A DNA stretch of 64,000 bases from Streptomyces sp. SAJ15. GTDB lineage: Bacteria; Actinomycetota; Actinomycetes; Streptomycetales; Streptomycetaceae. A program made the translations under genes and the position numbers. The stretch lies in assembly GCF_007595705.1 (NCBI RefSeq), contig NZ_NISY01000002.1, positions 310,001-374,000 of the forward strand, given 5' to 3'. This document shows, in pieces, positions 1-64,000 of the stretch; positions within the stretch are counted from its first letter, which is position 1; the number at the start of each line of letters is the position of its first letter. The notes beneath the pieces are model-generated. The model saw nothing but the letters and a program-made list of their open reading frames with translations. It was not told where the DNA came from and did not search any database.

Positions 1-196
1 CCCACCAGGCCGCGCGCGCCACCACCACGCCGTCGCGCAGCGCGACCCAGGTCCACTCGGGTCGGTACTCGCCGCCCTCGGCGACCGTGCGGTACTCGTG
101 CCCGAAGCGGGCCCGACCGACCAGGCCGGGGTCGGACAGCGCGTGGAACAGGTGCACGTCGCTGTCGGTGAGCGAGCGAATGACCAGCTCGGTCAT
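1..196 (-). CDS. GNAT-like N-acetyltransferase, 3' end cut off by window edge (partial)
   Basis: This gene starts at an ATG at 196 and runs leftward off the window, leaving 65 codons. A good ribosome binding site (GGAGG about 8 bases upstream) supports the start. The visible N terminus begins MTELVIRSLTDSD and continues with an FHALSDPGLVG segment and a WTWVALRDG segment, a pattern common at the N terminus of actinobacterial GNAT acetyltransferases, which acylate small molecules or proteins with acyl-CoA. The acetyl-CoA binding motif would lie outside the window, so the family call is an inference from the N terminus only. Confidence 0.5.
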   Translation of the reverse strand, partial: MTELVIRSLTDSDVHLFHALSDPGLVGRARFGHEYRTVAEGGEYRPEWTWVALRDGVVVARAAWW

Positions 197-411
197 GAGG
201 GTGCCTCCGGAAGGGTGTGCACTCCTGCCCGGAAGATCATCACGGGCGCGTACGGACCATAGACGCGCTGGTCAGCCGGTGTCCAGCAGTAATTCTCCGG
301 GCTCGGCCCGACCGCCTACGGCGCGATTTTCCGGCCGCCCGCGGCGAACCCCGCGAGCTTGGCCGCCCGGCACCGTCACTCCCTGTTCCGAACGCCGTCC
401 CCGCCGGTCCG

Positions 412-1095
412 TCAGTCGGCGCCGTCCAGGAGTCCGGCGTCGTGCGCCAAGAGCGCGATCTGCACCCGGTTGTTGAGGTCGAGCTTGGCCAGGATGCGTG
501 AGACATGGGTCTTGACCGTGGCGACGCTCATATAGAGCCCGGCGCCGATCTCGGCGTTGGACCTGCCCTGGCCCACGGCGACGGCGACCTCCCGCTCCCG
601 GTCGTTGAGCCGGTCCAGCAGCTCCCGCGCCCGGACCTGACGCAGGTCCCGCCCGGAACCGGCCACATGGTCGATCAGCTGCTGGGTCACCGTGGGCGAC
701 AGCACCGGATCGCCCGTCGCCACCCGCCGCACGGCCGCCACGATCTCGGCGGGCGGGGTGTCCTTGAGGACGAAGCCCGCGGCCCCGGCGCGCAGCGCGC
801 GCAGGACGTGCTCGTCCGCGTTGAAGGTCGTCAGGATGACGACCTCCGGGGCCCGTTCACGGCGCCGCAGCCGCTCGGTGGCGGTCAGCCCGTCCATCGT
901 GGGCATCCGGATGTCCATCAGCACGACGTCCGGGGCGTGCCGGTCCACCAGCACGTCCACCTCGTGGCCGTCACTCGCCTCCCCGACGATCTCGATACCG
1001 GAGGGACCGCCGAGCATGAGCCGCAACCCGGCCCGTACCAGGGGGTCGTCGTCGACGAGGAGCAGGCGGACGGGCGCGGGTGCGGGAGCGTTCAT
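412..1095 (-). CDS. NarL/FixJ-family response regulator (LuxR-type HTH)
   Basis: A 227-aa two-component response regulator that binds DNA when phosphorylated by the kinase encoded just upstream. The receiver domain covers roughly residues 9-125, with the acidic pocket in LLLVDDDPLV, the phospho-acceptor Asp61 in VVLMDIRMP, the conserved Thr in ILTTFN and the Lys in FVLKDTPP. The C-terminal LuxR helix-turn-helix starts at LNDREREV and includes the recognition helix SVATVKTHVSRIL. The ATG at 1095 overlaps the kinase stop by 4 bp (ATGA), so the two are translationally coupled. Length is normal for the family. Its targets are not evident from the neighbourhood. Confidence 0.92.
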   Translation of the reverse strand: MNAPAPAPVRLLLVDDDPLVRAGLRLMLGGPSGIEIVGEASDGHEVDVLVDRHAPDVVLMDIRMPTMDGLTATERLRRRERAPEVVILTTFNADEHVLRALRAGAAGFVLKDTPPAEIVAAVRRVATGDPVLSPTVTQQLIDHVAGSGRDLRQVRARELLDRLNDREREVAVAVGQGRSNAEIGAGLYMSVATVKTHVSRILAKLDLNNRVQIALLAHDAGLLDGAD

Positions 1096-2384
1096 GCAGG
1101 CCACGGTAGCCAGGCGGCGAGCCGGAAGTCTCCGCTCCGCGTGATGCGGCCGCTCTCCAGCCGCCCGCCCGCCAACGCCGCGCGCTCCCGCAGCCCGGTG
1201 AGCCCGGCACCGGCGCCGGGGATGGTCCCGGCCTCGGGCCCGGCCGGGCCCGCCCCCTCGGGTCGTGTCGCCCCTTCCGGCCGTATCGCCCCTTCCGGCC
1301 GTATCGCCCCCTCCGGTCGTATAGCTCCGTCGTCCGGGACCGGGTTGCGGACCTCCACGCTCAGCCCTTCGCCGGGGCCGCCCGCGGTCAGGACCGTCAC
1401 CTCGGCGCCCGGTGCGTGCTTCCGCGCGTTGGTCAGGCCCTCCTGGACGATCCGGTACGCGGTACGGCCCGTGCCGTCGGGCAGCGCGTCCACCACGGCC
1501 GCGTCCCATCGGTCCAGCCCGTCGGACAGCGTCACCCGCATGCCCGCCTGCCGCGACTCCTCCACCAGCCGCGGCAGATCGCGCAGCGTGGGCTGCGGCC
1601 GGTCGACGGTCGGCGCCCGCAGAACCCCGATCACCTCGCGCAGGTCCTGGAGCGCCTGGTGCGCGCTGGTGCGGATCACGCCCGCCGCGTGGGCCACCTC
1701 CTCGGGCGAGGCGTCGCTGCGGTACTCCAGCGCGCCCGCGTGCACGCTCAGCAGCGACAGCCGGTGCGCGAGCACGTCGTGCATCTCGCGGGCGATGCGC
1801 TCTCGGGTGAGCCGCTGCGCCTGCTCGGCCCGCAGCGCCGCCTCCGTCTCCGCGCGCCGCGCCCGCTCGCGCAGGGACTCCAGCAGCTGCCGGCGGGAGC
1901 GCACGAACAGCCCCCAGCCGATGGCGGCGTTGAAGAGCACCGCGCCGACCAGCACCGAGCCGGTGTAGCTCAGCTCGGGGTCGGGGTGGAGGGCGGCGTC
2001 GACCGCGCCCATGGCCATGGCCAGCGCGCCGACGGCGGCGGTGGTGCGGACCGGGCGGTGCACGGCGACCGTGAAGAGGGCCACCAGCAGCGGCCCGGCC
2101 ACATAGTGCGAGCCCGCCGAGGGGATCAGCAGCACCACCGCCAGCCCCACCGGCCAGCGGCGCCGCACCCACAGCGCCAGGCAGGCCACCCCGCCGATCA
2201 GCACCTGGGAGAAGAGCTCGGTGTCGGAGATCTCGGGGTTGTCGACCACCGAATCCGAGGTCACCAAGGAGAACAGGGCCGCCGCGAGGACGCAGAGGAT
2301 GTCGGTGAACCAGTCCCGCGCGGTGCGGCGCCCACCCTCGTCGGGAGCCGCGTCGCGCGGACCGGTGGATTCAGTGCCGGCCAT
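1092..2384 (-). CDS. NarL-type sensor histidine kinase (HisKA_3 / HATPase)
   Basis: A 430-aa membrane sensor kinase, partner of the overlapping response regulator. The ATG at 2384 (MAGTESTG) is preferred; longer readings add arginine-rich sequence. Hydrophobic segments between about residues 27 and 160 form the membrane sensor part, followed by a charged coiled-coil (about 165-195). The HisKA_3 box is REMHDVLAHRLSLL with phospho-acceptor His202. The HATPase domain has the N-box region around YRIVQEGLTNARKHA and the glycine box GAGAGLTGLRER. Between these lies an unusual stretch, residues 353-376, made of four hexapeptide repeats (GAIRPE x3, GATRPE), encoded by an 18-bp tandem repeat; it falls in the ATP-lid region. 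The signal sensed is unknown. Confidence 0.92.
   Translation of the reverse strand: MAGTESTGPRDAAPDEGGRRTARDWFTDILCVLAAALFSLVTSDSVVDNPEISDTELFSQVLIGGVACLALWVRRRWPVGLAVVLLIPSAGSHYVAGPLLVALFTVAVHRPVRTTAAVGALAMAMGAVDAALHPDPELSYTGSVLVGAVLFNAAIGWGLFVRSRRQLLESLRERARRAETEAALRAEQAQRLTRERIAREMHDVLAHRLSLLSVHAGALEYRSDASPEEVAHAAGVIRTSAHQALQDLREVIGVLRAPTVDRPQPTLRDLPRLVEESRQAGMRVTLSDGLDRWDAAVVDALPDGTGRTAYRIVQEGLTNARKHAPGAEVTVLTAGGPGEGLSVEVRNPVPDDGAIRPEGAIRPEGAIRPEGATRPEGAGPAGPEAGTIPGAGAGLTGLRERAALAGGRLESGRITRSGDFRLAAWLPWPA
1254..1326. repeat. 18-bp tandem repeat inside the kinase gene (about 4 copies)
   Basis: Four nearly identical 18-bp units (core TATCGCCCCTTCCGGCCG on the + strand) lie head to tail and encode the hexapeptide GAIRPE on the minus strand. 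The outer copies carry point differences (GTGTCG, ATAGCT), while the inner two are identical. Units are a multiple of three, so copy-number changes would keep the frame. Confidence 0.85.
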
Positions 2385-2509
2385 GCCGTCGAATCTACTG
2401 ACCGAGGTCGCGGTGGGGCGGCGCCCGGAGCCGGTCCGCGACCAAAGTCGGTCGGCCGTAGACCATCGACTGATCTCGCCCATCGTCTCCCGGTCCTACG
2501 GTCGAAGGC

Positions 2510-2737
2510 ATGAAGAAGGTGTGTGAGGGACTGGGAATGATCATGCTGATCCAGGGAGCGGCCGGGCTGCTCCACGACTGGACGGGATGGTTTCACTACT
2601 GGGCCGTGATCCGGCGTCTCTCCTTCCTCGACGGACATGAGCTCTACGCCAACCTCGCACTCGTCCTCCTCGGTCTGGTGGCGCTCAGCGCGCCGACGGC
2701 CCTCGCCGAGCACGCGGAGCGGCGCGCGGCAGGGTGA
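2510..2737 (+). CDS. Small conserved-looking membrane protein, function unknown
   Basis: A 75-aa protein starting MKKVCEGLG, divergent from the sensor kinase with about 125 bp between the starts. It has two hydrophobic segments, roughly residues 7-22 (LGMIMLIQGAAGLL) and 46-64 (LYANLALVLLGLVALSA), separated by an aromatic and basic loop (WTGWFHYWAVIRR), so it is probably a two-pass inner-membrane protein. I do not recognise the family. The divergent position suggests shared control with, or a partner role for, the two-component system, but this is inference. Confidence 0.65.
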   Translation: MKKVCEGLGMIMLIQGAAGLLHDWTGWFHYWAVIRRLSFLDGHELYANLALVLLGLVALSAPTALAEHAERRAAG

Positions 2738-2809
2738 GCCCGCCCGGTGAGGACGAGCAGGCCCTCCCCGACTGTTTCCGCCCGCCCCGTGTCACCGCGA
2801 CGTCTCGCC

Positions 2810-2832
2810 CTCGGGGAGCGTCTTCCCCCGAG
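2810..2832. terminator. Candidate bidirectional terminator hairpin
   Basis: CTCGGGG (2810-2816) pairs with CCCCGAG (2826-2832) across a 9-base loop. It sits between the ends of two convergent genes, the small membrane protein (ends 2737) and treY (ends 2865). There is no T-run, as is usual in Streptomyces. Confidence 0.4.
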
Positions 2833-2864
2833 CTCCGACTTCCCCCGGCGGCTCCCCCGGCCCC

Positions 2865-5327
2865 TCATGCCCGCGCCAGCAGTGCGACCGGCAGCCGGTC
2901 GAAGAGCTCGCCCAGAGGCCAGCGGCGCTCCGCCGTGCGGCCGGTGAGCAGGTCCCGCCAGTGGCCCGGCGGCAGGGGGAGCGCCGTGTCGGCCCAGCCG
3001 CCCGCCTCGGCCAGCCGCTGGGACAGGCGGGTCACCGCGGTGATGGCGGAGCCCGCGCGGGCGAAGGCCACGCAGTGCTCCGCGGCCGGGCCCTCGGCGA
3101 AGAGCGGGGCATAGCCGCCCGGGGCCCCGAACCACTCCGGGTGGCGCCGGCGCAGCCGCAGCGCCGTGGCCGTGAGCCGGAGCTTCTCGGCCGACAGCCC
3201 GGTCGCGGCCCGTCCCCGGTCGAGGTCGGCGAGCAGGGCCGGCCGGAACTCCGGAGGGCGGCGGTTGTCGGGATCGACCAGGGCGAGGTAGGCGTGCTCG
3301 GTGCCCATGTAGACATCCGGCACGCCGGGCATGGTCAGATGCAGCAGCGCCGCCCCCAGCGCGTTGACCCGGGCGGGGGCGTCCAGCTCGCGGTTGAAGG
3401 CGGCGAAGGCGGAGCCGAGCGAACCGCGCGGCTCGCCGGGGCCGGCGGCGAGGAAGGCCGCCACCGCCTCCTCATACCCGCCGTTCTGCTCGGTCCAGGT
3501 CGTGCGCAGCCCGGCCTCGCGCACGCTCTTCAGGACCGCCGGCACCAGCCGCTCCACCTCCGGGAAGCCCATGCCCAGCGCGGTCTGCCAGGCCAGCCAG
3601 GCCACATGGGGGTCCGGGGCGCCGCCCGGCAACCGCGCCAGCAGCCGCCCCCAGGGCCCGGGGAGCTCGGTCAGCGCCGCCAGCCGGGCCCGGACGTCCG
3701 CACTGCGCTTGGTGTCATGGGTGGACACCACCGTGCCGGTGTCCGGCCAGTCGGCCGCCAGCCGGGCACAGAAGGCGTGGAAGGCGGCCGCGTCGACGAC
3801 GGGATGGCCGGGGTCGCCGCCCACCTCGGCGGCGGAGAGCAGCGGGACGTAGCGGTAGAAGGCGGTGTCCTCGACCGACTTGGCGCGCAGCGCGGCGGCG
3901 GTCTGCGCGAAGCGGGCGCAGAAGTCCCGCTGCCGCGGGCCGTCGCCGAGCCGGCCGAGGGCCGCGTCCCGCACCACGTCCACGGCCCGTGCCTCCTCGG
4001 CCACCGCGAAGGCGGTGCGGGCGCCCCGCGCGGCCTCGTCCAGCAGCGCGGCGTCCGCCGGCCGGGCGGGGGCGCCGGCGGTCGCGTACGGCCGGTACAC
4101 CGGCAGCCGGACCAGGAGTTCGCGGACGGCGGTGCGCAGTGCCCAGGGGGCGTGGTCGCGCAGCCGGGGGGAGTCGGCGCAGAGCCGGGTGGCGCACCGC
4201 ACCAGCCGCTCCACCTCGGCGGCCAGCTCATGGCTCACCACCTTGTGGGCCGCGCGGCGGACCGTGGCGGGCCAGTCGCCGCCCCGGTCGGCGTCGACGC
4301 CGACGGTCTCCCGGTAGAGCCCGGTGAGGGAGGCCAGGCCCCCGGGGTCGAGGAACAGGCCGTCCAGGTGGCGCAGCGCGTCATAGCCGGTGGTGCCCGC
4401 GACGGGCCAGTCCTCCGGCAGCGGCTCGCCGGGGCTGAGGATCTTCTCCACCACCGTCCACCGGCCCCCCGTGGCCTCCGCCAGCCGGCGCAGATAGGCC
4501 GCCGGGTCGGCCAGTCCGTCCGGGTGGTCCACGCGCAGCCCGTCGATCACCCCCTCGCGACACAGCCGCGACAGCGTGGCGTGGGTCGCGGTGAACACCT
4601 CCGGATCCTCCACCCGCACCGCGATCAGCTCCGAGATGGTGAAGAAGCGGCGGTAGTTGAGCTCGGTGCGCGCCAGCCGCCACCAGCCCAGCCGATACCA
4701 CTGGGCGTCCAGCAGCTCCGGAAGCGGCAGCCGCTCGGTGCCGCGCCGCAGCGGGAACCGGTGGTCGTGGTAGCGCAGCACGTCGCGCGCCACCGTGAGG
4801 TGCTTGAGCTCGTCGCCCAGCTGTCCGGCCAGCACCGGCAGCAGGACCTTGCCGTCCTGCGCGTCCCAGTCGATGTCGAACCACCGCGCGTACGGCGACG
4901 CCTGGCCGTCGCGCAGCACCTCCCACAGCGCCTGGTTGAGCCGCGCGGGCACGGGCACGGCCATGTGGTTGGGGACGATGTCGACGATCAGGCCCAGGCC
5001 GTGCGCGTGGGCCGCGCGGGCCAGCTCGCGCAGCCCCTCCTCACCGCCGAGCTCGCCCCGCACCGCCGCGTGGTCCACCACGTCATAGCCGTGTGTGGAG
5101 CCGGGCACGGCCTCCAGCACCGGGGACAGATGGAGGTGGGAGACGCCGAGCGAGGCGAGGTAGGGCACGGCCGCGCGCGCCGCGGCGAACGGGAAGCGGG
5201 GCTGGAGCTGGAGCCGGTAGGTGGCGGTGGGCACCCGCGGCCGCGGCCCGGGGCCGGCGGCGGACGGCGGGTCCGACAGCGGCTCGGGAGGCGGCACCGG
5301 CGGCGGAGCGGCGTGGTGGAAGGTCAT
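2865..5327 (-). CDS. treY: Maltooligosyl trehalose synthase (TreY)
   Basis: An 820-aa GH13 enzyme that isomerises the reducing-end glucose of maltooligosaccharides to give a trehalosyl terminus, the first step of the TreY-TreZ route from glycogen-like glucans to trehalose. The family signature PTATYRLQLQPRFPF opens the barrel. Catalytic-site motifs are visible: VDIVPNHMAV, GLRVDHPDGL (nucleophile Asp), WTVVEKILSPGE (acid Glu) and VVSTHDTKRS. A late VYMGTEHAYLALVDPDNRRP block is typical of TreY. The ATG at 5327 (MTFHHAAPP) was chosen; a GTG at 5357 is also open and neither has a strong ribosome binding site. It lies 141 bp downstream of glgX on the same strand. TreZ, the usual partner, is not in the window. 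Confidence 0.93.
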   Translation of the reverse strand: MTFHHAAPPPVPPPEPLSDPPSAAGPGPRPRVPTATYRLQLQPRFPFAAARAAVPYLASLGVSHLHLSPVLEAVPGSTHGYDVVDHAAVRGELGGEEGLRELARAAHAHGLGLIVDIVPNHMAVPVPARLNQALWEVLRDGQASPYARWFDIDWDAQDGKVLLPVLAGQLGDELKHLTVARDVLRYHDHRFPLRRGTERLPLPELLDAQWYRLGWWRLARTELNYRRFFTISELIAVRVEDPEVFTATHATLSRLCREGVIDGLRVDHPDGLADPAAYLRRLAEATGGRWTVVEKILSPGEPLPEDWPVAGTTGYDALRHLDGLFLDPGGLASLTGLYRETVGVDADRGGDWPATVRRAAHKVVSHELAAEVERLVRCATRLCADSPRLRDHAPWALRTAVRELLVRLPVYRPYATAGAPARPADAALLDEAARGARTAFAVAEEARAVDVVRDAALGRLGDGPRQRDFCARFAQTAAALRAKSVEDTAFYRYVPLLSAAEVGGDPGHPVVDAAAFHAFCARLAADWPDTGTVVSTHDTKRSADVRARLAALTELPGPWGRLLARLPGGAPDPHVAWLAWQTALGMGFPEVERLVPAVLKSVREAGLRTTWTEQNGGYEEAVAAFLAAGPGEPRGSLGSAFAAFNRELDAPARVNALGAALLHLTMPGVPDVYMGTEHAYLALVDPDNRRPPEFRPALLADLDRGRAATGLSAEKLRLTATALRLRRRHPEWFGAPGGYAPLFAEGPAAEHCVAFARAGSAITAVTRLSQRLAEAGGWADTALPLPPGHWRDLLTGRTAERRWPLGELFDRLPVALLARA

Positions 5328-5468
5328 AGAACGTACGTACCCAGCCACCGTCCGCACCCGATGTGCGCCCGCGGACGTCCACCCGAACGGGTGTACTACT
5401 CCGGTCGGTTCCGCGGCCGGCCAGGCGCCGCCGCCGGAGCGCTCGGCCGACCGGGCCGCTCCGGTCGG

Positions 5469-7598
<2,130 letters not shown>

Positions 7599-8000
7599 GC
7601 GTCGACTCTTCCACTTCTTCACCGTGCGCCGCGAGGACGCCTGTCGGTGCCGCGCCCCCGGAGCGAGGGGCATCGTGACCCAACTGCCCTCCAGGCGGGC
7701 CTCTTTCACCAGATCTTCCTCAATACGGAGGCAATCCGCGACCACATCGGTTCGTCCTCTCGGGTGACCTCCGCATACTGGGGGCGATCACCCGGATCGC
7801 GGTCTCATCCGGCCGTCCGGGGGAACAGGGAGGAATCGGCACTCCGGCGGCGATCCAGCGGCCGGCCGGCCGGCGAGGGCTGATACACCGAGCGCGGGGC
7901 ACCGAGGGGCAGCGGCCGAGGGGCGGGGGAGCCCCGGCCGGGGGACACGGGGCAGGGGCAGGGGACAGGGGAGAGGGAGATGGGGGAGGACGTGCGCAGC
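7599..8000. other. Intergenic region between divergent glgX and the amine-oxidase-like pair
   Basis: About 400 bp with no convincing gene. It contains an inverted repeat (CGGGTGA at 7761-7767 with TCACCCG at 7788-7794), about 165 bp upstream of glgX, that could be an operator for either direction. From about 7900 the + strand becomes an almost pure purine tract, ending in a G-run array described separately. Confidence 0.5.
7949..7971 (+). promoter_or_regulatory. Putative G-quadruplex in the 5' region of the amine-oxidase-like N-half gene
   Basis: Four G4 runs separated by loops of 2, 2 and 3 bases (GGGG CA GGGG CA GGGG ACA GGGG) lie on the coding strand immediately before the start codon, followed by GAGAGGGAG. 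This meets the usual four-tract criterion with short loops. As RNA it would sit at the ribosome binding site. Confidence 0.5.
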
Positions 8001-8837
8001 ATGACCCAGCGCCACCTGGGCACCGTGGTGGCCGGCGCGTCGATCGCGGTCACCGTCGGGGCGGTCCTCGTCGCGGTCACCCTTCCGGGTGATACCTCCG
8101 GGGCCTCCCCGCGGGACCCGGCGTACGGGCACGCGGGGTACGAGCATGTGCGGTACGGGCAGGGATCGGCGCAGGGGTCGGCCGCCGGAGGCGACGGGGC
8201 CCCGCCGCCCGGCGTGGTGGAGCCCCCGCCGCCGCGGATCGCCGACGGCAGCGGGACGGACCCGCTGACGGACGACGAGATCCGGCACGCCCGCGCCCTG
8301 GCGCTGAGCGCCGACCCGCGCGAGGCCGGCGAGGGCGTCCGAGGCGCCCCCGGCCCGCAGCCGCTCTCCGTGGACCTCGCCGAGGTGCCCCCCGAGGAGG
8401 CCGGTGCCGCCGCCCCGCCGCGGCGCGCCCAGGTGTCCTCTTACGACTACCGGCGGGACGCCTACGTCACCACCACGGTGGACCTCGCCTCCGATCGGGT
8501 GGTGCGCACCGACACGCAACGCGGCGTGCAGCCACCGCCGAGCCGGCAGGAGGCCGTCGAGGCGGCCCGGCTGCTGATCGGCGACCGGCGGCTGGGCGAG
8601 GGGCTGCGGAGCGACTACCGCGACGCCACCGGAAGGGAGCTGACCGACCCCGCGCAGCTGACGGTCACCGGCTTCGTCTACCGCGTGGACGCGGAGAACC
8701 CCGGCCCCGCGCGGCTGGGCGCCTGCGGCCGGCACCGCTGCGTCCGGCTCTTCAGCAGAGTGCGGAACGGGCCGTGGATCGACACCCGTTGGTTCGTGGT
8801 CGACCTGAGCGCCCGCAGCGTGTCCCGGCTGGACTGA
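8001..8837 (+). CDS. Exported protein resembling the N-terminal (N2/N3) domains of copper amine oxidase
   Basis: The ATG at 8001 (MTQRHLGTVV) follows GGGGAGGA about 10 bases upstream; an ATG at 7980 is also possible. Residues about 8-30 form a hydrophobic export signal or anchor. A low-complexity Pro/Gly/Ala stretch follows. From about residue 115 the sequence reads RRAQVSSYDYRRD, then VTTTVDLASDRVV, then GVQPPPSRQEAVEA, the beta-strand pattern of the small N2/N3 domains that precede the catalytic domain in copper amine oxidases; a second similar block ends WFVVDLSARSVSRLD. No catalytic residues are expected in this part. The next gene on the same strand, 241 bp away, encodes the catalytic-domain-like part, so the two may form one enzyme. 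The domain match is made by eye. Confidence 0.6.
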   Translation: MTQRHLGTVVAGASIAVTVGAVLVAVTLPGDTSGASPRDPAYGHAGYEHVRYGQGSAQGSAAGGDGAPPPGVVEPPPPRIADGSGTDPLTDDEIRHARALALSADPREAGEGVRGAPGPQPLSVDLAEVPPEEAGAAAPPRRAQVSSYDYRRDAYVTTTVDLASDRVVRTDTQRGVQPPPSRQEAVEAARLLIGDRRLGEGLRSDYRDATGRELTDPAQLTVTGFVYRVDAENPGPARLGACGRHRCVRLFSRVRNGPWIDTRWFVVDLSARSVSRLD

Positions 8838-8868
8838 GCCGCCGCGGCCCGTCCCCGGAGGCCCGGCC

Positions 8869-8990
8869 CTCGGACCGTCTCGTCCTGGAGCCGCGGCCTC
8901 GGACCGTCTCGTCCCCCAGGCCCCGACCCAGGGCCCCGACCTCGGGCCGTCTCGTCCCCGGAGGCCCCCGGTCCTCGGACCGTCCCGTCA
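8869..8990. repeat. Four imperfect direct repeats between the two amine-oxidase-like genes
   Basis: Copies of CTCGGACCGTCTCGTCC occur at 8869-8885 and 8898-8914 (identical), 8941-8957 (one change) and 8974-8990 (two changes). The spacing is irregular, 29 to 43 bases, and the intervening sequence is GC-rich and unrelated. They lie in the 241-bp gap and are not part of either gene. Confidence 0.75.
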
Positions 8991-9078
8991 CCCGAGGCCG
9001 CCCGACCCGGACCGCGCCCGCGGACCCCGTCGCCCCGTCCGTACCCTCCACCGTCAGCTTCCGTACAGGAGTGCAGCC

Positions 9079-10455
9079 ATGCGTGCCACGCCCGTCCCGC
9101 GCGACCGTAGGCGCCGCCTCGCGCGGGGCCGCCGCCCCGCCCTTCGCCTTCGGGCGCTCTCGGCGCTCGCCCTCGCACTGCCGCTGGCGGCGGGAGGCGC
9201 GGCCGTCGGCCCCGCGCGGGCGCTGCCGCCCACCGCGCGGCCGCCGTCGGCCGCCGCCCCTGCCGCCCCCGCCGCCGCGTGCGGTGACCCGTACCGCATC
9301 GAGCAGCGGTTGACGGGCGGCACGGTATGGCGCATGTGCTGGAGCTACGAGTCGCACGCCGGACTGGTGCTGAAGGACGTCACGTACCAGCCGCGGGGCG
9401 AGCCCCGCCCGATCAAGGTGCTGACCTCCGCCAAGCTCGCCCAGATCCATGTGCCCTATGACGACGGCTCGGTGGAGTACGACGACCTCACCGGGCAGGG
9501 TTTCGCGCAGGGCCTCCAGCAGTTGGACCCGGCGGAGTGCCCCGGCGGCACGATCAAGACGGTACGGGTGCGGGGGGCTTCGGAGCCGAGCCGGGAGAAC
9601 GTCGCGGGGTTGTGCGCCACCACCCGCGCCCGAGGCCACGCCTATCGCATGGTGGGCGCCGACGCGGGCGAGGTCCATCAGGTCCAGGACAGGGACCTGT
9701 TGGTCTACACCGTCAACCTGGTCGGCTGGTACGAGTACATCACCGAGTGGCGGTTCTCCTCGGACGGCGCCATGACGATGCAGGTCGGCGCCACCGGCTC
9801 GCTCTCGCCGATCGACTACGACGCCGGGGACGGCCGCGGGTGGCCCCTCGGCAGGGGCGCCGGGGACTACGCCACCAGCCACAGCCACAACGTCTTCTGG
9901 CGGCTCAACTTCGGGCTCGACGGCTCCTCCAAGAGCGTCGTCGAGCAGTACGACTCGACCACCACCCAGGAGTCCGGACGGCTCCCCAGGACCCGCACCA
10001 CGCGCACCCGCGTCACCAGGGAGCTGGCCGGGGACGCGGTGGGCACCCGCTGGTGGCGGGTCGTCAGCACCGCGGGTCGGAACGCGGACGGCCACCCCAG
10101 GTCGTACGAGATCGTGCCCGGCCGCAGCACCCGGTACCAGGGCCGCCCGTACACCCGGCACGACGTGTACGTCACGGAGTACCGCGGCTGCGAACAGTTC
10201 GCCAGCCACAACCTCCGCGACTGCGGCGCCCGCGCGGGCAGAAGCGTCGACACCTGGGTTGACGGCCAGACTCTCGAACACCCCGTCGTCTGGGTCCACA
10301 TCGGCTTCCACCACATCGCGCGGGACGAGGACCAGCAGCCGATGCCGGTCCACTGGCAGGGCTTCCAACTGGCCCCGCGGGACGTCACCGCTATGAATCC
10401 GCTCACGCCGCCCGCACTGGCGGGTCACAACGGTCATACGGAAGCGGAACGTTGA
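9079..10455 (+). CDS. Secreted copper amine oxidase catalytic-domain protein with an atypical cofactor motif
   Basis: A 458-aa exported protein with AGGAG 8 bases before the ATG and an Arg-rich n-region plus hydrophobic core (residues 22-49). The rest matches the C-terminal catalytic domain of copper amine oxidases, which oxidise primary amines with topaquinone (TPQ) and Cu. The TPQ-precursor region reads VGWYEYITEW: Tyr218 is kept but the usual Asn before it is Trp217. Copper ligands are present as HSH (His268, His270) and a His in FHHIARDED (411-412). Asp135 or Asp136 in EYDDLTGQG could be the catalytic base. It lacks the N2/N3 domains, which may be supplied by the preceding gene. Whether TPQ can form is uncertain. 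Confidence 0.75.
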   Translation: MRATPVPRDRRRRLARGRRPALRLRALSALALALPLAAGGAAVGPARALPPTARPPSAAAPAAPAAACGDPYRIEQRLTGGTVWRMCWSYESHAGLVLKDVTYQPRGEPRPIKVLTSAKLAQIHVPYDDGSVEYDDLTGQGFAQGLQQLDPAECPGGTIKTVRVRGASEPSRENVAGLCATTRARGHAYRMVGADAGEVHQVQDRDLLVYTVNLVGWYEYITEWRFSSDGAMTMQVGATGSLSPIDYDAGDGRGWPLGRGAGDYATSHSHNVFWRLNFGLDGSSKSVVEQYDSTTTQESGRLPRTRTTRTRVTRELAGDAVGTRWWRVVSTAGRNADGHPRSYEIVPGRSTRYQGRPYTRHDVYVTEYRGCEQFASHNLRDCGARAGRSVDTWVDGQTLEHPVVWVHIGFHHIARDEDQQPMPVHWQGFQLAPRDVTAMNPLTPPALAGHNGHTEAER

Positions 10456-10542
10456 CCCGGACCTCGATCGATCGTGCTGCACCACCCCTGTGCGCGCAGT
10501 AGTCTGCGGTGATCGTTGGACGGGGGCGGAAGGCGGTGCAAG

Positions 10543-11781
10543 GTGAGCTCGGGCGGGTTGGAGCTGCCCCCTGGCGACGGAGGTTCCGGGGGTGACGGCG
10601 CCACCGACGCGCCACCCGGCGCGGTGTCCCTCGTGCGTCCGGTGGAGATCGGCGCGGAGCTGGACTGGGACACCGACGCCTGGACAGAGGTGCGCACCCG
10701 CGCCCGCCGCGCGGGGCGCGCGTACATCTGGTTGAACCTCGTCGAGCAGCGGCTGCGCGCCGTCGTCTCGGCCGTGCTGCGACCCATCTACGAGCCGGTC
10801 CACGGCGACGACTGGGTGGTGGCGGCCGCCGGGCCGGCGGGCCAGGAGTGGGTGCAGCGCGCGGTGGCCGTGCGGGAGGTCAGCCGCCGCAAGGGCTATC
10901 TGCTGGACCCGGCGGACGACAACGTCATCAGCTTCCTCACCCTCCCGCAGCTGCGGGAGCTGCTGGTCCAGCACTGGCCCTGCTTCGAGCCCTACCTGGA
11001 CGACCGGCGCGACCTGGAGCTGGCCCTGGACGAGCTGGAGGTCACCCGGAACGTGGTCTCCCGCAACCGGGCGCTGTCCCAGACGGTGCTCGCCCAGGCC
11101 GAGCGCGCCTCCGCGCGGCTGCTGGAGATACTCGGCAGCGGCAACGTCTCCCCGTCCGCGAACCGACTGCCCATAGACGCCGTCGAGGACCTGGTGGGCG
11201 ACCGCTACGCCGATGTCGTCGGGGTCCACCCCGACCGGGTCCGGCTGCAGCGCCAGCTCCCCGCCGAGGACCTGTTCGGCAACGCCCGCCGCCTGGACGC
11301 GGTGGGCATCGGCCTCAACCTGCTGGTGCAGAACTACTCGGGGCGGCGGCTGGTCCGGCTCGCCGAGACCGGCTGCCGGGCCCGGCTGCTCTTCCTCAAC
11401 CCGGCCAGTAGCGCGGTCCGCCGCCGGGAGCGGGAACTGGGCCTGAAGAAGGGGGAGATGAGCCGCTCCGTGGAGATGAACATCCTCCACATGCGGCGGG
11501 TCCGCTCCCGGCTCCGCGACCCGGGCGCCTTCGAGATCCACGTCTTCGACGAGACACCCCGCTTCACCGCCTACCTGGTCAACGGCGACGGGTCGGACGG
11601 GCTCGCCATCGTCCAGCCCTATCTGCGCAAGGCGCGCGGCATGGAGGCCCCGGTGCTGGTGCTGCGCGGCGGCACGCCGAACGTGGTGCGGGAGGACCGG
11701 GACGAGATCGAGAACGGACTCTTCGACACCTACCGGGAGGAGTTCGAGGGCGTGTGGGCGGACTCCCGGCCGGTGTCCTGA
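10543..11781 (+). CDS. SAV2148-family HEPN domain protein
   Basis: A 412-aa protein matching the conserved Streptomyces SAV2148 family. The GTG at 10543 (SSGGLELPPG) has GGAAGG about 9 bases upstream and gives the family's usual N terminus; a TTG at 10516 would add nine residues. After an acidic, Gly-rich lead, residues about 45-200 are helical and contain the HEPN-like part (RRAGRAYIWLNLVEQRLRA). The C-terminal half (LDAVGIGLNLLVQNYSGRRLV and FLNPASSAVRRRE) looks like a separate alpha/beta domain. HEPN domains often cleave RNA in toxin or defence systems, but this family is a conserved chromosomal gene and its role is unknown. Confidence 0.85.
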   Translation: MSSGGLELPPGDGGSGGDGATDAPPGAVSLVRPVEIGAELDWDTDAWTEVRTRARRAGRAYIWLNLVEQRLRAVVSAVLRPIYEPVHGDDWVVAAAGPAGQEWVQRAVAVREVSRRKGYLLDPADDNVISFLTLPQLRELLVQHWPCFEPYLDDRRDLELALDELEVTRNVVSRNRALSQTVLAQAERASARLLEILGSGNVSPSANRLPIDAVEDLVGDRYADVVGVHPDRVRLQRQLPAEDLFGNARRLDAVGIGLNLLVQNYSGRRLVRLAETGCRARLLFLNPASSAVRRRERELGLKKGEMSRSVEMNILHMRRVRSRLRDPGAFEIHVFDETPRFTAYLVNGDGSDGLAIVQPYLRKARGMEAPVLVLRGGTPNVVREDRDEIENGLFDTYREEFEGVWADSRPVS

Positions 11782-11941
11782 GCACCCTCCCCGCCGCCCT
11801 GCCGCCGGCCGGTGCCGGAGCCGCCGCCCGGGGGTTCCGGGGCGCCGCGGCCACGCCCCGGCGGCCGGCGGGGCCGCGTTGTCAGTGGTGCGTGCGAGTC
11901 TGATGGACAACCGGGGGAAAGTACCGCGAAGGAGGGCCGCC

Positions 11942-12664
11942 ATGGGCTGGCACCGGGAGCTGCTGATCGGCTTCGATCTTGAGACGACGGGCACCGATCC
12001 GCGTGAGGCGCGGATCGTGACCGCCGCGGTCGTCGAGGTGAAGGCCGGGGAGCCGATCGGGCGACGGGACTGGCTGGCCGATCCGGGCGTGCCCATACCG
12101 GACGACGCCGTCGCCGTGCACGGCATCACCAACGAGCGCGTGGCGGCCCGCGGCCGGCCGGCCGCCGAGGTGGCCGACGAGGTGGCGGACGCGTTGGTCG
12201 GACACTGGCGCGCCGGCGCGCCGGTGGTGGCCTACAACGCGGCCTTCGACCTGAGCCTGCTCACCGCCGAGTTGCGCCGGCACGGGCTGCCGTCGCTGGG
12301 CGACCGGCTGGGTGGAGCCGAGACCGGCCCGGTCGTCGACCCGCTCACCATAGACCGGGCCGTGGACCGCTACCGCCGGGGCAAGCGCACCCTGGAGGCC
12401 GTCTGCCAGGTCTACGGCGTGGTGCTGGACGGCGCGCACGAGGCCGGGGCGGACGCGCTGGCCGCCGCGCGGGTCGCCTTCGCGGTCGCCGAGGCACACC
12501 CGACGGTCGCCGCCATGGAGCCGTGGGAGCTCCACCGCGAGCAGATCGGGTGGTACGCGGAGTGGGCCGCGGGCTATCAGCAGTGGCTGCGCCGCAAGGG
12601 CACACCGGAGGCCGTGGTGGACGGCGGCTGGCCGCTGCGGGGGCCCGCCACGCCGGCGGGCTGA
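11942..12664 (+). CDS. 3'-5' exonuclease of the DnaQ/DEDDh type
   Basis: A 240-aa nuclease starting MGWHREL, with GAAGGAGGG upstream of the ATG. The DEDDh residues are visible: Asp and Glu in IGFDLETTGTD, the second Asp in VAYNAAFDLSLL, and the His and final Asp in HEAGADALAAAR. These coordinate two metal ions for removing nucleotides from DNA or RNA 3' ends. Length suits a stand-alone proofreading-type or RNase T-like exonuclease rather than a DNA polymerase III epsilon subunit with a polymerase-binding tail. Substrate is not evident from the sequence or the neighbours. Confidence 0.88.
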   Translation: MGWHRELLIGFDLETTGTDPREARIVTAAVVEVKAGEPIGRRDWLADPGVPIPDDAVAVHGITNERVAARGRPAAEVADEVADALVGHWRAGAPVVAYNAAFDLSLLTAELRRHGLPSLGDRLGGAETGPVVDPLTIDRAVDRYRRGKRTLEAVCQVYGVVLDGAHEAGADALAAARVAFAVAEAHPTVAAMEPWELHREQIGWYAEWAAGYQQWLRRKGTPEAVVDGGWPLRGPATPAG

Positions 12665-12743
12665 CTCCGAGCGATGAGTCCTCCCGGGCTGGAAGGTCTG
12701 TATCAAGGCCCTACAGGGAGACCATCGGACGAGGAGAGCCACC

Positions 12744-13460
12744 GTGACCGACGACATCAGCGACATCCAGCCCGAACACCACCACCCCGGAAATGGCGAT
12801 ATGGGCGAGAAGCCTGTTATCGGCGGCACGGCGGAAGAGGTGGAAGGGGGTGTCGTCCCCATCGACCTCGGGCCCGCGACGCGCGGGGTGGCCGCGCTGT
12901 TGGACGGCGTCACCGACGCGCTGCTGCCGGCCCGCACACCGTGTGCGGAGTATCCGGTGGCGGCGCTGCTGGACCACCTGATGGATCTGACGGTGGCCTT
13001 CCGGCACGCGGCGCGGAAAACCGAATGGATCCCGCGCGGGTCCGGCGGCGGCGCGGAGTCGACGCCCCCCGGGGCGCCGCGCGCCTCGGCGGGCCGGCTG
13101 GACCCCCGGTGGCGCGATCTGCTGCCGCGGCGGTTGGACGAGCTGGCGGCCGCCTGGCGTGACCCCGCCGCGTGGACCGGCACGGCCGAGGCGGGAGGAG
13201 TGACCCTGCCGGCCGAGGCGATGGGCATCGTGGCCCTGGACGAGGTGCTCATCCACGGGTGGGACCTCGCGCGGGCGACGGGTCAGCCGTACGAGCCCGA
13301 CCGGGGCAGCGTCGAGGCCGTCTTCGGGATGCTCGAGGAGACGGCGAGCGAGGAGGGGGTGGCGGGCATGTTCGGGCCCGCGGTGACGGTTCCGGACGAC
13401 GCCCCCCTGTGGGACCGGGCCCTGGGGCTCACCGGCCGCGACCCGTCGTGGACGCCCTGA
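12744..13460 (+). CDS. TIGR03086-like (mycothiol-type maleylpyruvate isomerase N-domain) metal-binding protein
   Basis: A 238-aa protein starting at GTG 12744 after GAGGAGAG. The core from about residue 40 (GPATRGVAALLDGVTDALL through CAEYPVAALLDHLMDL to VALDEVLIHGWDLARATGQP) matches the DinB/MDMPI helical fold found in TIGR03086 proteins. The His in LLDHLMDL and those in VLIHGWDLA are the likely metal ligands. The first about 38 residues (HHHP-containing, acidic) are variable. Family members include mycothiol-dependent isomerases and many proteins of unknown role; no substrate can be assigned here. Confidence 0.75.
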   Translation: MTDDISDIQPEHHHPGNGDMGEKPVIGGTAEEVEGGVVPIDLGPATRGVAALLDGVTDALLPARTPCAEYPVAALLDHLMDLTVAFRHAARKTEWIPRGSGGGAESTPPGAPRASAGRLDPRWRDLLPRRLDELAAAWRDPAAWTGTAEAGGVTLPAEAMGIVALDEVLIHGWDLARATGQPYEPDRGSVEAVFGMLEETASEEGVAGMFGPAVTVPDDAPLWDRALGLTGRDPSWTP

Positions 13461-13544
13461 GTCCATCGGCGGGCGACGAGGAGGTCCGGCGGGGGCCGAC
13501 GCCGCGGCGGGGCGCGGGGTCGACCGCCGGCGGGCCTCGGAGGC

Positions 13545-13862
13545 TCACGCGCGGATCCTGAGCACGGTGTCGTCGCAGTGCAGGATCTCCACCTCCCGAT
13601 CCGGGCGTTCGGAGTCGGCGAAGGAGGCCACGAACCGTCGGCCGTCCGTCGTCCGCCACCGCCCGGCCGCCGTGGCCGGCGCGTCGCCGCGCCCGATCGG
13701 GTGATCGACGAAGGTCCCGTCCGGTCTGAACTCCAGCGCCCTGCGGCCGCGCGCCAGCGGAAAGTCATAGTCGGTCGGCCGATAGACCGCCACGCCTTCG
13801 GTGTCCTCCTCAAAGGAATGCACCCATCGCCGGAAAAGGCAGTCAGACGATTGACGTGTCAT
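13545..13862 (-). CDS. Small hypothetical protein, possibly lipocalin-like beta fold
   Basis: A 105-aa protein (MTRQSSDCLF) on the minus strand, convergent with the preceding gene. It is rich in alternating hydrophobic strands: RWVHSFEEDTEGVAVYRP, then ALEFRPDGTFVDHPIG, then AAGRWRTTDGRRF, ending with EILHCDDTVLRIRA. The pattern of a WxHSxEED start followed by an FRPDGTF strand and a GRW strand recurs in small lipocalin-like hypothetical proteins, but I cannot name the family. Its upstream region is an unusually AT-rich island. No signal peptide is seen. Confidence 0.6.
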   Translation of the reverse strand: MTRQSSDCLFRRWVHSFEEDTEGVAVYRPTDYDFPLARGRRALEFRPDGTFVDHPIGRGDAPATAAGRWRTTDGRRFVASFADSERPDREVEILHCDDTVLRIRA

Positions 13863-13909
13863 AATTAGTCCGCTTTCAGGGTAACTTGCCGTAGATCTTA
13901 GGCTGTGTC

Positions 13910-13925
13910 TACACTTTTAAGTGTA
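13910..13925. promoter_or_regulatory. Palindromic operator-like site in an AT-rich island
   Basis: TACACTT and AAGTGTA form perfect 7-bp arms around TT. The site sits in a 65-bp stretch (about 13861-13925) that is far richer in A and T than the surroundings, 77 bp upstream of the M43 protease start and 48 bp upstream of the divergent small gene, a good position for a repressor site serving either gene. Confidence 0.45.
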
Positions 13926-14001
13926 TGGGTCCGCGGTAGTCCGCACCGGGCCCGCGCCTCCCATGAGCAGTGAATTCCTTGAAGCATGAAGGAGGTGCGG
14001 C

Positions 14002-14967
14002 ATGCCAGAAACCGAAGAGTTCACCGGCCTCGAACGCGGGCAGTACTGCGGAACGATGGCCCTCCACCGCCGGCTGCTGGAGCGGGACGGGGAGTACGCC
14101 GCGAATCGCACGGTGATCGAGAACCACGCCTTCGCGTTCGCCACCGGGGAGCTGACCTCGGGCAGGACCGCTGTCACCAAGATCCCCGTCGTTGTCCACG
14201 TCGTGTTCAACACCGACGAACAGAACGTCAGCGACGAGCAGATCCACAGTCAGATAACCGCGCTCAACCAGGACTTCCGGAAGGCCAATCCGGATGTCAG
14301 CAAGGTGCCCGCGGTGTGGCAGCCGATCGCCGCCGACAGCCTCATCGAGTTCGAGCTGGCCACCACCGATCCGCAGGGGCAGCCCACCAACGGCATCACG
14401 CGTACGCAGACCCAGAAGGAGAAGTTCGATTCGGAAGACGACTCCGTCAAGTTCCCCGCGAAGGGCGGAGTGGCCGCCTGGCCAGCCGACCGCTATCTGA
14501 ACCTCTGGGTCTGTCAGGTGTTCAGCAGCGCGATCGGCGGCACCCTGCTGGGCTACGCCCAGTTCCCGGGTGGTCCGCCCGAAACCGATGGTGTCGTCAT
14601 CAACTACAAGGCGTTCGGCACCACCGGCACCGCGAGCGCGCCGTTCGACCTCGGCCGCACCGCCACGCACGAGGTCGGGCACTGGCTCAACCTGCGCCAC
14701 ATCTGGGGCGACGACTTCGACGGTTGCAGCGGTAGCGACTTCGTCGCCGACACCCCCAACCAGGGCGGCGAGAACACGGGGATGCCGACCTTCCCCAAGA
14801 TCTCGTGCAACAACGGGCCGCACGGCGACATGTTCGTCAACTACATGGACTACACCGACGACGCCGGGATGTTCATGTTCACCCGGGGCCAGGTGACCCG
14901 GATGGAGGCCACCCTGGACGGCTTCCGTTCATCCTTCAACGGCTCGGGAGGCGGCGGTCGCGGCTAG
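14002..14967 (+). CDS. M43 (pappalysin/cytophagalysin)-type zinc metalloprotease without a signal peptide
   Basis: A 321-aa metalloprotease with a strong GGAGGT ribosome binding site. The metzincin zinc motif is [11 protein letters not shown], giving ligands His223, His227 and His233 with catalytic Glu224. A Met-turn follows in NYMDYTDD (Met282). Four Cys residues in the C-terminal third and mid-domain (for example [24 protein letters not shown]) could form disulfides, as in secreted relatives. However, the N terminus ([16 protein letters not shown]) is acidic with no hydrophobic export signal. The first about 60 residues could be a propeptide. Function would be protein cleavage outside the cell if exported by another route; the target is unknown. 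Confidence 0.85.
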
Positions 14968-15012
14968 CGTGCCGGGGGGGGGGTGGCCCGGGCGTCGGGA
15001 CCACGGCGTGGA

Positions 15013-15954
15013 TCAGAACGGGTGCCAGCGCACCGTCGCGTCGCCCTCGCGCAGTGAGGCGATCCGGCGGTCGAACTCCCTCCGTGCCGCCGGGTTGCCC
15101 GGGGCGTGCTGTGCCACCCAGGCGCAGCTGGCGGTCTCGCGGGCGCCGCGCAGCAGGGCGCACCCGTCCCAGTCGCGCACGTCCCAGCCGTACGCCACGA
15201 CGAAGTCGTCGTAGGCGGCCGGATCGAGCCCGTACCGGTCGCGGGAGAGCGCCATCACGACCAGGTCGTGCTCCCGCAGGTCTGCCGAGAAGGTCTCCAG
15301 GTCCAGCAGCACCGGGCCGTCCGGGCCGACGTGCACATTGCGCGGCAGCGCGTCGCCGTGGATGGGGCCGAGCGGAAGGTGCGGGGTCAGCTCGGCGACG
15401 CCGGCCGCGAAGTCGTCCCGGCGGGCGCGCAGACAGGCGGCGTCCGCCGGGTCGATCGCGTCGCCCGCGAGTCGCAGCCAGCGCTCGACCCCGCCCAGCA
15501 GCTCCCGGCGCGGCAGCTCGAAGGGCGGCGCGGGCAGCGCGTGGACGAGCCGGAGCAGCTTCGCCAGGTCGCGCGGTCCGGCCGGGCGCACCGCCGCCGG
15601 CAGCCGCTCCCAGAAGGTGACGAGGTGCCCGTCGCAGGCCAGCGGCTGGTCCGCGCCCCATGGCGCGGGGCGTGCCGTGGGCAGTTCCTCGGCCGCGAGC
15701 CACTCGGCGACCCGGAGTTCCCGCTCGGCGCGGTCCCGGGCGTGCGCGTCGGCGGTGCGGCTGATGCGGACCACGAGGTCCGGGCGGTCGGGCCGCTCGA
15801 CGGCGAAGACGGCGTTCTCGCCGAAGGCCAGCAGCCGGGCATGACCGCCCTCGTGCCGGGGCAGCGGCACCGCCTTCGTGAGCACCGCGCGCGCCCGCTC
15901 CTCGGTGAACGCCACCGTGCCCCCGGACTCCGCCCCTCCCGCGGTCTCGGTCAC
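15013..15954 (-). CDS. APH/choline-kinase-like phosphotransferase
   Basis: A 313-aa kinase-fold protein of the aminoglycoside phosphotransferase (APH) superfamily, starting at GTG 15954 with GAGAGG upstream. The catalytic loop is HGDALPRNVHV (Brenner motif HGDxxxxN) and the metal-binding Asp follows in LLDLETFS. The N-lobe shows FGENAVFAVERP and LVVRISR, the latter carrying an Arg where a Lys is common. Substrate could be an antibiotic or an endogenous small molecule. It lies next to relics of macrolide resistance, but APH-type kinases are common in Streptomyces and the proximity alone does not prove a resistance role. Confidence 0.8.
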   Translation of the reverse strand: MTETAGGAESGGTVAFTEERARAVLTKAVPLPRHEGGHARLLAFGENAVFAVERPDRPDLVVRISRTADAHARDRAERELRVAEWLAAEELPTARPAPWGADQPLACDGHLVTFWERLPAAVRPAGPRDLAKLLRLVHALPAPPFELPRRELLGGVERWLRLAGDAIDPADAACLRARRDDFAAGVAELTPHLPLGPIHGDALPRNVHVGPDGPVLLDLETFSADLREHDLVVMALSRDRYGLDPAAYDDFVVAYGWDVRDWDGCALLRGARETASCAWVAQHAPGNPAARREFDRRIASLREGDATVRWHPF

Positions 15955-16053
15955 GCCCCGCCCCTCTCGCCGTTCCGCCTGATCGGCCCCAGTCTCGCAC
16001 TCCGGGACCCGGCCGCCGGGCGGGGGCCGGGGTGATCGGAATTCGATTGCACG

Positions 16054-16437
16054 AGACGTATCGTCTTGTTTGCCCTCCGGTCGCACGCCGACCGCGTCGA
16101 CGAGACCGTGTACACCTTCGTCGGCGCCTGCCAGGGCGCCCGGGACGAGACCGAGTGGCGCCGTCCCGCCGCGGCCGCCCAGGACAAGGTGCTGCTGATC
16201 TCGCTCGGCTCGACCTGGACCAGGGAGCCGGACTTCTACCGCGCCTGCGTGGCGGCGTTCGGCGGGCTGCCGGGCTGGCACGTGGTGCTCCAGATCGGCG
16301 CGCACGTCGACCCGGCGGAGCTCGGCGAGATCCCGGACAACATCGAGGTCCACCGCTGGGTGCCGCAGCTGAGCATCCTCCGGCAGGCCGACGCCTTCAT
16401 CACCCACGCCGGCGCCGGCGGCAGCCAGGACGGCGGG
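16054..16437 (+). pseudogene. Relic of a macrolide glycosyltransferase (OleD/MGT-like), middle part only
   Basis: About 128 codons read in one frame match the start of the C-terminal, UDP-sugar-binding domain of OleD/MgtA-type macrolide glycosyltransferases: [20 protein letters not shown], then [10 protein letters not shown], then [28 protein letters not shown] and [10 protein letters not shown]. The match stops abruptly at both ends: the first half of the enzyme and the last about 80 residues, including the rest of the donor site, are missing. No in-frame stop interrupts the retained part. No proper start codon with a ribosome binding site is present. Intact homologues inactivate macrolides by 2'-O-glycosylation. 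It lies close to an intact erm gene, as lrm and mgt do in S. lividans, which suggests a decayed resistance locus. Confidence 0.82.
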
Positions 16438-16479
16438 CGCACCGGCCGCGCGTGGACCACCGCGCACGGCGGGCGCCGG

Positions 16480-16536
16480 CCGCCGGGATTGGCTCAGTGG
16501 AATCGGTGCCGCCGGGATCGGCTCAGTGGAATCGGG
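16480..16536. repeat. 29-bp tandem duplication over the stop codon of the DUF6528-like gene
   Basis: A near-identical unit (CCGCCGGGAT, T or C, GGCTCAGTGGAATCGG) occurs at 16480-16507 and 16509-16536, 29 bp apart. Each copy carries the minus-strand codons for RFH followed by TGA; the gene uses the copy at 16523-16525 as its stop, so the other copy is a spare stop region in the 3' flank. Confidence 0.85.
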
Positions 16537-17530
16537 TCGTCACGATGCGCGCCTTGTAGATCTGGGCCTTCGACTTCCTCCGGTGACCGCCGGAGGAGAA
16601 GTACACGGTGTCGTCGCCGAACCGATCGTCTTTTGTCCCGCTCGAGTCCCGGGTCCACATCGCCTGGCCCGACGCGTGGATCACATACGACTTGACCAGC
16701 TTGCTGGCGGGCTGGCGGTACCAGACCGTCCCCTTCTCCCGGGTCCTGCGGTCCACCCAGTACACGCCGTTGGTGTCGGTGATCAGGAGACGCCGTGGGT
16801 CGGCGTAGTCGGGCTGCACATCGTGGCCGTGGTGCTTGCCCTCCGGCACCCCCCTGCGCAGGTCGATGTCCCGGCCCACCTTGCGCAGCCGACAGGCGCG
16901 CAGGCTGCCCACGACCTCGTAGCTGCGCAGGATCGGGCCGCCGATCACCCACAGCAGCTTGAGCCGGTCGTCCCACAGCACCCCGTGCGGCTCCTTCAGC
17001 GCGCCCAGGTCGCGGGCGTGAAGCGTCTGCACCTCCCGGAGCGTGCCCACGTCGCTGCTCTTGGGGCCGAAGACGTGCAGCGCGCCGCGTGACCCCGCGA
17101 CGACCACGGCGAGTCTGTCCGGCACCCGCTCGATGCTGTGCGGATAGCTGCTGACGGGCGCCTCCCACAGCAGGTCGCCGTGGCCGAGCCGGCTGCCCCA
17201 GCGGCCGAACCGGACGATCCCGGCCCGGCCGTTGCCCGGCCGGCCCGCGGTCATCAGCACGAGCGTGCCGTACCGCCGGGTGTCGCGGAACCGGATCTCG
17301 AACGGGTTGTCCCAGCCGGTGCGGCCGTCGCCCGGGTCGAAGACCCAGTCGACGGTCGAGTTGTTCCACCGCTCCGTGCGGTCGTAGACCAGGAACCGGT
17401 TGGAGTGCTGCTCGCAGATCGCCACCGGGAAGTCGACCGGAGCGGCGTTCGCGGCGCCGCCGAGCCAGCTTCCCACCGGTACCGCGGCCGCCCCGGCCAC
17501 GGCCCCGCGCAACAGGATCCGCCTCTTCAT
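16523..17530 (-). CDS. Tat-exported beta-propeller-like protein (DUF6528-like)
   Basis: A 335-aa secreted protein. The N terminus [30 protein letters not shown] is a Tat-type signal with an Arg pair, a hydrophobic core and an ANAA cleavage site near residue 29. The mature part begins with [17 protein letters not shown], a strand typical of DUF6528 proteins, and goes on with repeated propeller-like blades (for example [61 protein letters not shown]). I cannot assign a ligand or activity. It separates the glycosyltransferase relic from erm, and its 3' end is duplicated. Confidence 0.7.
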
Positions 17531-17609
17531 GCGTTTTCCCTCCCGAGGGCGGGAGCGCCCCCGCGTCGCCCCGCCCCAGGAGATGTGCCGACCCGCCGGA
17601 CGGGTTCCC

Positions 17610-18455
17610 TCAGCGGCGCGACACCGCGCGGTACAGCGTGAGCCACTGATCGGGCGTCACCTGCGCCACCACCACATCGCGGCGCAGCCCCGCCCGGTGG
17701 AACGCATCGTCCAGCCTCCGGGTCGGGCAGGCGCGCCGCAGCGAGGCGTGCAGACTGCCGCCGACCCCGGAGAAGCCGAGGTCGACCAGGCGCGCGTACG
17801 CCGCCCGGTCCGTCGACGTGCCGAGCAGCGGCTCCGGTCGCCGGGTCAGCCGCAACAGGCCACCGTCCACGCGCGGCACCGGTCGGAAGGCGGTGCGCGC
17901 CACCCGGCCGCACAGCCGCCACTCGACCTCCGGCCAGCTCCGCACGGTCAGCAGGGACCAACGGCCGTAGTCGCCCGAGCGCTTGCGGGCGTACTCCCAC
18001 TGCGTGAGCAGGGTCGCCGAGGTCAAGCGGGGGGCCCGCAGACACCACCGGACGACCTCGGAGGTGCGGGCGTAGGGCACGTTGGCCACCACCGCGAACG
18101 GGGTGTCGGGGGCGACGGCGGTGAGGAAGTCCTGTCGCACCACCCGCACCTGCGGATACGGCCGCAGCCGCGTCCGCAGTCCGTCGATGAGATGGTGGTC
18201 GACCTCGTAGGCCACCAGGGTGCGGCAGTGCGGCGCGAGCGCCTCGGTGAGCACGCCGCGCCCCGCGCCCACCTCGATGAGCAGATCGGTGGGGCGAGGG
18301 CGCGCGAGGCGCACCAGGCGTTCCACGACGCGGGGGTCGACCAGGAAGTTCTGGGAGAGCGTGCGCCGGGCGCGGTCGCGCTCGGCGCGACGGGGCTCCC
18401 CGGCGGGGTGTCGATCGGGGGTGTTCCGGGTGGTGTCGTGCTGGATGCGGGCCAC
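17610..18455 (-). CDS. erm: 23S rRNA (adenine-N6) methyltransferase, Erm family
   Basis: A 281-aa SAM-dependent methylase predicted to modify the adenine equivalent to E. coli A2058 in 23S rRNA, giving macrolide-lincosamide-streptogramin resistance. Start is GTG 18455 with AAAGGA 9 bases upstream. Family motifs: TLSQNFLVD (residues 32-40), SAM motif I EVGAGRGVLTEALA (61-74), an acidic loop in VAYEVD, and motif IV NVPYARTSEVV (125-135), the target-adenine pocket. The Arg-rich N-terminal extension (residues 1-31) is typical of Streptomyces Erm proteins, and mono- versus dimethylation cannot be told from sequence. A long leader with a strong hairpin lies upstream, compatible with inducible control by attenuation. 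Confidence 0.9.
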   Translation of the reverse strand: MARIQHDTTRNTPDRHPAGEPRRAERDRARRTLSQNFLVDPRVVERLVRLARPRPTDLLIEVGAGRGVLTEALAPHCRTLVAYEVDHHLIDGLRTRLRPYPQVRVVRQDFLTAVAPDTPFAVVANVPYARTSEVVRWCLRAPRLTSATLLTQWEYARKRSGDYGRWSLLTVRSWPEVEWRLCGRVARTAFRPVPRVDGGLLRLTRRPEPLLGTSTDRAAYARLVDLGFSGVGGSLHASLRRACPTRRLDDAFHRAGLRRDVVVAQVTPDQWLTLYRAVSRR

Positions 18456-19219
18456 GGCCGGCGGTCCTTTCGGAGCCGGACGGGTGGCGGCGCGAACGCG
18501 GCGCGGAACGGCGTGACGGCACGGGCCCGCGCGTCGCGTCGGGGCGCCGTGTCAGGGCACGGAACGGCGTGGGTCGGGCCTCGCCACCCGTCCGGAACGA
18601 GTGATTCCTGGACGGACGGGGGCCCTGGCGGCTCGGCGGCTCAGGGGATGACTGGGCGGGTCCGGGCCGGCCAGGGCACCGGGCCACGCCGCGGGCGGCG
18701 GGTCGACGGAAGAAAGGCGCACGCACGCGCCACCCCGGCGAGGCCGTGGGTGGGGAACCGGGTGAAGACGCCGATGCCGGGACTGCCGCCCATCGGTGAA
18801 CTCCTCCCGTACGTGCGCCGAACCGCCCTCGCCGGCTTGTCGGCAGGGGCGCGGAAGCGCGACTGGACGCGCGGCGGGGAGCGCCACGCGACGAGTGGAC
18901 CGTACGACTCCGACGAGTGGACCGCAATCGGATTACGGCCCCGAGGATGAGCGGCGCGGCCGAGCGCATCGTCAGGGTGGGAGCGCCGCGGACCCCTGCC
19001 GCTTTGCCCGCGTTCGGTGGACTTCGTTGATTCGCAAGGACGTTGCGTATGTCACACCGGCCCCAGGAGTCGTCCCGGAGCTTGAAATCGGGGCCGCTCA
19101 TCGGACAGGGTTTCGAGTCAATCCGGAGCGGAACTCCTTGCGTTCCGGGTGGAGTTGCGACGTCTCGATACGGTCGCGGCTCGACTTCCCCCCACAACCT
19201 CACGAGGAGGAACCTCGTC
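18456..19219. other. Long intergenic region upstream of erm and of the S8 protease
   Basis: About 760 bp without a convincing gene; the open frames seen are GC-bias artefacts. It must hold the leftward erm promoter/leader and the rightward protease promoter. A direct repeat GGAACGGCGTG occurs at 18508-18518 and 18561-18571. A TTGATT...TATGTC pair around 19025-19052 is a weak promoter candidate for the protease. Confidence 0.5.
18588..18615 (-). promoter_or_regulatory. Strong hairpin in the erm 5' region (candidate attenuator)
   Basis: CCGTCCGGAA (18588-18597) pairs with TTCCTGGACGG (18605-18615), ten base pairs with a single bulged T and a 7-base loop. It is about 135 bases upstream of the erm start. 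Many erm genes are induced through alternative leader hairpins, so an attenuator role is plausible but not shown. Confidence 0.4.
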
Positions 19220-20434
19220 ATGGCCACACACAAGCGTGTCGGCAAGCGGAAGATCGCCCTGGGCATAGCCGCGGCCGCCGCGGTGACCGCGGGCGCCTTC
19301 GTCGCCCTTCCGGCCGGCGCGTCGACGCCCGCCGAGGGCACGGTGTACGGCACCGAGTCCAAGGACGCCGTCGACGGCAGCTACATCGTGCTGCTGAAGG
19401 GCGGCAAGAGCATCAAGGCCGCCTCCGAGGGCGAGGACCTGGCCGAGGAGTACGGCGGCACCCTGAGCCGCAGCTACGACTCCGCGGTCAACGGCTTCTC
19501 GGCCAAGGGACTGACGGAGACCGAGGCCAAGCGCCTGGCCGCCGACCCGTCGGTCGCCAAGGTCGTCCAGAACCAGCGGTTCAGCATCGAGGCCACCCAG
19601 GAGAACCCGCCGTCGTGGGGCCTGGACCGCGTCGACCAGGCCGACACCGCGGGCGACCAGAAGTACACCTACCCCGACAACGGCGGTGAGGGCGTCACCG
19701 CGTACGTCATCGACACCGGCGTGCGCGTGACCCACAAGGACTTCGAGGGCCGCGCGGTCTCCGGCTTCGACGCCATCGACAACGACGACGACGCCAACGA
19801 CGGCCAGGGCCACGGCACCCATGTCGCGGGCACCATCGCCGGCGCTCAGCACGGTGTCGCCAAGAAGGCGAAGATCGTCGCGGTCCGGGTCCTCGACGAC
19901 CAGGGGTCCGGCACCACCGAGCAGGTCGTCGCGGGTATCGACTGGGTGACCGAGCACCACCAGGGCCCGTCGGTCGCCAACATGAGCCTCGGCGGCGGCG
20001 CCGACGAGGCGCTGGACGCCGCGGTGAAGAAGGCGATCGCCTCCGGCGTCACCTTCGCCGTGGCCGCGGGCAACGAGTCCACCGACGCCGGCCAGGGCTC
20101 GCCGGCCCGCGTCCAGGAGGCGATCACCGTCGCCTCCAGCACCGAGGACGACCAGCAGTCGGACTTCTCCAACTTCGGCCAGATCGTGGACCTCTACGCC
20201 CCGGGCTCGGAGATCACCTCGACCTGGAACGACAGTGACGAGGGCACCAAGACCATCTCGGGTACCTCGATGGCCACCCCGCACGTCGCGGGTGCCGCGG
20301 CGGTCTACCTCGCGGGCCACCCGGACGCCACGCCCGACCAGGTGGCGGCCGCGCTGACCGAGGGCGCCACCCCCGACAAGATCTCCAACCCGAGTGAGGG
20401 CACGCCGAACAAGCTGCTCAAGGTCGTGGAGTAG
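19220..20434 (+). CDS. Secreted subtilisin-like serine protease (S8, with I9 propeptide)
   Basis: A 404-aa extracellular protease with GAGGAGG upstream of the ATG. Residues 1-36 form a signal peptide (KRKIALGIAAAAAVTAGAFVAL, cleavage near PAGAS). An I9 inhibitor propeptide spans about 52-124 (GSYIVLLKGG). The catalytic triad is Asp165 in VIDTGV, His198 in GHGTHVAGT and Ser350 in GTSMATPHVAG, with oxyanion Asn in AAGNES. It resembles the proteinase K-like aqualysin group. It is monocistronic, with a large GC-rich hairpin just downstream. Likely role is scavenging of environmental protein. Confidence 0.93.
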   Translation: MATHKRVGKRKIALGIAAAAAVTAGAFVALPAGASTPAEGTVYGTESKDAVDGSYIVLLKGGKSIKAASEGEDLAEEYGGTLSRSYDSAVNGFSAKGLTETEAKRLAADPSVAKVVQNQRFSIEATQENPPSWGLDRVDQADTAGDQKYTYPDNGGEGVTAYVIDTGVRVTHKDFEGRAVSGFDAIDNDDDANDGQGHGTHVAGTIAGAQHGVAKKAKIVAVRVLDDQGSGTTEQVVAGIDWVTEHHQGPSVANMSLGGGADEALDAAVKKAIASGVTFAVAAGNESTDAGQGSPARVQEAITVASSTEDDQQSDFSNFGQIVDLYAPGSEITSTWNDSDEGTKTISGTSMATPHVAGAAAVYLAGHPDATPDQVAAALTEGATPDKISNPSEGTPNKLLKVVE

Positions 20435-20465
20435 GCACCACCGCGAGACCCCGCTCCGCGCACCA

Positions 20466-20509
20466 GGCCGGCCGTCGCACCCCACCCCCACGGGGCGCGG
20501 CGGCCGGCC
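20466..20509 (+). terminator. Terminator-like hairpin after the S8 protease
   Basis: GGCCGGCCG (20466-20474) is perfectly complementary to CGGCCGGCC (20501-20509), and the 26-base loop contains further C4/G4 pairing. It begins 32 bases after the protease stop codon. Confidence 0.55.
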
Positions 20510-20608
20510 GCGTCCGCCCACCCCGGCGGCCCACGCCCCCGGGGCGAGTGGCCCGGTGGATCGGGCGGTGATCGGCCCTCAGCCGCAGGCCACCGGCGGA
20601 CTAGGCTC

Positions 20609-21265
20609 ATGCACATGACGACGCAGCAGACGATCCACCAGACCTCCGCCGCCACCGACACCGTTCCCAAGGTCGACTTCTACTTCGACCCCGCCTGCCC
20701 CTTCGCCTGGATCAGCTCGCGCTGGATCCTGGAGGTGGAGCGGCAGCGTGAGCTGGAGCTGCGGTTCCGGGTGATGAGCCTGTCGGTGCTGAACGAGGGA
20801 CGCGAGGACATCCCGCAGCGCTACAAGGACATGCTGGAGAAGGGCTGGGGGCCGGTCCGGGTGTGCGTCGCGGCCGCCCGGCACCACGGCGAGGAGGTGC
20901 TGCGCGACCTGTACACGGCGCTCGGCACCCGCATCCACAACGGGGGCAACAAGGACACCGATGTGGTGATCAAGGAGGCCCTGGCCGAGGTGGGACTGCC
21001 GGCCGAACTGGCCGAGGCGGCCCACGACACCGCGTACGACGAGGCGCTGCGCAAGAGCCACCACGAGGGCATGGACCCGGTCGGCGAGGAGGTCGGCACC
21101 CCGACGATCCACATCGACGGGGTCGCGTTCTTCGGCCCCGTCCTCACCGCCGTTCCGCGGGGGGAGGACGCGTTGCGCGTCTTCGAGGGCGCCCGACTGC
21201 TGGCCGGCTACCCGAAGTTCTTCGAGCTGAAGCGCACCCGCACCGGCGACCTCGACTTCAGCTGA
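20609..21265 (+). CDS. DsbA-like mycothiol-dependent nitroreductase family protein (Rv2466c-like)
   Basis: A 218-aa thioredoxin-fold protein. The motif [14 protein letters not shown] and the following [16 protein letters not shown] match actinobacterial Rv2466c homologues, which reduce substrates with mycothiol. The active site reads Cys30-Pro-Phe-Ala33, so the second Cys of the CxxC seen in Rv2466c is absent and the protein would work as a monothiol enzyme. The cis-Pro region is [12 protein letters not shown]. The start could be ATG 20609 or 20615. It is cytoplasmic by sequence. Natural substrates are not known from context. Confidence 0.85.
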
Positions 21266-21334
21266 CGACCCGGCGTCCCGGCCTCCGCGCGGGCCGCGCC
21301 CCCGGCGTCCGTCGGCGCCGGGCGCGCCGCCCCG

Positions 21335-22228
21335 TCACGCGGTGGGCTTGACCAGCTCCACCAGGCTGGACAGCCCCTGGTGACCGAAGCCGTCGGCCAC
21401 CCGTCGCTCGATCAGGCGCAGCACGGGAGCGATCAGCTCCGCGTCCATGCCCTGGTCGGCGGCGACCTGGCTCATGGTGCGGTAGGCGCTCACCTGCATC
21501 TCCAGGGAGCTGCCCTGGGAGGTGTACGCGCCGCTGTCGATCTCCCGCGCGCTCTCCGGGAGGTTGGCCACCATGGCGTTGAGGAAGGGGACCAGCAGCG
21601 AGGTGAACCCGGTCGCCGGAACGCCCTCCGTGGACACCAGGGCGACGGCCTGGAAGTAGCCCGCGAACATGCCGTACATGGCGCTGAGCATGGCCAGGTC
21701 CTGGAGCGAGGCCAGCCCCGGGTCGGGGCTCACGTGCACCGCCGCACCCAGCACGGACAGCTCCTTCTCGTACCGCTGGAAGGCGTCCTCCGCGCCGCTG
21801 TAGAGCAGCAGCGCCGCCGGGGTGGCGATGCCCTGCGGCACCGCCATGATCCCGCCGTCCAGGTACGCGCCGCCGCGCTCGGCGACCCTGGCCGCCATGG
21901 CGCGGGCCTGCCGGGGCGTGCCGTTGGTGAGGTTCACCAGCGTCGTGCCGGCCAGCGCGCCGTCCGCCGCGTCACCGGAGACCGCGTCCAGCACCTCGTC
22001 CACGGCGTCGTAGTCCAGGACGCACACGATCACCAGCGGGCCGGCGGCGACCGCCTCGGCGACCGACCCGGCGCGGGTCGCGCCCCGGGCGACCAACGCG
22101 TCGGCCTTGTGGGGGGACCGGTTCCACACCGTGGTCGGGTGGCCGGCCGCGAGGAAGGCGTCGGCCAGCGCCGTCCCCATCAGACCCAGACCGATGACCG
22201 TCACCGGGGTGTGCTCTTCGTTGGCCAT
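21335..22228 (-). CDS. NAD(P)-dependent oxidoreductase of the imine reductase / beta-hydroxyacid dehydrogenase type
   Basis: A 297-aa dehydrogenase. The N-terminal Rossmann domain starts TVIGLGLMGTALADAFLAAGH and continues TTVWNRSPHKADALVARGA, a pattern (WNRSPHK) typical of NADPH-specific imine reductases. The central motif GGAYLDGGIMAVPQ and the helical C-terminal domain (DLAMLSAMYGMFAGYFQA) also fit imine reductases, with an Asp in LQDLAML where one subgroup has its key polar residue. It would reduce cyclic imines or a related C=N or C=O group; the physiological substrate is unknown. An inverted repeat lies about 95 bp upstream. Confidence 0.8.
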   Translation of the reverse strand: MANEEHTPVTVIGLGLMGTALADAFLAAGHPTTVWNRSPHKADALVARGATRAGSVAEAVAAGPLVIVCVLDYDAVDEVLDAVSGDAADGALAGTTLVNLTNGTPRQARAMAARVAERGGAYLDGGIMAVPQGIATPAALLLYSGAEDAFQRYEKELSVLGAAVHVSPDPGLASLQDLAMLSAMYGMFAGYFQAVALVSTEGVPATGFTSLLVPFLNAMVANLPESAREIDSGAYTSQGSSLEMQVSAYRTMSQVAADQGMDAELIAPVLRLIERRVADGFGHQGLSSLVELVKPTA

Positions 22229-22323
22229 GACCGCTCCTCATGCTGTGCGTCGTCGTTGCTCCGTACCGTCTCCGATGCTGGTCGCACGGCTAAAGTTGAT
22301 CAAGTACGCACAAAAAAGTCAGA

Positions 22324-22339
22324 TACCCACCTGCGGGTA
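22324..22339. promoter_or_regulatory. Inverted repeat upstream of the imine-reductase-like gene
   Basis: TACCC and GGGTA are separated by six bases. The site is next to an AT-rich tract (AAAGTTGATCAAGTACGCAC and an A6 run at about 22290-22316) that looks like the promoter of the leftward gene. Such symmetric sites are typical of winged-helix repressors, but no regulator gene is adjacent. Confidence 0.35.
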
Positions 22340-22383
22340 AGCGCGCAGGTCAGCCGGTGTGTGCCGGCTCGGCCGGTCGCGGG

Positions 22384-23166
22384 TCAGGCGGTGAGCGCCG
22401 GCTCGGCCCGGAGCCGCGCGGCGTCGTCGTAGCGCTGGAGCAGCAGCCGTGCCAGCTCGGGGGAGGGGCCCAGCACCCCGGCCAGGACGTCGGCGCCCGC
22501 CTCCCGCGCGCCGGCGGCGATCCGGTCCGGCAGCCGGCCGGGCGCGATGACGTACGGCGCGACCGCGACGCGACGCACCCCCTCCGCGCGCAGCGCGCGC
22601 ACCGCGTCCTCCGTCCGGGGGAGGGATGCGGAGGCGAACGCGGGCCGCACGGCGCACCAACCGGTGTGCCGCCACTCCCGCGTGATTGCTGCGATCACCG
22701 CGCTCGCCTCCGGGTCGGTGGAGCCCGCCGAGGCCAGGACGACCCCGGTCGAGGCTCGGTCGGCCGGGTCCAGCCCGGCCTCGTACAACCGCCGCTCCAG
22801 TGCGGCGGTCAACAGCGGGGACGGTCCGAGCACGCCGGCCCGACGGACCGTCAGCCCCGGGTGCCGCGCCGTGGCCTCCCGCAGCACCGCGGGGATGTCG
22901 GCCTTCGCGTGGAAGGCGCGGGTGAGCAGCAGCGGCAGCGCCACCACCTCCCGCGCCCCCTCGGCCGCCAGCCCGGCCAGCACCCCCGGCACGCGCGGGG
23001 CGTTGAAGTCCAGGAACGCGGCCTCCACCCGCAGCCCCGGCCGCAGCCACCGCACCCGGGCGCACAGCTCGGCGACGGTCGCCGCGTGCCGGGGATCGCG
23101 GCTGCCGTGCGCGATGACCAGCAGCACGGGGGCCGGTGCGGTACGGGGTGCGGGGCGGGGACGCAT
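22384..23166 (-). CDS. Sirohydrochlorin chelatase (CbiX/SirB-like)
   Basis: A 260-aa chelatase at the distal end of the sulfur cluster, starting 11 bp after the ABC permease gene. It has two CbiX-type halves: LLVIAHGSRDPRHAA near the N terminus with the metal-binding His, an AFHAKADIP segment with a second His, and a repeated LASAGSTDPEA block in the second half. The likely role is insertion of Fe into sirohydrochlorin to make siroheme, the cofactor of the sulfite reductase at the other end of the cluster. Cobalt insertion for cobalamin is the alternative; the operon context favours siroheme. Confidence 0.85.
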   Translation of the reverse strand: MRPRPAPRTAPAPVLLVIAHGSRDPRHAATVAELCARVRWLRPGLRVEAAFLDFNAPRVPGVLAGLAAEGAREVVALPLLLTRAFHAKADIPAVLREATARHPGLTVRRAGVLGPSPLLTAALERRLYEAGLDPADRASTGVVLASAGSTDPEASAVIAAITREWRHTGWCAVRPAFASASLPRTEDAVRALRAEGVRRVAVAPYVIAPGRLPDRIAAGAREAGADVLAGVLGPSPELARLLLQRYDDAARLRAEPALTA

Positions 23167-23177
23167 GGGATGCGGCC

Positions 23178-24131
23178 TCAGCGGGCGGCGGCCAGCAGGC
23201 CGCGGCTGCGCAGCACCCGGCGCTCGATGGGGGCGAACACCAGCAACTCGATGGCGATGCCGACGAACAGGATGAGGGTGATGGCGAGCAGCACCCCCGC
23301 CATGTCGGAGTTGTTCCGCTGGTTCTCCAGGTACTGGCCGAGTCCCAGCCCCAGGTCGGGCGAGGCCGCGATGATCTCCGCCGCCATCAGCGACCGCCAG
23401 GAGAACGCCCAGCCCTGCTTGAGCCCGGCGACGTAACCGGGGAGCGCGGCCGGCAGCAGCACATGGCGCGCGCTGCGCAGCCCGCGCGCGCCCAGCGTCC
23501 GCCCGGCCCGCAGGAACAGCGGCGGCACCTGGTCGATGCCGGAGACCAGTCCGTTGGTGATGGACGGCACCGCGCCCAGCAGGATGACGGTGTACATCAT
23601 CGAGTCGTTCAGCCCCAGCCAGATCACCGCCGGCGGCACCCAGGCGACCGACGGCAGCGACTGGAGTCCGGACAGGATCGGTCCGATCGCGGCCCGGACG
23701 AACGCCACCCGGGCGACGACCAGCCCCAGCGGGGTGGCGATCGCCAGCGCGATGAGGAAGCCGAACAACCCGCGCGAGACGCTGGTCCAGATGATGTCGA
23801 ACAGTTCGCCGCGGAGCCACAGCTCGCGCAGCGCCTCCCACACCAGCTTGGGGTCCGGCAGCTTGTAGTCGTCGGTGACCTCCGCCCAGACCAGCGCCTT
23901 CCAGACCACCAGCACCAGGGCGACGGCCACGATGGGCGGGAGCACCTTCTGGACCAGGACCTGCGCCAGCGAGGCCCGCCGGACCTGGACCGCGTCCAGA
24001 GCGTCCAGCCCGGCCTCCAGGCCCGCGAGGTCCTGCCCGGCGGACGACCCGGGCGCCGCCGCCCGGTCGGACGGACCGGGCTTCCGCACCGTGTGCGGCG
24101 CGGCGCCGCCGTCGGTCTCAGTGCTGGCCAT
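23178..24131 (-). CDS. Sulfonate/nitrate-type ABC transporter permease (SsuC-like)
   Basis: A 317-aa inner-membrane permease. The ATG at 24131 lies inside the end of the ATPase gene (14-bp overlap) with GGAG upstream, showing translational coupling. A charged cytoplasmic N terminus of about 60 residues precedes the first membrane helix (VLPPIVAVALVLVVWKALV). About six membrane segments follow, and the EAA-like loop is present as GARGLRSARHVLLPAALPGYVAGLKQG. Together with the next two genes it forms an importer of the Ssu/Tau/Nrt group, here most likely for sulfate esters or sulfonates given the cys genes around it. Confidence 0.88.
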   Translation of the reverse strand: MASTETDGGAAPHTVRKPGPSDRAAAPGSSAGQDLAGLEAGLDALDAVQVRRASLAQVLVQKVLPPIVAVALVLVVWKALVWAEVTDDYKLPDPKLVWEALRELWLRGELFDIIWTSVSRGLFGFLIALAIATPLGLVVARVAFVRAAIGPILSGLQSLPSVAWVPPAVIWLGLNDSMMYTVILLGAVPSITNGLVSGIDQVPPLFLRAGRTLGARGLRSARHVLLPAALPGYVAGLKQGWAFSWRSLMAAEIIAASPDLGLGLGQYLENQRNNSDMAGVLLAITLILFVGIAIELLVFAPIERRVLRSRGLLAAAR

Positions 24132-24942
24132 GGCGGCGGATCTCCCCACGCAGTTGTTCCGTGATCTCTATGGACAGGTCCGCGACGGCCGCGTCCTCGA
24201 TGCGGCGCGGCTGCGGGATGTCCACGGCCCACTCGCGGACGACCCTTCCTGGGCGCGAGGAGAGCAGCACCACGCGCTGGGCGAGCCGCACCGCCTCGCG
24301 GACGTTGTGCGTGACGAACACGATCGACACGCCCGTCTCGCTCCAGATCCGGGTCAGCTCGCCGTGCAGCACATCGCGCGTGATGGCGTCCAGCGCCGCG
24401 AACGGCTCGTCCATCAGCAGGACGTCCGAGTCCTGTGCCAGCGCCCGGGCCATCGCCACGCGCTGGCGCATGCCGCCGGACAGCTCGTGCACCCGCTTGC
24501 GGTACGCGTCGCCGAGCCGCACCAGCTCCAGCAGCCGCTGGGCCTCGGCCCGGCGCTCCGCCCGGGGGACGCCCCGCAGCCGCAGGGCCAGTTCGACGTT
24601 CCTGCCCGCGGTCAGCCACGGGAACAGCGCGTGCTCCTGGAACATCAGGGCCGGCCGGCCGCCGGGCACCGCGATCTCCCCGGCGGACGGCGCGTCGAGC
24701 CCCGCGATCAGGTTGAGCAGCGTCGACTTGCCGCAACCGGAGGCGCCCAGGAGGCAGACGAACTCACCCGGCCGCACCTCCAGGTTGATGTCGTCCAGGA
24801 CGGGCTGCGCGGTCCCGGCGCGACCGAACGCCTTGTGGACGTGGTCGAGTCGGACGGCGGGGCCGCCGGTCGCGGCCGGGGCGACGGCCTGTGCGCCGGC
24901 ACGCGCCGTGTGGGTCTTCTCGGGGGTCAGGGCCGATGACAT
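24118..24942 (-). CDS. Sulfonate/nitrate-type ABC transporter ATP-binding protein (SsuB-like)
   Basis: A 274-aa ABC ATPase. Walker A is LLGASGCGKST, the signature is ELSGGMRQRVAMARAL, Walker B is VLLMDEPFAALD and the switch His is in FVTHNVREA. The MFQEHALFPWLTAGRNV Q-loop is typical of the Ssu/Tau subfamily. The first about 30 residues are a variable, Ala-rich tail. The gene overlaps the permease gene and follows the binding-protein gene by 42 bp, so the three are co-transcribed. Confidence 0.92.
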   Translation of the reverse strand: MSSALTPEKTHTARAGAQAVAPAATGGPAVRLDHVHKAFGRAGTAQPVLDDINLEVRPGEFVCLLGASGCGKSTLLNLIAGLDAPSAGEIAVPGGRPALMFQEHALFPWLTAGRNVELALRLRGVPRAERRAEAQRLLELVRLGDAYRKRVHELSGGMRQRVAMARALAQDSDVLLMDEPFAALDAITRDVLHGELTRIWSETGVSIVFVTHNVREAVRLAQRVVLLSSRPGRVVREWAVDIPQPRRIEDAAVADLSIEITEQLRGEIRRHGQH

Positions 24943-24984
24943 CCGGTCACCTCCGGTTGCGTACGTGAGGGGAGGACGGGCCGG

Positions 24985-26121
24985 CTACTGTTCGCCGAGG
25001 CCGGCGGCGGAGACGGGGGGCTTGCCCTCGGCCTTGAGGACCTTGTTCAGCGGCCGCAGGTCGTAGATCCCCTTCAGGTCGGGCTCCTCCAGCAGCCCGG
25101 CCTGCACCGCGTGCTCGGCCTCGGTGTCCAGCGTCGCGGCCAGCGGGTCGTCGATGACCTCGATGGACTTCCACGCGGGGTCGATCACCTCGGCGGGCAG
25201 CGGCTTGCCGCTCAGGTCCTCCAGCGCCGCGTTGGCCTCCCGCTTGGCCCGGTCCGGGTTGTCCTTGATCCACTGGTTGGTCTTCACCGACCCGCGCAGC
25301 ACGGCCTCGACGACGTCCGGGTGCTCCTTGAGGAATCCCTGCCGCACGATGACGTTGGTGATGACGAACTTCTCGTTCGGCCACAGCGTGGCCTCGTCCA
25401 GCAGCACCTTGCCGCCCTCGGCGACGAGCTTGGAGGCGGTGGGCTCGGGCACCCACGCGCCGTCGATGGCGCCGGACCTGTAGGCGTCCGGGGTGATCTT
25501 GTTGTCGGTGCGGACCACCGACACGTCGCCCTTGCCGCTCTGCGCGTCGACGTCCCAGCCCTGCTCGGCGATCCAGTTCAGGAACGCCACGTCCTGGGTG
25601 TTGCCGTGCTGCGGGGTGGCGATCTTCTTGCCCTTGACGTCGTCCAGGGACTTGATCTTGTCGGGGTTGACCACCAGCTTGACGCCGCCGGAGGCGGACC
25701 CCGAGATGATCCTGAGGTTCTCGCCGTGGGACTTCACATAGCCGTTGATGGCCGGGGACGGGCCGATCCAGCCGATGTCGAGGGAGTTGGCGTTGAGCGC
25801 CTCGATCTCCGACGGCCCGGCGTTGAAGGTGAAGGGCTGGATCCGGGTGCCGCCCAGCTCCTTCTGGATCAGACCGCCCTCCTTGAGGCCGACCAGGGCG
25901 GTGGCGTGGGTGAGGTTGGCGAAGTAGCCGATCCTCACCTTGTCCAGGCCGTCGATCTTCTCGCCCTTGGCGGCGGGCACGGCCCGGTCGTTGTCGTCCT
26001 TCTGGGAGCCGTAGCCGCAGGCGCCGAGGGCGCCCAGGAGCAGCGGAACGACGGCCGCGGCCGCGATCAGTCGTCGTCGACGGAAACGGGGACCAGTGAC
26101 GGAGGATGCGGCAGACAGCAC
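24985..26121 (-). CDS. Sulfonate/aliphatic-sulfonate-type substrate-binding lipoprotein (SsuA-like)
   Basis: A 378-aa lipoprotein. The GTG at 26121 (LSAASSVTGPRF) follows AGAGGAA and gives a proper lipoprotein signal: basic n-region RFRRRRL, hydrophobic core AAAAVVPLLLGALGAC with the lipobox Cys. The mature domain (KVRIGYFANLTHATALVGLKEGGL, then GPSEIEALNANSLDIGWIGPSPAINGY) matches SsuA/TauA-type binding proteins. It would capture the sulfur compound outside the membrane and deliver it to the permease. A 167-bp gap separates it from cysN, so an internal promoter is possible. Confidence 0.9.
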   Translation of the reverse strand: MLSAASSVTGPRFRRRRLIAAAAVVPLLLGALGACGYGSQKDDNDRAVPAAKGEKIDGLDKVRIGYFANLTHATALVGLKEGGLIQKELGGTRIQPFTFNAGPSEIEALNANSLDIGWIGPSPAINGYVKSHGENLRIISGSASGGVKLVVNPDKIKSLDDVKGKKIATPQHGNTQDVAFLNWIAEQGWDVDAQSGKGDVSVVRTDNKITPDAYRSGAIDGAWVPEPTASKLVAEGGKVLLDEATLWPNEKFVITNVIVRQGFLKEHPDVVEAVLRGSVKTNQWIKDNPDRAKREANAALEDLSGKPLPAEVIDPAWKSIEVIDDPLAATLDTEAEHAVQAGLLEEPDLKGIYDLRPLNKVLKAEGKPPVSAAGLGEQ

Positions 26122-26288
26122 GGGAGGGGTTCCTCTCGGAGCGCGGAGCGGGGAGCGGGTGTCGTGGGCTGGGGATGCGGACGCGTCAGCGCCCACATCG
26201 GCCCACCCCTCCCTGGCCGCTGCCGAGCGTGCCGCTGCCGACGCGGCCGCCCTCCTTGGCGAACGTGGCGAACACATCACCGGTCATG

Positions 26289-27629
26289 TCAGAAGTCCCA
26301 CCCTTCGTCGGGCCGCGCGGCGTCCTCGACGGTGGGGGTGGCGAAGGAGTCGCCCGCCATGCCGGCGGTACGGGTGGTCCCGTCGGCCGGGTCGATCAGG
26401 AGGAAGGACCCGGTGCGCCGGGAGTCCGCGTACGCGTCCAGGGCCAGCGGCTCGGCGGTGCGCACCGTCACCCGGCCGATGTCGTTGGCGCCGAGCTCGC
26501 CGGGCGCCGGGTGCTGGGAGAGGTCGTCCAGGGTGAGCCGGGAGGGGATGTCCTTGACGATCGCCTTCACGGTGCGGGTGGTGTGCTTGAGCAGCACCCG
26601 GTCGCCGACCCGCAGCGGCCGGTCGTGCAGATGGCAGACGGTGGCCTCGACGTCCCGGGTGGTGGCGGGCGCCTGCGCGCCGGGGGCGATCAGGTCGCCG
26701 CGGGAGATGTCGAGGTCGTCGGCGAGCCGCAGCGTCACCGACTGCGGGGCCCAGGCCACGTCCACCGCCTGACCGAGCGCGTCGATGCCCACGATGGTGC
26801 TGGTGCGGCCCGAGGGCAGCACGGTGACCGCGTCGCCGGTGCGCAGCACGCCGGAGGCGATCTGGCCCGCGTATCCGCGGTAGTCGGGGTGTTCGGCGGT
26901 CTGCGGACGGATGACGTACTGGACCGGGAAGCGGGCCGGGTCGGCCGAGGGGTCCGCGCCCACCGGGACCGTCTCCAGGTGCTCCAGGACGGTCGGCCCG
27001 CCGTACCAGTCCATGTTCGCGGAGGCGGTCACCACGTTGTCCCCGGCCAGGGCGGAGATCGGGATGGCGGTGACCTCCGGTATGCCCAGCGAGGCGGCGT
27101 ATCCGGTGAACTCCTCGGCGATGGCGGCGAAGACCGGCTCGGCGTAGTCGACCAGGTCCATCTTGTTGACCGCCAGGACGACGTGCGGAACGCGCAGCAG
27201 CGCGGCGACGGCGGCGTGCCGGCGGGTCTGCTCGACCACGCCGTTGCGGGCGTCCACCAGCACCACGGCGAGTTCGGCGGTGGAGGCGCCGGTGACCATG
27301 TTGCGGGTGTACTGCACATGGCCCGGGGTGTCGGCCAGGATGAACCGCCGCCGGGGGGTGGCGAAGTACCGGTAGGCCACGTCGATGGTGATGCCCTGCT
27401 CGCGCTCGGCGCGCAGACCGTCGGTGAGCAGCGCGAGGTCCGGCGCGGCGGCGCCGCGGCGGCGCGAGGCGTGCTCGACGGCCTCCAACTGGTCGGCCAG
27501 CACGGACTTGGAGTCGTGCAGCAGCCGGCCCACCAGCGTGGACTTGCCGTCGTCGACCGATCCGGCGGTGGCGAACCGCAGCAGCGAGGTGGCGTTGGCC
27601 TCGGCGGTGGTGATGGTGCTCGTGTTCAT
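26289..27629 (-). CDS. cysN: Sulfate adenylyltransferase subunit 1 (CysN)
   Basis: A 446-aa translation-factor-like GTPase that drives ATP sulfurylase. G-motifs are visible: P-loop GSVDDGKST, DTPGH (with the switch region EREQGITIDVAYRYF) and NKMD. The two C-terminal beta-barrel domains end the protein; there is no fused APS kinase domain, consistent with a separate cysC in the operon. It starts 2 bp after the cysD stop. With CysD it forms adenosine 5'-phosphosulfate (APS) from sulfate and ATP. Confidence 0.96.
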   Translation of the reverse strand: MNTSTITTAEANATSLLRFATAGSVDDGKSTLVGRLLHDSKSVLADQLEAVEHASRRRGAAAPDLALLTDGLRAEREQGITIDVAYRYFATPRRRFILADTPGHVQYTRNMVTGASTAELAVVLVDARNGVVEQTRRHAAVAALLRVPHVVLAVNKMDLVDYAEPVFAAIAEEFTGYAASLGIPEVTAIPISALAGDNVVTASANMDWYGGPTVLEHLETVPVGADPSADPARFPVQYVIRPQTAEHPDYRGYAGQIASGVLRTGDAVTVLPSGRTSTIVGIDALGQAVDVAWAPQSVTLRLADDLDISRGDLIAPGAQAPATTRDVEATVCHLHDRPLRVGDRVLLKHTTRTVKAIVKDIPSRLTLDDLSQHPAPGELGANDIGRVTVRTAEPLALDAYADSRRTGSFLLIDPADGTTRTAGMAGDSFATPTVEDAARPDEGWDF

Positions 27630-27631
27630 GC

Positions 27632-28567
27632 TTAGAAGTACCCCTCGCGCTTGCGGTCCTCCATGGCGGCCTCGGAGAGCTTGTCGTCCGCGCGGGTGGC
27701 GCCCCGCTCGGTCAGCCGGGAGGCGGCGATCTCCTCGATGACCTGCTCGATGGTCACGGCGTCGGACTCGACGGCGCCGGTGCAGGACATGTCGCCGACG
27801 GTGCGGTAGCGGACCAGCCGGGTCTCCACCCGCTCGCCCTCCTTGGGGCCGCCCCACTCGCCCGGCGCCAGCCACATGCCGCCGCGGGAGAACACCTCGC
27901 GCTCGTGCGCGTAGTAGATCCCCGGGAGTTCGATCTTCTCGCGGCCGATGTACTGCCACACGTCCAGCTCGGTCCAGTTGGACAGCGGGAAGACCCGGAC
28001 GTGCTCGCCGGGGGAGTGCCGGCCGTTGTACAGCTGCCACAGCTCGGGGCGCTGCCGCCGTGGGTCCCAGCCGCCGAACTCGTCGCGCAGCGAGAACACC
28101 CGCTCCTTGGCGCGCGCCTTCTCCTCGTCGCGGCGCCCGCCGCCGAAGACGGCGTCGAACCGGTTCTTCTCGATGGCGTCCAGCAGCGGGACGGTCTGCA
28201 GCGGGTTGCGGGTGCCGTCGGGGCGCTCGCGCAGCCGGCCGTCGTCGATGAACTCCTGCACGGAGGCGACGTGCAGCCGCAGTCCGTGCTCGGCGACCGT
28301 CCGGTCGCGGTAGGCCAGCACCTCGGGGAAGTTGTGCCCGGTGTCCACGTGCAGCAGCGAGAAGGGCAGCGGCGCCGGGGCGAACGCCTTGAGCGCCAGG
28401 TGCAGCATGACGATGGAGTCCTTGCCGCCGGAGAACAGGATCACCGGCCGCTCGAACTCGCCCGCCACCTCGCGGAAGATGTGCACCGCCTCGGACTCCA
28501 GGGCGTCCAGGTGCGACAGCGCGTACGGGGTGTCGGCGCCCTCGTTGGTCAGACTCAACAGGCTCAT
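27632..28567 (-). CDS. cysD: Sulfate adenylyltransferase subunit 2 (CysD)
   Basis: A 311-aa PP-loop ATP pyrophosphatase family protein, the catalytic ATP sulfurylase subunit. The PP-loop is ILFSGGKDSIVMLHLA; HVDTGHNFPEV and FGGGRRDEEKARAKERVFS are CysD signatures. The ATGA overlap with cysC and the 2-bp gap to cysN show tight coupling. Length is normal. Confidence 0.96.
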   Translation of the reverse strand: MSLLSLTNEGADTPYALSHLDALESEAVHIFREVAGEFERPVILFSGGKDSIVMLHLALKAFAPAPLPFSLLHVDTGHNFPEVLAYRDRTVAEHGLRLHVASVQEFIDDGRLRERPDGTRNPLQTVPLLDAIEKNRFDAVFGGGRRDEEKARAKERVFSLRDEFGGWDPRRQRPELWQLYNGRHSPGEHVRVFPLSNWTELDVWQYIGREKIELPGIYYAHEREVFSRGGMWLAPGEWGGPKEGERVETRLVRYRTVGDMSCTGAVESDAVTIEQVIEEIAASRLTERGATRADDKLSEAAMEDRKREGYF

Positions 28568-29097
28568 GCCAGGCCCCTCTCCGTCAGCAGCGCGTGCAGC
28601 GCGTCCGCCGATTCCGCCACGGTCTGGTGCTGCGACTCGATGCGCAGGTCCGGGGCCTGGGGCGGCTCATACGGATCGTCGACGCCCGTCAGCCCGGAGA
28701 TCTCGCCGGCCGCCTGCTTGGCGTACAGCCCCTTGACGTCGCGCGCCGAGCACACCTCCACCGGGGTGGCCACATGCACCTCCAGATACGCGGTGCCCGC
28801 CGCCTGGTGGCGCGTGCGCACCGCCTCGCGGCTGTCCGCGTACGGGGCGATGACCGGCACCAGGGTCTTGACGCCGTTGCTGGCCAGCAACTCGGCCACG
28901 AAGCCGATGCGTTGGACGTTGGTGTCGCGGTCGTCGCGGCTGAAGCCGAGGCCCGCGGAGAGGAAGGTGCGGATCTCGTCGCCGTCCAGCACCTCCACCC
29001 GATGCCCCTCGTCGCGCAGCCGGTCGGCCAGCGCGTACGCGATGGTCGTCTTGCCCGCGCTGGGTAGACCGGTGAGCCAAATCGTGGCGCCCGTCAC
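28564..29097 (-). CDS. cysC: Adenylylsulfate kinase (CysC)
   Basis: A 177-aa APS kinase. The GTG at 29097 (TGATIWLTGLPSAG) has GGGAGA upstream. The P-loop is GLPSAGKTT, and the APS-binding signatures are LDGDEIRTFLSAGLGFSRDDRDTN and DVKGLYAKQAAGEI with the lid region TGVDDPYEPP. It converts APS to PAPS. Its stop overlaps the cysD start. The 146 bp between it and cysH hold hairpins. Having both CysC and an Fe-S-type CysH means PAPS made here may mainly serve sulfotransferases. Confidence 0.94.
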   Translation of the reverse strand: MTGATIWLTGLPSAGKTTIAYALADRLRDEGHRVEVLDGDEIRTFLSAGLGFSRDDRDTNVQRIGFVAELLASNGVKTLVPVIAPYADSREAVRTRHQAAGTAYLEVHVATPVEVCSARDVKGLYAKQAAGEISGLTGVDDPYEPPQAPDLRIESQHQTVAESADALHALLTERGLA

Positions 29098-29140
29098 GTG
29101 AGTTCTCCCGCCATTTCTCCCCGGGGTATAGCCCCCAGGC

Positions 29141-29162
29141 CCCCTGTGAGTCCTACCAGGGG
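29141..29162 (-). other. Intra-operon hairpin between cysH and cysC
   Basis: CCCCTG (29141-29146) pairs with CAGGGG (29157-29162) over a 10-base loop, and a second short hairpin GGGG-CAA-CCCC lies nearby at about 29173-29183. The gap is the longest inside the cys part of the operon, so these could mark a processing site or partial terminator. Confidence 0.35.
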
Positions 29163-29243
29163 AATGGTTGTCTGGGGCAACCCCTGGCTCCCCCAGTGCG
29201 CTGTCAGGGGCCGCCGTCCGGACCCCGGATTCTTGGAGTCCGG

Positions 29244-29945
29244 TCATGTGTGCAGCCCGCATTCGATCTTTCCGCGGCCGGCCCAGCGGCCCGCGCGGGA
29301 GTCCTCGCCCGGCAGCACCCGCCGGGTGCACGGCGCACAGCCCACCGAGGCGTATCCGTCCATCAGCAGCGGGTTGGTGAGCACGCCGTGCTCGGCGACG
29401 TACGCGTCCACATCGGCCTGTGTCCACCGCGCTATCGGGGAGACCTTGACCTTGCCCCGTCGGGCGTCCCAGCCCACGACCGGGGTGCCCGCCCGGGTGG
29501 GCGCCTCGTCCCGGCGCAGCCCGGTGGCCCATGCGTCATACCCGGCCAGGCCCTCCTCCAACGGCCCGACCTTGCGCAGGGCGCAGCACAGATCGGGGTC
29601 GCGCTCGTGCAGCCGCGGACCGTACTCGGCGTCCTGCTCGGCCACGGTCTGTCGGGGGGTGAGTGTGATCACGTTGACATCGAGCACCGTGGCGACCGCG
29701 TCCCGGGTGCCGATGGTCTCCGGGAAGTGGTAGCCGGTGTCCAGGAACACGACGTCGACGCCGGGGAAGGCGCGGGAGGCCAGGTGTGCCACGACCGCGT
29801 CCTCCATCGACGAGGTCACACAGAAGCGGGGGCCGAAGGTGTCGGCCGCCCAGCGCAGGATGTCCAGCGCCGGGGCCTCCTCCAACTCCCGGCCCGCCCG
29901 CTCGGCCAGCGTCGCCAGCTCTCCGGTATCCGGTCCGTCCGTCAT
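29244..29945 (-). CDS. cysH: Phosphoadenylyl/adenylylsulfate reductase (CysH)
   Basis: A 233-aa reductase that converts activated sulfate to sulfite. The start at 29945 (MTDGPDTG) follows GGAGAGGG and overlaps the upstream small gene's stop (ATGA). The sequence FCVTSSMEDAVVAHLA and FLDTGYHFPET form the PP-loop-like binding fold. Two Cys pairs, CCALRK and CAPCTRR, are the 4Fe-4S ligands of APS-reductase-type enzymes, and the C-terminal ECGLHT carries the catalytic Cys. The Fe-S type indicates APS as the main substrate. Confidence 0.95.
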   Translation of the reverse strand: MTDGPDTGELATLAERAGRELEEAPALDILRWAADTFGPRFCVTSSMEDAVVAHLASRAFPGVDVVFLDTGYHFPETIGTRDAVATVLDVNVITLTPRQTVAEQDAEYGPRLHERDPDLCCALRKVGPLEEGLAGYDAWATGLRRDEAPTRAGTPVVGWDARRGKVKVSPIARWTQADVDAYVAEHGVLTNPLLMDGYASVGCAPCTRRVLPGEDSRAGRWAGRGKIECGLHT

Positions 29946-30121
29946 GTCGCACCCTCTCCACCGTCGTCGCGCCGAAGCCCACGGGTCAGCAGCCCGAGGA
30001 ACTTCAGTTGGAAGGCCCGGTTGCACGCCGCGCATTCCCAGGCGCCATGGCCCTGCTCGCTCGGCCGCAGGTCCTCGTCGCCGCAGTACGGGCAGTAGAA
30101 CGGGGCCGCGCGCTCGCTCAT
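29942..30121 (-). CDS. Small zinc-ribbon protein of the sulfite-reductase operon
   Basis: A 59-aa protein (MSERAAPFYCPYCGDED) with AGGAGG just upstream of its ATG. Two Cys pairs, CPYCG and CAAC, form a rubredoxin/zinc-ribbon-like knuckle; the C terminus is FQLKFLGLLTRGLRR. It overlaps the cysH start by 4 bp (ATGA) and its own start overlaps the micro-ORF stop. Position between sulfite reductase and CysH is common in actinomycetes and suggests a helper, for example metal or electron delivery, but the function is not known to me. Confidence 0.8.
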   Translation of the reverse strand: MSERAAPFYCPYCGDEDLRPSEQGHGAWECAACNRAFQLKFLGLLTRGLRRDDGGEGAT

Positions 30122-30258
30122 GAAGCCTCCTGGCCAGCCGGCGGCTCGACCCTCGGGGCGGGGCCGCGGGCGTGGCCCTCGACCGCGGGTCGGTGGTCCT
30201 TGGCCGCGCGTCGGTGGTCCGTCCCCGCGGGTCGGCGGCCCGGGTCCGCGGCGCTCAT
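30118..30258 (-). CDS. 46-aa micro-ORF coupled to sulfite reductase and the zinc-ribbon gene
   Basis: This short frame (MSAADPGRRPAGTDHRR) has a strong GAGGAGG ribosome binding site 7 bases before its ATG. Its start overlaps the sulfite reductase stop (ATGA) and its stop overlaps the zinc-ribbon start (ATGA), so it is coupled at both ends. It is Arg/Pro/His-rich with a heptad-like repeat (DHRRAAK, DHRPAVE) encoded by three 21-bp DNA repeats (30185-30241). It has no membrane segment and no recognisable domain. It may be a real microprotein or a translational relay that keeps ribosomes moving between the two larger genes. Confidence 0.55.
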   Translation of the reverse strand: MSAADPGRRPAGTDHRRAAKDHRPAVEGHARGPAPRVEPPAGQEAS

Positions 30259-31949
30259 GCGAGATCCTCCTCGGAGGCGCGGGCCGCCCAGGTGGCGAAC
30301 CGCTCGCCGTCCGCCCGCTGCTCCTGGAAGCGGCGCAGCACCCGCTCGACGTAGTCGGGGAGTTCGGCGGAGGTGACCTTCAGCCCGCGGACCTTGCGGC
30401 CGAAGCCCGGATCCAGGCCGAGGGCGCCCCCCAGGTGTACCTGGTACCCCTCGACCTGGCGACCCTCGTCGTCCAGGACCAACTGCCCCTTGAGACCGAT
30501 GTCCGCCACCTGGATACGGGCGCAGGCGTTCGGGCAGCCGTTGATGTTGATGGTGACCGGCTCGTCGAAGTCCGGCAGCCGCCGTTCCAGCTCGTCGATG
30601 AGCGAGGCGCCGCGCCCCTTCGTCTCCACGATGGCCAGCTTGCAGAACTCGATCCCGGTGCAGGCCATGGTGCCGCGCCGGAAGGGTGACGGGGTGACCC
30701 GCAGATCCAGCGCCTCCAGCGCGGCCACCAGCGACTCGACGCGGTCCGGCGCGACATCGAGCACGATCATCTTCTGCTCGACGGTGGTGCGCAGCCGGTC
30801 CGAGCCGTGCGCCGCCGCCAGCTCGGCGATCTTGGTGAGGGTGGCGCCGTCGACGCGCCCGACCCGGGGCGCGAAGCCCACGTAGAACCGGCCGTCCCGC
30901 TGTCGGTGCACGCCGACGTGGTCGCGCCAGCGGGCCACCGGCTGCTCCGGCGCCGGCCCGTCGACGAGCGGGCGCGACAGGTACTCCTCCTCCAATACCC
31001 GGCGGAACTCGGCCGCGCCCCAGTCGGCGACCAGGAACTTCAGCCGGGCGCGGTTGCGCAGCCGCCGGTACCCGTAGTCGCGGAAGATCGAGATGATGCC
31101 CTCGTAGACGTCCGGCACCTCCTCCAGCGGCACCCAGGCGCCCAGCCGGACCCCGAGCTTGGGGTTGGTGGAGAGCCCGCCGCCCACCCAGACGTCGAAG
31201 CCGGGGCCGTGCTCGGGGTGGCGCACGCCGACGAAGGCGACGTCGTTGATCTCGTGCGCCACGTCCAGCAGCGGCGAGCCGGAGACCGCGGACTTGAACT
31301 TGCGCGGCAGGTTGGAGAACTCCCTGTTGCCGACGATGCGACGGTTGATCTCCTCGATGGCGGGGGTGCCGTCGATGATCTCGTCCTCGGCGATCCCGGC
31401 CACCGGGGAGCCCAGGACCACCCGGGGGGTGTCGCCGCAGGCCTCGGTGGTGGACAGGCCCACCGCCTCCAGCCGGCGCCAGATCTCCGGCACGTCCTCG
31501 ATCCGGATCCAGTGGTACTGCACGTTCTGCCGGTCGGTGATGTCCGCGGTGCCGCGCGCGAACTCCTCGGAGATCTCGCCGATGACCCGCAGCTGATGGG
31601 TGGTCAGCCGGCCGCCGTCGATCCGCACCCGGAGCATGAAGTACTCGTCGTCCAGCTCCTCCGGCGGCAACACCGCGGTCTTGCCGCCGTCGATGCCGGG
31701 CTTGCGCTGGGTGTACAGCCCCCACCAGCGCATCCGGCCGCGCAGATCGGCGGGGTCGATGGAGTCGAAGCCCCGGTGCGCGTAGATCGTCTCAATGCGT
31801 GTCCGCACATTGAGACCGTCATCGTCCTTCTTGAACTGCTCGTTGGCGTTGAGCGGGGTGAAGTGGCCGACGGCCCACTGACCCTCGCCACGGTGGCGCC
31901 CCGCCTTGCGGCGGGACGCGGCGGGAGACGGCTTCGGGGTGTCGGCCAT
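30255..31949 (-). CDS. sir: Assimilatory sulfite reductase (ferredoxin-type, NirA/Sir family)
   Basis: A 564-aa siroheme/4Fe-4S enzyme that reduces sulfite to sulfide with electrons from ferredoxin. GGAGG precedes the ATG (MADTPKPSP). Two nitrite/sulfite-reductase ferredoxin-like half-domains are visible (GGRLTTHQLRVIGEISEEF and VDGATLTKIAELAAAHG). The cluster and siroheme ligands are in ACTGIEFCKLA and NGCPNACAR. The HWIRIEDVPEIW block is typical of actinobacterial Sir. It is the first large gene of the operon, 187 bp downstream of a leader peptide. Nitrite as substrate is the alternative, but the cys context makes sulfite the clear choice. Confidence 0.94.
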   Translation of the reverse strand: MADTPKPSPAASRRKAGRHRGEGQWAVGHFTPLNANEQFKKDDDGLNVRTRIETIYAHRGFDSIDPADLRGRMRWWGLYTQRKPGIDGGKTAVLPPEELDDEYFMLRVRIDGGRLTTHQLRVIGEISEEFARGTADITDRQNVQYHWIRIEDVPEIWRRLEAVGLSTTEACGDTPRVVLGSPVAGIAEDEIIDGTPAIEEINRRIVGNREFSNLPRKFKSAVSGSPLLDVAHEINDVAFVGVRHPEHGPGFDVWVGGGLSTNPKLGVRLGAWVPLEEVPDVYEGIISIFRDYGYRRLRNRARLKFLVADWGAAEFRRVLEEEYLSRPLVDGPAPEQPVARWRDHVGVHRQRDGRFYVGFAPRVGRVDGATLTKIAELAAAHGSDRLRTTVEQKMIVLDVAPDRVESLVAALEALDLRVTPSPFRRGTMACTGIEFCKLAIVETKGRGASLIDELERRLPDFDEPVTININGCPNACARIQVADIGLKGQLVLDDEGRQVEGYQVHLGGALGLDPGFGRKVRGLKVTSAELPDYVERVLRRFQEQRADGERFATWAARASEEDLA

Positions 31950-32061
31950 GGCGGTACGTCCTCCGGGACCTGCGGATGCGGCTGTGACCCGCTCGGGGAG
32001 CGCGCGGCAGGGCGCGACGGGCGGGTGTCACGTGCGAGAAAAAGGGAGAAAGGGGGAGAAA

Positions 32062-32078
32062 CTGCCCTGAAGGGCGCA
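32062..32078 (-). promoter_or_regulatory. Candidate attenuator hairpin between the leader peptide and sir
   Basis: On the transcribed strand GCCC-TTCA-GGGC forms a tight stem-loop whose flanks (CTGC and AG) partly extend it, followed by the pyrimidine-rich TTTCTCCCCCTTTCTCCC. A hairpin followed by a U/C-rich run after a leader peptide is the arrangement expected for transcription attenuation. It is short and no alternative antiterminator pairing was worked out. Confidence 0.35.
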
Positions 32079-32136
32079 GGAAGGCTGGGAGATCGCGGCG
32101 GTGTCGAGGCTGAGCTGCGGGACGGCGCCGGGACGG

Positions 32137-32220
32137 TCAGCGCGCCGGACAGATGGCGCTGGACATGCGGCCTAGGTCGACGTGTCGCCGACTCACCAAG
32201 GCAATTCCAGCTCGCTGCAT
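32137..32220 (-). CDS. Leader peptide of the sulfur-assimilation operon
   Basis: A 27-aa peptide, MQRAGIALVSRRHVDLGRMS followed by SAICPAR. The ALVSRRHVDLGR core recurs in short leader peptides annotated ahead of sulfur-metabolism genes in actinomycetes. The single Cys lies four residues from the end, where ribosome stalling on scarce Cys-tRNA would affect the following RNA structure. It starts 46 bases after a CATAAT -10 element and ends 187 bases before sir. No obvious ribosome binding site is seen. Confidence 0.75.
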   Translation of the reverse strand: MQRAGIALVSRRHVDLGRMSSAICPAR

Positions 32221-32265
32221 GACGGAAGCGTGGCACGGCCCTCTTCGGAGCGTCCACCGCCATCC

Positions 32266-32301
32266 ATTATGTGGACAACACTGTCCCGAATCTCGGGACA
32301 G
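32266..32301 (-). promoter_or_regulatory. Promoter and operator of the sulfur operon
   Basis: On the minus strand a good -10 element, CATAAT, lies at 32271-32266. About ten bases further upstream a perfect 9-bp inverted repeat, CTGTCCCGA-GAT-TCGGGACAG (32281-32301), covers the place where the -35 would be, and no TTGACA-like -35 is present. This fits a regulator-bound promoter for the leader peptide and sir. The same repeat begins 12 bases upstream of the stop end of the GNAT gene's 3' flank, so it could also act as that gene's terminator. Confidence 0.5.
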
Positions 32302-32312
32302 CGTGTCGTCGC

Positions 32313-32852
32313 TCACGGGCTGGGCTGGGTCTCGACCTTGGTGTCGAAGAGGCGGAAGCCGCGCCGCCGGTAGTTGTCGAGCGCGTGCGGGCCGTCGAGG
32401 CTGCAGGTGTGCAGCCACACCCGCTTGGTCGGCTCCCGGTCGGGCCACCGCTCGGCCAGGTCCCAGGCGCGCGCGGTGCCGAAGCTCAGCAGGTGTCCGC
32501 CGATGCGGCGGCCGCGGAAGTCGGGCAGCAGACCGAAGTACACGATCTCCACCACGCCGTCGTCCTGCGGGTCCAGCTCGACATAGCCGGCCGGGGTGCC
32601 GCGCTCGTACGCCACCCAGGTCTCCGCCGCGGGCCGCTCGACCACCTCCCGCCACTGCTCCCGGCTCCACGGCAGCCGGTCATGCCAGGAGATGTCCGAG
32701 CCCACCGCCGTGTACAGGAAGCGGCTGAGCTCGGGGCTGGGTATCTCCGCCCGCACGATGCGCACCCCGGCGGACTCCGGCGGTCGCTGCGCGGGCCTGA
32801 GGTCCTCGGGCGAGGTCTGCTCCAGGGACCAGGTGGTCACGGTGATCGTCAT
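32313..32852 (-). CDS. GNAT-family N-acetyltransferase
   Basis: A 179-aa acetyltransferase (MTITVTTWSLEQ). The core strands and acetyl-CoA loop are visible: ETWVAYERGTPAGYVELDPQ, then VEIVYFGLLPDFRGRRIGGHLLS, where the RGRRIGGHLL is the pyrophosphate-binding motif A, and ALDNYRRRGFRLFDTK near the end. Its ATG overlaps the stop of the upstream GAF regulator (ATGA), so the two are coupled. Substrate is unknown. Confidence 0.88.
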   Translation of the reverse strand: MTITVTTWSLEQTSPEDLRPAQRPPESAGVRIVRAEIPSPELSRFLYTAVGSDISWHDRLPWSREQWREVVERPAAETWVAYERGTPAGYVELDPQDDGVVEIVYFGLLPDFRGRRIGGHLLSFGTARAWDLAERWPDREPTKRVWLHTCSLDGPHALDNYRRRGFRLFDTKVETQPSP

Positions 32853-34066
32853 GCCCCCACCCAATCACGCCGGGCCGCCAACACCGCCGGGGCCGTGGAC
32901 GCGGGGAGCAGGTCCGCCGGGTGGTCGGGCCGCAGCACCTCCACGCTCACGTTGTCGGCGAAACGGTACGGACGGTGTGCCAGCACGCCGCCGACCGTGC
33001 GGCGCAGCCGGGACATCTCCGCCCGCACCGTGACCACCCGCCGCGGATCGCCGAAGAGGTCCTGCGCCAGCTGGGCGGCGCTCCGCCCGTCCGGGTGCAG
33101 GGCGAGCACCAGCAGCAGCTCGGTGTGGCGCGGGCTCAGCTCGTGCGACCAGCTGCCGACCGCGCCGCCGACGGTGACCGTCCACGAGCGGGCACCCGTC
33201 ACGTCGAGCACCACCCGGCTGGGCGCCGTCGGGCCCTGCGTCCCCACCCGCACCAGCCAGCCGCCCGGCAGCGGCTCCATCGTGCACGAGCCCAGCGACG
33301 GCAGCCACACCGTCCCGGCCTGCGGGGAGCGGGGGAGCGGCACCCGGTCCGGCGGGACCATGCCGGTCGCCGCGGCCGGCCAGCCGGACGCGTCCACCGC
33401 CAGCGCGGCGCCGTCCAGCCGGGCGAGCACGGGCGCCGCGATGCTCCGCAGCCGGTTGACCGACTCCCAGTGCCGGGCCCGCAGCTCTCCTTCGGCGACC
33501 CGGGTGATGGCGGTGACCAGCGCCAGCGTCGAGGGGTGGGCGAGCGACGCCGGGCTGGTCACGTTGACCACGCCCAGCAGCCTGCCGTCCCGCGGGTCGT
33601 GCAGCGGCGCGGCCGCGCAGTCCAGCGTGCGCAGCGCCGTGACGTAGTGCTCCTCGGCGTGAACGCGCTCCGGGCGGCGGGTCGCCAGCGCCGCCGCGAT
33701 CCCGTTGGTGCCGGCCGACTCCTCGCCCCAGTAGGCCCCCTCCGCCAGCTCCAGCCGCTCCGCGCTGCGTCGCAGCTGCCGGCTGCCCTCCTGCCACAGC
33801 ACCCAGCCCTGGGCGTCGGTGACCAGCAGCACATGCCGCTCGTCCTCCAGCACCGCGCGCAGCCCCTCCCGGACCACCGGCATCAGCTCCGCCAGCGGCG
33901 AGCCCTGCCGGCGGGTGACGATCTGGTCGGTGGAGAGCGGGCGGGCCGGCCGCCCCACGTCGGGGTCGACGCCGTGGCGCAGGGACCGCAGCCACGATGC
34001 CGCGATCATCGGACGCGCGGGCGCCGGGGCAGGGAAGGACACGGGGTCGGCTGTTCTGGGATGCAC
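32849..34066 (-). CDS. GAF-domain transcriptional regulator (AcoR-like N-terminal part, no AAA domain)
   Basis: A 405-aa regulator starting at GTG 34066. The N-terminal segment RPMIAASWLRSLRHGVDPD is typical of GAF regulators related to AcoR, followed by a GAF domain (LLVTDAQGWVLWQEG through YWGEESAGTNGIAAAL and VHAEEHYVTALRTLDCAAAPLHDP). There is no sigma-54 ATPase domain; the C terminus instead carries a winged-helix-like region (SPRHTELLLVLALHPDGRSAAQLAQDLFGD and VTVRAEMSRLRRTVGGVL). It is coupled to a GNAT gene. A symmetric site 53-70 bases upstream may be its own operator. Ligand unknown. Confidence 0.82.
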   Translation of the reverse strand: MHPRTADPVSFPAPAPARPMIAASWLRSLRHGVDPDVGRPARPLSTDQIVTRRQGSPLAELMPVVREGLRAVLEDERHVLLVTDAQGWVLWQEGSRQLRRSAERLELAEGAYWGEESAGTNGIAAALATRRPERVHAEEHYVTALRTLDCAAAPLHDPRDGRLLGVVNVTSPASLAHPSTLALVTAITRVAEGELRARHWESVNRLRSIAAPVLARLDGAALAVDASGWPAAATGMVPPDRVPLPRSPQAGTVWLPSLGSCTMEPLPGGWLVRVGTQGPTAPSRVVLDVTGARSWTVTVGGAVGSWSHELSPRHTELLLVLALHPDGRSAAQLAQDLFGDPRRVVTVRAEMSRLRRTVGGVLAHRPYRFADNVSVEVLRPDHPADLLPASTAPAVLAARRDWVGA

Positions 34067-34371
34067 GCTCTCATGGTGCCGTCGACGGGGCACTCCGTGC
34101 CGCCCATCGACAGGATCCGTTGCAACGCGTCGCAACGTTTGCGGACAGGTGCGCCGGACACGGACAGTGGACGTCAGCGCGGAGAGTGGTGCCGAGTCGG
34201 CGCGGCATCACTCTCCGCCATCGTTTGCGGTGGTCTCCCGTGGGCCTGTTGCTCCGCCCGGCGGACCGCGGACCACCGCGGCGGTCGCCGACGCGGCGGC
34301 GGAGTCCCACCTTCTGGCGCCACGCCAGTAGTGGTCAAAAGGTGCGCGCGGGCACGACTACGGTTAGAAGT
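34067..34371. other. Divergent promoter region between the GAF regulator and the YihY/BrkB gene
   Basis: About 305 bp. It holds an inverted repeat GTTGC-N8-GCAAC (34119-34136), whose right part is also a direct repeat of GCAACG, placed 53 bases upstream of the GAF regulator. Near the rightward gene a TACGGT hexamer (34359-34364) ends 7 bases before the GTG start, which would suit a leaderless transcript. Confidence 0.4.
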
Positions 34372-35487
34372 GTGCAGCCTGCAAACGAACCACCAGCGGA
34401 ACCGGCGCCGGAGCGGCCCTCCAGTCGCCTGCGCAGGGCCCGCGCCCTCTACCGCAACGTGTCGAAGCGTCGTATGGCGTGGCTGCTGCTGAAGGACACC
34501 GTGAACTCCTGCGTGGAGTACCGGGTCACCGGCCTCGCCGCCGAGGCCGCCTTCTTCACCCTGCTGTCGCTGCCCCCGCTGCTGCTGGGCCTGATCGGTC
34601 TGATCGGCTACGTGGACGCGTGGACCGACAGCCAGATGGTCGCCACGCTGCGGCAGAACATCCTCGACGCCTCCGGCACCGTGCTCTCCGACAAGGGCGT
34701 CAACGAGATCGCCAAGCCGCTGCTGGACGACGTCACCGAGGGCGGTCGCCCCGACGTCATCTCGCTCGGCTTCGGCATCGCCCTGTGGTCCGGCTCCCGC
34801 GCGGTCAACGTGTTCGTCGACACCATCACCATCATGTACGGGCTCGAAGGCCGCCGCGGCATCGTCAAGACCCGGCTGCTGGCGTTCCTGCTCTACCTCG
34901 TCGCCCTGGTCGTCGGCGCGATCGCGCTGCCACTGATGCTCATCGGCCCGGAGACGGTGGTCGACATCGTGCCCTGGAGCACCGACCTCGTCCGGGTGCT
35001 CTACTGGCCCGTCGTCATCCTGCTCTCGGTGGCCTTCCTGACCACGCTGTACCACGTGTCGGTGCCGGTGCGCTCGCCCTGGCCGGAGGACATCCCCGGC
35101 GCGCTGGTCGCCCTCACCATGTGGGTGCTGGGCAGCTTCCTGCTGCGCATCTACCTCACGCACACGGTGGAGGGGCCGACCATCTACGGCTCCCTGGCCG
35201 CGCCCGTCGCGGTGCTGCTGTGGATCGGCGTCTCCGCCTTCGCGGTGCTGGTCGGCGCCGCGGTCAACGCCGCGATCGACCGGGTCTGGCCGTCGGTCGC
35301 CACCGCCGCCGCCCGCGCGGAGCGGGCGGCACTGGAGCGGGAGCGGGCGCGCGTCGAGGCGGAGCTGCACGGGGCGCAGGAGTACGGCCCGGAGGACATG
35401 CCCTCGGAGTTCCCCGAGCGCTGGGCCCAGTTCCTGCCCCCGGAGGACCTGCGTTCGCGGCTGCGACACGGCCAGGAAAAGGAGTAG
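34372..35487 (+). CDS. YihY/BrkB-family inner-membrane protein
   Basis: A 371-aa membrane protein starting at GTG 34372 (QPANEPPAEPAP). After a charged N terminus there are six hydrophobic segments: about residues 55-77 (FFTLLSLPPLLLGLIGLIGYV), 138-155, 167-195 (LLAFLLYLVALVVGAIALPLML), 210-235, 250-268 and 285-310 (VAVLLWIGVSAFAVLVGAAVNAA). The TGLAAEAAFFTLLSLPPL motif is the family hallmark. The cytoplasmic tail is Arg/Glu-rich. Some annotations call the family ribonuclease BN, which is a misassignment; its role is unknown, perhaps transport. No ribosome binding site is apparent. Confidence 0.88.
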   Translation: MQPANEPPAEPAPERPSSRLRRARALYRNVSKRRMAWLLLKDTVNSCVEYRVTGLAAEAAFFTLLSLPPLLLGLIGLIGYVDAWTDSQMVATLRQNILDASGTVLSDKGVNEIAKPLLDDVTEGGRPDVISLGFGIALWSGSRAVNVFVDTITIMYGLEGRRGIVKTRLLAFLLYLVALVVGAIALPLMLIGPETVVDIVPWSTDLVRVLYWPVVILLSVAFLTTLYHVSVPVRSPWPEDIPGALVALTMWVLGSFLLRIYLTHTVEGPTIYGSLAAPVAVLLWIGVSAFAVLVGAAVNAAIDRVWPSVATAAARAERAALERERARVEAELHGAQEYGPEDMPSEFPERWAQFLPPEDLRSRLRHGQEKE

Positions 35488-35602
35488 CGCGACCCGACGG
35501 CGGCGGCTACGGTCGACTCCGTCCGAGGCCGACGTGGCCTGCCGGGACCTGAGACCCTACGCGAGCCGACGCCGGCTCCGGGACCGCTGGGAGGTGGAGA
35601 CC

Positions 35603-35683
35603 GTGATGACGAAGACGGTTGCCGTCATGGGTGTCGCCCGCACCCGCCAGCTCACCTCTCCCACTCCTGTGGTCCCCGACTGA
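35603..35683 (+). CDS. Possible 26-aa small ORF upstream of rsgA
   Basis: This frame (GTG then ATG; MMTKTVAVMGVARTRQLTSP) has a very strong ribosome binding site, GGGAGGTGGAGACC, directly before the start, better than that of the following gene. It ends 82 bases before the chosen rsgA start. The peptide has no recognisable domain. It could be a regulatory leader or a small protein. Confidence 0.4.
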   Translation: MMTKTVAVMGVARTRQLTSPTPVVPD

Positions 35684-35765
35684 CGCCTCGCCCCGTCGAG
35701 CCCCAGCGCGAACAGGCGCGCGCCCGACCGAGGCCCGGGACCACTCTTCCGAAGGGTCGATCCCG

Positions 35766-36878
35766 TTGTTTCCGCTGCTGTCTCATCTCACTCCCGCGCA
35801 CCCCTTCCACGGCTACGGCTGGGACCAGGGCTTCGCGGAGTCCTTCGCCGACTGTGTCGAAGGGGACCGGAGCCTGACGCCCGCGCGCATCGTCCGCGTC
35901 GACCGCGGACGGTGCGATCTGGTGGTGCCCGACGGCGCCGGCGTCCGCACCGTGCGCGCCGACGCCGCGCCGGTCGCCACCGGCGATCCGCTGGCCATCA
36001 TGTGCACCGGCGACTTCGCCGCCGTCGACCTCGACCAGGGGTGTGTACGGGCCCTGCTGCCACGCCGCACCGCCTTCGTGCGCTCCACCAGCTCCAAGCG
36101 CTCCGAGGGCCAGATCCTGGCCGCCAACGTCGACCAGGCGGTGATCGCGGTGTCCCTCGCCGCCGAACTCGACCTCGGCCGGATCGAGCGGTTCCTCGCC
36201 CTCGCCTGGGAGTCCGGCGCCCAGCCGCTGGTCGTCCTGACCAAGGCCGACCTGGTGCCCGACCCCCACACGCTGTCTCACCTGGTCTCGGATGTCGAGA
36301 CGGTGGCCCCGGGTGTCCAGGTGCTGCCGGTCAGCGCGGCGACCGGCGACGGCGTCGACGTGCTCGCCGCCCAGCTGGTCTCCGGCACCTCCGTGCTGCT
36401 CGGCCAGTCGGGCGCGGGCAAGTCCACCCTCGCCAACGCGCTGCTGGGCGAGGTGGTCCAGGACGTCCAGACGACCCGCGACGTCGACGGCAAGGGCCGG
36501 CACACCACCACCACGCGCGATCTGCTGCCGTTGCCCTGGGGTGGCGTGCTCATCGACACTCCCGGGCTGCGCGGCGTCGGACTCTGGGACGCCGAGGAGG
36601 GCCTCTCCCAGGTGTTCTCCGAGGTCGAGGCGCTCGCCGAGGACTGCCGCTTCCACGACTGCGCGCACCACGGCGAGCCCGGCTGCGCCGTGCTCGCCGC
36701 CGTCGCCGACGGCACCCTCCCGGAGCGCCGGCTGGACAGCTACCGCAAGCTGCTGCGGGAGAACCAGCGGCTCGCCGCCCGTACGGACGCCCGGCTGCGG
36801 GCCGAGATCCGGCGGGACTGGAAGCAGAAGCAGGCACTGGGCCGGCACATGTTGGAGCGCAAGGGACGCGGGCGGTAG
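35766..36878 (+). CDS. rsgA: Ribosome small subunit-dependent GTPase A (RsgA)
   Basis: A 370-aa circularly permuted GTPase that helps mature the 30S subunit. The order of motifs is G4 (VVLTKADL) before G1 (GQSGAGKST) and G3 (DTPGLRGV), diagnostic of RsgA. The N-terminal OB fold (RIVRVDRGRCDLVVPDG) and the C-terminal zinc domain (CRFHDCAHHGEPGC) are present. TTG 35766 was chosen because GAAGGG lies 9 bases upstream and the conserved part starts soon after (HGYGWDQGF); longer readings add low-complexity Pro/Ala sequence. Confidence 0.92.
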   Translation: MFPLLSHLTPAHPFHGYGWDQGFAESFADCVEGDRSLTPARIVRVDRGRCDLVVPDGAGVRTVRADAAPVATGDPLAIMCTGDFAAVDLDQGCVRALLPRRTAFVRSTSSKRSEGQILAANVDQAVIAVSLAAELDLGRIERFLALAWESGAQPLVVLTKADLVPDPHTLSHLVSDVETVAPGVQVLPVSAATGDGVDVLAAQLVSGTSVLLGQSGAGKSTLANALLGEVVQDVQTTRDVDGKGRHTTTTRDLLPLPWGGVLIDTPGLRGVGLWDAEEGLSQVFSEVEALAEDCRFHDCAHHGEPGCAVLAAVADGTLPERRLDSYRKLLRENQRLAARTDARLRAEIRRDWKQKQALGRHMLERKGRGR

Positions 36879-36988
36879 CCCGCGCCGGAGCGGCGGCCGT
36901 CGGCGCGTCCGGCGGCCGCCGCTCCGCACGCCCTCCCCGGGGCGGTGCCGTGTGGCCGGTGCCCCCGCTCCGGGGAAGGATGGCCACC

Positions 36989-38422
36989 ATGACTGCCGAT
37001 GCGTACGACATCGTGGTGCTGGGGGCCGGACCGACCGGGGAGAACCTGGCGGACCGCACCCGCGCGGCCGGGCTCACGACCGTGATCGTGGAGAGCGAAC
37101 TGGTCGGGGGTGAGTGCTCGTACTGGGCCTGCATGCCCAGCAAGGCGCTGCTGCGGCCGGTCACCGCGCGGGCCGACGCGCGGCGGGTGCCCGGGCTGCG
37201 CGGGCTGGTGGCCGGCCCGTTGGAGACGCCCGCCGTGCTCGCCCACCGGGACGCGTACGTCTCGCACTGGAAGGACGACGGCCAGGTCGCCTGGCTGGAG
37301 TCGGTCGGCATCGACCTCGTCCGCGGCCACGGACGGCTGGACGGGCCGCGCCGGGTCGTGGTGGACGGGCCGGACGGCGAGCGACGCGAGCTGACCGCGC
37401 GGCACGCGGTCGCGGTCTGCACCGGCAGCCGAGCCGCCGTTCCCGACCTGCCCGGCCTCGCCGCCGCCCGACCCTGGACCAGCCGCGAGGCCACCAGCGC
37501 GCCGGCCGTTCCGCAGCGGCTGGCGGTGGTCGGCGGCGGTGTGGTCGCCGTGGAGATGGCCACCGCCTGGCGCGCCCTCGGCGCGGCCGTGACCCTGCTG
37601 GTGCGGGGCGGCGGACTGCTGCCCCGCATGGAGCCCTTCGCGGGGCGGCTGGTCGCGGAGGCCCTCGCCGAGGCCGGCGTCGACGTCAGGACGCACACCT
37701 CCGTGACCGAGGTGCGGCGGAACGGCTCGGCGGACGGGCCGGTGACCCTCACCCTGGACGACGGCGGGCGGCTGGCGGTCGACGAGGTGCTCTTCGCCAC
37801 CGGCCGCGCGCCCCGCACCGACGACATCGGCCTGGAGACCGTCGGCCTGACGCCGGGCGACTGGCTGGAGGTGGACGACAGCTGCCGCGTACGGGCGGTC
37901 GGCGACGGCTGGCTGTACGCCGCCGGAGACGTCAACCACCGGGCCCTGATGACTCATCAGGGCAAGTACCAGGCCCGCATCGCGGGGGCGGCCATCGGCG
38001 CCCGGGCGCGCGGCGCGGAGGAGCAGACCGGTCGGTGGGGCGCGCACGCCGCCACCGCCGACCTCGCCGCCGTCCCACAGGTGGTCTTCACCGACCCCGA
38101 GGCGGCCTCCGTCGGGCTCACCGCCGCCGAGGCCGAGCGCCAGGGCCGTCGGGTGCGGGTGGTCGACCACGACCTCGCCCAGGTGGCGGGCGCCGGCCTG
38201 TACGCCGACGGCTATCGCGGACAGGCCCGCATCGTCGTCGACGAGGACCGCGGCCACCTGGTCGGCGCCACCTTCGTGGGCCCGGGGATCGGCGAGCTGC
38301 TGCACTCCGCCACGGTGGCCGTGGCCGGCGAGGTCCCCGTCGAGCGCCTCTGGCACGCCGTGCCGGCGTACCCGACCATCAGCGAGGTATGGCTGCGACT
38401 GCTGGAGGGCTACCGGGGCTAG
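36989..38422 (+). CDS. FAD-dependent pyridine nucleotide-disulfide oxidoreductase, atypical C-terminal motif
   Basis: A 477-aa flavoprotein of the dihydrolipoamide dehydrogenase/mercuric reductase superfamily. FAD motif IVVLGAGPTGENLADRT, redox-active pair in GGECSYWACMPSK (Cys-x4-Cys), NAD(P) motif LAVVGGGVVAVEMATAW and the second FAD motif GWLYAAGDVNH are all visible. At the C terminus, where the partner subunit normally supplies HxHPTxxE, this protein reads VPAYPTISE, so the catalytic His is replaced by Tyr. GGAAGGA precedes ATG 36989; another ATG lies three codons upstream. The substrate is unknown and probably not lipoamide. Confidence 0.88.
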   Translation: MTADAYDIVVLGAGPTGENLADRTRAAGLTTVIVESELVGGECSYWACMPSKALLRPVTARADARRVPGLRGLVAGPLETPAVLAHRDAYVSHWKDDGQVAWLESVGIDLVRGHGRLDGPRRVVVDGPDGERRELTARHAVAVCTGSRAAVPDLPGLAAARPWTSREATSAPAVPQRLAVVGGGVVAVEMATAWRALGAAVTLLVRGGGLLPRMEPFAGRLVAEALAEAGVDVRTHTSVTEVRRNGSADGPVTLTLDDGGRLAVDEVLFATGRAPRTDDIGLETVGLTPGDWLEVDDSCRVRAVGDGWLYAAGDVNHRALMTHQGKYQARIAGAAIGARARGAEEQTGRWGAHAATADLAAVPQVVFTDPEAASVGLTAAEAERQGRRVRVVDHDLAQVAGAGLYADGYRGQARIVVDEDRGHLVGATFVGPGIGELLHSATVAVAGEVPVERLWHAVPAYPTISEVWLRLLEGYRG

Positions 38423-38506
38423 GGCGGCCCGGCGCGGTCGGGACGGCCGCTGGGCGCGGTGGGGGCGCCCGCCGGGGTCGAGGCCGGCGCGCCAGGGAAA
38501 CGGCTC

Positions 38507-38532
38507 GCGGCGGCGCCCACGGGCGCCGCCGC
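38507..38532. terminator. Perfect 12-bp hairpin between convergent genes
   Basis: GCGGCGGCGCCC and GGGCGCCGCCGC are fully complementary around two bases (loop opens to six). It sits between the oxidoreductase (ends 38422) and the DUF456 gene (ends 38532) and overlaps the first base of the latter's stop, so it can terminate both. Confidence 0.65.
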
Positions 38533-39014
38533 TAACCACGGATGACGGCGCCCAGCCAGGCCCCCGCCACGATGAGGCAGGCGCAGAGCTCCACCAGCAC
38601 GCTGGTGCCGATCGCCCGCATCACCGTCCGGGTGGAGGCCCACGCCTCGCCGTGACCGCCCAGCCGCTGCCGCTCCGCTCCGTAGATCCCGGCGACGAAG
38701 CCGACCGGAGCGCCGACCAGGGGGATGACGAAGAACCCGACGATCCCGGCGACCCCGGCCAGCAGGAAGGTGCGCCGGGTGATGCCCGCCCCGTGCATCC
38801 GCCGGGCGGGCAGCAGCCACTTCACGGCCTGGTTGAGCAACAGCACGGCGGTCGCCACCGCGAGCACGCCCCAGGCGAGCCGGGTGGTCTCGGTCAGCGC
38901 CCACCACGCCACGGCCGCCCACACGATGGGTGGCCCCGGGATGCCCGGTACGACCACTCCGATCAGGCCGAGCAGCATCACCAGGCCGCACAGGATCAGC
39001 TGCCACGTCCCCAT
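38532..39014 (-). CDS. DUF456-family membrane protein
   Basis: A 160-aa membrane protein (MGTWQLILCGLVMLLGLIG). Hydrophobic segments lie at about residues 5-22, 28-45 (IVWAAVAWWAL), 50-65, 85-115 (TFLLAGVAGIVGFFVIPLVGAPVG) and 138-156. The GVVVPGIPGPPIVWAA and GAPVGFVAGIYGAE motifs are those of DUF456, a small membrane family of unknown function. The N-terminal Gly/Pro-rich motif repeats in the second half, as is usual for the family. No operon partner is evident. Confidence 0.88.
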   Translation of the reverse strand: MGTWQLILCGLVMLLGLIGVVVPGIPGPPIVWAAVAWWALTETTRLAWGVLAVATAVLLLNQAVKWLLPARRMHGAGITRRTFLLAGVAGIVGFFVIPLVGAPVGFVAGIYGAERQRLGGHGEAWASTRTVMRAIGTSVLVELCACLIVAGAWLGAVIRG

Positions 39015-39232
39015 GACCCAAGCCTGCCGGAAGCCGCCGGTGCCCGCGCGGGGGCGCCGCGCGCGTCGCGGGTCACTCGGGCGGGCTCCAGCGCGGGCGC
39101 GCGGGTGCCTGGGGCTTCAGGGCCACCGCCGTCGGAGCGGATGCGGGCGGGGCGGTACGGGGAGCCGGCGCCTCGTCAGTTCCTCGGGAGGCGCGGCGCG
39201 GCGGGCCGCGTCGTGTCCGCCCGCGCCGCGCG

Positions 39233-40219
39233 TCAACCGGTGTCCGGGCGCTCCCTCGGGGCCTCACCGGGGCGGGAGATCCACCCGCGTTCGTAGGCGT
39301 GCCAGCCGAGCTGGAGTCGGGTGGCCACACCCACCAGCTCCATCAGGCGCTTGACGCGGCGTTGGACGGTGCGGAGCCCCAGGTCCAACTGTTTGGCCGT
39401 GCTGGCGTCGGTCAGCCCCATCAGTAGCAGCGAGAGGATCCGCAGGTCGGTGGCGTCCGGACGGGCGGCGTCCGGGTCGGGCGCGGCACCGGTGAGGGTG
39501 GGCAGCGGCACGGCCTCCCGCCAGACCGCCTCGAAGAGCGCCGCCAAAGCGTCCAGCAGGCCGCTCGCGTGCACCACGAGGGCCACCGGGCCGCTGGCGC
39601 GGTCGGTCAGCGGAATGAGGGCGAGCGAACGATCCGCGATCATCAGATCGGTCGGCACCCGGTCGGTGACTCGCAGCCGGTGTCCCGCGCCGGCGCGGTC
39701 CAGCCCGCCGGGCGCCATCGCGTCGCCCAGGCCGTCCCGTTCGATGACGGCCCGGTGGGCTACCCCCTCGGTCACGGGCGGCAGCGGCCCGGGCGCCCGC
39801 CCGGAGACCAGGCTGCACACCTCCGTGGCGGCCGTCAGCCGGAGTTGGCGGAAGCGTTGCGCGACGGGCCCGGTGCCGGACACCACCTCCAACACCTCCG
39901 GGCCACCCGTCCCGGCGAGCTCCGCGCGGTACTCCTTGTCGAGCAGCGCCGCCGCCCGCTCCGCACGCGCCAACTCATGGCGCTGCCGGCTGAGTAGCGC
40001 GCCCAGCGCCACACCCGGTGGCGCCGCGACCCAGCGACCCGGCCGGGCCGGCGACCGCGCGGCCAACCCCTGGCGCTCCAGGCGGCGCAGAGCGCGTACG
40101 GCCTCCTCCTCCGGGAGGGTGAGCCGACCCGCCAGATCGGCGACCTCGGCGGAACCGAGCGCGACCAGCGCGCGATACGCAGATTCCTGCGCCTCGTCCA
40201 GACCAATGGCACTGAGCAC
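39233..40219 (-). CDS. Transcriptional regulator with TrmB-like N-terminal HTH and LuxR-type C-terminal HTH
   Basis: A 328-aa regulator starting at GTG 40219 behind GGAGGGG. The N-terminal winged helix (IGLDEAQESAYRALVALGSAEVADLAGRL, then ALRRLERQGL) resembles TrmB. A central region of about 150 residues includes a PLD-like sensory fold (LMIADRSLALIPLT). The C terminus (LRILSLLLMGLTDASTAKQLDLGLRTVQRRVKRLMEL) is a LuxR-type helix-turn-helix. This hybrid is common in Streptomyces and usually controls a neighbouring biosynthetic or stress gene; none is obvious here, so its target is unknown. Confidence 0.82.
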   Translation of the reverse strand: MLSAIGLDEAQESAYRALVALGSAEVADLAGRLTLPEEEAVRALRRLERQGLAARSPARPGRWVAAPPGVALGALLSRQRHELARAERAAALLDKEYRAELAGTGGPEVLEVVSGTGPVAQRFRQLRLTAATEVCSLVSGRAPGPLPPVTEGVAHRAVIERDGLGDAMAPGGLDRAGAGHRLRVTDRVPTDLMIADRSLALIPLTDRASGPVALVVHASGLLDALAALFEAVWREAVPLPTLTGAAPDPDAARPDATDLRILSLLLMGLTDASTAKQLDLGLRTVQRRVKRLMELVGVATRLQLGWHAYERGWISRPGEAPRERPDTG

Positions 40220-40346
40220 GTGACATCCCCTCCCCGCATGTCCCGCGTTTGGCGCAACATACTCGCACCGCCGGGCGTGTACCGCAGGAGGGTGGTGCTG
40301 GCGGAGCGCTGTTCCCGAATGGGCGGCTCTGTGGACAATTAAGCCT

Positions 40347-42818
40347 ATGACCCAGCAGGGGGACCGGCGCGGCCACGAGGACGACTGGTGGCGTGAGTTG
40401 TACGACACCGACGCGGGCGACGTGGGCCCCGCACGGCTCGGCGACACACTGGACGAACGCTTCTACTCCGCCTTCCGCGCGGTCGACCCGCCGCGCGGCA
40501 GCCCCCACGGCGTCACCGCGCGACCCACCGGCTCCACGGCCACCGGCCAGCAGGGAACCGGCCCCCCGGGCGCGATGCCCCCCGACGGCGGACGGCAGGG
40601 CGAAGGGCGTCAGGGCGGCGGCTCACGACGTGGCGGACTTCCGGAGGGCGGCCGCCACCGCGGCAGCGGTCCCCCCGAGAGCGCCTCCCACGGCGACCCC
40701 CCGTACGGCAGCACCGGCCCTTCGTGTCCCACCTCCGGCACCTCCGGGCCCACCGGACCGTCCCATCCCACGCCGGCGCGCGCCGTACCGCCCGGCGCCG
40801 TCCCGCCGCCTCGGCCGGGTGGTGTCCCACCGGGTGGCGCCCCACCGGGTTCGGCCGATCCGGGCGCGGCTGATTCGGGTGGGGGCGGTGCGCGGGGGGC
40901 TGCACCGGGTGAGGCTGGTCCCCGTGGGGCTGGTTCCCGCCGTGGGGCTGGTTCGGGTGGGGCGGAATCGCCTACGGAGGCCACGGACCCGGCCGCCCCC
41001 TCGCGGCCGGCCTCTGGTGACTCCGGACCAACCGATCCCGTGCGCCCGGTGTCGCCGCGCTCGGTGCCGCCGGCTCGGCCGGGTGGCGCCGCGCCTGGTT
41101 TCTCCGGCCCGGGGGCCCAAGTCCCGGGTACGGAGGGGGCTGGCCCGCGTCCGGCGGGCGCGGGCCAGCCCCCTCCGCCGCGTTCCGCCTCGGGTAACAC
41201 CGGTCCGGAGGCGGCAGTCCCCGGCACCGCCATCCCGGACGCCGCGCGAGCGGGCATGGCGGCCCCGGACGCCGCGCGGCCAGGCGTGGCGGGTCCGGGC
41301 GCGACCGGCTCAGGACCCAGCGCCTCGCCACCAATGGGACCGGGGCAGGCCGTCCCACCCGCCCCGCCTGCGGCGGGCTCCCGACTGCCGCGTCCGCGGG
41401 TCTCGGGAGACGCCATGGAGGCCGGAGCAACCGGCCCCGGAGCGGCGGCCCCCACGGTTCCGGCCGAGGGGGCAACCCGGCGCGGGGGGCCGCTCGGCGC
41501 GCCACCACCCGCGATCGTGCCCACCGCCCCACCCCCGGCCGGCCCTCCCGCCGGACCCTCGGCCCCGGCCTCGCCGTCGCCCTCGTCTCCGCCTTCGCCG
41601 GCCGCGGCCGGGGCCGACCGTGTTCCCGCGCGGGTGGAACACGTCGGGGACGGTCCGCCGACGTACGATCCGGAGCCCACCGCCCTGCCGCTCGCGAACC
41701 CGGCGGACTTGGACGATCTGGTGCCGGACACGGTGCTGGACGGGGCGAGTTACGGTTCGCTGACGTTGCGCGCGGTGTCGTTACGCGGCGACTCCGCGCG
41801 GTACCGCGGTGAGCCGCGACGGGACGCGCTGCTCACCGCGCGGTTCGGGGCCGGGGAGCGAGCCCTGGTGCTGGTCGCCGTGGCGAGCGGGGTGCGGGCG
41901 GCCGCGGGGGCGCATCGCGCGGCGCGGGACATGTGCGCCTGTATCGGCAGGGCGGTCGGCCGTAGCCACGCGCGGCTCGCGGAGGACGTGCGCTCCGGGC
42001 GCCGCGCCGCGCTCAAGTCCGGACTGCACCGTCTCACCGACCGTAGCCTCGGCCAACTGCGCGCCCGCGCGGGGGAACTCGGCGTGGACCCGGGGGAGTA
42101 CACCGCCTCGCTGCGCTGTCTGTTGCTGCCCGCCGACCCCGGTTGCCGCACGCGCGTCTACTTCGGCGTCGGCGACGGCGGCCTGTTCCTGCTGCGCGAC
42201 GGGGCATGGCGCGATCTCGACGCGGCCGCCGCCCCGCACCCACCGCGCCCCCCGGCCCCGCCCCCGTACGCGCCGCCGGCCCCGTCCGGGGCCGCGCCCC
42301 CGGACGCCGCCCGCGGCGCCGCGGCGCCGCCCGGCGGCTACAGCCCGTCCGGCGGCTACCGCCCGCCCGAGGGAGTGCCCGGGCTGCCAGGCCCGGAGTG
42401 GCCGCCCGACCCGCGCAGGGCCGCCGTCTTCGGCACCGCCCCACCGGCCGCGCCAGGCCCACTAGGCCCACCGGGGCAACCGGGTCCACCCGGAGGCCCG
42501 GAGCCGTCCGCGCGGTCCGCGTCGGCCGCCGGTCCGGTCTGGGAACCGGACGCACCCGCCACGGGTGGTCGCGAGCCGGGCGCCCGCACCTCCCCGTTCC
42601 GCTTCCACGCGGCCTTGGCCCGTCCGGGTGACACCCTGCTGCTGTGCAGCGCGGGGCTGGCCGATCCGCTGCGGGGGGAGCCCGCGCTGGCCGAACGGCT
42701 GGGGAGGAGCTGGGCGGCGGGTGAGCCCCCGGGGCTCGCCGCGTTCCTCGCCGACGCCCAGGTGCGGGTGAAGGGATACGCCGACGACCGTACGGCGGCG
42801 GCCGTCTGGGAGGCGTGA
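40347..42818 (+). CDS. PP2C-like phosphatase-domain protein with a very long low-complexity N terminus
   Basis: An 823-aa protein. A short conserved start (DDWWRELYDTDAGDVGPARLGDTLDERFYSA) is followed by about 400 residues of Pro/Gly/Ala/Ser-rich sequence with internal repeats such as IPDAARAGMAAPDAARPGVA. From about residue 462 a PP2C-like domain begins (GASYGSLTLRAVSLRGDSARYRGEPRRDALLTARF). The motif usually reading VADG is VASG near residue 512, so a metal-binding Asp is missing, while the late Asp pair in YADDRTAAAVW is kept. A second Pro-rich insertion (about 635-740) splits the domain. It may be an inactive, binding-only phosphatase. Confidence 0.75.
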   Translation: MTQQGDRRGHEDDWWRELYDTDAGDVGPARLGDTLDERFYSAFRAVDPPRGSPHGVTARPTGSTATGQQGTGPPGAMPPDGGRQGEGRQGGGSRRGGLPEGGRHRGSGPPESASHGDPPYGSTGPSCPTSGTSGPTGPSHPTPARAVPPGAVPPPRPGGVPPGGAPPGSADPGAADSGGGGARGAAPGEAGPRGAGSRRGAGSGGAESPTEATDPAAPSRPASGDSGPTDPVRPVSPRSVPPARPGGAAPGFSGPGAQVPGTEGAGPRPAGAGQPPPPRSASGNTGPEAAVPGTAIPDAARAGMAAPDAARPGVAGPGATGSGPSASPPMGPGQAVPPAPPAAGSRLPRPRVSGDAMEAGATGPGAAAPTVPAEGATRRGGPLGAPPPAIVPTAPPPAGPPAGPSAPASPSPSSPPSPAAAGADRVPARVEHVGDGPPTYDPEPTALPLANPADLDDLVPDTVLDGASYGSLTLRAVSLRGDSARYRGEPRRDALLTARFGAGERALVLVAVASGVRAAAGAHRAARDMCACIGRAVGRSHARLAEDVRSGRRAALKSGLHRLTDRSLGQLRARAGELGVDPGEYTASLRCLLLPADPGCRTRVYFGVGDGGLFLLRDGAWRDLDAAAAPHPPRPPAPPPYAPPAPSGAAPPDAARGAAAPPGGYSPSGGYRPPEGVPGLPGPEWPPDPRRAAVFGTAPPAAPGPLGPPGQPGPPGGPEPSARSASAAGPVWEPDAPATGGREPGARTSPFRFHAALARPGDTLLLCSAGLADPLRGEPALAERLGRSWAAGEPPGLAAFLADAQVRVKGYADDRTAAAVWEA

Positions 42819-42918
42819 CCGGCCGGTCCATGGGTTGATGGACGAGTACCGCACTCGACGCCGGGTATCCGACCCAACCCCGACGGGTGGCGCACCCGAA
42901 GCCGGAAGGAGCCGGACG

Positions 42919-44661
42919 ATGGCGAAGCAGAACGTGGCGGAACAGTTCGTGGACCTTCTGGCGCGCGCCGGCGTGCGACGGCTGTACGGGGTCGTGGGCG
43001 ACAGCCTCAACCCCGTCGTGGACGCGGTCCGCCGCACCAGGTCGATCGACTGGATCCAGGTGCGCCACGAGGAGGTCGCGGCGTTCGCCGCCGGTGCCGA
43101 GGCCCAGTTGACCGCCCGGCTGGCCGCCTGCGCGGGTTCCTGCGGGCCCGGCAACCTGCACCTCATCAACGGCCTGTACGACGCCCACCGCTCCATGGCC
43201 CCGGTGCTCGCCCTCGCCTCGCACATCCCCAGCAGCGAGATCGGCACCGGCTACTTCCAGGAGACCCACCCCGACCAGCTGTTCCGCGAGTGCAGCCACT
43301 ACTGCGAACTGATCTCCAGCCCCCAGCAGATGCCGCGGGTGCTTCAGACGGCGATCCAGCACGCGGTCGGACGCGGCGGGGTCAGCGTCGTGGCGCTGCC
43401 CGGCGACGTCGCCGCCCGTCCGGCGCCGGAGCGCGCCGAGGAGCACGCCCTGGTCACCTCCCGGCCCACCGTGCGGCCCGGGGACGCGGAGATCGACGAG
43501 CTCGCGCGCATGGTTGACGAGGCCCGGCGGGTGACACTGTTCTGCGGCAGCGGCACCGCCGGCGCCCACCGCGAGGTGATGGCCTTCGCCGAGCGGGTGA
43601 AGGCCCCGGTCGGGCACGCGCTGCGGGGCAAGGAGCACATCCAGTACGACAACCCGTACGACGTCGGCATGAGCGGGCTGCTCGGCTACGGCGCGGCGTA
43701 CGACGCCACCCACGAGTGCGACCTGCTGATCCTGCTCGGCACCGACTTCCCGTACGGCGCCTTCCTCCCCGACGACGTGCGGACGGTGCAGGTGGACGTG
43801 CGGCCCGAGCACCTCGGCCGGCGCTCCAAGCTCGACCTGGCGGTGTGGGGCGACGTGCGCGAGACGCTGCGCTGTCTGACCCCGAAGGTGCGGCCCAAGA
43901 AGAACCGCGCGTTCCTCGACCGGATGCTGAAGAAGCACGCCGAGGCGCTGGAGGGGGTCGTCCGCGCCTACACCCGCAAGGTGGAGCGCCATGTGCCGAT
44001 CCACCCGGAGTACGTGGCCTCGGTGCTGGACGAGGAGGCCGCCGCCGACGCGGTCTTCACCGTGGACACCGGGATGTGCAACGTCTGGGCGGCGCGCTAC
44101 CTCACGCCCAACGGCCGGCGCCGGGTGATCGGCTCGTTCACCCATGGATCGATGGCCAACGCCCTGCCGCAGGCGATCGGCGCGCAGTTCCTCGACCGGC
44201 GCCGCCAGGTCGTCTCGATGTCGGGGGACGGCGGGTTCACCATGCTGATGGGGGACTTCCTCACCCTGGTCCAGTACGAACTGCCGGTGAAGGTCGTGCT
44301 GTTCAACAACTCCTCGCTGGGCATGGTGGAGCTGGAGATGCTGGTCGCCGGGCTGCACTCGTACGGGACCGAGAACCACAACCCGGACTTCGCCGCCATC
44401 GCGACCGCGGCCGGGGCCTTCGGGGTGCGCGTGGAGAAGCCCAAGCAACTGCGCGGCGCGCTGCGCGCCGCGTTCAAGCACCGGGGACCGGCCCTCGTCG
44501 ACGTGGTCACCGACCCCAACGCGCTCTCCATCCCGCCGAAGATCAAGGCGGAGATGGTGACCGGATTCGCGCTGTCGGCGAGCAAGATGGTCCTGGACGG
44601 CGGGGTCGGGAAGATGGTGCAGATGGCGCGTTCCAACCTGCGTAACGTGCCGCGCCCCTGA
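42919..44661 (+). CDS. poxB: ThDP-dependent pyruvate dehydrogenase/oxidase (PoxB-like)
   Basis: A 580-aa thiamine-diphosphate enzyme with GGAAGGA upstream of ATG 42919. The N-terminal PYR domain has the activating Glu in QVRHEEVAAFAAGAEAQL; the central domain starts near ARRVTLFCGSGTAGAH; the PP domain has the ThDP motif GDGGFTMLMGDFLTLVQYE ending VLFNNSSLGMV. Overall match and length fit pyruvate:quinone oxidoreductase, which oxidises pyruvate to acetate and CO2 with FAD. The C-terminal part ends KMVQMARSNLRNV, where E. coli PoxB has its membrane-binding helix. Acetolactate synthase is a less likely alternative. Confidence 0.88.
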   Translation: MAKQNVAEQFVDLLARAGVRRLYGVVGDSLNPVVDAVRRTRSIDWIQVRHEEVAAFAAGAEAQLTARLAACAGSCGPGNLHLINGLYDAHRSMAPVLALASHIPSSEIGTGYFQETHPDQLFRECSHYCELISSPQQMPRVLQTAIQHAVGRGGVSVVALPGDVAARPAPERAEEHALVTSRPTVRPGDAEIDELARMVDEARRVTLFCGSGTAGAHREVMAFAERVKAPVGHALRGKEHIQYDNPYDVGMSGLLGYGAAYDATHECDLLILLGTDFPYGAFLPDDVRTVQVDVRPEHLGRRSKLDLAVWGDVRETLRCLTPKVRPKKNRAFLDRMLKKHAEALEGVVRAYTRKVERHVPIHPEYVASVLDEEAAADAVFTVDTGMCNVWAARYLTPNGRRRVIGSFTHGSMANALPQAIGAQFLDRRRQVVSMSGDGGFTMLMGDFLTLVQYELPVKVVLFNNSSLGMVELEMLVAGLHSYGTENHNPDFAAIATAAGAFGVRVEKPKQLRGALRAAFKHRGPALVDVVTDPNALSIPPKIKAEMVTGFALSASKMVLDGGVGKMVQMARSNLRNVPRP

Positions 44662-44743
44662 ACACCCGGTGAGCGCCGGGTGAGCGCCACAGGCGAAACG
44701 ACCGTCACGAGGGCGCGATGTTCCGGGAGGGGACTCGCGGGGC

Positions 44744-44812
44744 ATGCATCCCGTGTGCACGTTCGAGGACAGTGCGATCCGGACGGCCGACGCGAGCGGG
44801 GGCGGAGCCTGA
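44744..44812 (+). other. 22-codon frame with strong RBS just before the ATPase gene
   Basis: ATG 44744 follows GGGAGGGGA by about 10 bases and encodes MHPVCTFEDSAIRTADASGG plus two residues before TGA. It overlaps the start region of the ATP-binding protein in another frame. It might be a small leader ORF or the true N terminus of that gene separated by a frameshift. Confidence 0.25.
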
Positions 44813-45288
44813 ACAGACGATTAGGCCATGCGGATCTCGGTGGGGTGGCGGACGTCCGCCGGGAGCTGCGGGATCTGCTGCGGCACTGGGGCGGGCCCGG
44901 CCGGGCCGACGTGGCCGAGCTGCTGCTGAGCGAGCTGGTGACCAACGCGCTGGTGCACACCGACCGCGGCGCCGTCGTCAAGGCAGGCTTCGACGGCCGT
45001 TCGGGCGAGGGCGCCCACGGGGCGCCGGAGGCGGATGCGCACAGGGGCCCGCCCGAGCGGCCGACGGTGTCCGGGGGGCGATTACGCGTCGAGGTGAGGG
45101 ACTTCGTGCCCCGGCGCGCGGCGCTTCGGGCGCGCTCCGACGGCTTCGCGGACGCGACGGGCACCTCGGGGCGGGGGCTGCTGCTGGTCGACTCCCTCGC
45201 CGACGCGTGGGGCGTGTGCGCGCACGGGGTCGGCAAGTCGGTGTGGTTCGAGCTGGAGGACGAAGAGGAGCCGGAGGGCGGGGGCTGA
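44755..45288 (+). CDS. Anti-sigma-factor-type HATPase (ATP-binding regulatory protein)
   Basis: A GHKL-fold protein of about 177 aa related to SpoIIAB/RsbW and the many Streptomyces ATP-binding regulators. The N-box is VAELLLSELVTNALVHTD, a G1-like strand is LRVEVRDFVPRR and the G2 box is GTSGRGLLLVDSLADAWGV, ending KSVWFEL. An Arg/Gly-rich loop of about 30 residues separates the boxes. The start is uncertain: GTG 44680, GTG 44755 and GTG 44846 are open, none with a clear ribosome binding site, and the first 20 residues do not look conserved. Likely role is kinase-type control of a sigma factor or its antagonist; no partner is adjacent. Confidence 0.75.
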   Translation: MHVRGQCDPDGRRERGRSLNRRLGHADLGGVADVRRELRDLLRHWGGPGRADVAELLLSELVTNALVHTDRGAVVKAGFDGRSGEGAHGAPEADAHRGPPERPTVSGGRLRVEVRDFVPRRAALRARSDGFADATGTSGRGLLLVDSLADAWGVCAHGVGKSVWFELEDEEEPEGGG

Positions 45289-45344
45289 CCCGAGGGTCGC
45301 ACCGCCGGGACGGACCCGGTCCGGTGTCTCAGCCCCCGCCGGCT

Positions 45345-45412
45345 CCCGCTCGACCGCGGTCAGCCGGACTGCCGCTCGACCCGCGGTCAGCCGAACTGTC
45401 GCTCGATCCGCG
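45345..45412. repeat. 26-27-bp tandem repeat (2.5 copies) over the stop codon of the DUF2637 gene
   Basis: Unit CCGCTCGAC(C)CGCGGTCAGCCGGACTG occurs at 45345-45370, again with small changes at 45372-45398, and a truncated third copy at 45399-45412. The gene's stop codon (45387-45389) lies in the second unit, so the 3' flank repeats the end of the coding sequence. Confidence 0.8.
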
Positions 45413-46526
45413 CCAGCTTGGCCTCCAGTGAGTCCAGGCGCGGGATGGCGAGGGTGTCGTCCTCCGCGGTGAGGTCGACGGTGCGCGGGCGGCCCTTGTC
45501 CGGCGTGCCGGACGCCGCACCCCCGGTGTGCGTCGTGCCGACGGCGTCGAGGGGGGAGGAGAGGCGGGCCGCGTCAGTCCTCGCGCCGTCCGTGGACCGC
45601 GGGGACGGAAGAGATGAGGGTGCGGGCAGTCGTCCTGAGTCCGCTATGGCAGGGTCCGAGCTGAGCTGCGCCGGAGGGGCGGAGAGCCCGGCGACGTCGA
45701 CCTGGCGCCCACCGCGCCGCCCCCAGGCCCGGTGCTGGCGGTTGTACGCCTTGATCCGGGCCCGGTCCAGCTTCTCCTGGTCCCGCCTGCGGTGCCGGTG
45801 CTGCTCCTTCTGCCGGCGGTCCTCACGGACCTCCTCGACCGCCTCGTCCAGGGTGCGCACGCCCTCCAGCAGCATCAGCGACCAGGCGCCGAAGGTCTCG
45901 CGCGGGGCGCGCAGCCAGCGGACGATGCGGATCTGCGGCAGCGGCCGGGGCACCAGGCCCTGCTCGCGCAGCGCCGCGCGGCGGGTCTGCTTCAGCGCCC
46001 GGTCGAAGAGCACGGCGGCCGAGAGCGACATGCCGGCGAAGAACTGCGGGGCGCCGGCGTGACCCACGCCGCGCGGGGCGTGCACCCAGTTGAACCAGGC
46101 CGCGGCGCCCGCGAACAGCCACACCAGCAGTCGCGAGCCCAGCGCCGCGTCGCCGTGACTGGCCTCGCGGACCGCCAGCACCGAGCAGAACATGGCCGCG
46201 CCGTCGAGGCCGAAGGGGACCAGGTACTCCCAGCCGCCGGACAGGTTGAGGTTCTGCCGTCCGAAGCCCACCAGGCCGTGGAAGGAGAGCGCGGCGGCGA
46301 CCGCGGCGCAACAGAACAGCAGCAGATACGAGGCCATGCCGTACACGGCCTCCTTGCGCCGCCGCCGCTCCTCGCTGCGCTCCCAGGAATCCACCACCGC
46401 CGTGTCGTCCTTGCCCTTGCCCTTGCCGTTGCGGCCGCGCGCGAGCACCGTCACCGCCGCCACGACTCCGACGAGCGCCACGGCCACGGGGAGTGCCCAG
46501 TCCAGCGATATGTCGGTCAGTCTCAT
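45387..46526 (-). CDS. DUF2637 membrane protein (SpdB-like)
   Basis: A 379-aa membrane protein. One transmembrane helix at about 11-29 is followed by a basic loop (RGRNGKGKGKDD), then four segments around 63-165, including the family signature GWEYLVPFGLDGAAMFCSVLAVREASHGD and WLFAGAAAWFNWVHAPRG. The C-terminal half (about 220-379) is cytoplasmic: Arg-rich helix EDRRQKEQHRHRRRDQEKLDRARIK, then a Ser/Pro/Thr-rich tail ending in a coiled coil (IPRLDSLEAKLARIERQFG). DUF2637 proteins occur on Streptomyces plasmids (SpdB transfer genes) and chromosomes; this copy has no plasmid genes around it. Confidence 0.85.
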   Translation of the reverse strand: MRLTDISLDWALPVAVALVGVVAAVTVLARGRNGKGKGKDDTAVVDSWERSEERRRRKEAVYGMASYLLLFCCAAVAAALSFHGLVGFGRQNLNLSGGWEYLVPFGLDGAAMFCSVLAVREASHGDAALGSRLLVWLFAGAAAWFNWVHAPRGVGHAGAPQFFAGMSLSAAVLFDRALKQTRRAALREQGLVPRPLPQIRIVRWLRAPRETFGAWSLMLLEGVRTLDEAVEEVREDRRQKEQHRHRRRDQEKLDRARIKAYNRQHRAWGRRGGRQVDVAGLSAPPAQLSSDPAIADSGRLPAPSSLPSPRSTDGARTDAARLSSPLDAVGTTHTGGAASGTPDKGRPRTVDLTAEDDTLAIPRLDSLEAKLARIERQFG

Positions 46527-46748
46527 CCGGTGCCCCTTGCCTCACTTCCGGGTGGGTGTTCTGGGCCGCGGTACGGCCTACTCGCGCGACATCTTGGCGG
46601 AGTCTTTCCGTGCCTCAAGGGATTTCCGAGCAAGAAGACGCCAACGGACGGCGGGGACACGCGGATAGGTGCGATGAGACTCGAACGCCCGCTCGCCGCA
46701 AGAGAATTCGTTCTATTCGCGGAAGTCGATCGAGTGGAAACGGAGCGA

Positions 46749-47645
46749 TCAGCTTGCCGACAGCCGCTGGATACGGGCCGTATCGCAGGTCCGGGGGCAG
46801 GTCACGCAGGTGTCGTCGGGCCGCAGCGTGTAGAACAGGCAGCAGCTCGCGCGGTCGCGCGTGGGCAGCGACTCCCCGCGCGCCCCGGTGAGCAGGCGGA
46901 ATCCCGCCCCTGCCGGGTAGGGCGGGACGGCGCCGGGCAGCAGCGCGGTCAGCTCGGCCAGCGCGCGCGGCTCTTCACCCATCAGCTGGCCCACGTACCA
47001 GAGCCCTTCGACGATTTCGTCCGCCGCCATCCCCCACAGGGCGCGCGCCCCGCGTCGCATCCGGGGTCGGAAGCCCTCCAACACCGGCCCCAGGTGTTCG
47101 GCGACCGCCGAGCGCACGGCCGCCCGCAGCGCGTCCTCGTCCGGCACCACGCGGGCGCCCGGCACCCCCGCCGCCGGGTCGTCCGGGAGGCAGGAGAACT
47201 CCGTGACGCGGGCCGTCATCCGGCCCAGCGTGCGCTGGAAGGAGACCTGGTCCACGGAGATCCGCGGCACGCGGCGCAGCAGGAACCAGGGGACGGTCAC
47301 CAGCAGGCAGGCCGGCCAGGCGTAGCGGTGCAGTCCGAAGCTCGCCACGACATCGGGTCGGGCGCGCTGTCCGTAGTCCCGCACCACCTGGGCTTCGTCC
47401 CAGGCCAGGAAGGTGTCCAGGGCGGCCCCGCCGGCGGCGAGCTCGGCCGCCACCACCCAGCCGTCGCCGCTGCGCGGGGGCTCGTCGCCGACGGTGAGGC
47501 CGGGGAAGACCTCGGTCAGCCGCGGATACGCGGCGAAGACCGCGGCCGCGGCGGTGGTCGGCGCGCCGGTCCCGGTGGCCGGGATGGTGGGCGCGCCGGA
47601 CCCGGTGCCCGGGGTGTCGGCGTACGGAAGAGCGGGCACGGCCAT
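46749..47645 (-). CDS. FhuF-type siderophore-iron reductase ((2Fe-2S) protein)
   Basis: A 298-aa cytoplasmic reductase predicted to release iron from ferric siderophores. The C terminus carries the FhuF cluster motif CC-x10-C-x2-C (RASCCLFYTLRPDDTCVTCPRTC). The N-terminal part is variable, with an Ala/Gly/Thr-rich start; the conserved block VVASFGLHRYAWPACLLVTVPWFLL precedes a helical region. An iron box 29-47 bases upstream implies repression by a DmdR/IdeR regulator when iron is plentiful. No siderophore synthesis or uptake genes are adjacent. Confidence 0.87.
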   Translation of the reverse strand: MAVPALPYADTPGTGSGAPTIPATGTGAPTTAAAAVFAAYPRLTEVFPGLTVGDEPPRSGDGWVVAAELAAGGAALDTFLAWDEAQVVRDYGQRARPDVVASFGLHRYAWPACLLVTVPWFLLRRVPRISVDQVSFQRTLGRMTARVTEFSCLPDDPAAGVPGARVVPDEDALRAAVRSAVAEHLGPVLEGFRPRMRRGARALWGMAADEIVEGLWYVGQLMGEEPRALAELTALLPGAVPPYPAGAGFRLLTGARGESLPTRDRASCCLFYTLRPDDTCVTCPRTCDTARIQRLSAS

Positions 47646-47673
47646 GGGGAGACCACCGAATCGCGAAGCTTCG

Positions 47674-47692
47674 TCAGGTTAGCCTTACCTTA
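47674..47692. promoter_or_regulatory. DmdR/IdeR-type iron box
   Basis: TCAGGTTAGCCTTACCTTA matches the Streptomyces iron-box consensus TTAGGTTAGGCTCACCTAA at 15 of 19 positions and keeps the AGGTTAG-CCT-ACCT core. It lies 29 bases upstream of the FhuF-like start codon, as expected for iron-dependent repression. Confidence 0.85.
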
Positions 47693-47762
47693 GCTGAATG
47701 GGGTGGGGTTTGACCTTGCGTGGCGTCCGCATATCGTTCCCTGGGACGTCAGGAGGGTCCGA

Positions 47763-48473
47763 GTGGAGCAGTCCAGTGCCGATACGGTGCCGCCGGCGGT
47801 GCCGATGACGCCGGTCACCCCGGAGGAGGCGCCGTGCGTGCCGCCCCCGCGCGTGCCGCTGCAGCGCCACTCCGTACGCCGCCAGGTGCTGGACGCGCTG
47901 CGCTGCGCCCTGGTGAGCGGCGAGCTCGCCCCGGGTGAGGTCTACTCCGCCCCCGTGCTCGCGCTGCGCTTCGGCGTCTCCGCCACCCCGGTGCGGGAGG
48001 CCATGCAGCAGCTCGCCAGCGAGGGCGCCGTCGAGGTGGTCCCCAACCGCGGCTTCCGGGTCGCGCGGCGCAGCGAGCGCGAGCTCGCCGAGCTCGCCGA
48101 GGTGCGGGCGCTCCTCGAGGTGCCGGTGCTGCTCACCCTGGCGGCCGGCGTCACCCCCGAGCGCTGGGAGAGGATCCGTCCCTTCGCCGACGCGGCCTCC
48201 TCCGCCGCGGCCACCGGCGACCGCGCCGCCTACCTGGAGGCGGACCGCGCCTTCCACCAGGCCGTCCTCGCCCTCGCCGGCAACCAGCAGCTGGTCGTCA
48301 TCGCCGACGACCTGCACCGCCGGGCGCAGTGGCCGCTGCCGCGGGGCGGGGCGCCCCGGACCGCCGACCTGCTCGCCGACGCCGCCCAGCACGTCGCCCT
48401 CCTCGACGCCCTTGCCGCGAGCGACCTCGACACGGTCGAGACGCTCGCCCGTGAGCACTTCATCGGAGGCTAG
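47763..48473 (+). CDS. GntR-family (FCD-type) transcriptional regulator
   Basis: A 236-aa regulator; GTG 47763 follows AGGAGG. The winged helix is SVRRQVLDALRCALVSGELAPGE through FGVSATPVREAMQQLASEGAVEVVPNRGFRVA. The C-terminal FCD domain is all-helical (ELAEVRALLEVPVLLTLA, then YLEADRAFHQAVLALAGNQ, and LLADAAQHVALLDALAASD), with metal/ligand-binding His residues in the usual places. It is divergent from the iron-regulated gene. Target and effector are unknown. Confidence 0.9.
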   Translation: MEQSSADTVPPAVPMTPVTPEEAPCVPPPRVPLQRHSVRRQVLDALRCALVSGELAPGEVYSAPVLALRFGVSATPVREAMQQLASEGAVEVVPNRGFRVARRSERELAELAEVRALLEVPVLLTLAAGVTPERWERIRPFADAASSAAATGDRAAYLEADRAFHQAVLALAGNQQLVVIADDLHRRAQWPLPRGGAPRTADLLADAAQHVALLDALAASDLDTVETLAREHFIGG

Positions 48474-48516
48474 CCCGCGGCTCGCGGGCCCGGCGCGATC
48501 ACTACGATGGGTGATC

Positions 48517-48792
48517 ATGGAGATATCAGTCCTGATCGTGGCCTTCCTCGTGCTGGTGTGCATCGGCGGCGTCGAGACCCGCATCAAGCGAACGGAACGC
48601 AACATCGCCCGGGTCGAGCGCAAGCTCGACCTGGTCCTCGACCACCTCGGCCTCCGCGAGTCCGGCCCGGAGCTGGAGCGGGTCGAGGCGCTCGTGCGAG
48701 ACGGAAAGACGATCGAGGCCATCAAGGTCTACCGAGAGGCCACGGGCGCCGGCCTGAAGGAGGCCAAGGACGCGGTCGACCGGATGACCTGA
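48517..48792 (+). CDS. Membrane-anchored small protein with an L7/L12 C-terminal-like domain
   Basis: A 91-aa protein starting MEISVLIVAFLVLVCIGG (membrane anchor, residues 2-18), then a basic coiled coil (ETRIKRTERNIARVERKLDLV), then a region from residue 53 (LERVEALVRDGKTIEAIKVYREATGAGLKEAKDAVDRM) that closely follows the fold of the C-terminal domain of ribosomal protein L7/L12, including the GLKEAKDAVD motif that contacts translation factors. It is not the ribosomal stalk protein itself, being too short and membrane-anchored. Its function is unknown. Confidence 0.8.
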   Translation: MEISVLIVAFLVLVCIGGVETRIKRTERNIARVERKLDLVLDHLGLRESGPELERVEALVRDGKTIEAIKVYREATGAGLKEAKDAVDRMT

Positions 48793-48940
48793 GCCCCAGC
48801 GTCTTCGTGCGTACTCCCGCTGCGGGGCGCCTCCGCGCGTTACGCCGGCTGGGGCGCACCCTCGCGCGTTGCCCCCGGGCGCGCCGCCGCCGTGCGCACT
48901 TCGGCCGCGGCGCGCCGCCGCGCGTTGTCCGGGCGGGGCG

Positions 48941-49840
48941 TCAGGTGTCCCGGGCCCTGGGGCGCAGCTGTTCGGCGAGCCAGACGGGGAGGCCGCCGAG
49001 GAGGTGGACGAGCCGGGCGGCCTCGGCGCGCAGTCGGCCGGCCTCCGGATCGGGCTGCACCTCGGCCAGGGCGGCGAGGGCCGGGGCGATGCCGATGAGA
49101 TAGCCGAGCTCCTCGCGGATGCGCAGGGACTCGGCGAAGCCGTGTCGGGCCGCGGGGAGATCGCCGCTCTGCTCCGCCATGGCGGCGAGGTGGCGCCAGG
49201 TGAAGGAGCGCAGCAGCGCGTCGCCGTGGGCGCCGGCGCCGGCGTGGGCGCGCTGGAAGGCCGCCTGGGCGCCGGTGGGGTTCTGGGCCAGGTGCTGGGC
49301 GACGAGGCCGCGCCGGAAGTCCAGCAGCGGCCGCACGGGCGAGCCGGGTGGGATCAGCGCCGCGGCCCGGCCCAGCGCCGCGCGGGCCTCGTCGGCGCGG
49401 TCGCGCACGCCGAACAGGGTGCACGCGTAGGCCAGATGGCCGCGCTCGCAGGCGGCGGCCCCCCGGTCCTCGTCACCGAAGGCCAGCGCCTCGGCGGCGC
49501 GTAGCGCGTCCTCCGCGGTGCCCCAGCCCTCGGAGGCGAACATGCAGCGCTCGGTCAGCAGGGCGCTGCGCGCCAGTGCCGCGGCCGGGTCGGTCACCGC
49601 GCGGGCGGCGAGCAGGGCGGCGGCGTCCTCCCAGCAGCCGCGGGAGCGCAGCCGCCACACCGCCGTGTCGAGGGGGTCGTGGTCGCCGCCCCCGCCGTCC
49701 AGCAGGGGGCCTCTCCCCAGCCGTGCGCCTCCCGACCCCGCCCGGCCGGCCGGCCCGCCGGCCGCTCCGGGTGGGGTTTCCGGTTCCGTTCCCGTGGGTG
49801 TGTCCGACGATCCAGACCGTGACATGGCGGTGTCCGCCAC
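48941..49840 (-). CDS. Helical repeat (TPR-like) protein, function unknown
   Basis: A 299-aa protein starting at GTG 49840 with GGGAGG just upstream. The first about 60 residues are low-complexity. From about residue 70 the protein is built of paired helices (WEDAAALLAARAVTDPAAALARSALLTERC, then ERGHLAYACTLFGVRDRADEARAALGRAAAL, then HLAQNPTGAQAAFQRAHAGA and AARHGFAESLRIREELG), the pattern of tetratricopeptide-like repeats used for protein-protein contacts. No catalytic residues are apparent. It lies between an L7/L12-like gene and the PucR regulator and I cannot assign a role. Confidence 0.75.
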   Translation of the reverse strand: MADTAMSRSGSSDTPTGTEPETPPGAAGGPAGRAGSGGARLGRGPLLDGGGGDHDPLDTAVWRLRSRGCWEDAAALLAARAVTDPAAALARSALLTERCMFASEGWGTAEDALRAAEALAFGDEDRGAAACERGHLAYACTLFGVRDRADEARAALGRAAALIPPGSPVRPLLDFRRGLVAQHLAQNPTGAQAAFQRAHAGAGAHGDALLRSFTWRHLAAMAEQSGDLPAARHGFAESLRIREELGYLIGIAPALAALAEVQPDPEAGRLRAEAARLVHLLGGLPVWLAEQLRPRARDT

Positions 49841-49986
49841 ATTGCCCTCCCGAAGTCCCCAAGCGCGCCATCGAGCCGGAAGCACCTCGAATCTCAGCAC
49901 GAATGCGCGTGGGGGGCCAAGGGGTCGGTGTGAAGCAATTCACAAAGTTTCCGCCGGCGATCACGGGTGATCGCGAACCGGACGAG

Positions 49987-51783
49987 TCAGCTCATCCTCA
50001 GCGCCAGGAAGAAGTCCAACTTGTCTTCCAGGCGCGACAGGTCACGGCCCGTCAGCTGCTCGATCCGGCCGACCCGGTACCGCAGGGTGTTGACGTGCAG
50101 ATGCAGCCGGGTGGCGCACCGCGTCCAGGAGCCGTCGCAGTCGAGGAACGCCTCCAGCGTCGGGATCAGCTCCGCGCGGTGGCGTCGGTCGTAGTCCCGG
50201 AGCGGGTCCAACAGCCGGGCCGTGAAGGCGCGCCGCACGTCGTCCGGGACGAAGGGGAGCAGCAGCACGTGTGAGGCGAGTTCCTGGTGCCCGGCGGCGC
50301 AGACCCGACCCGGGCGGGCGGCGGCGACCCGGCGGGCGTGTCGGGCCTCCTCCAGGGCGCCGCGCAGCCCCTCGGCGGAGTGCACGGTGGCGCTGACGCC
50401 CACCGTCAGCCGGCCGTCGCCGTCCAGGCCGCGGGAGAGCGGCTCGCGGACCGCCGCCAGGAGGGCGTCCGCGTGCAGTCCGGGGGCCTGGACGGCCTCC
50501 TCCGCCGCGTCCTCCGCGCCGTCCTCGGAGCCGCCCTCGGGCTCCGCCGCGGTCGCCGGCAGCGGCACCAGGGCCACCGCCTCGTCCCCGGCGTAGGCCA
50601 CGGCGATCCGGTCGGACGCCTCGGGGCCGGCCGCCTCCGGGTCCGCCAGCACCTCCTCCAGCAGGGCTTGGGCGAGCGCGCCGCTGGGCCGCTCGCCGCC
50701 GTCCCGCTCGACGCCCTCCGCCTCGCCGGCCGGCCCGCCCCACTCCACCCGGGCCACCACGACCTGCCAGTGCGGGGCGGCGCCGAGGCCCGGCAGCAAC
50801 ACCGGGGCCGCCACCCGCAGCCGGGCGGCGATCTCGGCCGGCGGGGCGCCGGTCTGCACCAGCTCCAGCACCTCCTGGGCGAGTCGACGCCGCACCGTAC
50901 GGGCCGCGTCCCGGCGGTCCCGCTCGACCGCGATCAACTGGGTGACGCCGTGCAGCAGGTCGAGCCGCTCGGCGGGCCAGTCGCCGGCGTCGTCCTCGAC
51001 CGCCAGCAGCCAGTCCGCCAGCACCGTCTCGCGGATCTCGCGCACGTCGCGGGCGGCAGGGGCGCGGCCGGCGCCGCGCACCGGGAAGAGCGAGTAGGTG
51101 GTCTGGGCCGCCCCCGGCGCGCCCGCGGGCCTCGGGCCCGGCACCGTCACCCGGTGCGGCGGTCGGCGCCCGGCGCGCATGGCCGCCAGGTGCTCGCCGG
51201 CGAGGCGGGCGCAGAGCTCGGGGGACAGCTCGGAGCCGGCGGTGGTGCCGCTGGCCCCGGCGATGCGGCGGCCGGTGGGGGAGAGCACCCAGGCGCGCAG
51301 GTTCAGGTCGGAGACGAGCAGGTCGAGGATGACCTCGGGGCCACCGCCGGCCGGGCCGGCGGTCATCAGCTTCCGGTGCCGCTCCACGACGGCGGCCAGA
51401 TCGCCGGCCCGCTCGCTGGAAACCTGCCGCACCACGTGCTCGGTGATGGAGGCGAACGACACGGCCTCCACCACGGAGAACAGCGGCATCCGGTGCCGGG
51501 CGCAGGCCTCCACCAGGTCCGCCGGCACATCCCCCAGCTCGGCCTCTCCGGCCGCCAGGCCGGAGACGCCGGCCGCCGTCAGAATGCGCACGAACCGCTC
51601 GGAGTCGGCGGGCTCGCGGCGCCAGGCGAGACCGGTCAGCACCAGCTCGCCGCCGGAGAGATAGCGGCTGGGGTCGCGCAGATCGGTGGTCATGACGCCG
51701 CGCACGGTGCGGTCCAGCTCTTCCTCGCCGCTGAGTAGGCGCAGGCCCAGGGCTTCGGTCTCCAGCAGTGCGCGCAGCCGCAT
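49987..51783 (-). CDS. PucR-family regulator of purine catabolism
   Basis: A 598-aa regulator divergent from the xanthine dehydrogenase genes. The N-terminal PucR domain begins MRLRALLETEALGLRLLSG and includes SRYLSGGELVLTGLAWRREP; a central GGDEF-like region follows; the C terminus has the PucR helix-turn-helix block SWTRCATRLHLHVNTLRYRVGRIEQLTGRDLSRLEDKLDFFLALR. The gene arrangement strongly suggests it controls the xdh operon in response to purine-derived nitrogen; an inverted repeat between the two is its candidate operator. The precise ligand is not known. Confidence 0.92.
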   Translation of the reverse strand: MRLRALLETEALGLRLLSGEEELDRTVRGVMTTDLRDPSRYLSGGELVLTGLAWRREPADSERFVRILTAAGVSGLAAGEAELGDVPADLVEACARHRMPLFSVVEAVSFASITEHVVRQVSSERAGDLAAVVERHRKLMTAGPAGGGPEVILDLLVSDLNLRAWVLSPTGRRIAGASGTTAGSELSPELCARLAGEHLAAMRAGRRPPHRVTVPGPRPAGAPGAAQTTYSLFPVRGAGRAPAARDVREIRETVLADWLLAVEDDAGDWPAERLDLLHGVTQLIAVERDRRDAARTVRRRLAQEVLELVQTGAPPAEIAARLRVAAPVLLPGLGAAPHWQVVVARVEWGGPAGEAEGVERDGGERPSGALAQALLEEVLADPEAAGPEASDRIAVAYAGDEAVALVPLPATAAEPEGGSEDGAEDAAEEAVQAPGLHADALLAAVREPLSRGLDGDGRLTVGVSATVHSAEGLRGALEEARHARRVAAARPGRVCAAGHQELASHVLLLPFVPDDVRRAFTARLLDPLRDYDRRHRAELIPTLEAFLDCDGSWTRCATRLHLHVNTLRYRVGRIEQLTGRDLSRLEDKLDFFLALRMS

Positions 51784-51841
51784 CAGTCGCCAGCCGATCT
51801 CTCGTCGTCGTCGTTTTCGTTACCGGTGGAATGCCGCGAGG

Positions 51842-51868
51842 ATTCGGAACCTCGTCTTTCGTTCGAAT
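51842..51868. promoter_or_regulatory. Inverted repeat in the pucR-xdh divergent promoter region
   Basis: ATTCGGAAC (51842-51850) and GTTCGAAT (51861-51868) are complementary apart from one extra G. A second hairpin, CGAGG-N8-CCTCG, overlaps the left arm (51837-51854). The site is 59 bases upstream of the pucR start and about 180 upstream of xdh, a plausible PucR operator. Confidence 0.4.
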
Positions 51869-52045
51869 CTACAAGACCCGGTGCCTGGCCAGCCAACCGC
51901 TTCATGGTTTCGGTGACTGCACCCGCCGGGTGACGCGTCGATGTACTGGCGAGAAGCCGCGAGCAGACGTCCGGAGCATCCCCCGGACCCCAGGACATGA
52001 ACGCAGAACCTCACCTCCCCACACAGAGTCGAGAAGAGAACATTC

Positions 52046-52957
52046 ATGGACTTCCTGCGCCCCGCCAGCTGGGAGGAGGCGCTCGCCGCCAAGGCCGAGC
52101 ACCCCACCGCTGTGCCCATCGCGGGCGGGACCGACGTGATGGTCGAGATCAACTTCGACCATCGGCGCCCCGAGTACCTGCTGGACCTGAACCGCGTCGG
52201 CGAGCTGGGTGAGTGGGAGGTCAGCGCGGACGGGGCCACGGTCCGGCTCGGCGCCTCCGTCCCGTACAGCACGATCATGGAGCGGCTGCGTGACGAGCTG
52301 CCGGGTCTCGCGCTGGCCGCGCACACCGTCGGCTCCCCGCAGATCCGCAACCGCGGCAGCGTGGGCGGGAACCTCGGCGCCGCCTCCCCGGCCGGCGACT
52401 CGCACCCCGCGCTGCTGGCGGCCGGCGCCGAGGTCGAGGCGGAGTCCGTGCGCGGGGTGCGCCGTATCCCCGTCGAGGAGTTCTACACCGGGGTGAAGCG
52501 CAACGCGCTGGCGCCGGACGAGCTGATCCGCGCCGTCCACATCAAGACCGCCGACGGCCCCCAGCAGTTCTCCAAGGTGGGCACCCGCAACGCCATGGTG
52601 ATCGCCGTCTGCGCCTTCGGCCTCGCCCTCCACCCGGAGACCCGCACGGTGAGGACCGGCATCGGCTCCGCCGCGCCCACCCCGGTGCGCGCCCGCGAGG
52701 CGGAGACCTTCCTCAACGCCGCGCTGGAGGACGGCGGCTTCTGGGACAGCGGCAAGACCATCACCCCGTCCATCGCCCGGCAGTTCGCGGAGCTGTGCTC
52801 CGGCGCCTGCAACCCCATCGACGACGTGCGCGGCAGCGCGAGGTACCGCCGGCACGCGGTGGGCGTCATGGCCCGCCGCACCCTCGGCTGGGCCTGGGAG
52901 TCCTACCGCGCCGGCGGCACCGGCGGCACCGGCAAGGGAGAAGCACAGTGCGCGTGA
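52046..52957 (+). CDS. Xanthine dehydrogenase FAD-binding subunit
   Basis: A 303-aa medium subunit of a three-subunit molybdenum hydroxylase. The FAD-binding signatures are PIAGGTDVMVEINFD and GSPQIRNRGSVGGNLGAASPAGDSHPALLA; the C-terminal domain (SGACNPIDDVRGSARYRRHAVGVMARR) is typical. It carries electrons from the Fe-S subunit to NAD+. It is the first gene of the operon; the next gene overlaps it by 10 bp. PucR control and the neighbouring permease point to purines as substrate. Confidence 0.92.
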   Translation: MDFLRPASWEEALAAKAEHPTAVPIAGGTDVMVEINFDHRRPEYLLDLNRVGELGEWEVSADGATVRLGASVPYSTIMERLRDELPGLALAAHTVGSPQIRNRGSVGGNLGAASPAGDSHPALLAAGAEVEAESVRGVRRIPVEEFYTGVKRNALAPDELIRAVHIKTADGPQQFSKVGTRNAMVIAVCAFGLALHPETRTVRTGIGSAAPTPVRAREAETFLNAALEDGGFWDSGKTITPSIARQFAELCSGACNPIDDVRGSARYRRHAVGVMARRTLGWAWESYRAGGTGGTGKGEAQCA

Positions 52958-53637
52958 ACCTCACCGTCAACGGACGCCCGCAGACGGCCGACGACGTCTG
53001 GGAGGGCGAGAGCCTGCTGTACGTGCTGCGCGAGCGGCTCGGCCTGCCCGGCTCGAAGAACGCCTGCGAGCAGGGCGAGTGCGGATCCTGCACGGTCCGG
53101 CTGGACGGCGTGCCGGTCTGCTCCTGCCTGGTCGCGGCCGGCCAGGCCGAGGGCCGTGACGTGGTCACCGTCGAGGGGCTCGCCGACTTCGCCCGGCGGC
53201 GGGCCGAGGGCGGCTGTGCCGGCGGCGCCCGCGACCCGGGCGACGGCTCCGGCGCCGCCGCGGACGCCGCGGACCCCGCGGACGCGGCGTCCGCGAGCGA
53301 GACCCCGTCAGGGGCGGCGTCCGGGGGCGCGGCGGCCGCGGGTGCGGACCCATCGGGTGTCGGGCTGGACCAGGCCAGGGCCTGGCGGCCCAAGCCCGCC
53401 GATCCCGCCGAGCTCGCCCCGATCCAGAAGGCGTTCATCGACGCCGGGGCCGTGCAGTGCGGCTTCTGCACCCCCGGGCTGTTGGTCGCCGCCGACGAGC
53501 TGCTGGAGCGCAACACGGAGCCCTCCGACGCCGACATCCGCGAGGCGCTCTCCGGCAACCTGTGCCGCTGCACCGGCTACGAGAAGATCCTGGACGCGGT
53601 ACGCCTCGCGGCCGCCCGCGCGGAACGGGCGGTCTGA
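52948..53637 (+). CDS. Xanthine dehydrogenase (2Fe-2S) subunit with an inserted linker
   Basis: A 229-aa small subunit starting at GTG 52948 inside the end of the previous gene. The plant-type 2Fe-2S cluster is held by NACEQGECGSCTV and VPVCSC, and the C-terminal four-helix domain's cluster by QCGFCTPG and LCRCTGYEKI. Between the domains there is about 55 residues of Ala/Asp/Pro/Ser/Gly-rich sequence, making the protein longer than the usual about 160-170 residues. It passes electrons from the molybdenum site to FAD. Confidence 0.92.
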   Translation: MRVNLTVNGRPQTADDVWEGESLLYVLRERLGLPGSKNACEQGECGSCTVRLDGVPVCSCLVAAGQAEGRDVVTVEGLADFARRRAEGGCAGGARDPGDGSGAAADAADPADAASASETPSGAASGGAAAAGADPSGVGLDQARAWRPKPADPAELAPIQKAFIDAGAVQCGFCTPGLLVAADELLERNTEPSDADIREALSGNLCRCTGYEKILDAVRLAAARAERAV

Positions 53638-53640
53638 ACC

Positions 53641-56028
53641 ATGGCAGAGGTCACCCGCACCCCCGTCGACATCTCCCAGGGCAGCCGGACCCGCGGCGGC
53701 ATCGGCGAGTCCACGCCGCGCCCCGACGGCACACTCAAGGTCACCGGCGAGTTCGCCTACGCCTCCGACCTGTGGCACGAGGACATGCTGTGGGGACACA
53801 CCCTGCGCAGCCCCCACGCCCATGCCGAGATCAGGTCCATCGACGTCTCCGAGGCCCTGGCCCAGGCCGGCGTGTACGCGGTCCTCACCCACGAGGACCT
53901 GCCGGCCGACACCAGGCACTACGGCCTGGAGATCCCGGACACCCCGGTGCTGGCGCAGGACCGGGTCCGGCACCACGGCGAGCCCGTCGCCCTGGTCGCC
54001 GCCGACCACCCGGAGACCGCGCGCCGCGCCGCCGCCAAGATCAGGGTCGACTACGCCGAACTGCCCGTGGTCACCGACGAGGCGACCGCGCTGGCCCCCG
54101 ACGCGCCGCTGTTGCACCCGGACCGCGACGACCACCACGCGCCCCATGTGCCGCACCCCAACGTCCTGCACCGGCAGCCCATCGTCCGCGGCGACGCGGC
54201 GGCGGCCCGTGAGCGCGCCGACGTCGTCGTCAGCGGCGAGTACGAGCTCGGCATGCAGGACCAGGCGTTCCTCGGCCCCGAGTCCGGTCTCGCGGTGCCC
54301 GCCGAGGACGGCGGGGTGGACCTGTACGTCGCCACCCAGTGGCTCCACTCCGACCTGCGGCAGATCGCCCCGGTCCTCGGCCTGCCGCCCTCGATGGTGC
54401 GGATGACGCTGTCCGGCGTCGGCGGCGCCTTCGGCGGCCGTGAGGACGTGTCCATGCAGATCCACGCCTGCCTGCTGGCGCTGCGCACCGGCAAGCCGGT
54501 GAAGATGGTCTACAACCGCTTCGAGTCCTTCTTCGGACACGTCCACCGACACCCGGCCAAGCTCTGGTACGAACACGGCGCCACCCGCGACGGCCGGCTC
54601 ACCCATGTGAAGTGCCGGATCGTGCTCGACGGCGGGGCCTACGCCTCCGCCTCCCCGGCCGTCGTCGGCAACGCCGCCTCACTCTCGATCGGCCCGTACG
54701 CCGTCGACGACGTCGACATCGAGGCCCTCGCCCTCTACACCAACAACCCGCCCTGTGGCGCCATGCGCGGCTTCGGCGCCGTACAGGCGTGCTTCGCCTA
54801 CGAGGCGCAGATGGACAAGGTCGCCGCCGAACTGGGCCTTGACCCGGTCGAGTTCCGGCAGCGCAACGCGATGTCGCAGGGCACCGTCATGCCCACCGGG
54901 CAGGTCGTCGACTCGCCCGCACCGGTCGCCGAGCTGCTGCGCCGCGTCAAGGCGATGCCGCTGCCGCCGGAGCGGCAGTGGGAGGCCGCGGGCGGCGCGG
55001 CCGACGTGCGGGCGCTTCCCGGCGGGCTCTCCAACACCACCCACGGCGAGGGCGTGGTGCGCGGCGTCGGCTACGCCGTCGGCATCAAGAACGTCGGCTT
55101 CTCCGAGGGCTTCGACGACTACTCCACCGCCCGCGTCCGGCTGGAGGCCATCGGCGGCGAGCCGGTCGCCATCGTGCACACCGCGATGGCCGAGGTCGGC
55201 CAGGGCGGCGTCACCGTGCACGCCCAGATCGCCCGCACCGAGCTCGGCGTCACCCAGGTGACCATCCACCCGGCCGACACCCGGGTCGGCTCGGCCGGCT
55301 CCACCTCGGCCTCGCGACAGACGTATGTCACCGGCGGCGCGATCAAGCACGCCTGCGAGGCGGTGCGCGAGAGGGTGCTGGAGCTGGGGCGTGCCAGGTT
55401 CGGCAGCTACCACCCGGCCTGGGCCACCGCCGAGCTGCTGCTCGAGAGCGGCAAGGTCGTCACCGACGGCGGCGAGGTGCTGGCCGACCTCGTGGACGTC
55501 CTGGAGGGCGAGTCCGTCGACATCGAGCTGGAGTGGCGGCACCGCCCGACCCAGCCCTTCGACCGGGTCACCGGGCAGGGCGACGGCCACGTCCAGTACT
55601 CCTTCGCCGCCCACCGCGCGGTCGTCGAGGTCGACACCGAACTCGGCCTGGTCAAGGTGGTCGAGCTGGCCTGCGCCCAGGACGTCGGCAAGGCGCTCAA
55701 CCCGCTCTCCGTGGTCGGCCAGATCCAGGGCGGCACGGCGCAGGGGCTGGGGCTCGCCGTCATGGAGGAGATCGTGGTCGACCCCAGGACCGCCAGGGTC
55801 CGCAACCCGTCCTTCACCGACTATCTGATCCCGACCATCCTCGACACGCCCACCATCCCCGTCGACGTGCTCGAACTCGCCGACGAGCACGCCCCGTACG
55901 GCCTCCGCGGCGTCGGGGAGGCCCCCACCCTGTCGTCCACCCCCGCCGTCGTCTCCGCCATCCGCGCCGCCACGGGCCTGGCCCTGAACCGGGTCCCGGT
56001 CCGCCCGGAGCACCTGACGGGGACCTGA
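53641..56028 (+). CDS. Xanthine dehydrogenase molybdopterin-binding subunit
   Basis: A 795-aa large subunit that hydroxylates hypoxanthine/xanthine. It starts 3 bp after the Fe-S subunit gene. The family motifs are RGGIGESTPRPDGTLKVTGE at the start, the molybdopterin motif GVGGAFGGREDVSMQIHA, the AMRGFGAVQACFAYE segment and the active-site Glu760 in RGVGEAPTLSSTPAV. Residue patterns around the substrate site cannot separate xanthine from other purines or aldehydes with certainty, but PucR, purine permease and XdhC neighbours make xanthine dehydrogenase the best call. Confidence 0.93.
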   Translation: MAEVTRTPVDISQGSRTRGGIGESTPRPDGTLKVTGEFAYASDLWHEDMLWGHTLRSPHAHAEIRSIDVSEALAQAGVYAVLTHEDLPADTRHYGLEIPDTPVLAQDRVRHHGEPVALVAADHPETARRAAAKIRVDYAELPVVTDEATALAPDAPLLHPDRDDHHAPHVPHPNVLHRQPIVRGDAAAARERADVVVSGEYELGMQDQAFLGPESGLAVPAEDGGVDLYVATQWLHSDLRQIAPVLGLPPSMVRMTLSGVGGAFGGREDVSMQIHACLLALRTGKPVKMVYNRFESFFGHVHRHPAKLWYEHGATRDGRLTHVKCRIVLDGGAYASASPAVVGNAASLSIGPYAVDDVDIEALALYTNNPPCGAMRGFGAVQACFAYEAQMDKVAAELGLDPVEFRQRNAMSQGTVMPTGQVVDSPAPVAELLRRVKAMPLPPERQWEAAGGAADVRALPGGLSNTTHGEGVVRGVGYAVGIKNVGFSEGFDDYSTARVRLEAIGGEPVAIVHTAMAEVGQGGVTVHAQIARTELGVTQVTIHPADTRVGSAGSTSASRQTYVTGGAIKHACEAVRERVLELGRARFGSYHPAWATAELLLESGKVVTDGGEVLADLVDVLEGESVDIELEWRHRPTQPFDRVTGQGDGHVQYSFAAHRAVVEVDTELGLVKVVELACAQDVGKALNPLSVVGQIQGGTAQGLGLAVMEEIVVDPRTARVRNPSFTDYLIPTILDTPTIPVDVLELADEHAPYGLRGVGEAPTLSSTPAVVSAIRAATGLALNRVPVRPEHLTGT

Positions 56029-56218
56029 CGCCGCCTCGGGGCCCGGCACACCGTCTCGCCGGGATGGGAGAGGTGTCTTCGTGCCACTAGGGCACCCCGA
56101 CCGAAGGAGCGCACCCGCCCACTGAGCACCCCAGCCCCGCCTCGCCCGTCCGGCGGGGACGCCGCACCACCCTCCGGGCCGTCCCCCGGGTCGTGATGCC
56201 AGGAGCACCATCCCAAAT

Positions 56219-56244
56219 CCCGCGCGGGGAGCGCCCCGCGCGGG
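56219..56244 (+). other. Perfect 11-bp hairpin in the xdh-permease gap
   Basis: CCCGCGCGGGG (56219-56229) and CCCCGCGCGGG (56234-56244) enclose a 4-base loop. It lies 191 bases after the xdh stop and 30 bases before the permease start, so it could terminate most xdh transcripts, giving lower permease expression, or act as a 5' structural element of the permease message. Confidence 0.55.
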
Positions 56245-56274
56245 GGCCCCTATGAACCTTGGGAGTGGCACCGC

Positions 56275-57726
56275 ATGACCCAGCAAGCAGTCGAGCCCAC
56301 GACGTCGCCGGAGGACACGGGCACCGGATCGCGCCCGTCCGCCGGGCGCTCGTGGCTGGACCGGTACTTCCACATCGGCGACAGAGGATCCACGGTCGCA
56401 CGCGAGGTGCGCGGCGGCGTCACGACCTTCATGGCGATGGCGTACATCCTGCTGCTCAACCCGCTGCTGCTGTCGGGCCCGGACGCCGACGGCCACCGGC
56501 TCGCCCAGTCGGGTCTGATCACCGCGACGGCGCTGGCCGCCGCCGTCTCCACGCTGCTGATGGGCCTCGTCGGCAAGGTGCCCCTCGCGCTCGCCGCCGG
56601 GCTGAGCGTCTCCGCGGTGCTGACCACCCAGGTGATCGGCGACATGACCTGGCCGCAGGCCATGGGCATGTGCGTGATCTACGGGACGATGATCGTGCTT
56701 CTGGTGGTCACCGGTCTGCGCGAGGTCATCATGAACGCGATTCCGCTCGCCCTGAAGCACGGCATCACCATCGGCATCGGGATGTTCATCGCGCTGATCG
56801 GCCTGGTCAACGCCGGGTTCGTGGGCAAGGGCGGGCCCGTCACCCTCGGCGACCACGGCCGGCTCACCGGCTGGCCGGTCCTGGTCTTCGCCGTCACGCT
56901 GCTGCTGATCTTCATGCTGCAGGCGCGCGAGATCCCCGGCGCGATCCTGATCGGCATCGTCACCGGCACCGTCCTCGCGGTCGTCGTCAACGCGGTGGCC
57001 GACCTCGGTCCGGCGGCGTGGGGCGGTCGGGCGCCCGAGCTGCCGTCGAACGCCGTCTCCAGGCCGGACTTCGGGCTCTTCGGGCAGGTCGAGTTCGGCG
57101 GTTGGGGCGAGATCGGCGGGATGACCGTCGCGGTGATCGTCTTCACCCTGGTGCTGGCCGGGTTCTTCGACGCCATGGCGACCGTCATCGGCGTGGGCAC
57201 CGAGGCGGGGCTCGCCGACGAGCGGGGGCGGATGCCCGGACTGAGCAGGGCGCTGTTCGTCGACGGCGCGGGCGGCGCGATCGGCGGGGTGTCCGGCGCC
57301 TCCGGCCAGACGGTGTTCATCGAGTCCGCGACCGGGGTGGGCGAAGGCGCCCGTACCGGACTCTCCTCCGTGGTCACCGGGCTCTTCTTCGCCGCCGGAC
57401 TGTTCTTCACCCCGTTGGCGCAGATCGTGCCGGGCCAGGTCGCCGCGGCCGCGCTCGTCGTCATCGGCGCGATGATGATGCAGAACGCCCGCCATGTGGA
57501 CTGGGCCGACCGCTCGGTGGCCGTCCCGGTCTTCCTGACCGTGACCCTGATGCCGTTCACGTACTCCATCACCGCGGGCGTCGGCGCGGGCGTGATCGCC
57601 TACACCGCCATCAAGGCGGCCCAGGGGAGGTTCCGCGAGCCCGGGGCGTTCATGTGGGTACTGACCGGCGTCTTCCTCGTCTACTTCGCACTCAACCCCA
57701 TCGAGCACTGGCTCGGCGTCACATGA
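56275..57726 (+). CDS. NCS2-family purine permease (AzgA-like)
   Basis: A 483-aa membrane transporter for hypoxanthine/guanine/adenine or related purines. It begins MTQQAVEPTTSPEDT and has about 12-13 hydrophobic segments. The AzgA-type signatures are RGGVTTFMAMAYILLLNPLLL near the N terminus, GLREVIMNAIPLALKHGITIGIGMFIALIGL and the half-helix regions FDAMATVIGVGTEAG and GASGQTVFIESATGVGEGARTGLSS. TTGGGAGTGG precedes the ATG. It supplies substrate to the xdh enzyme encoded just upstream. Confidence 0.92.
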   Translation: MTQQAVEPTTSPEDTGTGSRPSAGRSWLDRYFHIGDRGSTVAREVRGGVTTFMAMAYILLLNPLLLSGPDADGHRLAQSGLITATALAAAVSTLLMGLVGKVPLALAAGLSVSAVLTTQVIGDMTWPQAMGMCVIYGTMIVLLVVTGLREVIMNAIPLALKHGITIGIGMFIALIGLVNAGFVGKGGPVTLGDHGRLTGWPVLVFAVTLLLIFMLQAREIPGAILIGIVTGTVLAVVVNAVADLGPAAWGGRAPELPSNAVSRPDFGLFGQVEFGGWGEIGGMTVAVIVFTLVLAGFFDAMATVIGVGTEAGLADERGRMPGLSRALFVDGAGGAIGGVSGASGQTVFIESATGVGEGARTGLSSVVTGLFFAAGLFFTPLAQIVPGQVAAAALVVIGAMMMQNARHVDWADRSVAVPVFLTVTLMPFTYSITAGVGAGVIAYTAIKAAQGRFREPGAFMWVLTGVFLVYFALNPIEHWLGVT

Positions 57727-57779
57727 TGCCGCGTCAGTCGTCGTGTCGTCGTTCGTCGTGTCGCGTAGGAGCTGATCAC

Positions 57780-58970
57780 ATGCTGGACATCGCCGCCGAA
57801 CTGCACCGGTGGTGCGAGGAGGGGCGCGACTTCGCCGTGGCCACGGTGGTGGCGGTCGGCGGCAGCGCGCCGCGTCAGCCGGGCGCCGCCCTGGCCGTGG
57901 ACTCCGCGGGCACCGCCGTGGGCAGCGTCTCCGGCGGCTGTGTCGAGGGCGCGGTCTACGAGCTGTGCCGCCAGGCGCTGGAGTCCGGCGAGTCGGTGCG
58001 CGAGCGCTTCGGCTACTCCGATGAGGACGCCTTCGCCGTGGGCCTGACCTGCGGCGGAACCATCGACATCCTGGTCACCCCGGTGCGCGCGGTGGAGCGC
58101 GTACGCCCCGTCCTCGGTGCCGCGCTGGCCACCGCCGCCCGGGCGGAGGCGGTGGCGGTCGCCCGGATCGTCCAGGGCCCGGACGGGCTGCCGGGGCGAC
58201 TGCTGGTGGTGCGCCCCGACGGCTCGTACGAGGGCACCCTCGACGGCCCCGGGGTGACCGACGCCGCCGCGCTCGACCGCACCGCCGCCGCCCAGGCACA
58301 CGCCCTGCTGGAGGCGGGGCGGACGGACACCGTCACCATCGGCGCGGACGGCAGCCGTTGCGGCGCGCCGCTGGAACTGCTCGTGGAGTCCAGCGTGCCG
58401 CCGCCGCGCATGATCGTCTTCGGGGCGATCGACTTCGCGGGGGCGCTGGTGCGGGTGGGCAAGTTCCTCGGCTACCACGTGACCGTCTGCGACGCCCGGC
58501 CCGTGTTCGCCACCGCCCGGCGCTTCCCGGACGCGGACGAGGTCGTGGTGGACTGGCCGCACCGCTATCTGGACGCCACCGAGGTCGACGCCCGCACGGT
58601 GCTGTGCGTGCTGACCCACGACGCCAAGTTCGACGTGCCGCTGCTGCGGCGGGCGCTGCGGCTGCCGGTCGCGTACGTCGGCGCCATGGGCTCCCGCCGC
58701 ACCCATCTGGCCCGGCTGGACCGGCTGCGCGAGGTGGGCGTCGGCGAGCTGGAGCTGGCCAGGCTGCGCAGCCCCATCGGGCTGGACCTCGGCGCGCGGA
58801 CCCCCGAGGAGACCGCGTTGTCCATCGCCAGCGAGATCGTCGCCGATCGGCACGGCGGCACCGGCCTGCCGCTCACCGGTGCGCACACCCCCATCCACCA
58901 CGACGCGGAGCGGGTGACGCCGCGGGCGGCGGCCGGGCGCCGGGGTCGCCTCGGCTCGGTGGTGGCATGA
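57780..58970 (+). CDS. XdhC-family molybdenum-cofactor maturation protein
   Basis: A 396-aa protein that sulfurates or inserts the molybdenum cofactor into xanthine dehydrogenase. It starts at ATG 57780 after AGGAG. The N-terminal XdhC/CoxI domain includes VATVVAVGGSAPRQPGAALAVD and SVSGGCVEGAVYE with the characteristic Cys, and LTCGGTIDILV; the C-terminal Rossmann domain has MIVFGAIDFAGALVRVGKFLGYHVTVCDARP and VAYVGAMGSRRTHLARL. It is the last gene of the purine locus, 53 bp downstream of the permease. Confidence 0.92.
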   Translation: MLDIAAELHRWCEEGRDFAVATVVAVGGSAPRQPGAALAVDSAGTAVGSVSGGCVEGAVYELCRQALESGESVRERFGYSDEDAFAVGLTCGGTIDILVTPVRAVERVRPVLGAALATAARAEAVAVARIVQGPDGLPGRLLVVRPDGSYEGTLDGPGVTDAAALDRTAAAQAHALLEAGRTDTVTIGADGSRCGAPLELLVESSVPPPRMIVFGAIDFAGALVRVGKFLGYHVTVCDARPVFATARRFPDADEVVVDWPHRYLDATEVDARTVLCVLTHDAKFDVPLLRRALRLPVAYVGAMGSRRTHLARLDRLREVGVGELELARLRSPIGLDLGARTPEETALSIASEIVADRHGGTGLPLTGAHTPIHHDAERVTPRAAAGRRGRLGSVVA

Positions 58971-59158
58971 CACGCGCGCACGTCGCGCACGTCGCGTGCC
59001 TCGCGCGCGACGCGGGTGTCCCATGTGCCGTGTGTCTGTGTCGTACGTCGCCTGGGGAGCCCCCTCGCGCCATCCGATCACCTGACAGTGTGAAGATCTG
59101 ACGGTTAGACGGCTCAGTCGGGTGTAGTGGAGGAGCGTGGGCGGCGCAGGAATGAACC

Positions 59159-61132
59159 GTGCGAAGAAGACCACGGTCCCGCGCCGCCCGCATCGCCACC
59201 GCGGCCGCCCTGTCCCTGCTCGTCGGCCTCGCCGGCCACCTCGGCGCCGATGCCGCCACCGGCGCCGTCACCGGGCCCGACGGCTACGGCCCCCCGATCC
59301 CGTCGCTGCGCGGCGCGAGCCTCTACCGCCCACCCGTCGACGAGGCCGCGCGCCGGCAGCTGCGCCGGCTGACCCGGCACGGCGCCTACGACGACGCCGC
59401 CACCCTCTTCGCCATGCTGCGCACCCCGCACGCCGTCTGGTTCGGCGACCAGTCCCCGGACGAGGTCGCCTGGCACGTACGCGACACCACCCGCCGCGCG
59501 GCCCGGCGGGACGAGGTCCCCGTGCTGGCCCTCTACAACGTCCCCGGCCGTGACTGCGGCAACTACTCGGCAGGCGGCGCGCGGGACACCGCCGCGTACC
59601 AGGAGTGGATCGACGCCATCGCTTACGGGATCGGCCACCGCGAGGCGATCGTCATCCTCGAACCCGACTCCCTGGCCCTGCTGCCCTCGGACTGCCCGCT
59701 GCCGGCGCGGACCGAGGAGAGCGGCACCGTCACGGGCTCGACGGAAGCCGCTGAGGGCTCGACGGAAGCCGCTGACGGCTCCGCCGAGCCCGCCACGGGG
59801 TCCGAGGACCCCGCGGCGGGTGGCGGTGAACAGCCGGCGGAAGACGGGCGTCCGACAGCGGGGACGGTACCGGGGCCGTCGGCCGAGGCCGAGGGGCAGC
59901 CGGCCCCGGAGACCGCGGCCGAGACCACGCCCTCCGGCGACCTGGCGGCGTACGCGGCCTCCCGCAGCGGATACGCCGCGGCGCGGGCGCCGCGCACGGT
60001 ACGGGGGCCGGAGGGGCTGGCGCTGTCGCGGGACGGATCTCCGTCGTCACCGGACGGCTCCCTGTCGGCGCCGGGAGCGTCGTGGACGCCGCCACCGACT
60101 GACGTGCCGCAACCATCGGAGGCTCCCCAACCGCCCCGTCCCTCGGTGATGCCGCTGGAACCACCCGCCATCGCCCCGGGCCCGGGACCGCGTCAGGAGC
60201 CGCCGCGGCCCCCGACGCCCGCCCCGACGCCCGCCCCGGCCCCCGAGCACAGCCCGACCCCAGACCCGACCCCAGACCCGACCCCAGGCCCGACCACGGG
60301 CCCGAGCCCGACCCCGGACCCCGGCCCACACTCCTCACCGTCCGTCTCCCCGCCCGTCGCGCCGCATCCGGACGCGGAGCTGGCGGAACGCCGTACGCGG
60401 GCGCGGTACGCGGAGATCAACCACGCCGTCGACGCGCTGGAGGGGCTGCCCCGGACCAGGGTCTACCTCGACGCGGGACACGCGGGCTGGCACGCGGTGT
60501 CCGGGATCGTGCCGCGGTTGCGCGAGGCGGGCGTCGACCGCGCGACCGGCTTCTTCGTCAACGTCTCCAACTACCAGCCCAACGAGGTCAACGATTGGTA
60601 CGGCCGACTGATCTCCTCCTGCCTCGTGTACGCGGGCCGCGGCGGCGACCCGGCGCGTTGTCCCCACCAGGACTGGCCGCGCTCTCAGGCCCGGGACTGG
60701 CTGGACGAGCACCTCGGACCGCTGGACCCGGTGCGCATGAAGCACTTCGTCACCGACACCAGCCGCAACGGGCAGGGCCCGTGGACACCCCCTCCCGGCC
60801 GCTACCGGGACCCGCAGGACTGGTGCAATCCGCCCGGCCGTGGCCTGGGGGTGCGCCCGACGACCCACACGTACGACCCGCTGCACGACGCCGCGCTGTG
60901 GGTGAAGACGCCCGGGGAGTCGGACGGTCTGTGCCTGCGCGGCACGGAGGGACCGGTCGACCCGGAGTGGGGGGCGCCGGACCCCAAGGCGGGGGAGTGG
61001 TTCCCCCAGCAGGCGCTGGAGCTCGTACGCCTCTCCCGGCCACGGCTGCGGCCGGACTGGCTGGACGTGGCGCACGCCCACGGGGAGGCGCTCTTCTCCG
61101 AGCTGCCGGTGATCGACTGGTGGGGTTGGTAG
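59159..61132 (+). CDS. Secreted GH6-family endoglucanase-like enzyme interrupted by a long low-complexity insertion
   Basis: A 657-aa exported protein starting at GTG 59159 (RRRPRSRAARIATAAAL) with AGGA upstream and a signal peptide to about residue 33. GH6 (cellulase) motifs are all present: LYNVPGRDCGNYSAGGA (Asp132), VILEPDSLAL (Asp170), VYLDAGHAGWH, GFFVNVSNYQ, VTDTSRNGQGPW, and ALWVKTPGESDGLC with the catalytic-site Asp. Between residues about 181 and 405, directly after the EPD motif, about 220 residues of Glu/Ala/Ser then Pro/Thr-rich sequence (TPDPTPDPTPGPTTGPSPTP) replace what is normally a short stretch. Two 7-residue repeats (GSTEAAE, GSTEAAD) lie near its start. It probably hydrolyses beta-1,4-glucan outside the cell if the insertion loops out. 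Confidence 0.85.
   Translation: MRRRPRSRAARIATAAALSLLVGLAGHLGADAATGAVTGPDGYGPPIPSLRGASLYRPPVDEAARRQLRRLTRHGAYDDAATLFAMLRTPHAVWFGDQSPDEVAWHVRDTTRRAARRDEVPVLALYNVPGRDCGNYSAGGARDTAAYQEWIDAIAYGIGHREAIVILEPDSLALLPSDCPLPARTEESGTVTGSTEAAEGSTEAADGSAEPATGSEDPAAGGGEQPAEDGRPTAGTVPGPSAEAEGQPAPETAAETTPSGDLAAYAASRSGYAAARAPRTVRGPEGLALSRDGSPSSPDGSLSAPGASWTPPPTDVPQPSEAPQPPRPSVMPLEPPAIAPGPGPRQEPPRPPTPAPTPAPAPEHSPTPDPTPDPTPGPTTGPSPTPDPGPHSSPSVSPPVAPHPDAELAERRTRARYAEINHAVDALEGLPRTRVYLDAGHAGWHAVSGIVPRLREAGVDRATGFFVNVSNYQPNEVNDWYGRLISSCLVYAGRGGDPARCPHQDWPRSQARDWLDEHLGPLDPVRMKHFVTDTSRNGQGPWTPPPGRYRDPQDWCNPPGRGLGVRPTTHTYDPLHDAALWVKTPGESDGLCLRGTEGPVDPEWGAPDPKAGEWFPQQALELVRLSRPRLRPDWLDVAHAHGEALFSELPVIDWWGW
59735..59776. 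repeat. 21-bp tandem repeat (2 copies) inside the GH6 gene
   Basis: GGCTCGACGGAAGCCGCTGA plus one base is repeated exactly except the last base (59735-59755 and 59756-59776), encoding GSTEAAE and GSTEAAD at the N-terminal edge of the low-complexity insertion. Confidence 0.85.
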
Positions 61133-61180
61133 AGACTGGGGGTGGGGCCGGATTCCCGACCGCTACGTCTGGAGGTTCCC

Positions 61181-61456
61181 ATGACCGCGCTGATGAGCCG
61201 CTCGCCGGCCGGGCCGCGCACGGAGCCGCCGGCCCGCACGCGCTCGCGGCTGGACCGCCAGCCGCCCCCGCTCCCCGACCCGGTGCCGCCGACCCCGCCG
61301 CCGCCTCCGATCCCGGACCCGGACAGCCCCGTCCCGACGCCGTCGCCGAACCCCGTGCCCAGCCCGCCCCCCGAGCCGGCCCCCGGGCCGTCGCCGGACC
61401 CGGTGCCGCGGCCCCCGGGCCCCGACCCGTACCTGCGCCGCGCGGCCGGCGGGTGA
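61181..61456 (+). CDS. Proline-rich small protein
   Basis: A 91-aa protein (MTALMSRSPAGPRTEPP) with GGAGG 5 bases before the ATG, 48 bp after the GH6 gene. About a third of the residues are Pro, in PPPLPDPVPP and PSPNPVPSPPPEP-type runs that resemble the linker inside the GH6 protein. There is no signal peptide, no Cys and no folded-domain signature. It may be an intrinsically disordered protein, or an unexpressed open frame favoured by composition, but the good ribosome binding site and spacing support expression. Confidence 0.5.
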   Translation: MTALMSRSPAGPRTEPPARTRSRLDRQPPPLPDPVPPTPPPPPIPDPDSPVPTPSPNPVPSPPPEPAPGPSPDPVPRPPGPDPYLRRAAGG

Positions 61457-61492
61457 GTCCTGGCGGCCGGTGGCGGGTGAGCCCGGCGCGGC

Positions 61493-61837
61493 TCAGGGCC
61501 GCGCGAGGTAGCCGGCGAGCGTGGAGCGTCTGCGCTGGAGGCCGTGGATGCGCTCGTCCATGGCGGCCAACTCCCGGTCCAGGAGTGCCCGCAGGGGCGC
61601 GCACCAGTCGAGGCCGATCCGCTCGCCCTCGGTGCACGGCAGCACCACGCGGATCACCTCGGTGGTGAGCCCGGCGTCCAGCAGGGCGCGGACCTGCCGG
61701 ACGGTGACGACCGACTCCTCGTCGTAGTGGCGGTAGCCGTTGGGGGCCCGCCGGGACTCCAACAGCCCCTGCTCCTCGTAGTACCGCAGCAGCCGTGTGC
61801 TGACCCCGGTACGCCGGGACAACTCCCCGATCAGCAT
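61493..61837 (-). CDS. MerR-family transcriptional regulator
   Basis: A 114-aa regulator beginning MLIGELSRRTGVSTRLLRYYEEQGLL with the MerR helix-turn-helix and wing (RAPNGYRHYDEESV). A helical dimerisation region (LRALLDRELAAMDERIHGLQRRRSTLAGYL) ends the protein. One Cys in VLPCTEGERIG and one in GLDWCAPL lie where effector-binding residues of metal- or oxidant-sensing MerR proteins can be, but the set is incomplete, so the signal is unknown. A MerR-type promoter lies directly upstream, facing the aminotransferase. Confidence 0.88.
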   Translation of the reverse strand: MLIGELSRRTGVSTRLLRYYEEQGLLESRRAPNGYRHYDEESVVTVRQVRALLDAGLTTEVIRVVLPCTEGERIGLDWCAPLRALLDRELAAMDERIHGLQRRRSTLAGYLARP

Positions 61838-61856
61838 GTGACGCGCCCCATCCGCC

Positions 61857-61888
61857 TTGACCTTTCCACTGATGTGAAGCCCTAACGT
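61857..61888 (+). promoter_or_regulatory. MerR-type promoter with an overlong spacer
   Basis: TTGACC (61857-61862) and TAACGT (61883-61888) are 20 bp apart instead of the usual 17, and the spacer holds the imperfect dyad CTTTCCAC-TG-ATGTGAAG. Overlong spacers with a central dyad are the hallmark of MerR-activated promoters. It faces the aminotransferase gene, 122 bp downstream, and also covers the divergent merR start region. Confidence 0.65.
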
Positions 61889-62010
61889 CGCTCCACGAGC
61901 GGAGATTCCGCGCCCGCCGTCCGCGGCGCCGGTGTCGGTCCCGCCCGGTCGCCGTCGCCGCGCCCGGGCCCGTTCTCCCGTCCCTCGACCTCGTACCGCT
62001 GGAGTGACTC

Positions 62011-62814
62011 ATGACCTCTTTCGTCGTTCACCGCAACGGCCGGCCGGCGACCGCCGAGGAGTTGGCGCCGCTCGCCTTCGCGGGCTACGCCCACTTCACG
62101 GCCACGCAGGTGCGCGGGGGTCGGATTCGCGGTCTCGACCTCCACCTGGAGCGGCTGCGGACCGCCTCGAAGGAGCTGTTCGGCCGGGCCCTGCCCGACG
62201 ACCGGGTGCGCTCCTACCTGCGGGCGGCGCTGGCGGCCGGCCCGGACGACCTCTCGCTGACGGCCACGGTGTACTCACCGGTGGGCGAGTTCACGGCGAC
62301 CGGGGGCGAGGCGGAGCTGGAGGTGCTGGTCCGCACCGGACCGGCCGCCTCCGGCCCGCGGGGCCCGCTGGCGCTGGCGACGGTCGAGTTCGAGCGCGTC
62401 CTGCCGACCGTGAAGCACGTCGGCGAGGTGGCGAAGACGTACTTCCTCCGCCAGGCCGTCGCCCGAGGCTTCGACGACGCCGCCTTCGTCGACCGCCGGG
62501 GACGACTCAGCGAGGCGTCGATCTGGAACCTGGCCTTCTGGGACGGCTCCGCGGTGGTGTGGCCCGAGGCCGAGATGCTGGGCGGCACCATGATGGGCAT
62601 CGTCCGCCGACAGCTGGACCGCCTCGACGTCCCCCAGCGCGTCCAGGAGATCACCCTCACCGACCTGCCGACGCTCTCCGGCGCCGCGGTCATGAACTCC
62701 TGGACCCCGGGCATCGCCGTCCACCGGATCGACACCGTCCCCGTCCCCGAGGCCCCGACCTTCATGCGACTCCTCCACCGCGCCCACCAGTCGGAGCCCC
62801 TCACGGCACCGTGA
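62011..62814 (+). CDS. Class IV (D-amino acid/branched-chain-like) PLP aminotransferase family protein
   Basis: A 267-aa PLP enzyme starting MTSFVVHRNGRP. The N-terminal domain contains HLERLRTASKELFG, typical of class IV enzymes; the PLP Lys is probably Lys135 in LPTVKHVGEVAK, and RRGRLSEASIWNLAFWDGS and TMMGIVRRQLDRL form the cofactor-phosphate region. The size and the VKH motif suggest an aminodeoxychorismate-lyase-like or D-amino-acid transaminase-like enzyme; substrate uncertain. It is divergent from merR and probably under its control. Confidence 0.85.
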   Translation: MTSFVVHRNGRPATAEELAPLAFAGYAHFTATQVRGGRIRGLDLHLERLRTASKELFGRALPDDRVRSYLRAALAAGPDDLSLTATVYSPVGEFTATGGEAELEVLVRTGPAASGPRGPLALATVEFERVLPTVKHVGEVAKTYFLRQAVARGFDDAAFVDRRGRLSEASIWNLAFWDGSAVVWPEAEMLGGTMMGIVRRQLDRLDVPQRVQEITLTDLPTLSGAAVMNSWTPGIAVHRIDTVPVPEAPTFMRLLHRAHQSEPLTAP

Positions 62815-62849
62815 GCCGGTCGGCTCACCGAAGGGTGCGCAACGGTCGC

Positions 62850-64000
62850 TCAGAGCCAGTCGCGCTTCTTGAAGATGACGTACAGGCTCGTACACACCAC
62901 CGCCATCAGCAGGATCGCGAACGGATAGCCGCCCACCCAGTGCAGCTCCGGCATGTGGTCGAAGTTCATGCCGTAGATGGTTCCGACCAGCGTGGGCGCG
63001 AACAGGATGGCGGCCCAGGAGGAGATCTTCTTGATCTCTTCGTTCTGCTCTATGCCCGCCTTGGTCATCGCCCGCATCTCCTCGTTCTGCTGCTGGGTGA
63101 CGAGGGTGGCGTTGACGGCGAGGATGTCGGTGAGGGCGGAGCGGAAGCCGTCCACACGTTCGCTGGTGTGGGTGACGTGGTCGGCGACGTCACGGAGGTA
63201 GCGCTGGAGCTCCTCGTCGGTGCCGTACTTGTCGAAGCCCGCCATCAGGGCGCGCAACATGCCCACCAGGGGGCGGGTGGCCCGCTGGAACTCGACCATC
63301 TCTCGGGAGAGTTCGTAGATGCGGCGGGACACCTCGGGGTCGCCGCGGAAGACCTCGGTCTCGATCTCGTCGATGTCGTTCTGGACGCCGGCGACCACCG
63401 GCGCGTAGCCGTCGACGACCGCGTCGAGGATGGCGTACAGCACCGCCTCCGGGCCCAGCGCCAGCAGCTCGGGGCTGGCCTCCATGCGGCGGCGGACCGC
63501 CGACAGGTCGGGGGCGGCGCCGTGGCGGACGGTGATCACGAAGTCGGGGCCGACGAAGACGTGCAGCTCGCCGAAGTCGACCTCCTCGGGGGCGTCGAGG
63601 TAGCGGGCGGCGCGCAGCACCACGAACAGCGTGTCGCCGTAACGCTCCAGCTTCGGCCGCTGGTGGGCCTCCATCGCGTCCTCGATGGCCAGCTTGTGCA
63701 GGTCGAACTCGTCCGCCAGGGAGTGCAGCTCCGCCTCGCTGGGCCGGTGCAGCCCGATCCACGCCATGCTGCCGTCGGCCTCCTCGCGCAGCCGCCGGTA
63801 GGTGGCGGCGAGGGTGCCGGGCGTCGCCACCCGTCGTCCGCCGCGGTAGACGGCGGCCTCGACCACGCTGCGCGCCGCGGGCGCGGGATAGCCGGGGCCC
63901 TGTGCCGGGTCCTGGGCCGGCTCGGAGGCCGGAGCGGGCGGGGGAGGGGTGGAGCCGCCGTTCGCGCGCGAGCCACCGGGGCGCAGCCAGGAGTGGTGCT
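62850..64000 (-). CDS. corA: CorA-family magnesium/cobalt transporter, 5' end beyond the window (partial)
   Basis: The reading frame runs from its stop at 62850 up to and past the window edge without a stop, with a Pro/Gly-rich lead (HHSWLRPGGSRANGG). At least 383 codons are present; an internal GTG at 63866 (VEAAVYRGGRR) is an alternative start. The C-terminal membrane domain has the GMN selectivity motif (TIYGMNFDHMPELHWVGGYP) followed by the second helix FAILLMAVVCTSLYVIFKKRDWL. The long cytoplasmic helices (DEIETEVFRGDPEVSRRIYELSREMVEF) and the LERYGDTLFVVLRAARY core are typical of actinobacterial CorA, which imports Mg2+ as a pentamer. Confidence 0.92.
   Translation of the reverse strand, partial: HHSWLRPGGSRANGGSTPPPPAPASEPAQDPAQGPGYPAPAARSVVEAAVYRGGRRVATPGTLAATYRRLREEADGSMAWIGLHRPSEAELHSLADEFDLHKLAIEDAMEAHQRPKLERYGDTLFVVLRAARYLDAPEEVDFGELHVFVGPDFVITVRHGAAPDLSAVRRRMEASPELLALGPEAVLYAILDAVVDGYAPVVAGVQNDIDEIETEVFRGDPEVSRRIYELSREMVEFQRATRPLVGMLRALMAGFDKYGTDEELQRYLRDVADHVTHTSERVDGFRSALTDILAVNATLVTQQQNEEMRAMTKAGIEQNEEIKKISSWAAILFAPTLVGTIYGMNFDHMPELHWVGGYPFAILLMAVVCTSLYVIFKKRDWL

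Follow-up and report, generated by a model that had tools for sequence, protein, structure and literature searches.

The window analysed here is a 64,000 nt stretch of DNA from Streptomyces sp. SAJ15. On its reverse strand lies a sulfite reductase gene, sir, which is preceded by a short open reading frame:

31949..30255, minus strand: sir, 564 aa, ferredoxin-type sulfite (or nitrite) reductase with the Pfam domains NIR_SIR (PF01077) and NIR_SIR_ferr (PF03460)
31958..31964, minus strand: Shine-Dalgarno sequence of sir, GGAGGAC, assigned from the sequence; its GGAC form is common among relatives
32220..32137, minus strand: leader ORF of 27 codons encoding MQRAGIALVSRRHVDLGRMSSAICPAR*, with Cys as residue 24

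The initial annotation had described a 27-aa leader peptide before sir, with a Cys four residues from its end, and a 187-nt leader. The sequence, the score obtained with the NCBIfam model NF042934 and conservation all indicate that the ORF is real; Cys24 is the fourth residue from the end, and 187 nt separate the stop codon of the leader from the start codon of sir, the ATG at 31949. With NF042934 (‘putative leader peptide’, ‘cis_reg_atten’) the peptide scored 33 bits over residues 7-24, the curated cut-off being 27, and the sulfur or cysteine gene expected downstream of such leaders is present as sir, which directly follows. A search with Rfam for riboswitches and T-boxes gave no match at gathering score anywhere in the window.

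For comparison, 253 sir loci including that of the window were assembled from 80 + 52 further loci and 120 fetched stretches, the last group being drawn from what was left of two ranked lists (80 out of 87 places in one, 40 out of 83 in the other), so that the sample tracks rank lists and is not random. Leaders were detected upstream of sir with a regular expression and then with a profile built from its matches. A leader with the same core was found at 244 of the 253 loci, in agreement with the earlier remark that the core recurs in actinomycete leader peptides: 193 of 194 loci in the family of the window (Streptomycetaceae) and 51 of 59 in the remainder of the class, the 51 spanning 14 families by a hand count of family labels. 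Nine loci gave no leader: two (L030 and L164) are contigs ending too near sir, and the other seven (L268, L276, L279, L281, L283, L284 and L285) are all from outside the window's family. In distant pairs the core had a pS of 0.54 and a pN of 0.28 in the leader frame, whereas the shifted frames reversed the order (pS/pN 0.24/0.38 and 0.27/0.38). Since pS exceeds pN only in the leader frame, selection acts on the peptide in that frame, and these sequence comparisons showed that the conserved core, LVxR(R/L/P)HVDLxRxxSxxC, is under protein-level selection.

The conserved Cys lies nine residues past the Asp of the HVD core (Asp+9), a spacing shared by 242 of the 244 sir leaders and by 56 of the 57 paralogs located before other genes. 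Its codon in the window and its conservation are as follows:

32149..32151, minus strand: codon TGT of the putative sensor Cys24; TGT in 242/242 sir leaders and 56/57 paralogous leaders

Taking sir and paralogous leaders together, all 298 with a Cys at Asp+9 use UGU there, a count that is inflated by the relatedness of the loci. In L262 and L272 the Cys is shifted one codon later and is again encoded by TGT. The one paralogous case with a stop at +9, the leader-like ORF L318, carries a TGA precisely at the position of the sensor UGU. The use of UGU, a rare codon, opposes codon bias both in the window's family group and in the rest of the class: whole-gene sir coding regions contain 651 TGC and 7 TGT codons, and in the same leaders the ratio of TGC to TGT was 71:9 for earlier and 51:18 for later Cys codons. 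In 177 of the 244 sir leaders the Cys codon is the only one. Two leaders of one related genus (L297 and L298) have a Cys run in which +8 is TGC and +9 is TGT; further TGT codons occupy +7, +10 and +12. The position and the codon of the Cys are thus conserved among relatives, the opposite of the lack of conservation that the initial annotation had named as speaking against a cysteine-sensing leader, and the invariant UGU probably marks the exact place where ribosomes gauge the cysteine supply. To our knowledge cysteine has only one tRNA isoacceptor; if the UGU is a dedicated cysteine gauge, a speculation taken up below, its choice would therefore have to work via decoding itself.

Part of the leader ORF can also form an RNA hairpin:

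32158..32211, minus strand: hairpin inside the leader ORF (nt 10-63) with the stems CUGGA..UCCAG and GUCGR..UCGAC

Its fold had a z score of -1.82 relative to dinucleotide shuffles, and 92% of its pairs are kept across 60 family sequences. Covariation of an 11-pair version was not beyond chance (57 of 500 shuffles were as high), whereas that of a 14-pair version was weakly above the shuffles (3 of 500 as high). Compared with synonymous recoding of 42 representatives, the mean z was -2.5 with uniform codon choice, -1.7 with correction for G+C and -0.4 with sir codon usage, so that the verdict on stability depends on the null chosen. These modelling results are compatible with a conserved RNA hairpin within the ORF but do not prove one. 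The rare codons TTG8 and AGT10 are retained in 76 of 76 close relatives, which argues for some RNA-level constraint besides that on the peptide in Streptomycetaceae.

The region upstream of the leader ORF contains the following elements:

32227..32235, minus strand: extended -10 element TGcCACGCT, ending 6 nt before the ATG
32251..32256, minus strand: -35 element TGGACG
32282..32300, no strand assigned: palindrome TGTCCCGAGATTCGGGACA, upstream of the -35 element, candidate regulator site

When the 193 family sequences were aligned at the leader ATG, TGGAC occupied positions -36..-32 (97-99% per column) and TG positions -15/-14, while A-11 and T-7 were each present in 191 sequences and occurred jointly in 190, the expected number being 7.6. 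Among the class leaders, when one base of tolerance was allowed, the -10 pair was found in 44 of 50 usable sequences, compared with 9.3 expected. Given the spacing of the -10 element, transcription is expected to start with the A of the ATG at 32220, and the leader ORF is therefore predicted to be leaderless. The promoter of the initial annotation was misplaced: a sigma-70 scan found no promoter, and the conserved -35 and extended -10 elements are those just ahead of the leader ATG. The hexamer CATAAT (about 32271-32266), which may have been the -10 meant initially, was rejected as such, as it lies in a poorly conserved stretch and the conserved elements sit elsewhere.

A palindrome-like motif was found upstream of the promoter in 82 of the 193 family sequences, in 80 of them at exactly -78, and in none of the control stretches. 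Owing to this fixed position and its absence from the controls, TGTCCCGAGATTCGGGACA, which has no second perfect match in its own genome, makes a good candidate site for a separate transcription factor. A GTCC-GGA-TGGAC block upstream of the -35 element is present in 175 of the 193 sequences. Palindrome and block (together 32252-32300 in the window) keep their position in many Streptomycetaceae and are likely to form a regulator site.

Two features characterize the gap between the leader stop and sir:

31950..32136, minus strand: C-rich, G-poor gap from the leader stop to sir
32079..32036, minus strand: hairpin CTGCGCCCTTCAGGGCAG followed by a 26-nt pyrimidine run

The gap is C-rich and G-poor throughout the sample. 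The mean content was 45% C and 27.5% G, and C outnumbered G at every one of the 240 usable loci, four of the 244 being dropped for a short gap or flank. In the control stretch upstream of the leader the values were 36.7% C and 36.8% G, with C exceeding G in 50%, and C exceeded G in 16 of 29 other gene-start gaps of the window, which were delimited by rough gene calls. Among the 193 family sequences the length of the gap varies between 112 and 279 nt, which makes translational coupling, the other possibility raised initially, unlikely. Consensus folding of 74 relatives with a similar gap length gave no common structure between leader and sir, and no common structure was found in the segment upstream of sir in relatives. 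In many relatives a box, GGTCAGAGCCGC, occurs 44-46 nt from sir, at a nearly fixed distance (about 44 nt in L126, for instance); it was found exactly in 41 of the 193 family sequences and with up to three mismatches in 133, compared with 49 of 193 control stretches. In L305, one of the paralogous leaders, the DNA up to the next gene contains more than 30 consecutive C, possibly an assembly artefact.

On the basis of these comparisons we consider it likely that sir is controlled by a cysteine-responsive, ribosome-mediated attenuator with the 27-codon leader ORF, predicted to be leaderless, as sensor. A 70S ribosome would begin directly at the 5' end of the mRNA. When Cys-tRNA is scarce, the ribosome would dwell at UGU24, a wobble-read Cys codon, whereas with ample Cys-tRNA it would move on and leave the ORF at its stop codon, three codons further; the dwelling at UGU24 would raise sir expression. 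Of the attenuation responding to Cys that had been proposed initially, the cysteine-sensing leader is well supported by the invariant position and codon of the Cys, but the alternative structures were not supported: there was no conserved terminator, and folding at the sir ribosome binding site (RBS) was unchanged whether the ribosome was placed at the Cys or at the stop codon. Several observations speak against an attenuator of this kind. Its downstream half was not found, neither as a terminator nor as an RBS switch; most sir leaders have a lone Cys codon, whereas classical attenuators have runs; and one paralogous leader sits before a cysteine dioxygenase gene, which argues against the idea that low cysteine switches expression on.

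How a dwelling ribosome could affect sir has several possible answers. Attenuation of the trp type would employ an intrinsic terminator at 32079..32036, and the short GC hairpin and the pyrimidine run do exist in SAJ15, as described in the initial annotation. They are, however, peculiar to this strain and do not qualify as a conserved attenuator part. A terminator scan of the window found no intrinsic terminator; the longest pyrimidine run has a median of 7 nt across the 193 family sequences, window included; at least five T within any 8 nt occur in merely 38 of these, and U-rich tails are not common to them. The full leader of the window folds no more stably than shuffled sequences (z +0.82), and neither a conserved terminator nor an alternative antiterminator, as a classical attenuator would have, was detected, which makes this explanation very improbable. 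Translation attenuation of the mycobacterial style, in which leader RNA pairs with the sir RBS and a ribosome stalled at Cys opens the pairing, has a precedent, as an RBS-pairing mechanism is reported for mycobacterial relatives in the accessible part of PMC13236596. The RBS was folded in two sets of sequences: 68 of 76, eight being dropped because no Shine-Dalgarno sequence was recognised, and a second set drawn from a random sample of 90 in the family, of which 82 were usable, and from 51 in the class, of which 46 were usable; those dropped had no recognised start or too short a gap. Pairing of the RBS with the leader above 0.2 was seen in 21 of the 82 family and 20 of the 46 class sequences. 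In contrast, the median pairing of the Shine-Dalgarno sequence with the leader was 0.01 (n=68), and RBS openness was the same for both ribosome positions: 0.487 (Cys) and 0.482 (stop codon) for the family (n=82, mean difference 0.005), and 0.460 at either position in the class (n=46, mean difference 0.000). Sequestration of the RBS by the leader and its release by a Cys stall was accordingly rejected at the level of folding calculation, and we regard this mechanism as unlikely. The output step that we favour tentatively, while giving it somewhat less than an even chance, is Rho-dependent termination: lacking a ribosome close to where it begins, the untranslated RNA of the gap, rich in C and poor in G, would be open to termination before sir. 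Rho loads on RNA of this kind and is encoded in the genome. What keeps this step from a higher rating is that a ribosome at Cys24 would shield only a small part of the gap, covering scarcely more RNA than a ribosome at the stop codon.

The sensing step could also be understood differently. The leader may be a conditional arrest peptide, its core halting the ribosome from within the exit tunnel at the UGU when cysteine or Cys-tRNA is low, in which case one codon would suffice. The fixed spacing between core and Cys, the class-wide protein-level selection on the core and the frequent occurrence of a lone Cys favour this possibility, but the retention of TTG8 and AGT10 indicates that conservation is partly at the RNA level; on balance it is somewhat doubtful. 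It is, on the other hand, most improbable that sulfur control is exerted by the upstream DNA site alone and that the ORF product is a small protein with another job. The conservation of the palindrome and the GTCC-GGA-TGGAC block speaks for such control, yet the same leader core occurs before unrelated operons, whereas a perfect copy of the palindrome is present in the genome at sir alone.

Returning to the attenuator with the leader ORF as sensor, similar leaders elsewhere bear on the signal to which it might respond. Searching the genome with NF042934 revealed six leaders, four above the cut-off and two at 23.3 and 17.6. They are followed by genes for cysteine dioxygenase, a CysM-type PALP enzyme, sir, rhodanese, FMN reductase and a 2OG oxygenase, so the genes downstream of the five paralogous leaders are mostly sulfur-related. 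The NF042934 family was found in 61 of 61 genomes of the genus, with 3 to 16 matches each (E 0.01 or better). In a sample of 149 genomes of the phylum it was detected in 7 at E 1e-4, all within the class, the model being short so that distant members were missed. In other members of the genus the genes that follow such leaders code, among others, for sulfatases, luciferase-like monooxygenases and ABC transport proteins, as seen in a partial survey of 20 hand-chosen ORFs. These contexts are consistent with a common cysteine or sulfur signal. Leaders of the type VERRHVDLVRVASAIC and close forms occur at L098-L106, L109 and L117, with a sulfatase gene downstream in L098 and L117, both of the cases tested; this suggests that the regulon extends to the scavenging of sulfate esters. 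Leaders before cysteine dioxygenase genes (L001, L096, L112, L304, L305 and L306) have the same UGU, the enzyme being Pfam-checked for L001 and L112 and assigned by leader type for the other four. The presence of this cysteine-degrading enzyme is at odds with a simple model in which low cysteine induces expression.

A wider generalization would be that throughout the class Actinomycetes the lone UGU at Asp+9 of HVD serves as a dedicated cysteine gauge, combining wobble decoding with an arrest peptide held in the tunnel and reused before many sulfur operons. We offer it as a speculation that is rather less likely to hold than to fail. Should the attenuator reading hold, a group of sulfur operons in Streptomyces would have a common translational cysteine gauge in addition to any transcription factor. 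As the UGU is invariant, codon decoding could be told apart from peptide effects in ribosome-mediated control. The question is also raised why the cysteine-degrading cysteine dioxygenase bears the same gauge.

Mycobacterial leaders shown to respond to cysteine are reportedly the subject of work by Canestrari in 2020. The accessible text of PMC1262725 (2005) predicts leader peptides with Cys codons before mycobacterial cys operons and suggests Rho for these leaders, which lacked terminators; that of PMC4633059 (2015) describes the detection of mycobacterial cys leader peptides by ribosome profiling. In a Streptomyces lividans reannotation (PMC8079986) the accessible part lists eight leader peptides, none of them for cysteine. 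A literature search, the coverage of which excluded most subscription papers, found no Streptomyces cysteine leader and no UGU rule, and the sole match to a search with the motif string was unrelated. As far as these sources reach, the +9 UGU rule and the predicted class-wide leaderless promoter were not found in print.

The leader itself is a member of an already known kind of peptide, which the NCBI model names. With NF042934 it shares a score above the cut-off, the core, the terminal Cys and the sulfur genes downstream, and no sequence difference was found; the name ‘putative leader peptide’ claims no tested function. The nearest studied relatives are the Cys-rich mycobacterial leaders Ms4527A (NF042936) and Ms5788A (NF042933). 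They have the core in common with the leader of the window; the leaderless form, which is a prediction for the window, is described for mycobacterial polycysteine ORFs in the accessible parts of PMC9031893, PMC9094748 and PMC13236596. Ms4527A, however, has a run of several Cys codons, whereas the window leader has one Cys and scored 28.3 bits with NF042936, below the cut-off of 45. In a related genome (L293) a sir-type gene follows a leader of the Ms4527A family scoring 51.9 against the same cut-off, and the Asp+9 UGU is present both there and in the Ms5788A-type leaders L297 and L298. The trp, leu and ilv attenuators resemble the system described here in having a short leader ORF with an end-product codon near its end and a pathway gene downstream. 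Classical attenuators rely on codon runs and on the charging of tRNA isoacceptors, which a dedicated UGU gauge would not, and the window leader differs from trp, leu and ilv in having neither a codon run nor a conserved terminator and in that the peptide itself is conserved.

Follow-up and report, generated by a model that had tools for sequence, protein, structure and literature searches.

A long, predicted disordered insert within the catalytic barrel of GH6 endoglucanases from one Streptomyces clade

Results

A GH6 gene with a divided catalytic domain

The window, a 64,000-nucleotide stretch of the genome of Streptomyces sp. SAJ15, carries near its end a gene for a glycoside hydrolase of family GH6 whose catalytic domain is divided by a long segment of unusual composition. 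The gene and its parts are as follows.

59159..61132, + strand: GH6 endoglucanase gene, an open reading frame of 657 codons encoding a product with no CBM
59294..59695, + strand: first part of the GH6 barrel (about residues 46–179), with D132, the catalytic D170 (EPDS) and the conserved Cys133 and Cys179
59696..60397, + strand: insert of 234 residues (residues 180–413), acidic and predicted to be disordered
59702..59926, + strand: Glu/Ala/Ser/Gly-rich part of the insert, including a perfect 21-bp tandem repeat
59927..60000, + strand: conserved island PSGDLAAYAASRSGYAAARAPRT, identical in two strains, with a predicted helix
60185..60370, + strand: stretch of the insert rich in Pro, Thr and Ser, where 12-bp repeats code for PTPD/PTPA, resembling the PT linkers between cellulase domains
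60398..61051, + strand: second part of the GH6 barrel (residues 414–631), with D438 and D589

The gene starts with GTG downstream of an AGGA-type ribosome site, and its product begins with a Sec-like signal peptide of about residues 1–33 (both read by eye). The match of the protein to the Pfam family PF01341 scores 212 bits (cut-off 27) and falls into two separate segments (59390–59695 and 60389–60940). As the earlier note on this DNA had reported, the catalytic motifs of the family are complete: D132 (PGRDC), D170 (EPDS), D438 (YLDAGH) and D589 (PGESDG) are all present, and they are invariant in an alignment of 59 sequences. The nearest solved structures by sequence, Mycobacterium tuberculosis Cel6 (PDB 1up0/1uoz) and Thermobifida fusca Cel6A (1tml), share the barrel, the motifs and the cysteine positions of the window enzyme, but have a short loop where it has 234 residues. 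Sequence match, motif aspartates and predicted fold together identify the product as a GH6 endoglucanase, with putative cleavage of β-1,4-glucan, and as an otherwise ordinary member of its family.

Two further GH6 genes in the same genome (G000:C7:173507–174274 and G000:C64:218149–218943) are both of a short-loop type, with 17 residues from EPDA to the next helix. Directly 3′ of the window gene lies a Pro-rich open reading frame of 91 codons (61181–61456, + strand; product sequence RQPPPLPDPVPPTPPPPPIPDPD...), which recurs in G058, another genome of this species, and has no match in a Pfam search. Its DNA has Pro-rich repeats in common with that of the insert, and its PPPLPDP sequence resembles an LPPLPDP motif found in inserts of the sister clade described below. 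A search of the window for a CebR-type operator of cello-oligosaccharide control, allowing up to two mismatches to the consensus, gave no match.

The insert is repetitive, acidic and poor in hydrophobic residues

The insert begins after Cys179, nine residues beyond the catalytic aspartate of the EPD motif, and runs to the helix ARYAEIN, adding about 225 residues to an interval that spans 8–26 residues in 83 of 92 aligned distinct homologues (mostly 11–12, and 10–12 in most orthologues). The coordinates first proposed for it (59697–60374, residues 180–406) prove right to within about ten residues. Its placement near the EPD motif also stands, although not directly after it, as a well-modelled stretch, S-LALLPSDC, intervenes and ends in Cys179. 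This cysteine is near-invariant, and we take it to form a disulfide with Cys133, given the conservation in the alignment and by analogy with GH6 structures.

Proline accounts for 24% of the insert, Ser and Thr for 20%, Ala for 15%, and Asp and Glu for 13%, whereas bulky hydrophobic residues and Cys make up 8%, compared with 29% in the core. In-frame tandem repeats of 21 bp and 12 bp occur within it; for example, the perfect 21-bp repeat at 59734–59775 encodes GSTEAAE/GSTEAAD. The C-terminal half, with PTPAPTPAPAPEHSPTPDPTPDPTP, resembles the PT linkers between GH6 and CBM2 in Cellulomonas endoglucanases. The island LAAYAASRSGYAAARA (59927–60000) provides the only predicted helix of the insert (residues 260–275, pLDDT about 71).

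The barrel is predicted to fold around the insert

In an AlphaFold2 model of the window protein, built from 59 sequences, pLDDT exceeds 90 for most residues of the two barrel parts but stays under 50 for most of those in the insert. The model superimposes on 1up0 with a VIA-align Z score of 37.9 and an rmsd of 2.0 Å over 292 of 293 residues, and its Z scores against GH6 structures range from 32 to 38 (33.9 for 1tml). The model of L110, a protein from the sister clade, agrees in these respects but lacks the helix. The GH6 barrel is thus predicted to be intact, with the insert looping out in disordered form, and both model and composition agree with the earlier proposal of a linker-like disordered segment inside the barrel; the fold prediction suggested at that time gives no sign of a broken barrel. 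The barrel would still fold because the insert starts just past the conserved Cys133–Cys179 pair and stops where a regular helix begins, so that both ends are fixed. A domain shuffled into place, also raised earlier, is not supported: a Pfam search of the insert at E 1 returned no match, neither of the two models shows the insert folding into a domain (in each, its pLDDT is mostly below 50), and the sequence shows growth by repeats. The same results lead us to reject a folded domain inserted in the barrel in the manner of Xyn10C.

Aligned with GH6 structures, the window protein has its insert emerging from the barrel behind the strand that carries the catalytic acid, on the side that in the GH6 fold is presumably the substrate face. 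A long exposed segment predicted to emerge at this point might serve as a proteolytic switch, being cut after secretion to yield a two-chain barrel with altered access to the cleft. We consider this very improbable, as no conserved protease motif was recognised in the inserts and their sequence varies freely between species.

The insert is present, in frame, in a second strain

In G058, a complete single-contig genome of the same species, the gene for this protein contains the insert too, and in frame, which rules out a frameshift or assembly error. The two strains differ by four indels, all of whole codons and all within the insert. GC content at codon positions 1, 2 and 3 is 0.77, 0.76 and 0.85 in the insert and 0.73, 0.53 and 0.93 in the C-terminal core. 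The open frame, the third-position value of 0.85 and retention in the second strain argue that the insert is more than a product of chance. Pairwise dN/dS is 0.38 for the insert and 0.08 for the C-terminal core (the value of 0.58 for the N-terminal half is based on few changes), which, together with the whole-codon indels, indicates that the insert changes more quickly than the C-terminal core does, yet stays in frame. The insert is real but modest lineage-specific variation, and no error.

Long inserts mark one group of Streptomyces enzymes

A scan of GTDB contigs with peptide seeds found 58 relatives, all with 17–36 residues between EPDS and the next helix, and suggested that the insert was unique to this genome. 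A search of 393 Streptomyces genomes with the C-terminal core as query, which found a close orthologue in 46, overturned that impression; the peptide seeds of the first scan probably miss insert carriers. Besides the window species, long inserts occur in G055, G204, G424, G412, G096, G400 and G069, and a fragment with a long insert lies at a contig end in G397. At least eight Streptomyces species therefore carry 147–239 residues of acidic, Pro/Ser/Thr/Ala/Glu-rich sequence at the same point of the protein and at the same locus, and every carrier insert is net acidic (−19 to −40) and poor in hydrophobic residues.

When the columns of the insert are excluded from tree building, the nine carriers with a complete gene, from eight species, form one group (SH-aLRT 98 with 92 rows; bootstrap/SH-aLRT 99/98 with 72 rows). 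XdhC lies upstream and CorA downstream of the GH6 gene in seven of seven sister carriers, as in the window. Many short-loop orthologues (for example L008, L010 and L011) also have the order NCS2–XdhC–GH6, so short and long forms represent the same gene at the same locus. Judged from these sequences, the insert is a clade trait of one Streptomyces GH6 group. The comparison of insert lengths among Streptomyces homologues called for in the earlier note thus finds a same-site insert as a normal feature of relatives, the outcome that note had named as counting against its reading.

Smaller expansions of the same loop, of 15–26 residues, appear elsewhere on the 92-row tree, which suggests that the site is permissive. 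L148, L138, L041, L032 and L029, in other Streptomyces clades, have expansions of 16–26 residues.

One gain or two

The window insert and those of the sister clade have position, length class and acidic, hydrophobic-poor composition in common, but not sequence. Alignment of the window insert with that of L095 gives 53 identities (53.4 ± 4.4 for shuffled sequences) and with that of L110 also 53 (47.7 ± 5.0 shuffled), whereas two inserts from within the sister clade share 60 (42.4 ± 3.9 shuffled) and are clearly homologous. As the identities of the window insert fall within the shuffled range, we reject detectable homology to the sister-clade inserts, and it is possible that sister lineages each acquired an insertion independently at this site. 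The core-only tree is consistent with a single gain.

The inserts of L110, L152, L146, L153, L157 and L154 contain two copies of an LPPLP-type motif, one around the middle and one towards the end, as a possible short linear motif or duplication. The inserts of the sister clade showed no counterpart of the island LAAYAASRSGYAAARA. The helical island, or a short motif of the LPPLPDP kind, could in principle dock the enzyme to the cell wall, cellulose or a partner protein, and the repetition of the motif in the sister clade and the predicted helix of the window protein speak for such a binding element. We nevertheless regard this as very improbable: the motifs are not common to the window species and the sister clade, and the insert contains no known Pfam domain. 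Anchoring, as the earlier note had imagined it, is not borne out by inspection of the protein by eye, in which no transmembrane segment, lipobox or sorting signal was seen.

The main rival explanation is neutral expansion, in which slippage in GC-rich DNA lengthened an insertion-tolerant surface loop that now persists without function. The in-frame tandem repeats, the variation in length between 147 and 239 residues, the high divergence of the inserts and their faster change (dN/dS of 0.38 against 0.08) all fit neutral drift, as does the lesser growth of this loop elsewhere on the tree. However, the insert persists in all nine sampled carriers, even though core divergence among them reaches about 40%; each insert is acidic and hydrophobic-poor; homology of the insert is detectable across the sister clade; and the island is kept between strains. 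Neutral slippage accounts for the repeats and the divergence, and less well for retention in every sampled carrier. We hold it to be a serious possibility, though on balance a doubtful one.

Likeness to O-mannosylated linkers

The insert combines Ser and Thr with surroundings rich in Pro and Ala, and the same genome encodes a PMT-family protein matching PF02366. That family also matches glycosyltransferases of other function and, among 14 control genomes, has a match in 8, which makes the assignment as Pmt a provisional one. In Streptomyces coelicolor, glycosylation sites favour Ala, Pro and Gly surroundings, the putative secreted endoglucanase SCO2838 is an O-glycoprotein, and the SCO4847 glycopeptide SATAASPSAEASGEAGGTGK, which the N-terminal Glu/Ala/Ser/Gly half of the insert resembles, carries nine hexoses (PMC6593405). 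SCO2838, unlike the window enzyme, is a predicted lipoprotein. The PT-repeat linkers of Cellulomonas GH6 enzymes carry up to 32–65 mannoses (PMC11727336, PMC12757957), and the PMT of M. tuberculosis prefers Pro-rich acceptors (PMC12331936). By analogy with these systems, the insert is probably O-mannosylated, and the glycosylation suggested in the earlier note is plausible.

Discussion

We propose that a secreted, CBM-less GH6 endoglucanase has, in one Streptomyces clade, had the loop between the strand of its catalytic acid and the next helix expanded by in-frame repeats into a disordered, acidic segment of 147–239 residues rich in Pro, Ser, Thr, Ala and Glu. This segment would correspond, within a single domain, to the O-mannosylated linkers that actinobacterial cellulases have, forming a glycosylated, negatively charged bristle. 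Such a bristle could have several functions. First, it might keep the enzyme soluble and resistant to proteases. Second, standing at the substrate face, it might tune contact of the enzyme with cellulose or the cell wall. The likeness to PT linkers and to the SCO4847 glycopeptide, the glycosylation of SCO2838 and the PMT-family gene favour a surface loop grown into an internal, probably O-mannosylated bristle; with glycosylation and function argued from analogy, we put the chance that this account is right at about even. A stronger version, which we think unlikely, holds that a mucin-like bristle beside the catalytic acid sets, through its length and glycosylation, contact of the cleft with cellulose or the organism's own envelope glucan, and that a linker within the catalytic domain replaces the usual arrangement of CBM and linker.

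The comparison with known systems makes the arrangement clearer. The Cellulomonas GH6–CBM2 enzymes Celf_3184 (CenA) and Cfla_1896 have PT-rich disordered segments like the window insert, which in their case are heavily O-mannosylated (PMC11727336, PMC12757957). In contrast to the window segment, which lies within the catalytic domain of an enzyme without a CBM, those linkers join two domains. Glycoside hydrolase barrels are already known to host large inserts in their strand-to-helix loops, as folded CBMs: in Xyn10C-like GH10 xylanases such as Pm25, a barrel is interrupted by CBM4 domains and remains active after excision of the insert (PMC7848910). Both these xylanases and the window enzyme are (β/α)8 glycoside hydrolases with a large insertion of this kind, but the former accommodate folded binding domains and the latter a segment predicted to be disordered and free of domains. 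Our search of the open-access literature found no description of a GH6 barrel with a long disordered insert.

More broadly, this clade and its short-loop relatives offer natural pairs of one enzyme at one locus with and without the insert. Such pairs could reveal what role long disordered inserts have within a catalytic barrel, and could show if O-mannosylation in bacteria extends to segments inside catalytic domains. The GH6 loop also appears to tolerate very large insertions, which may be useful for enzyme engineering.
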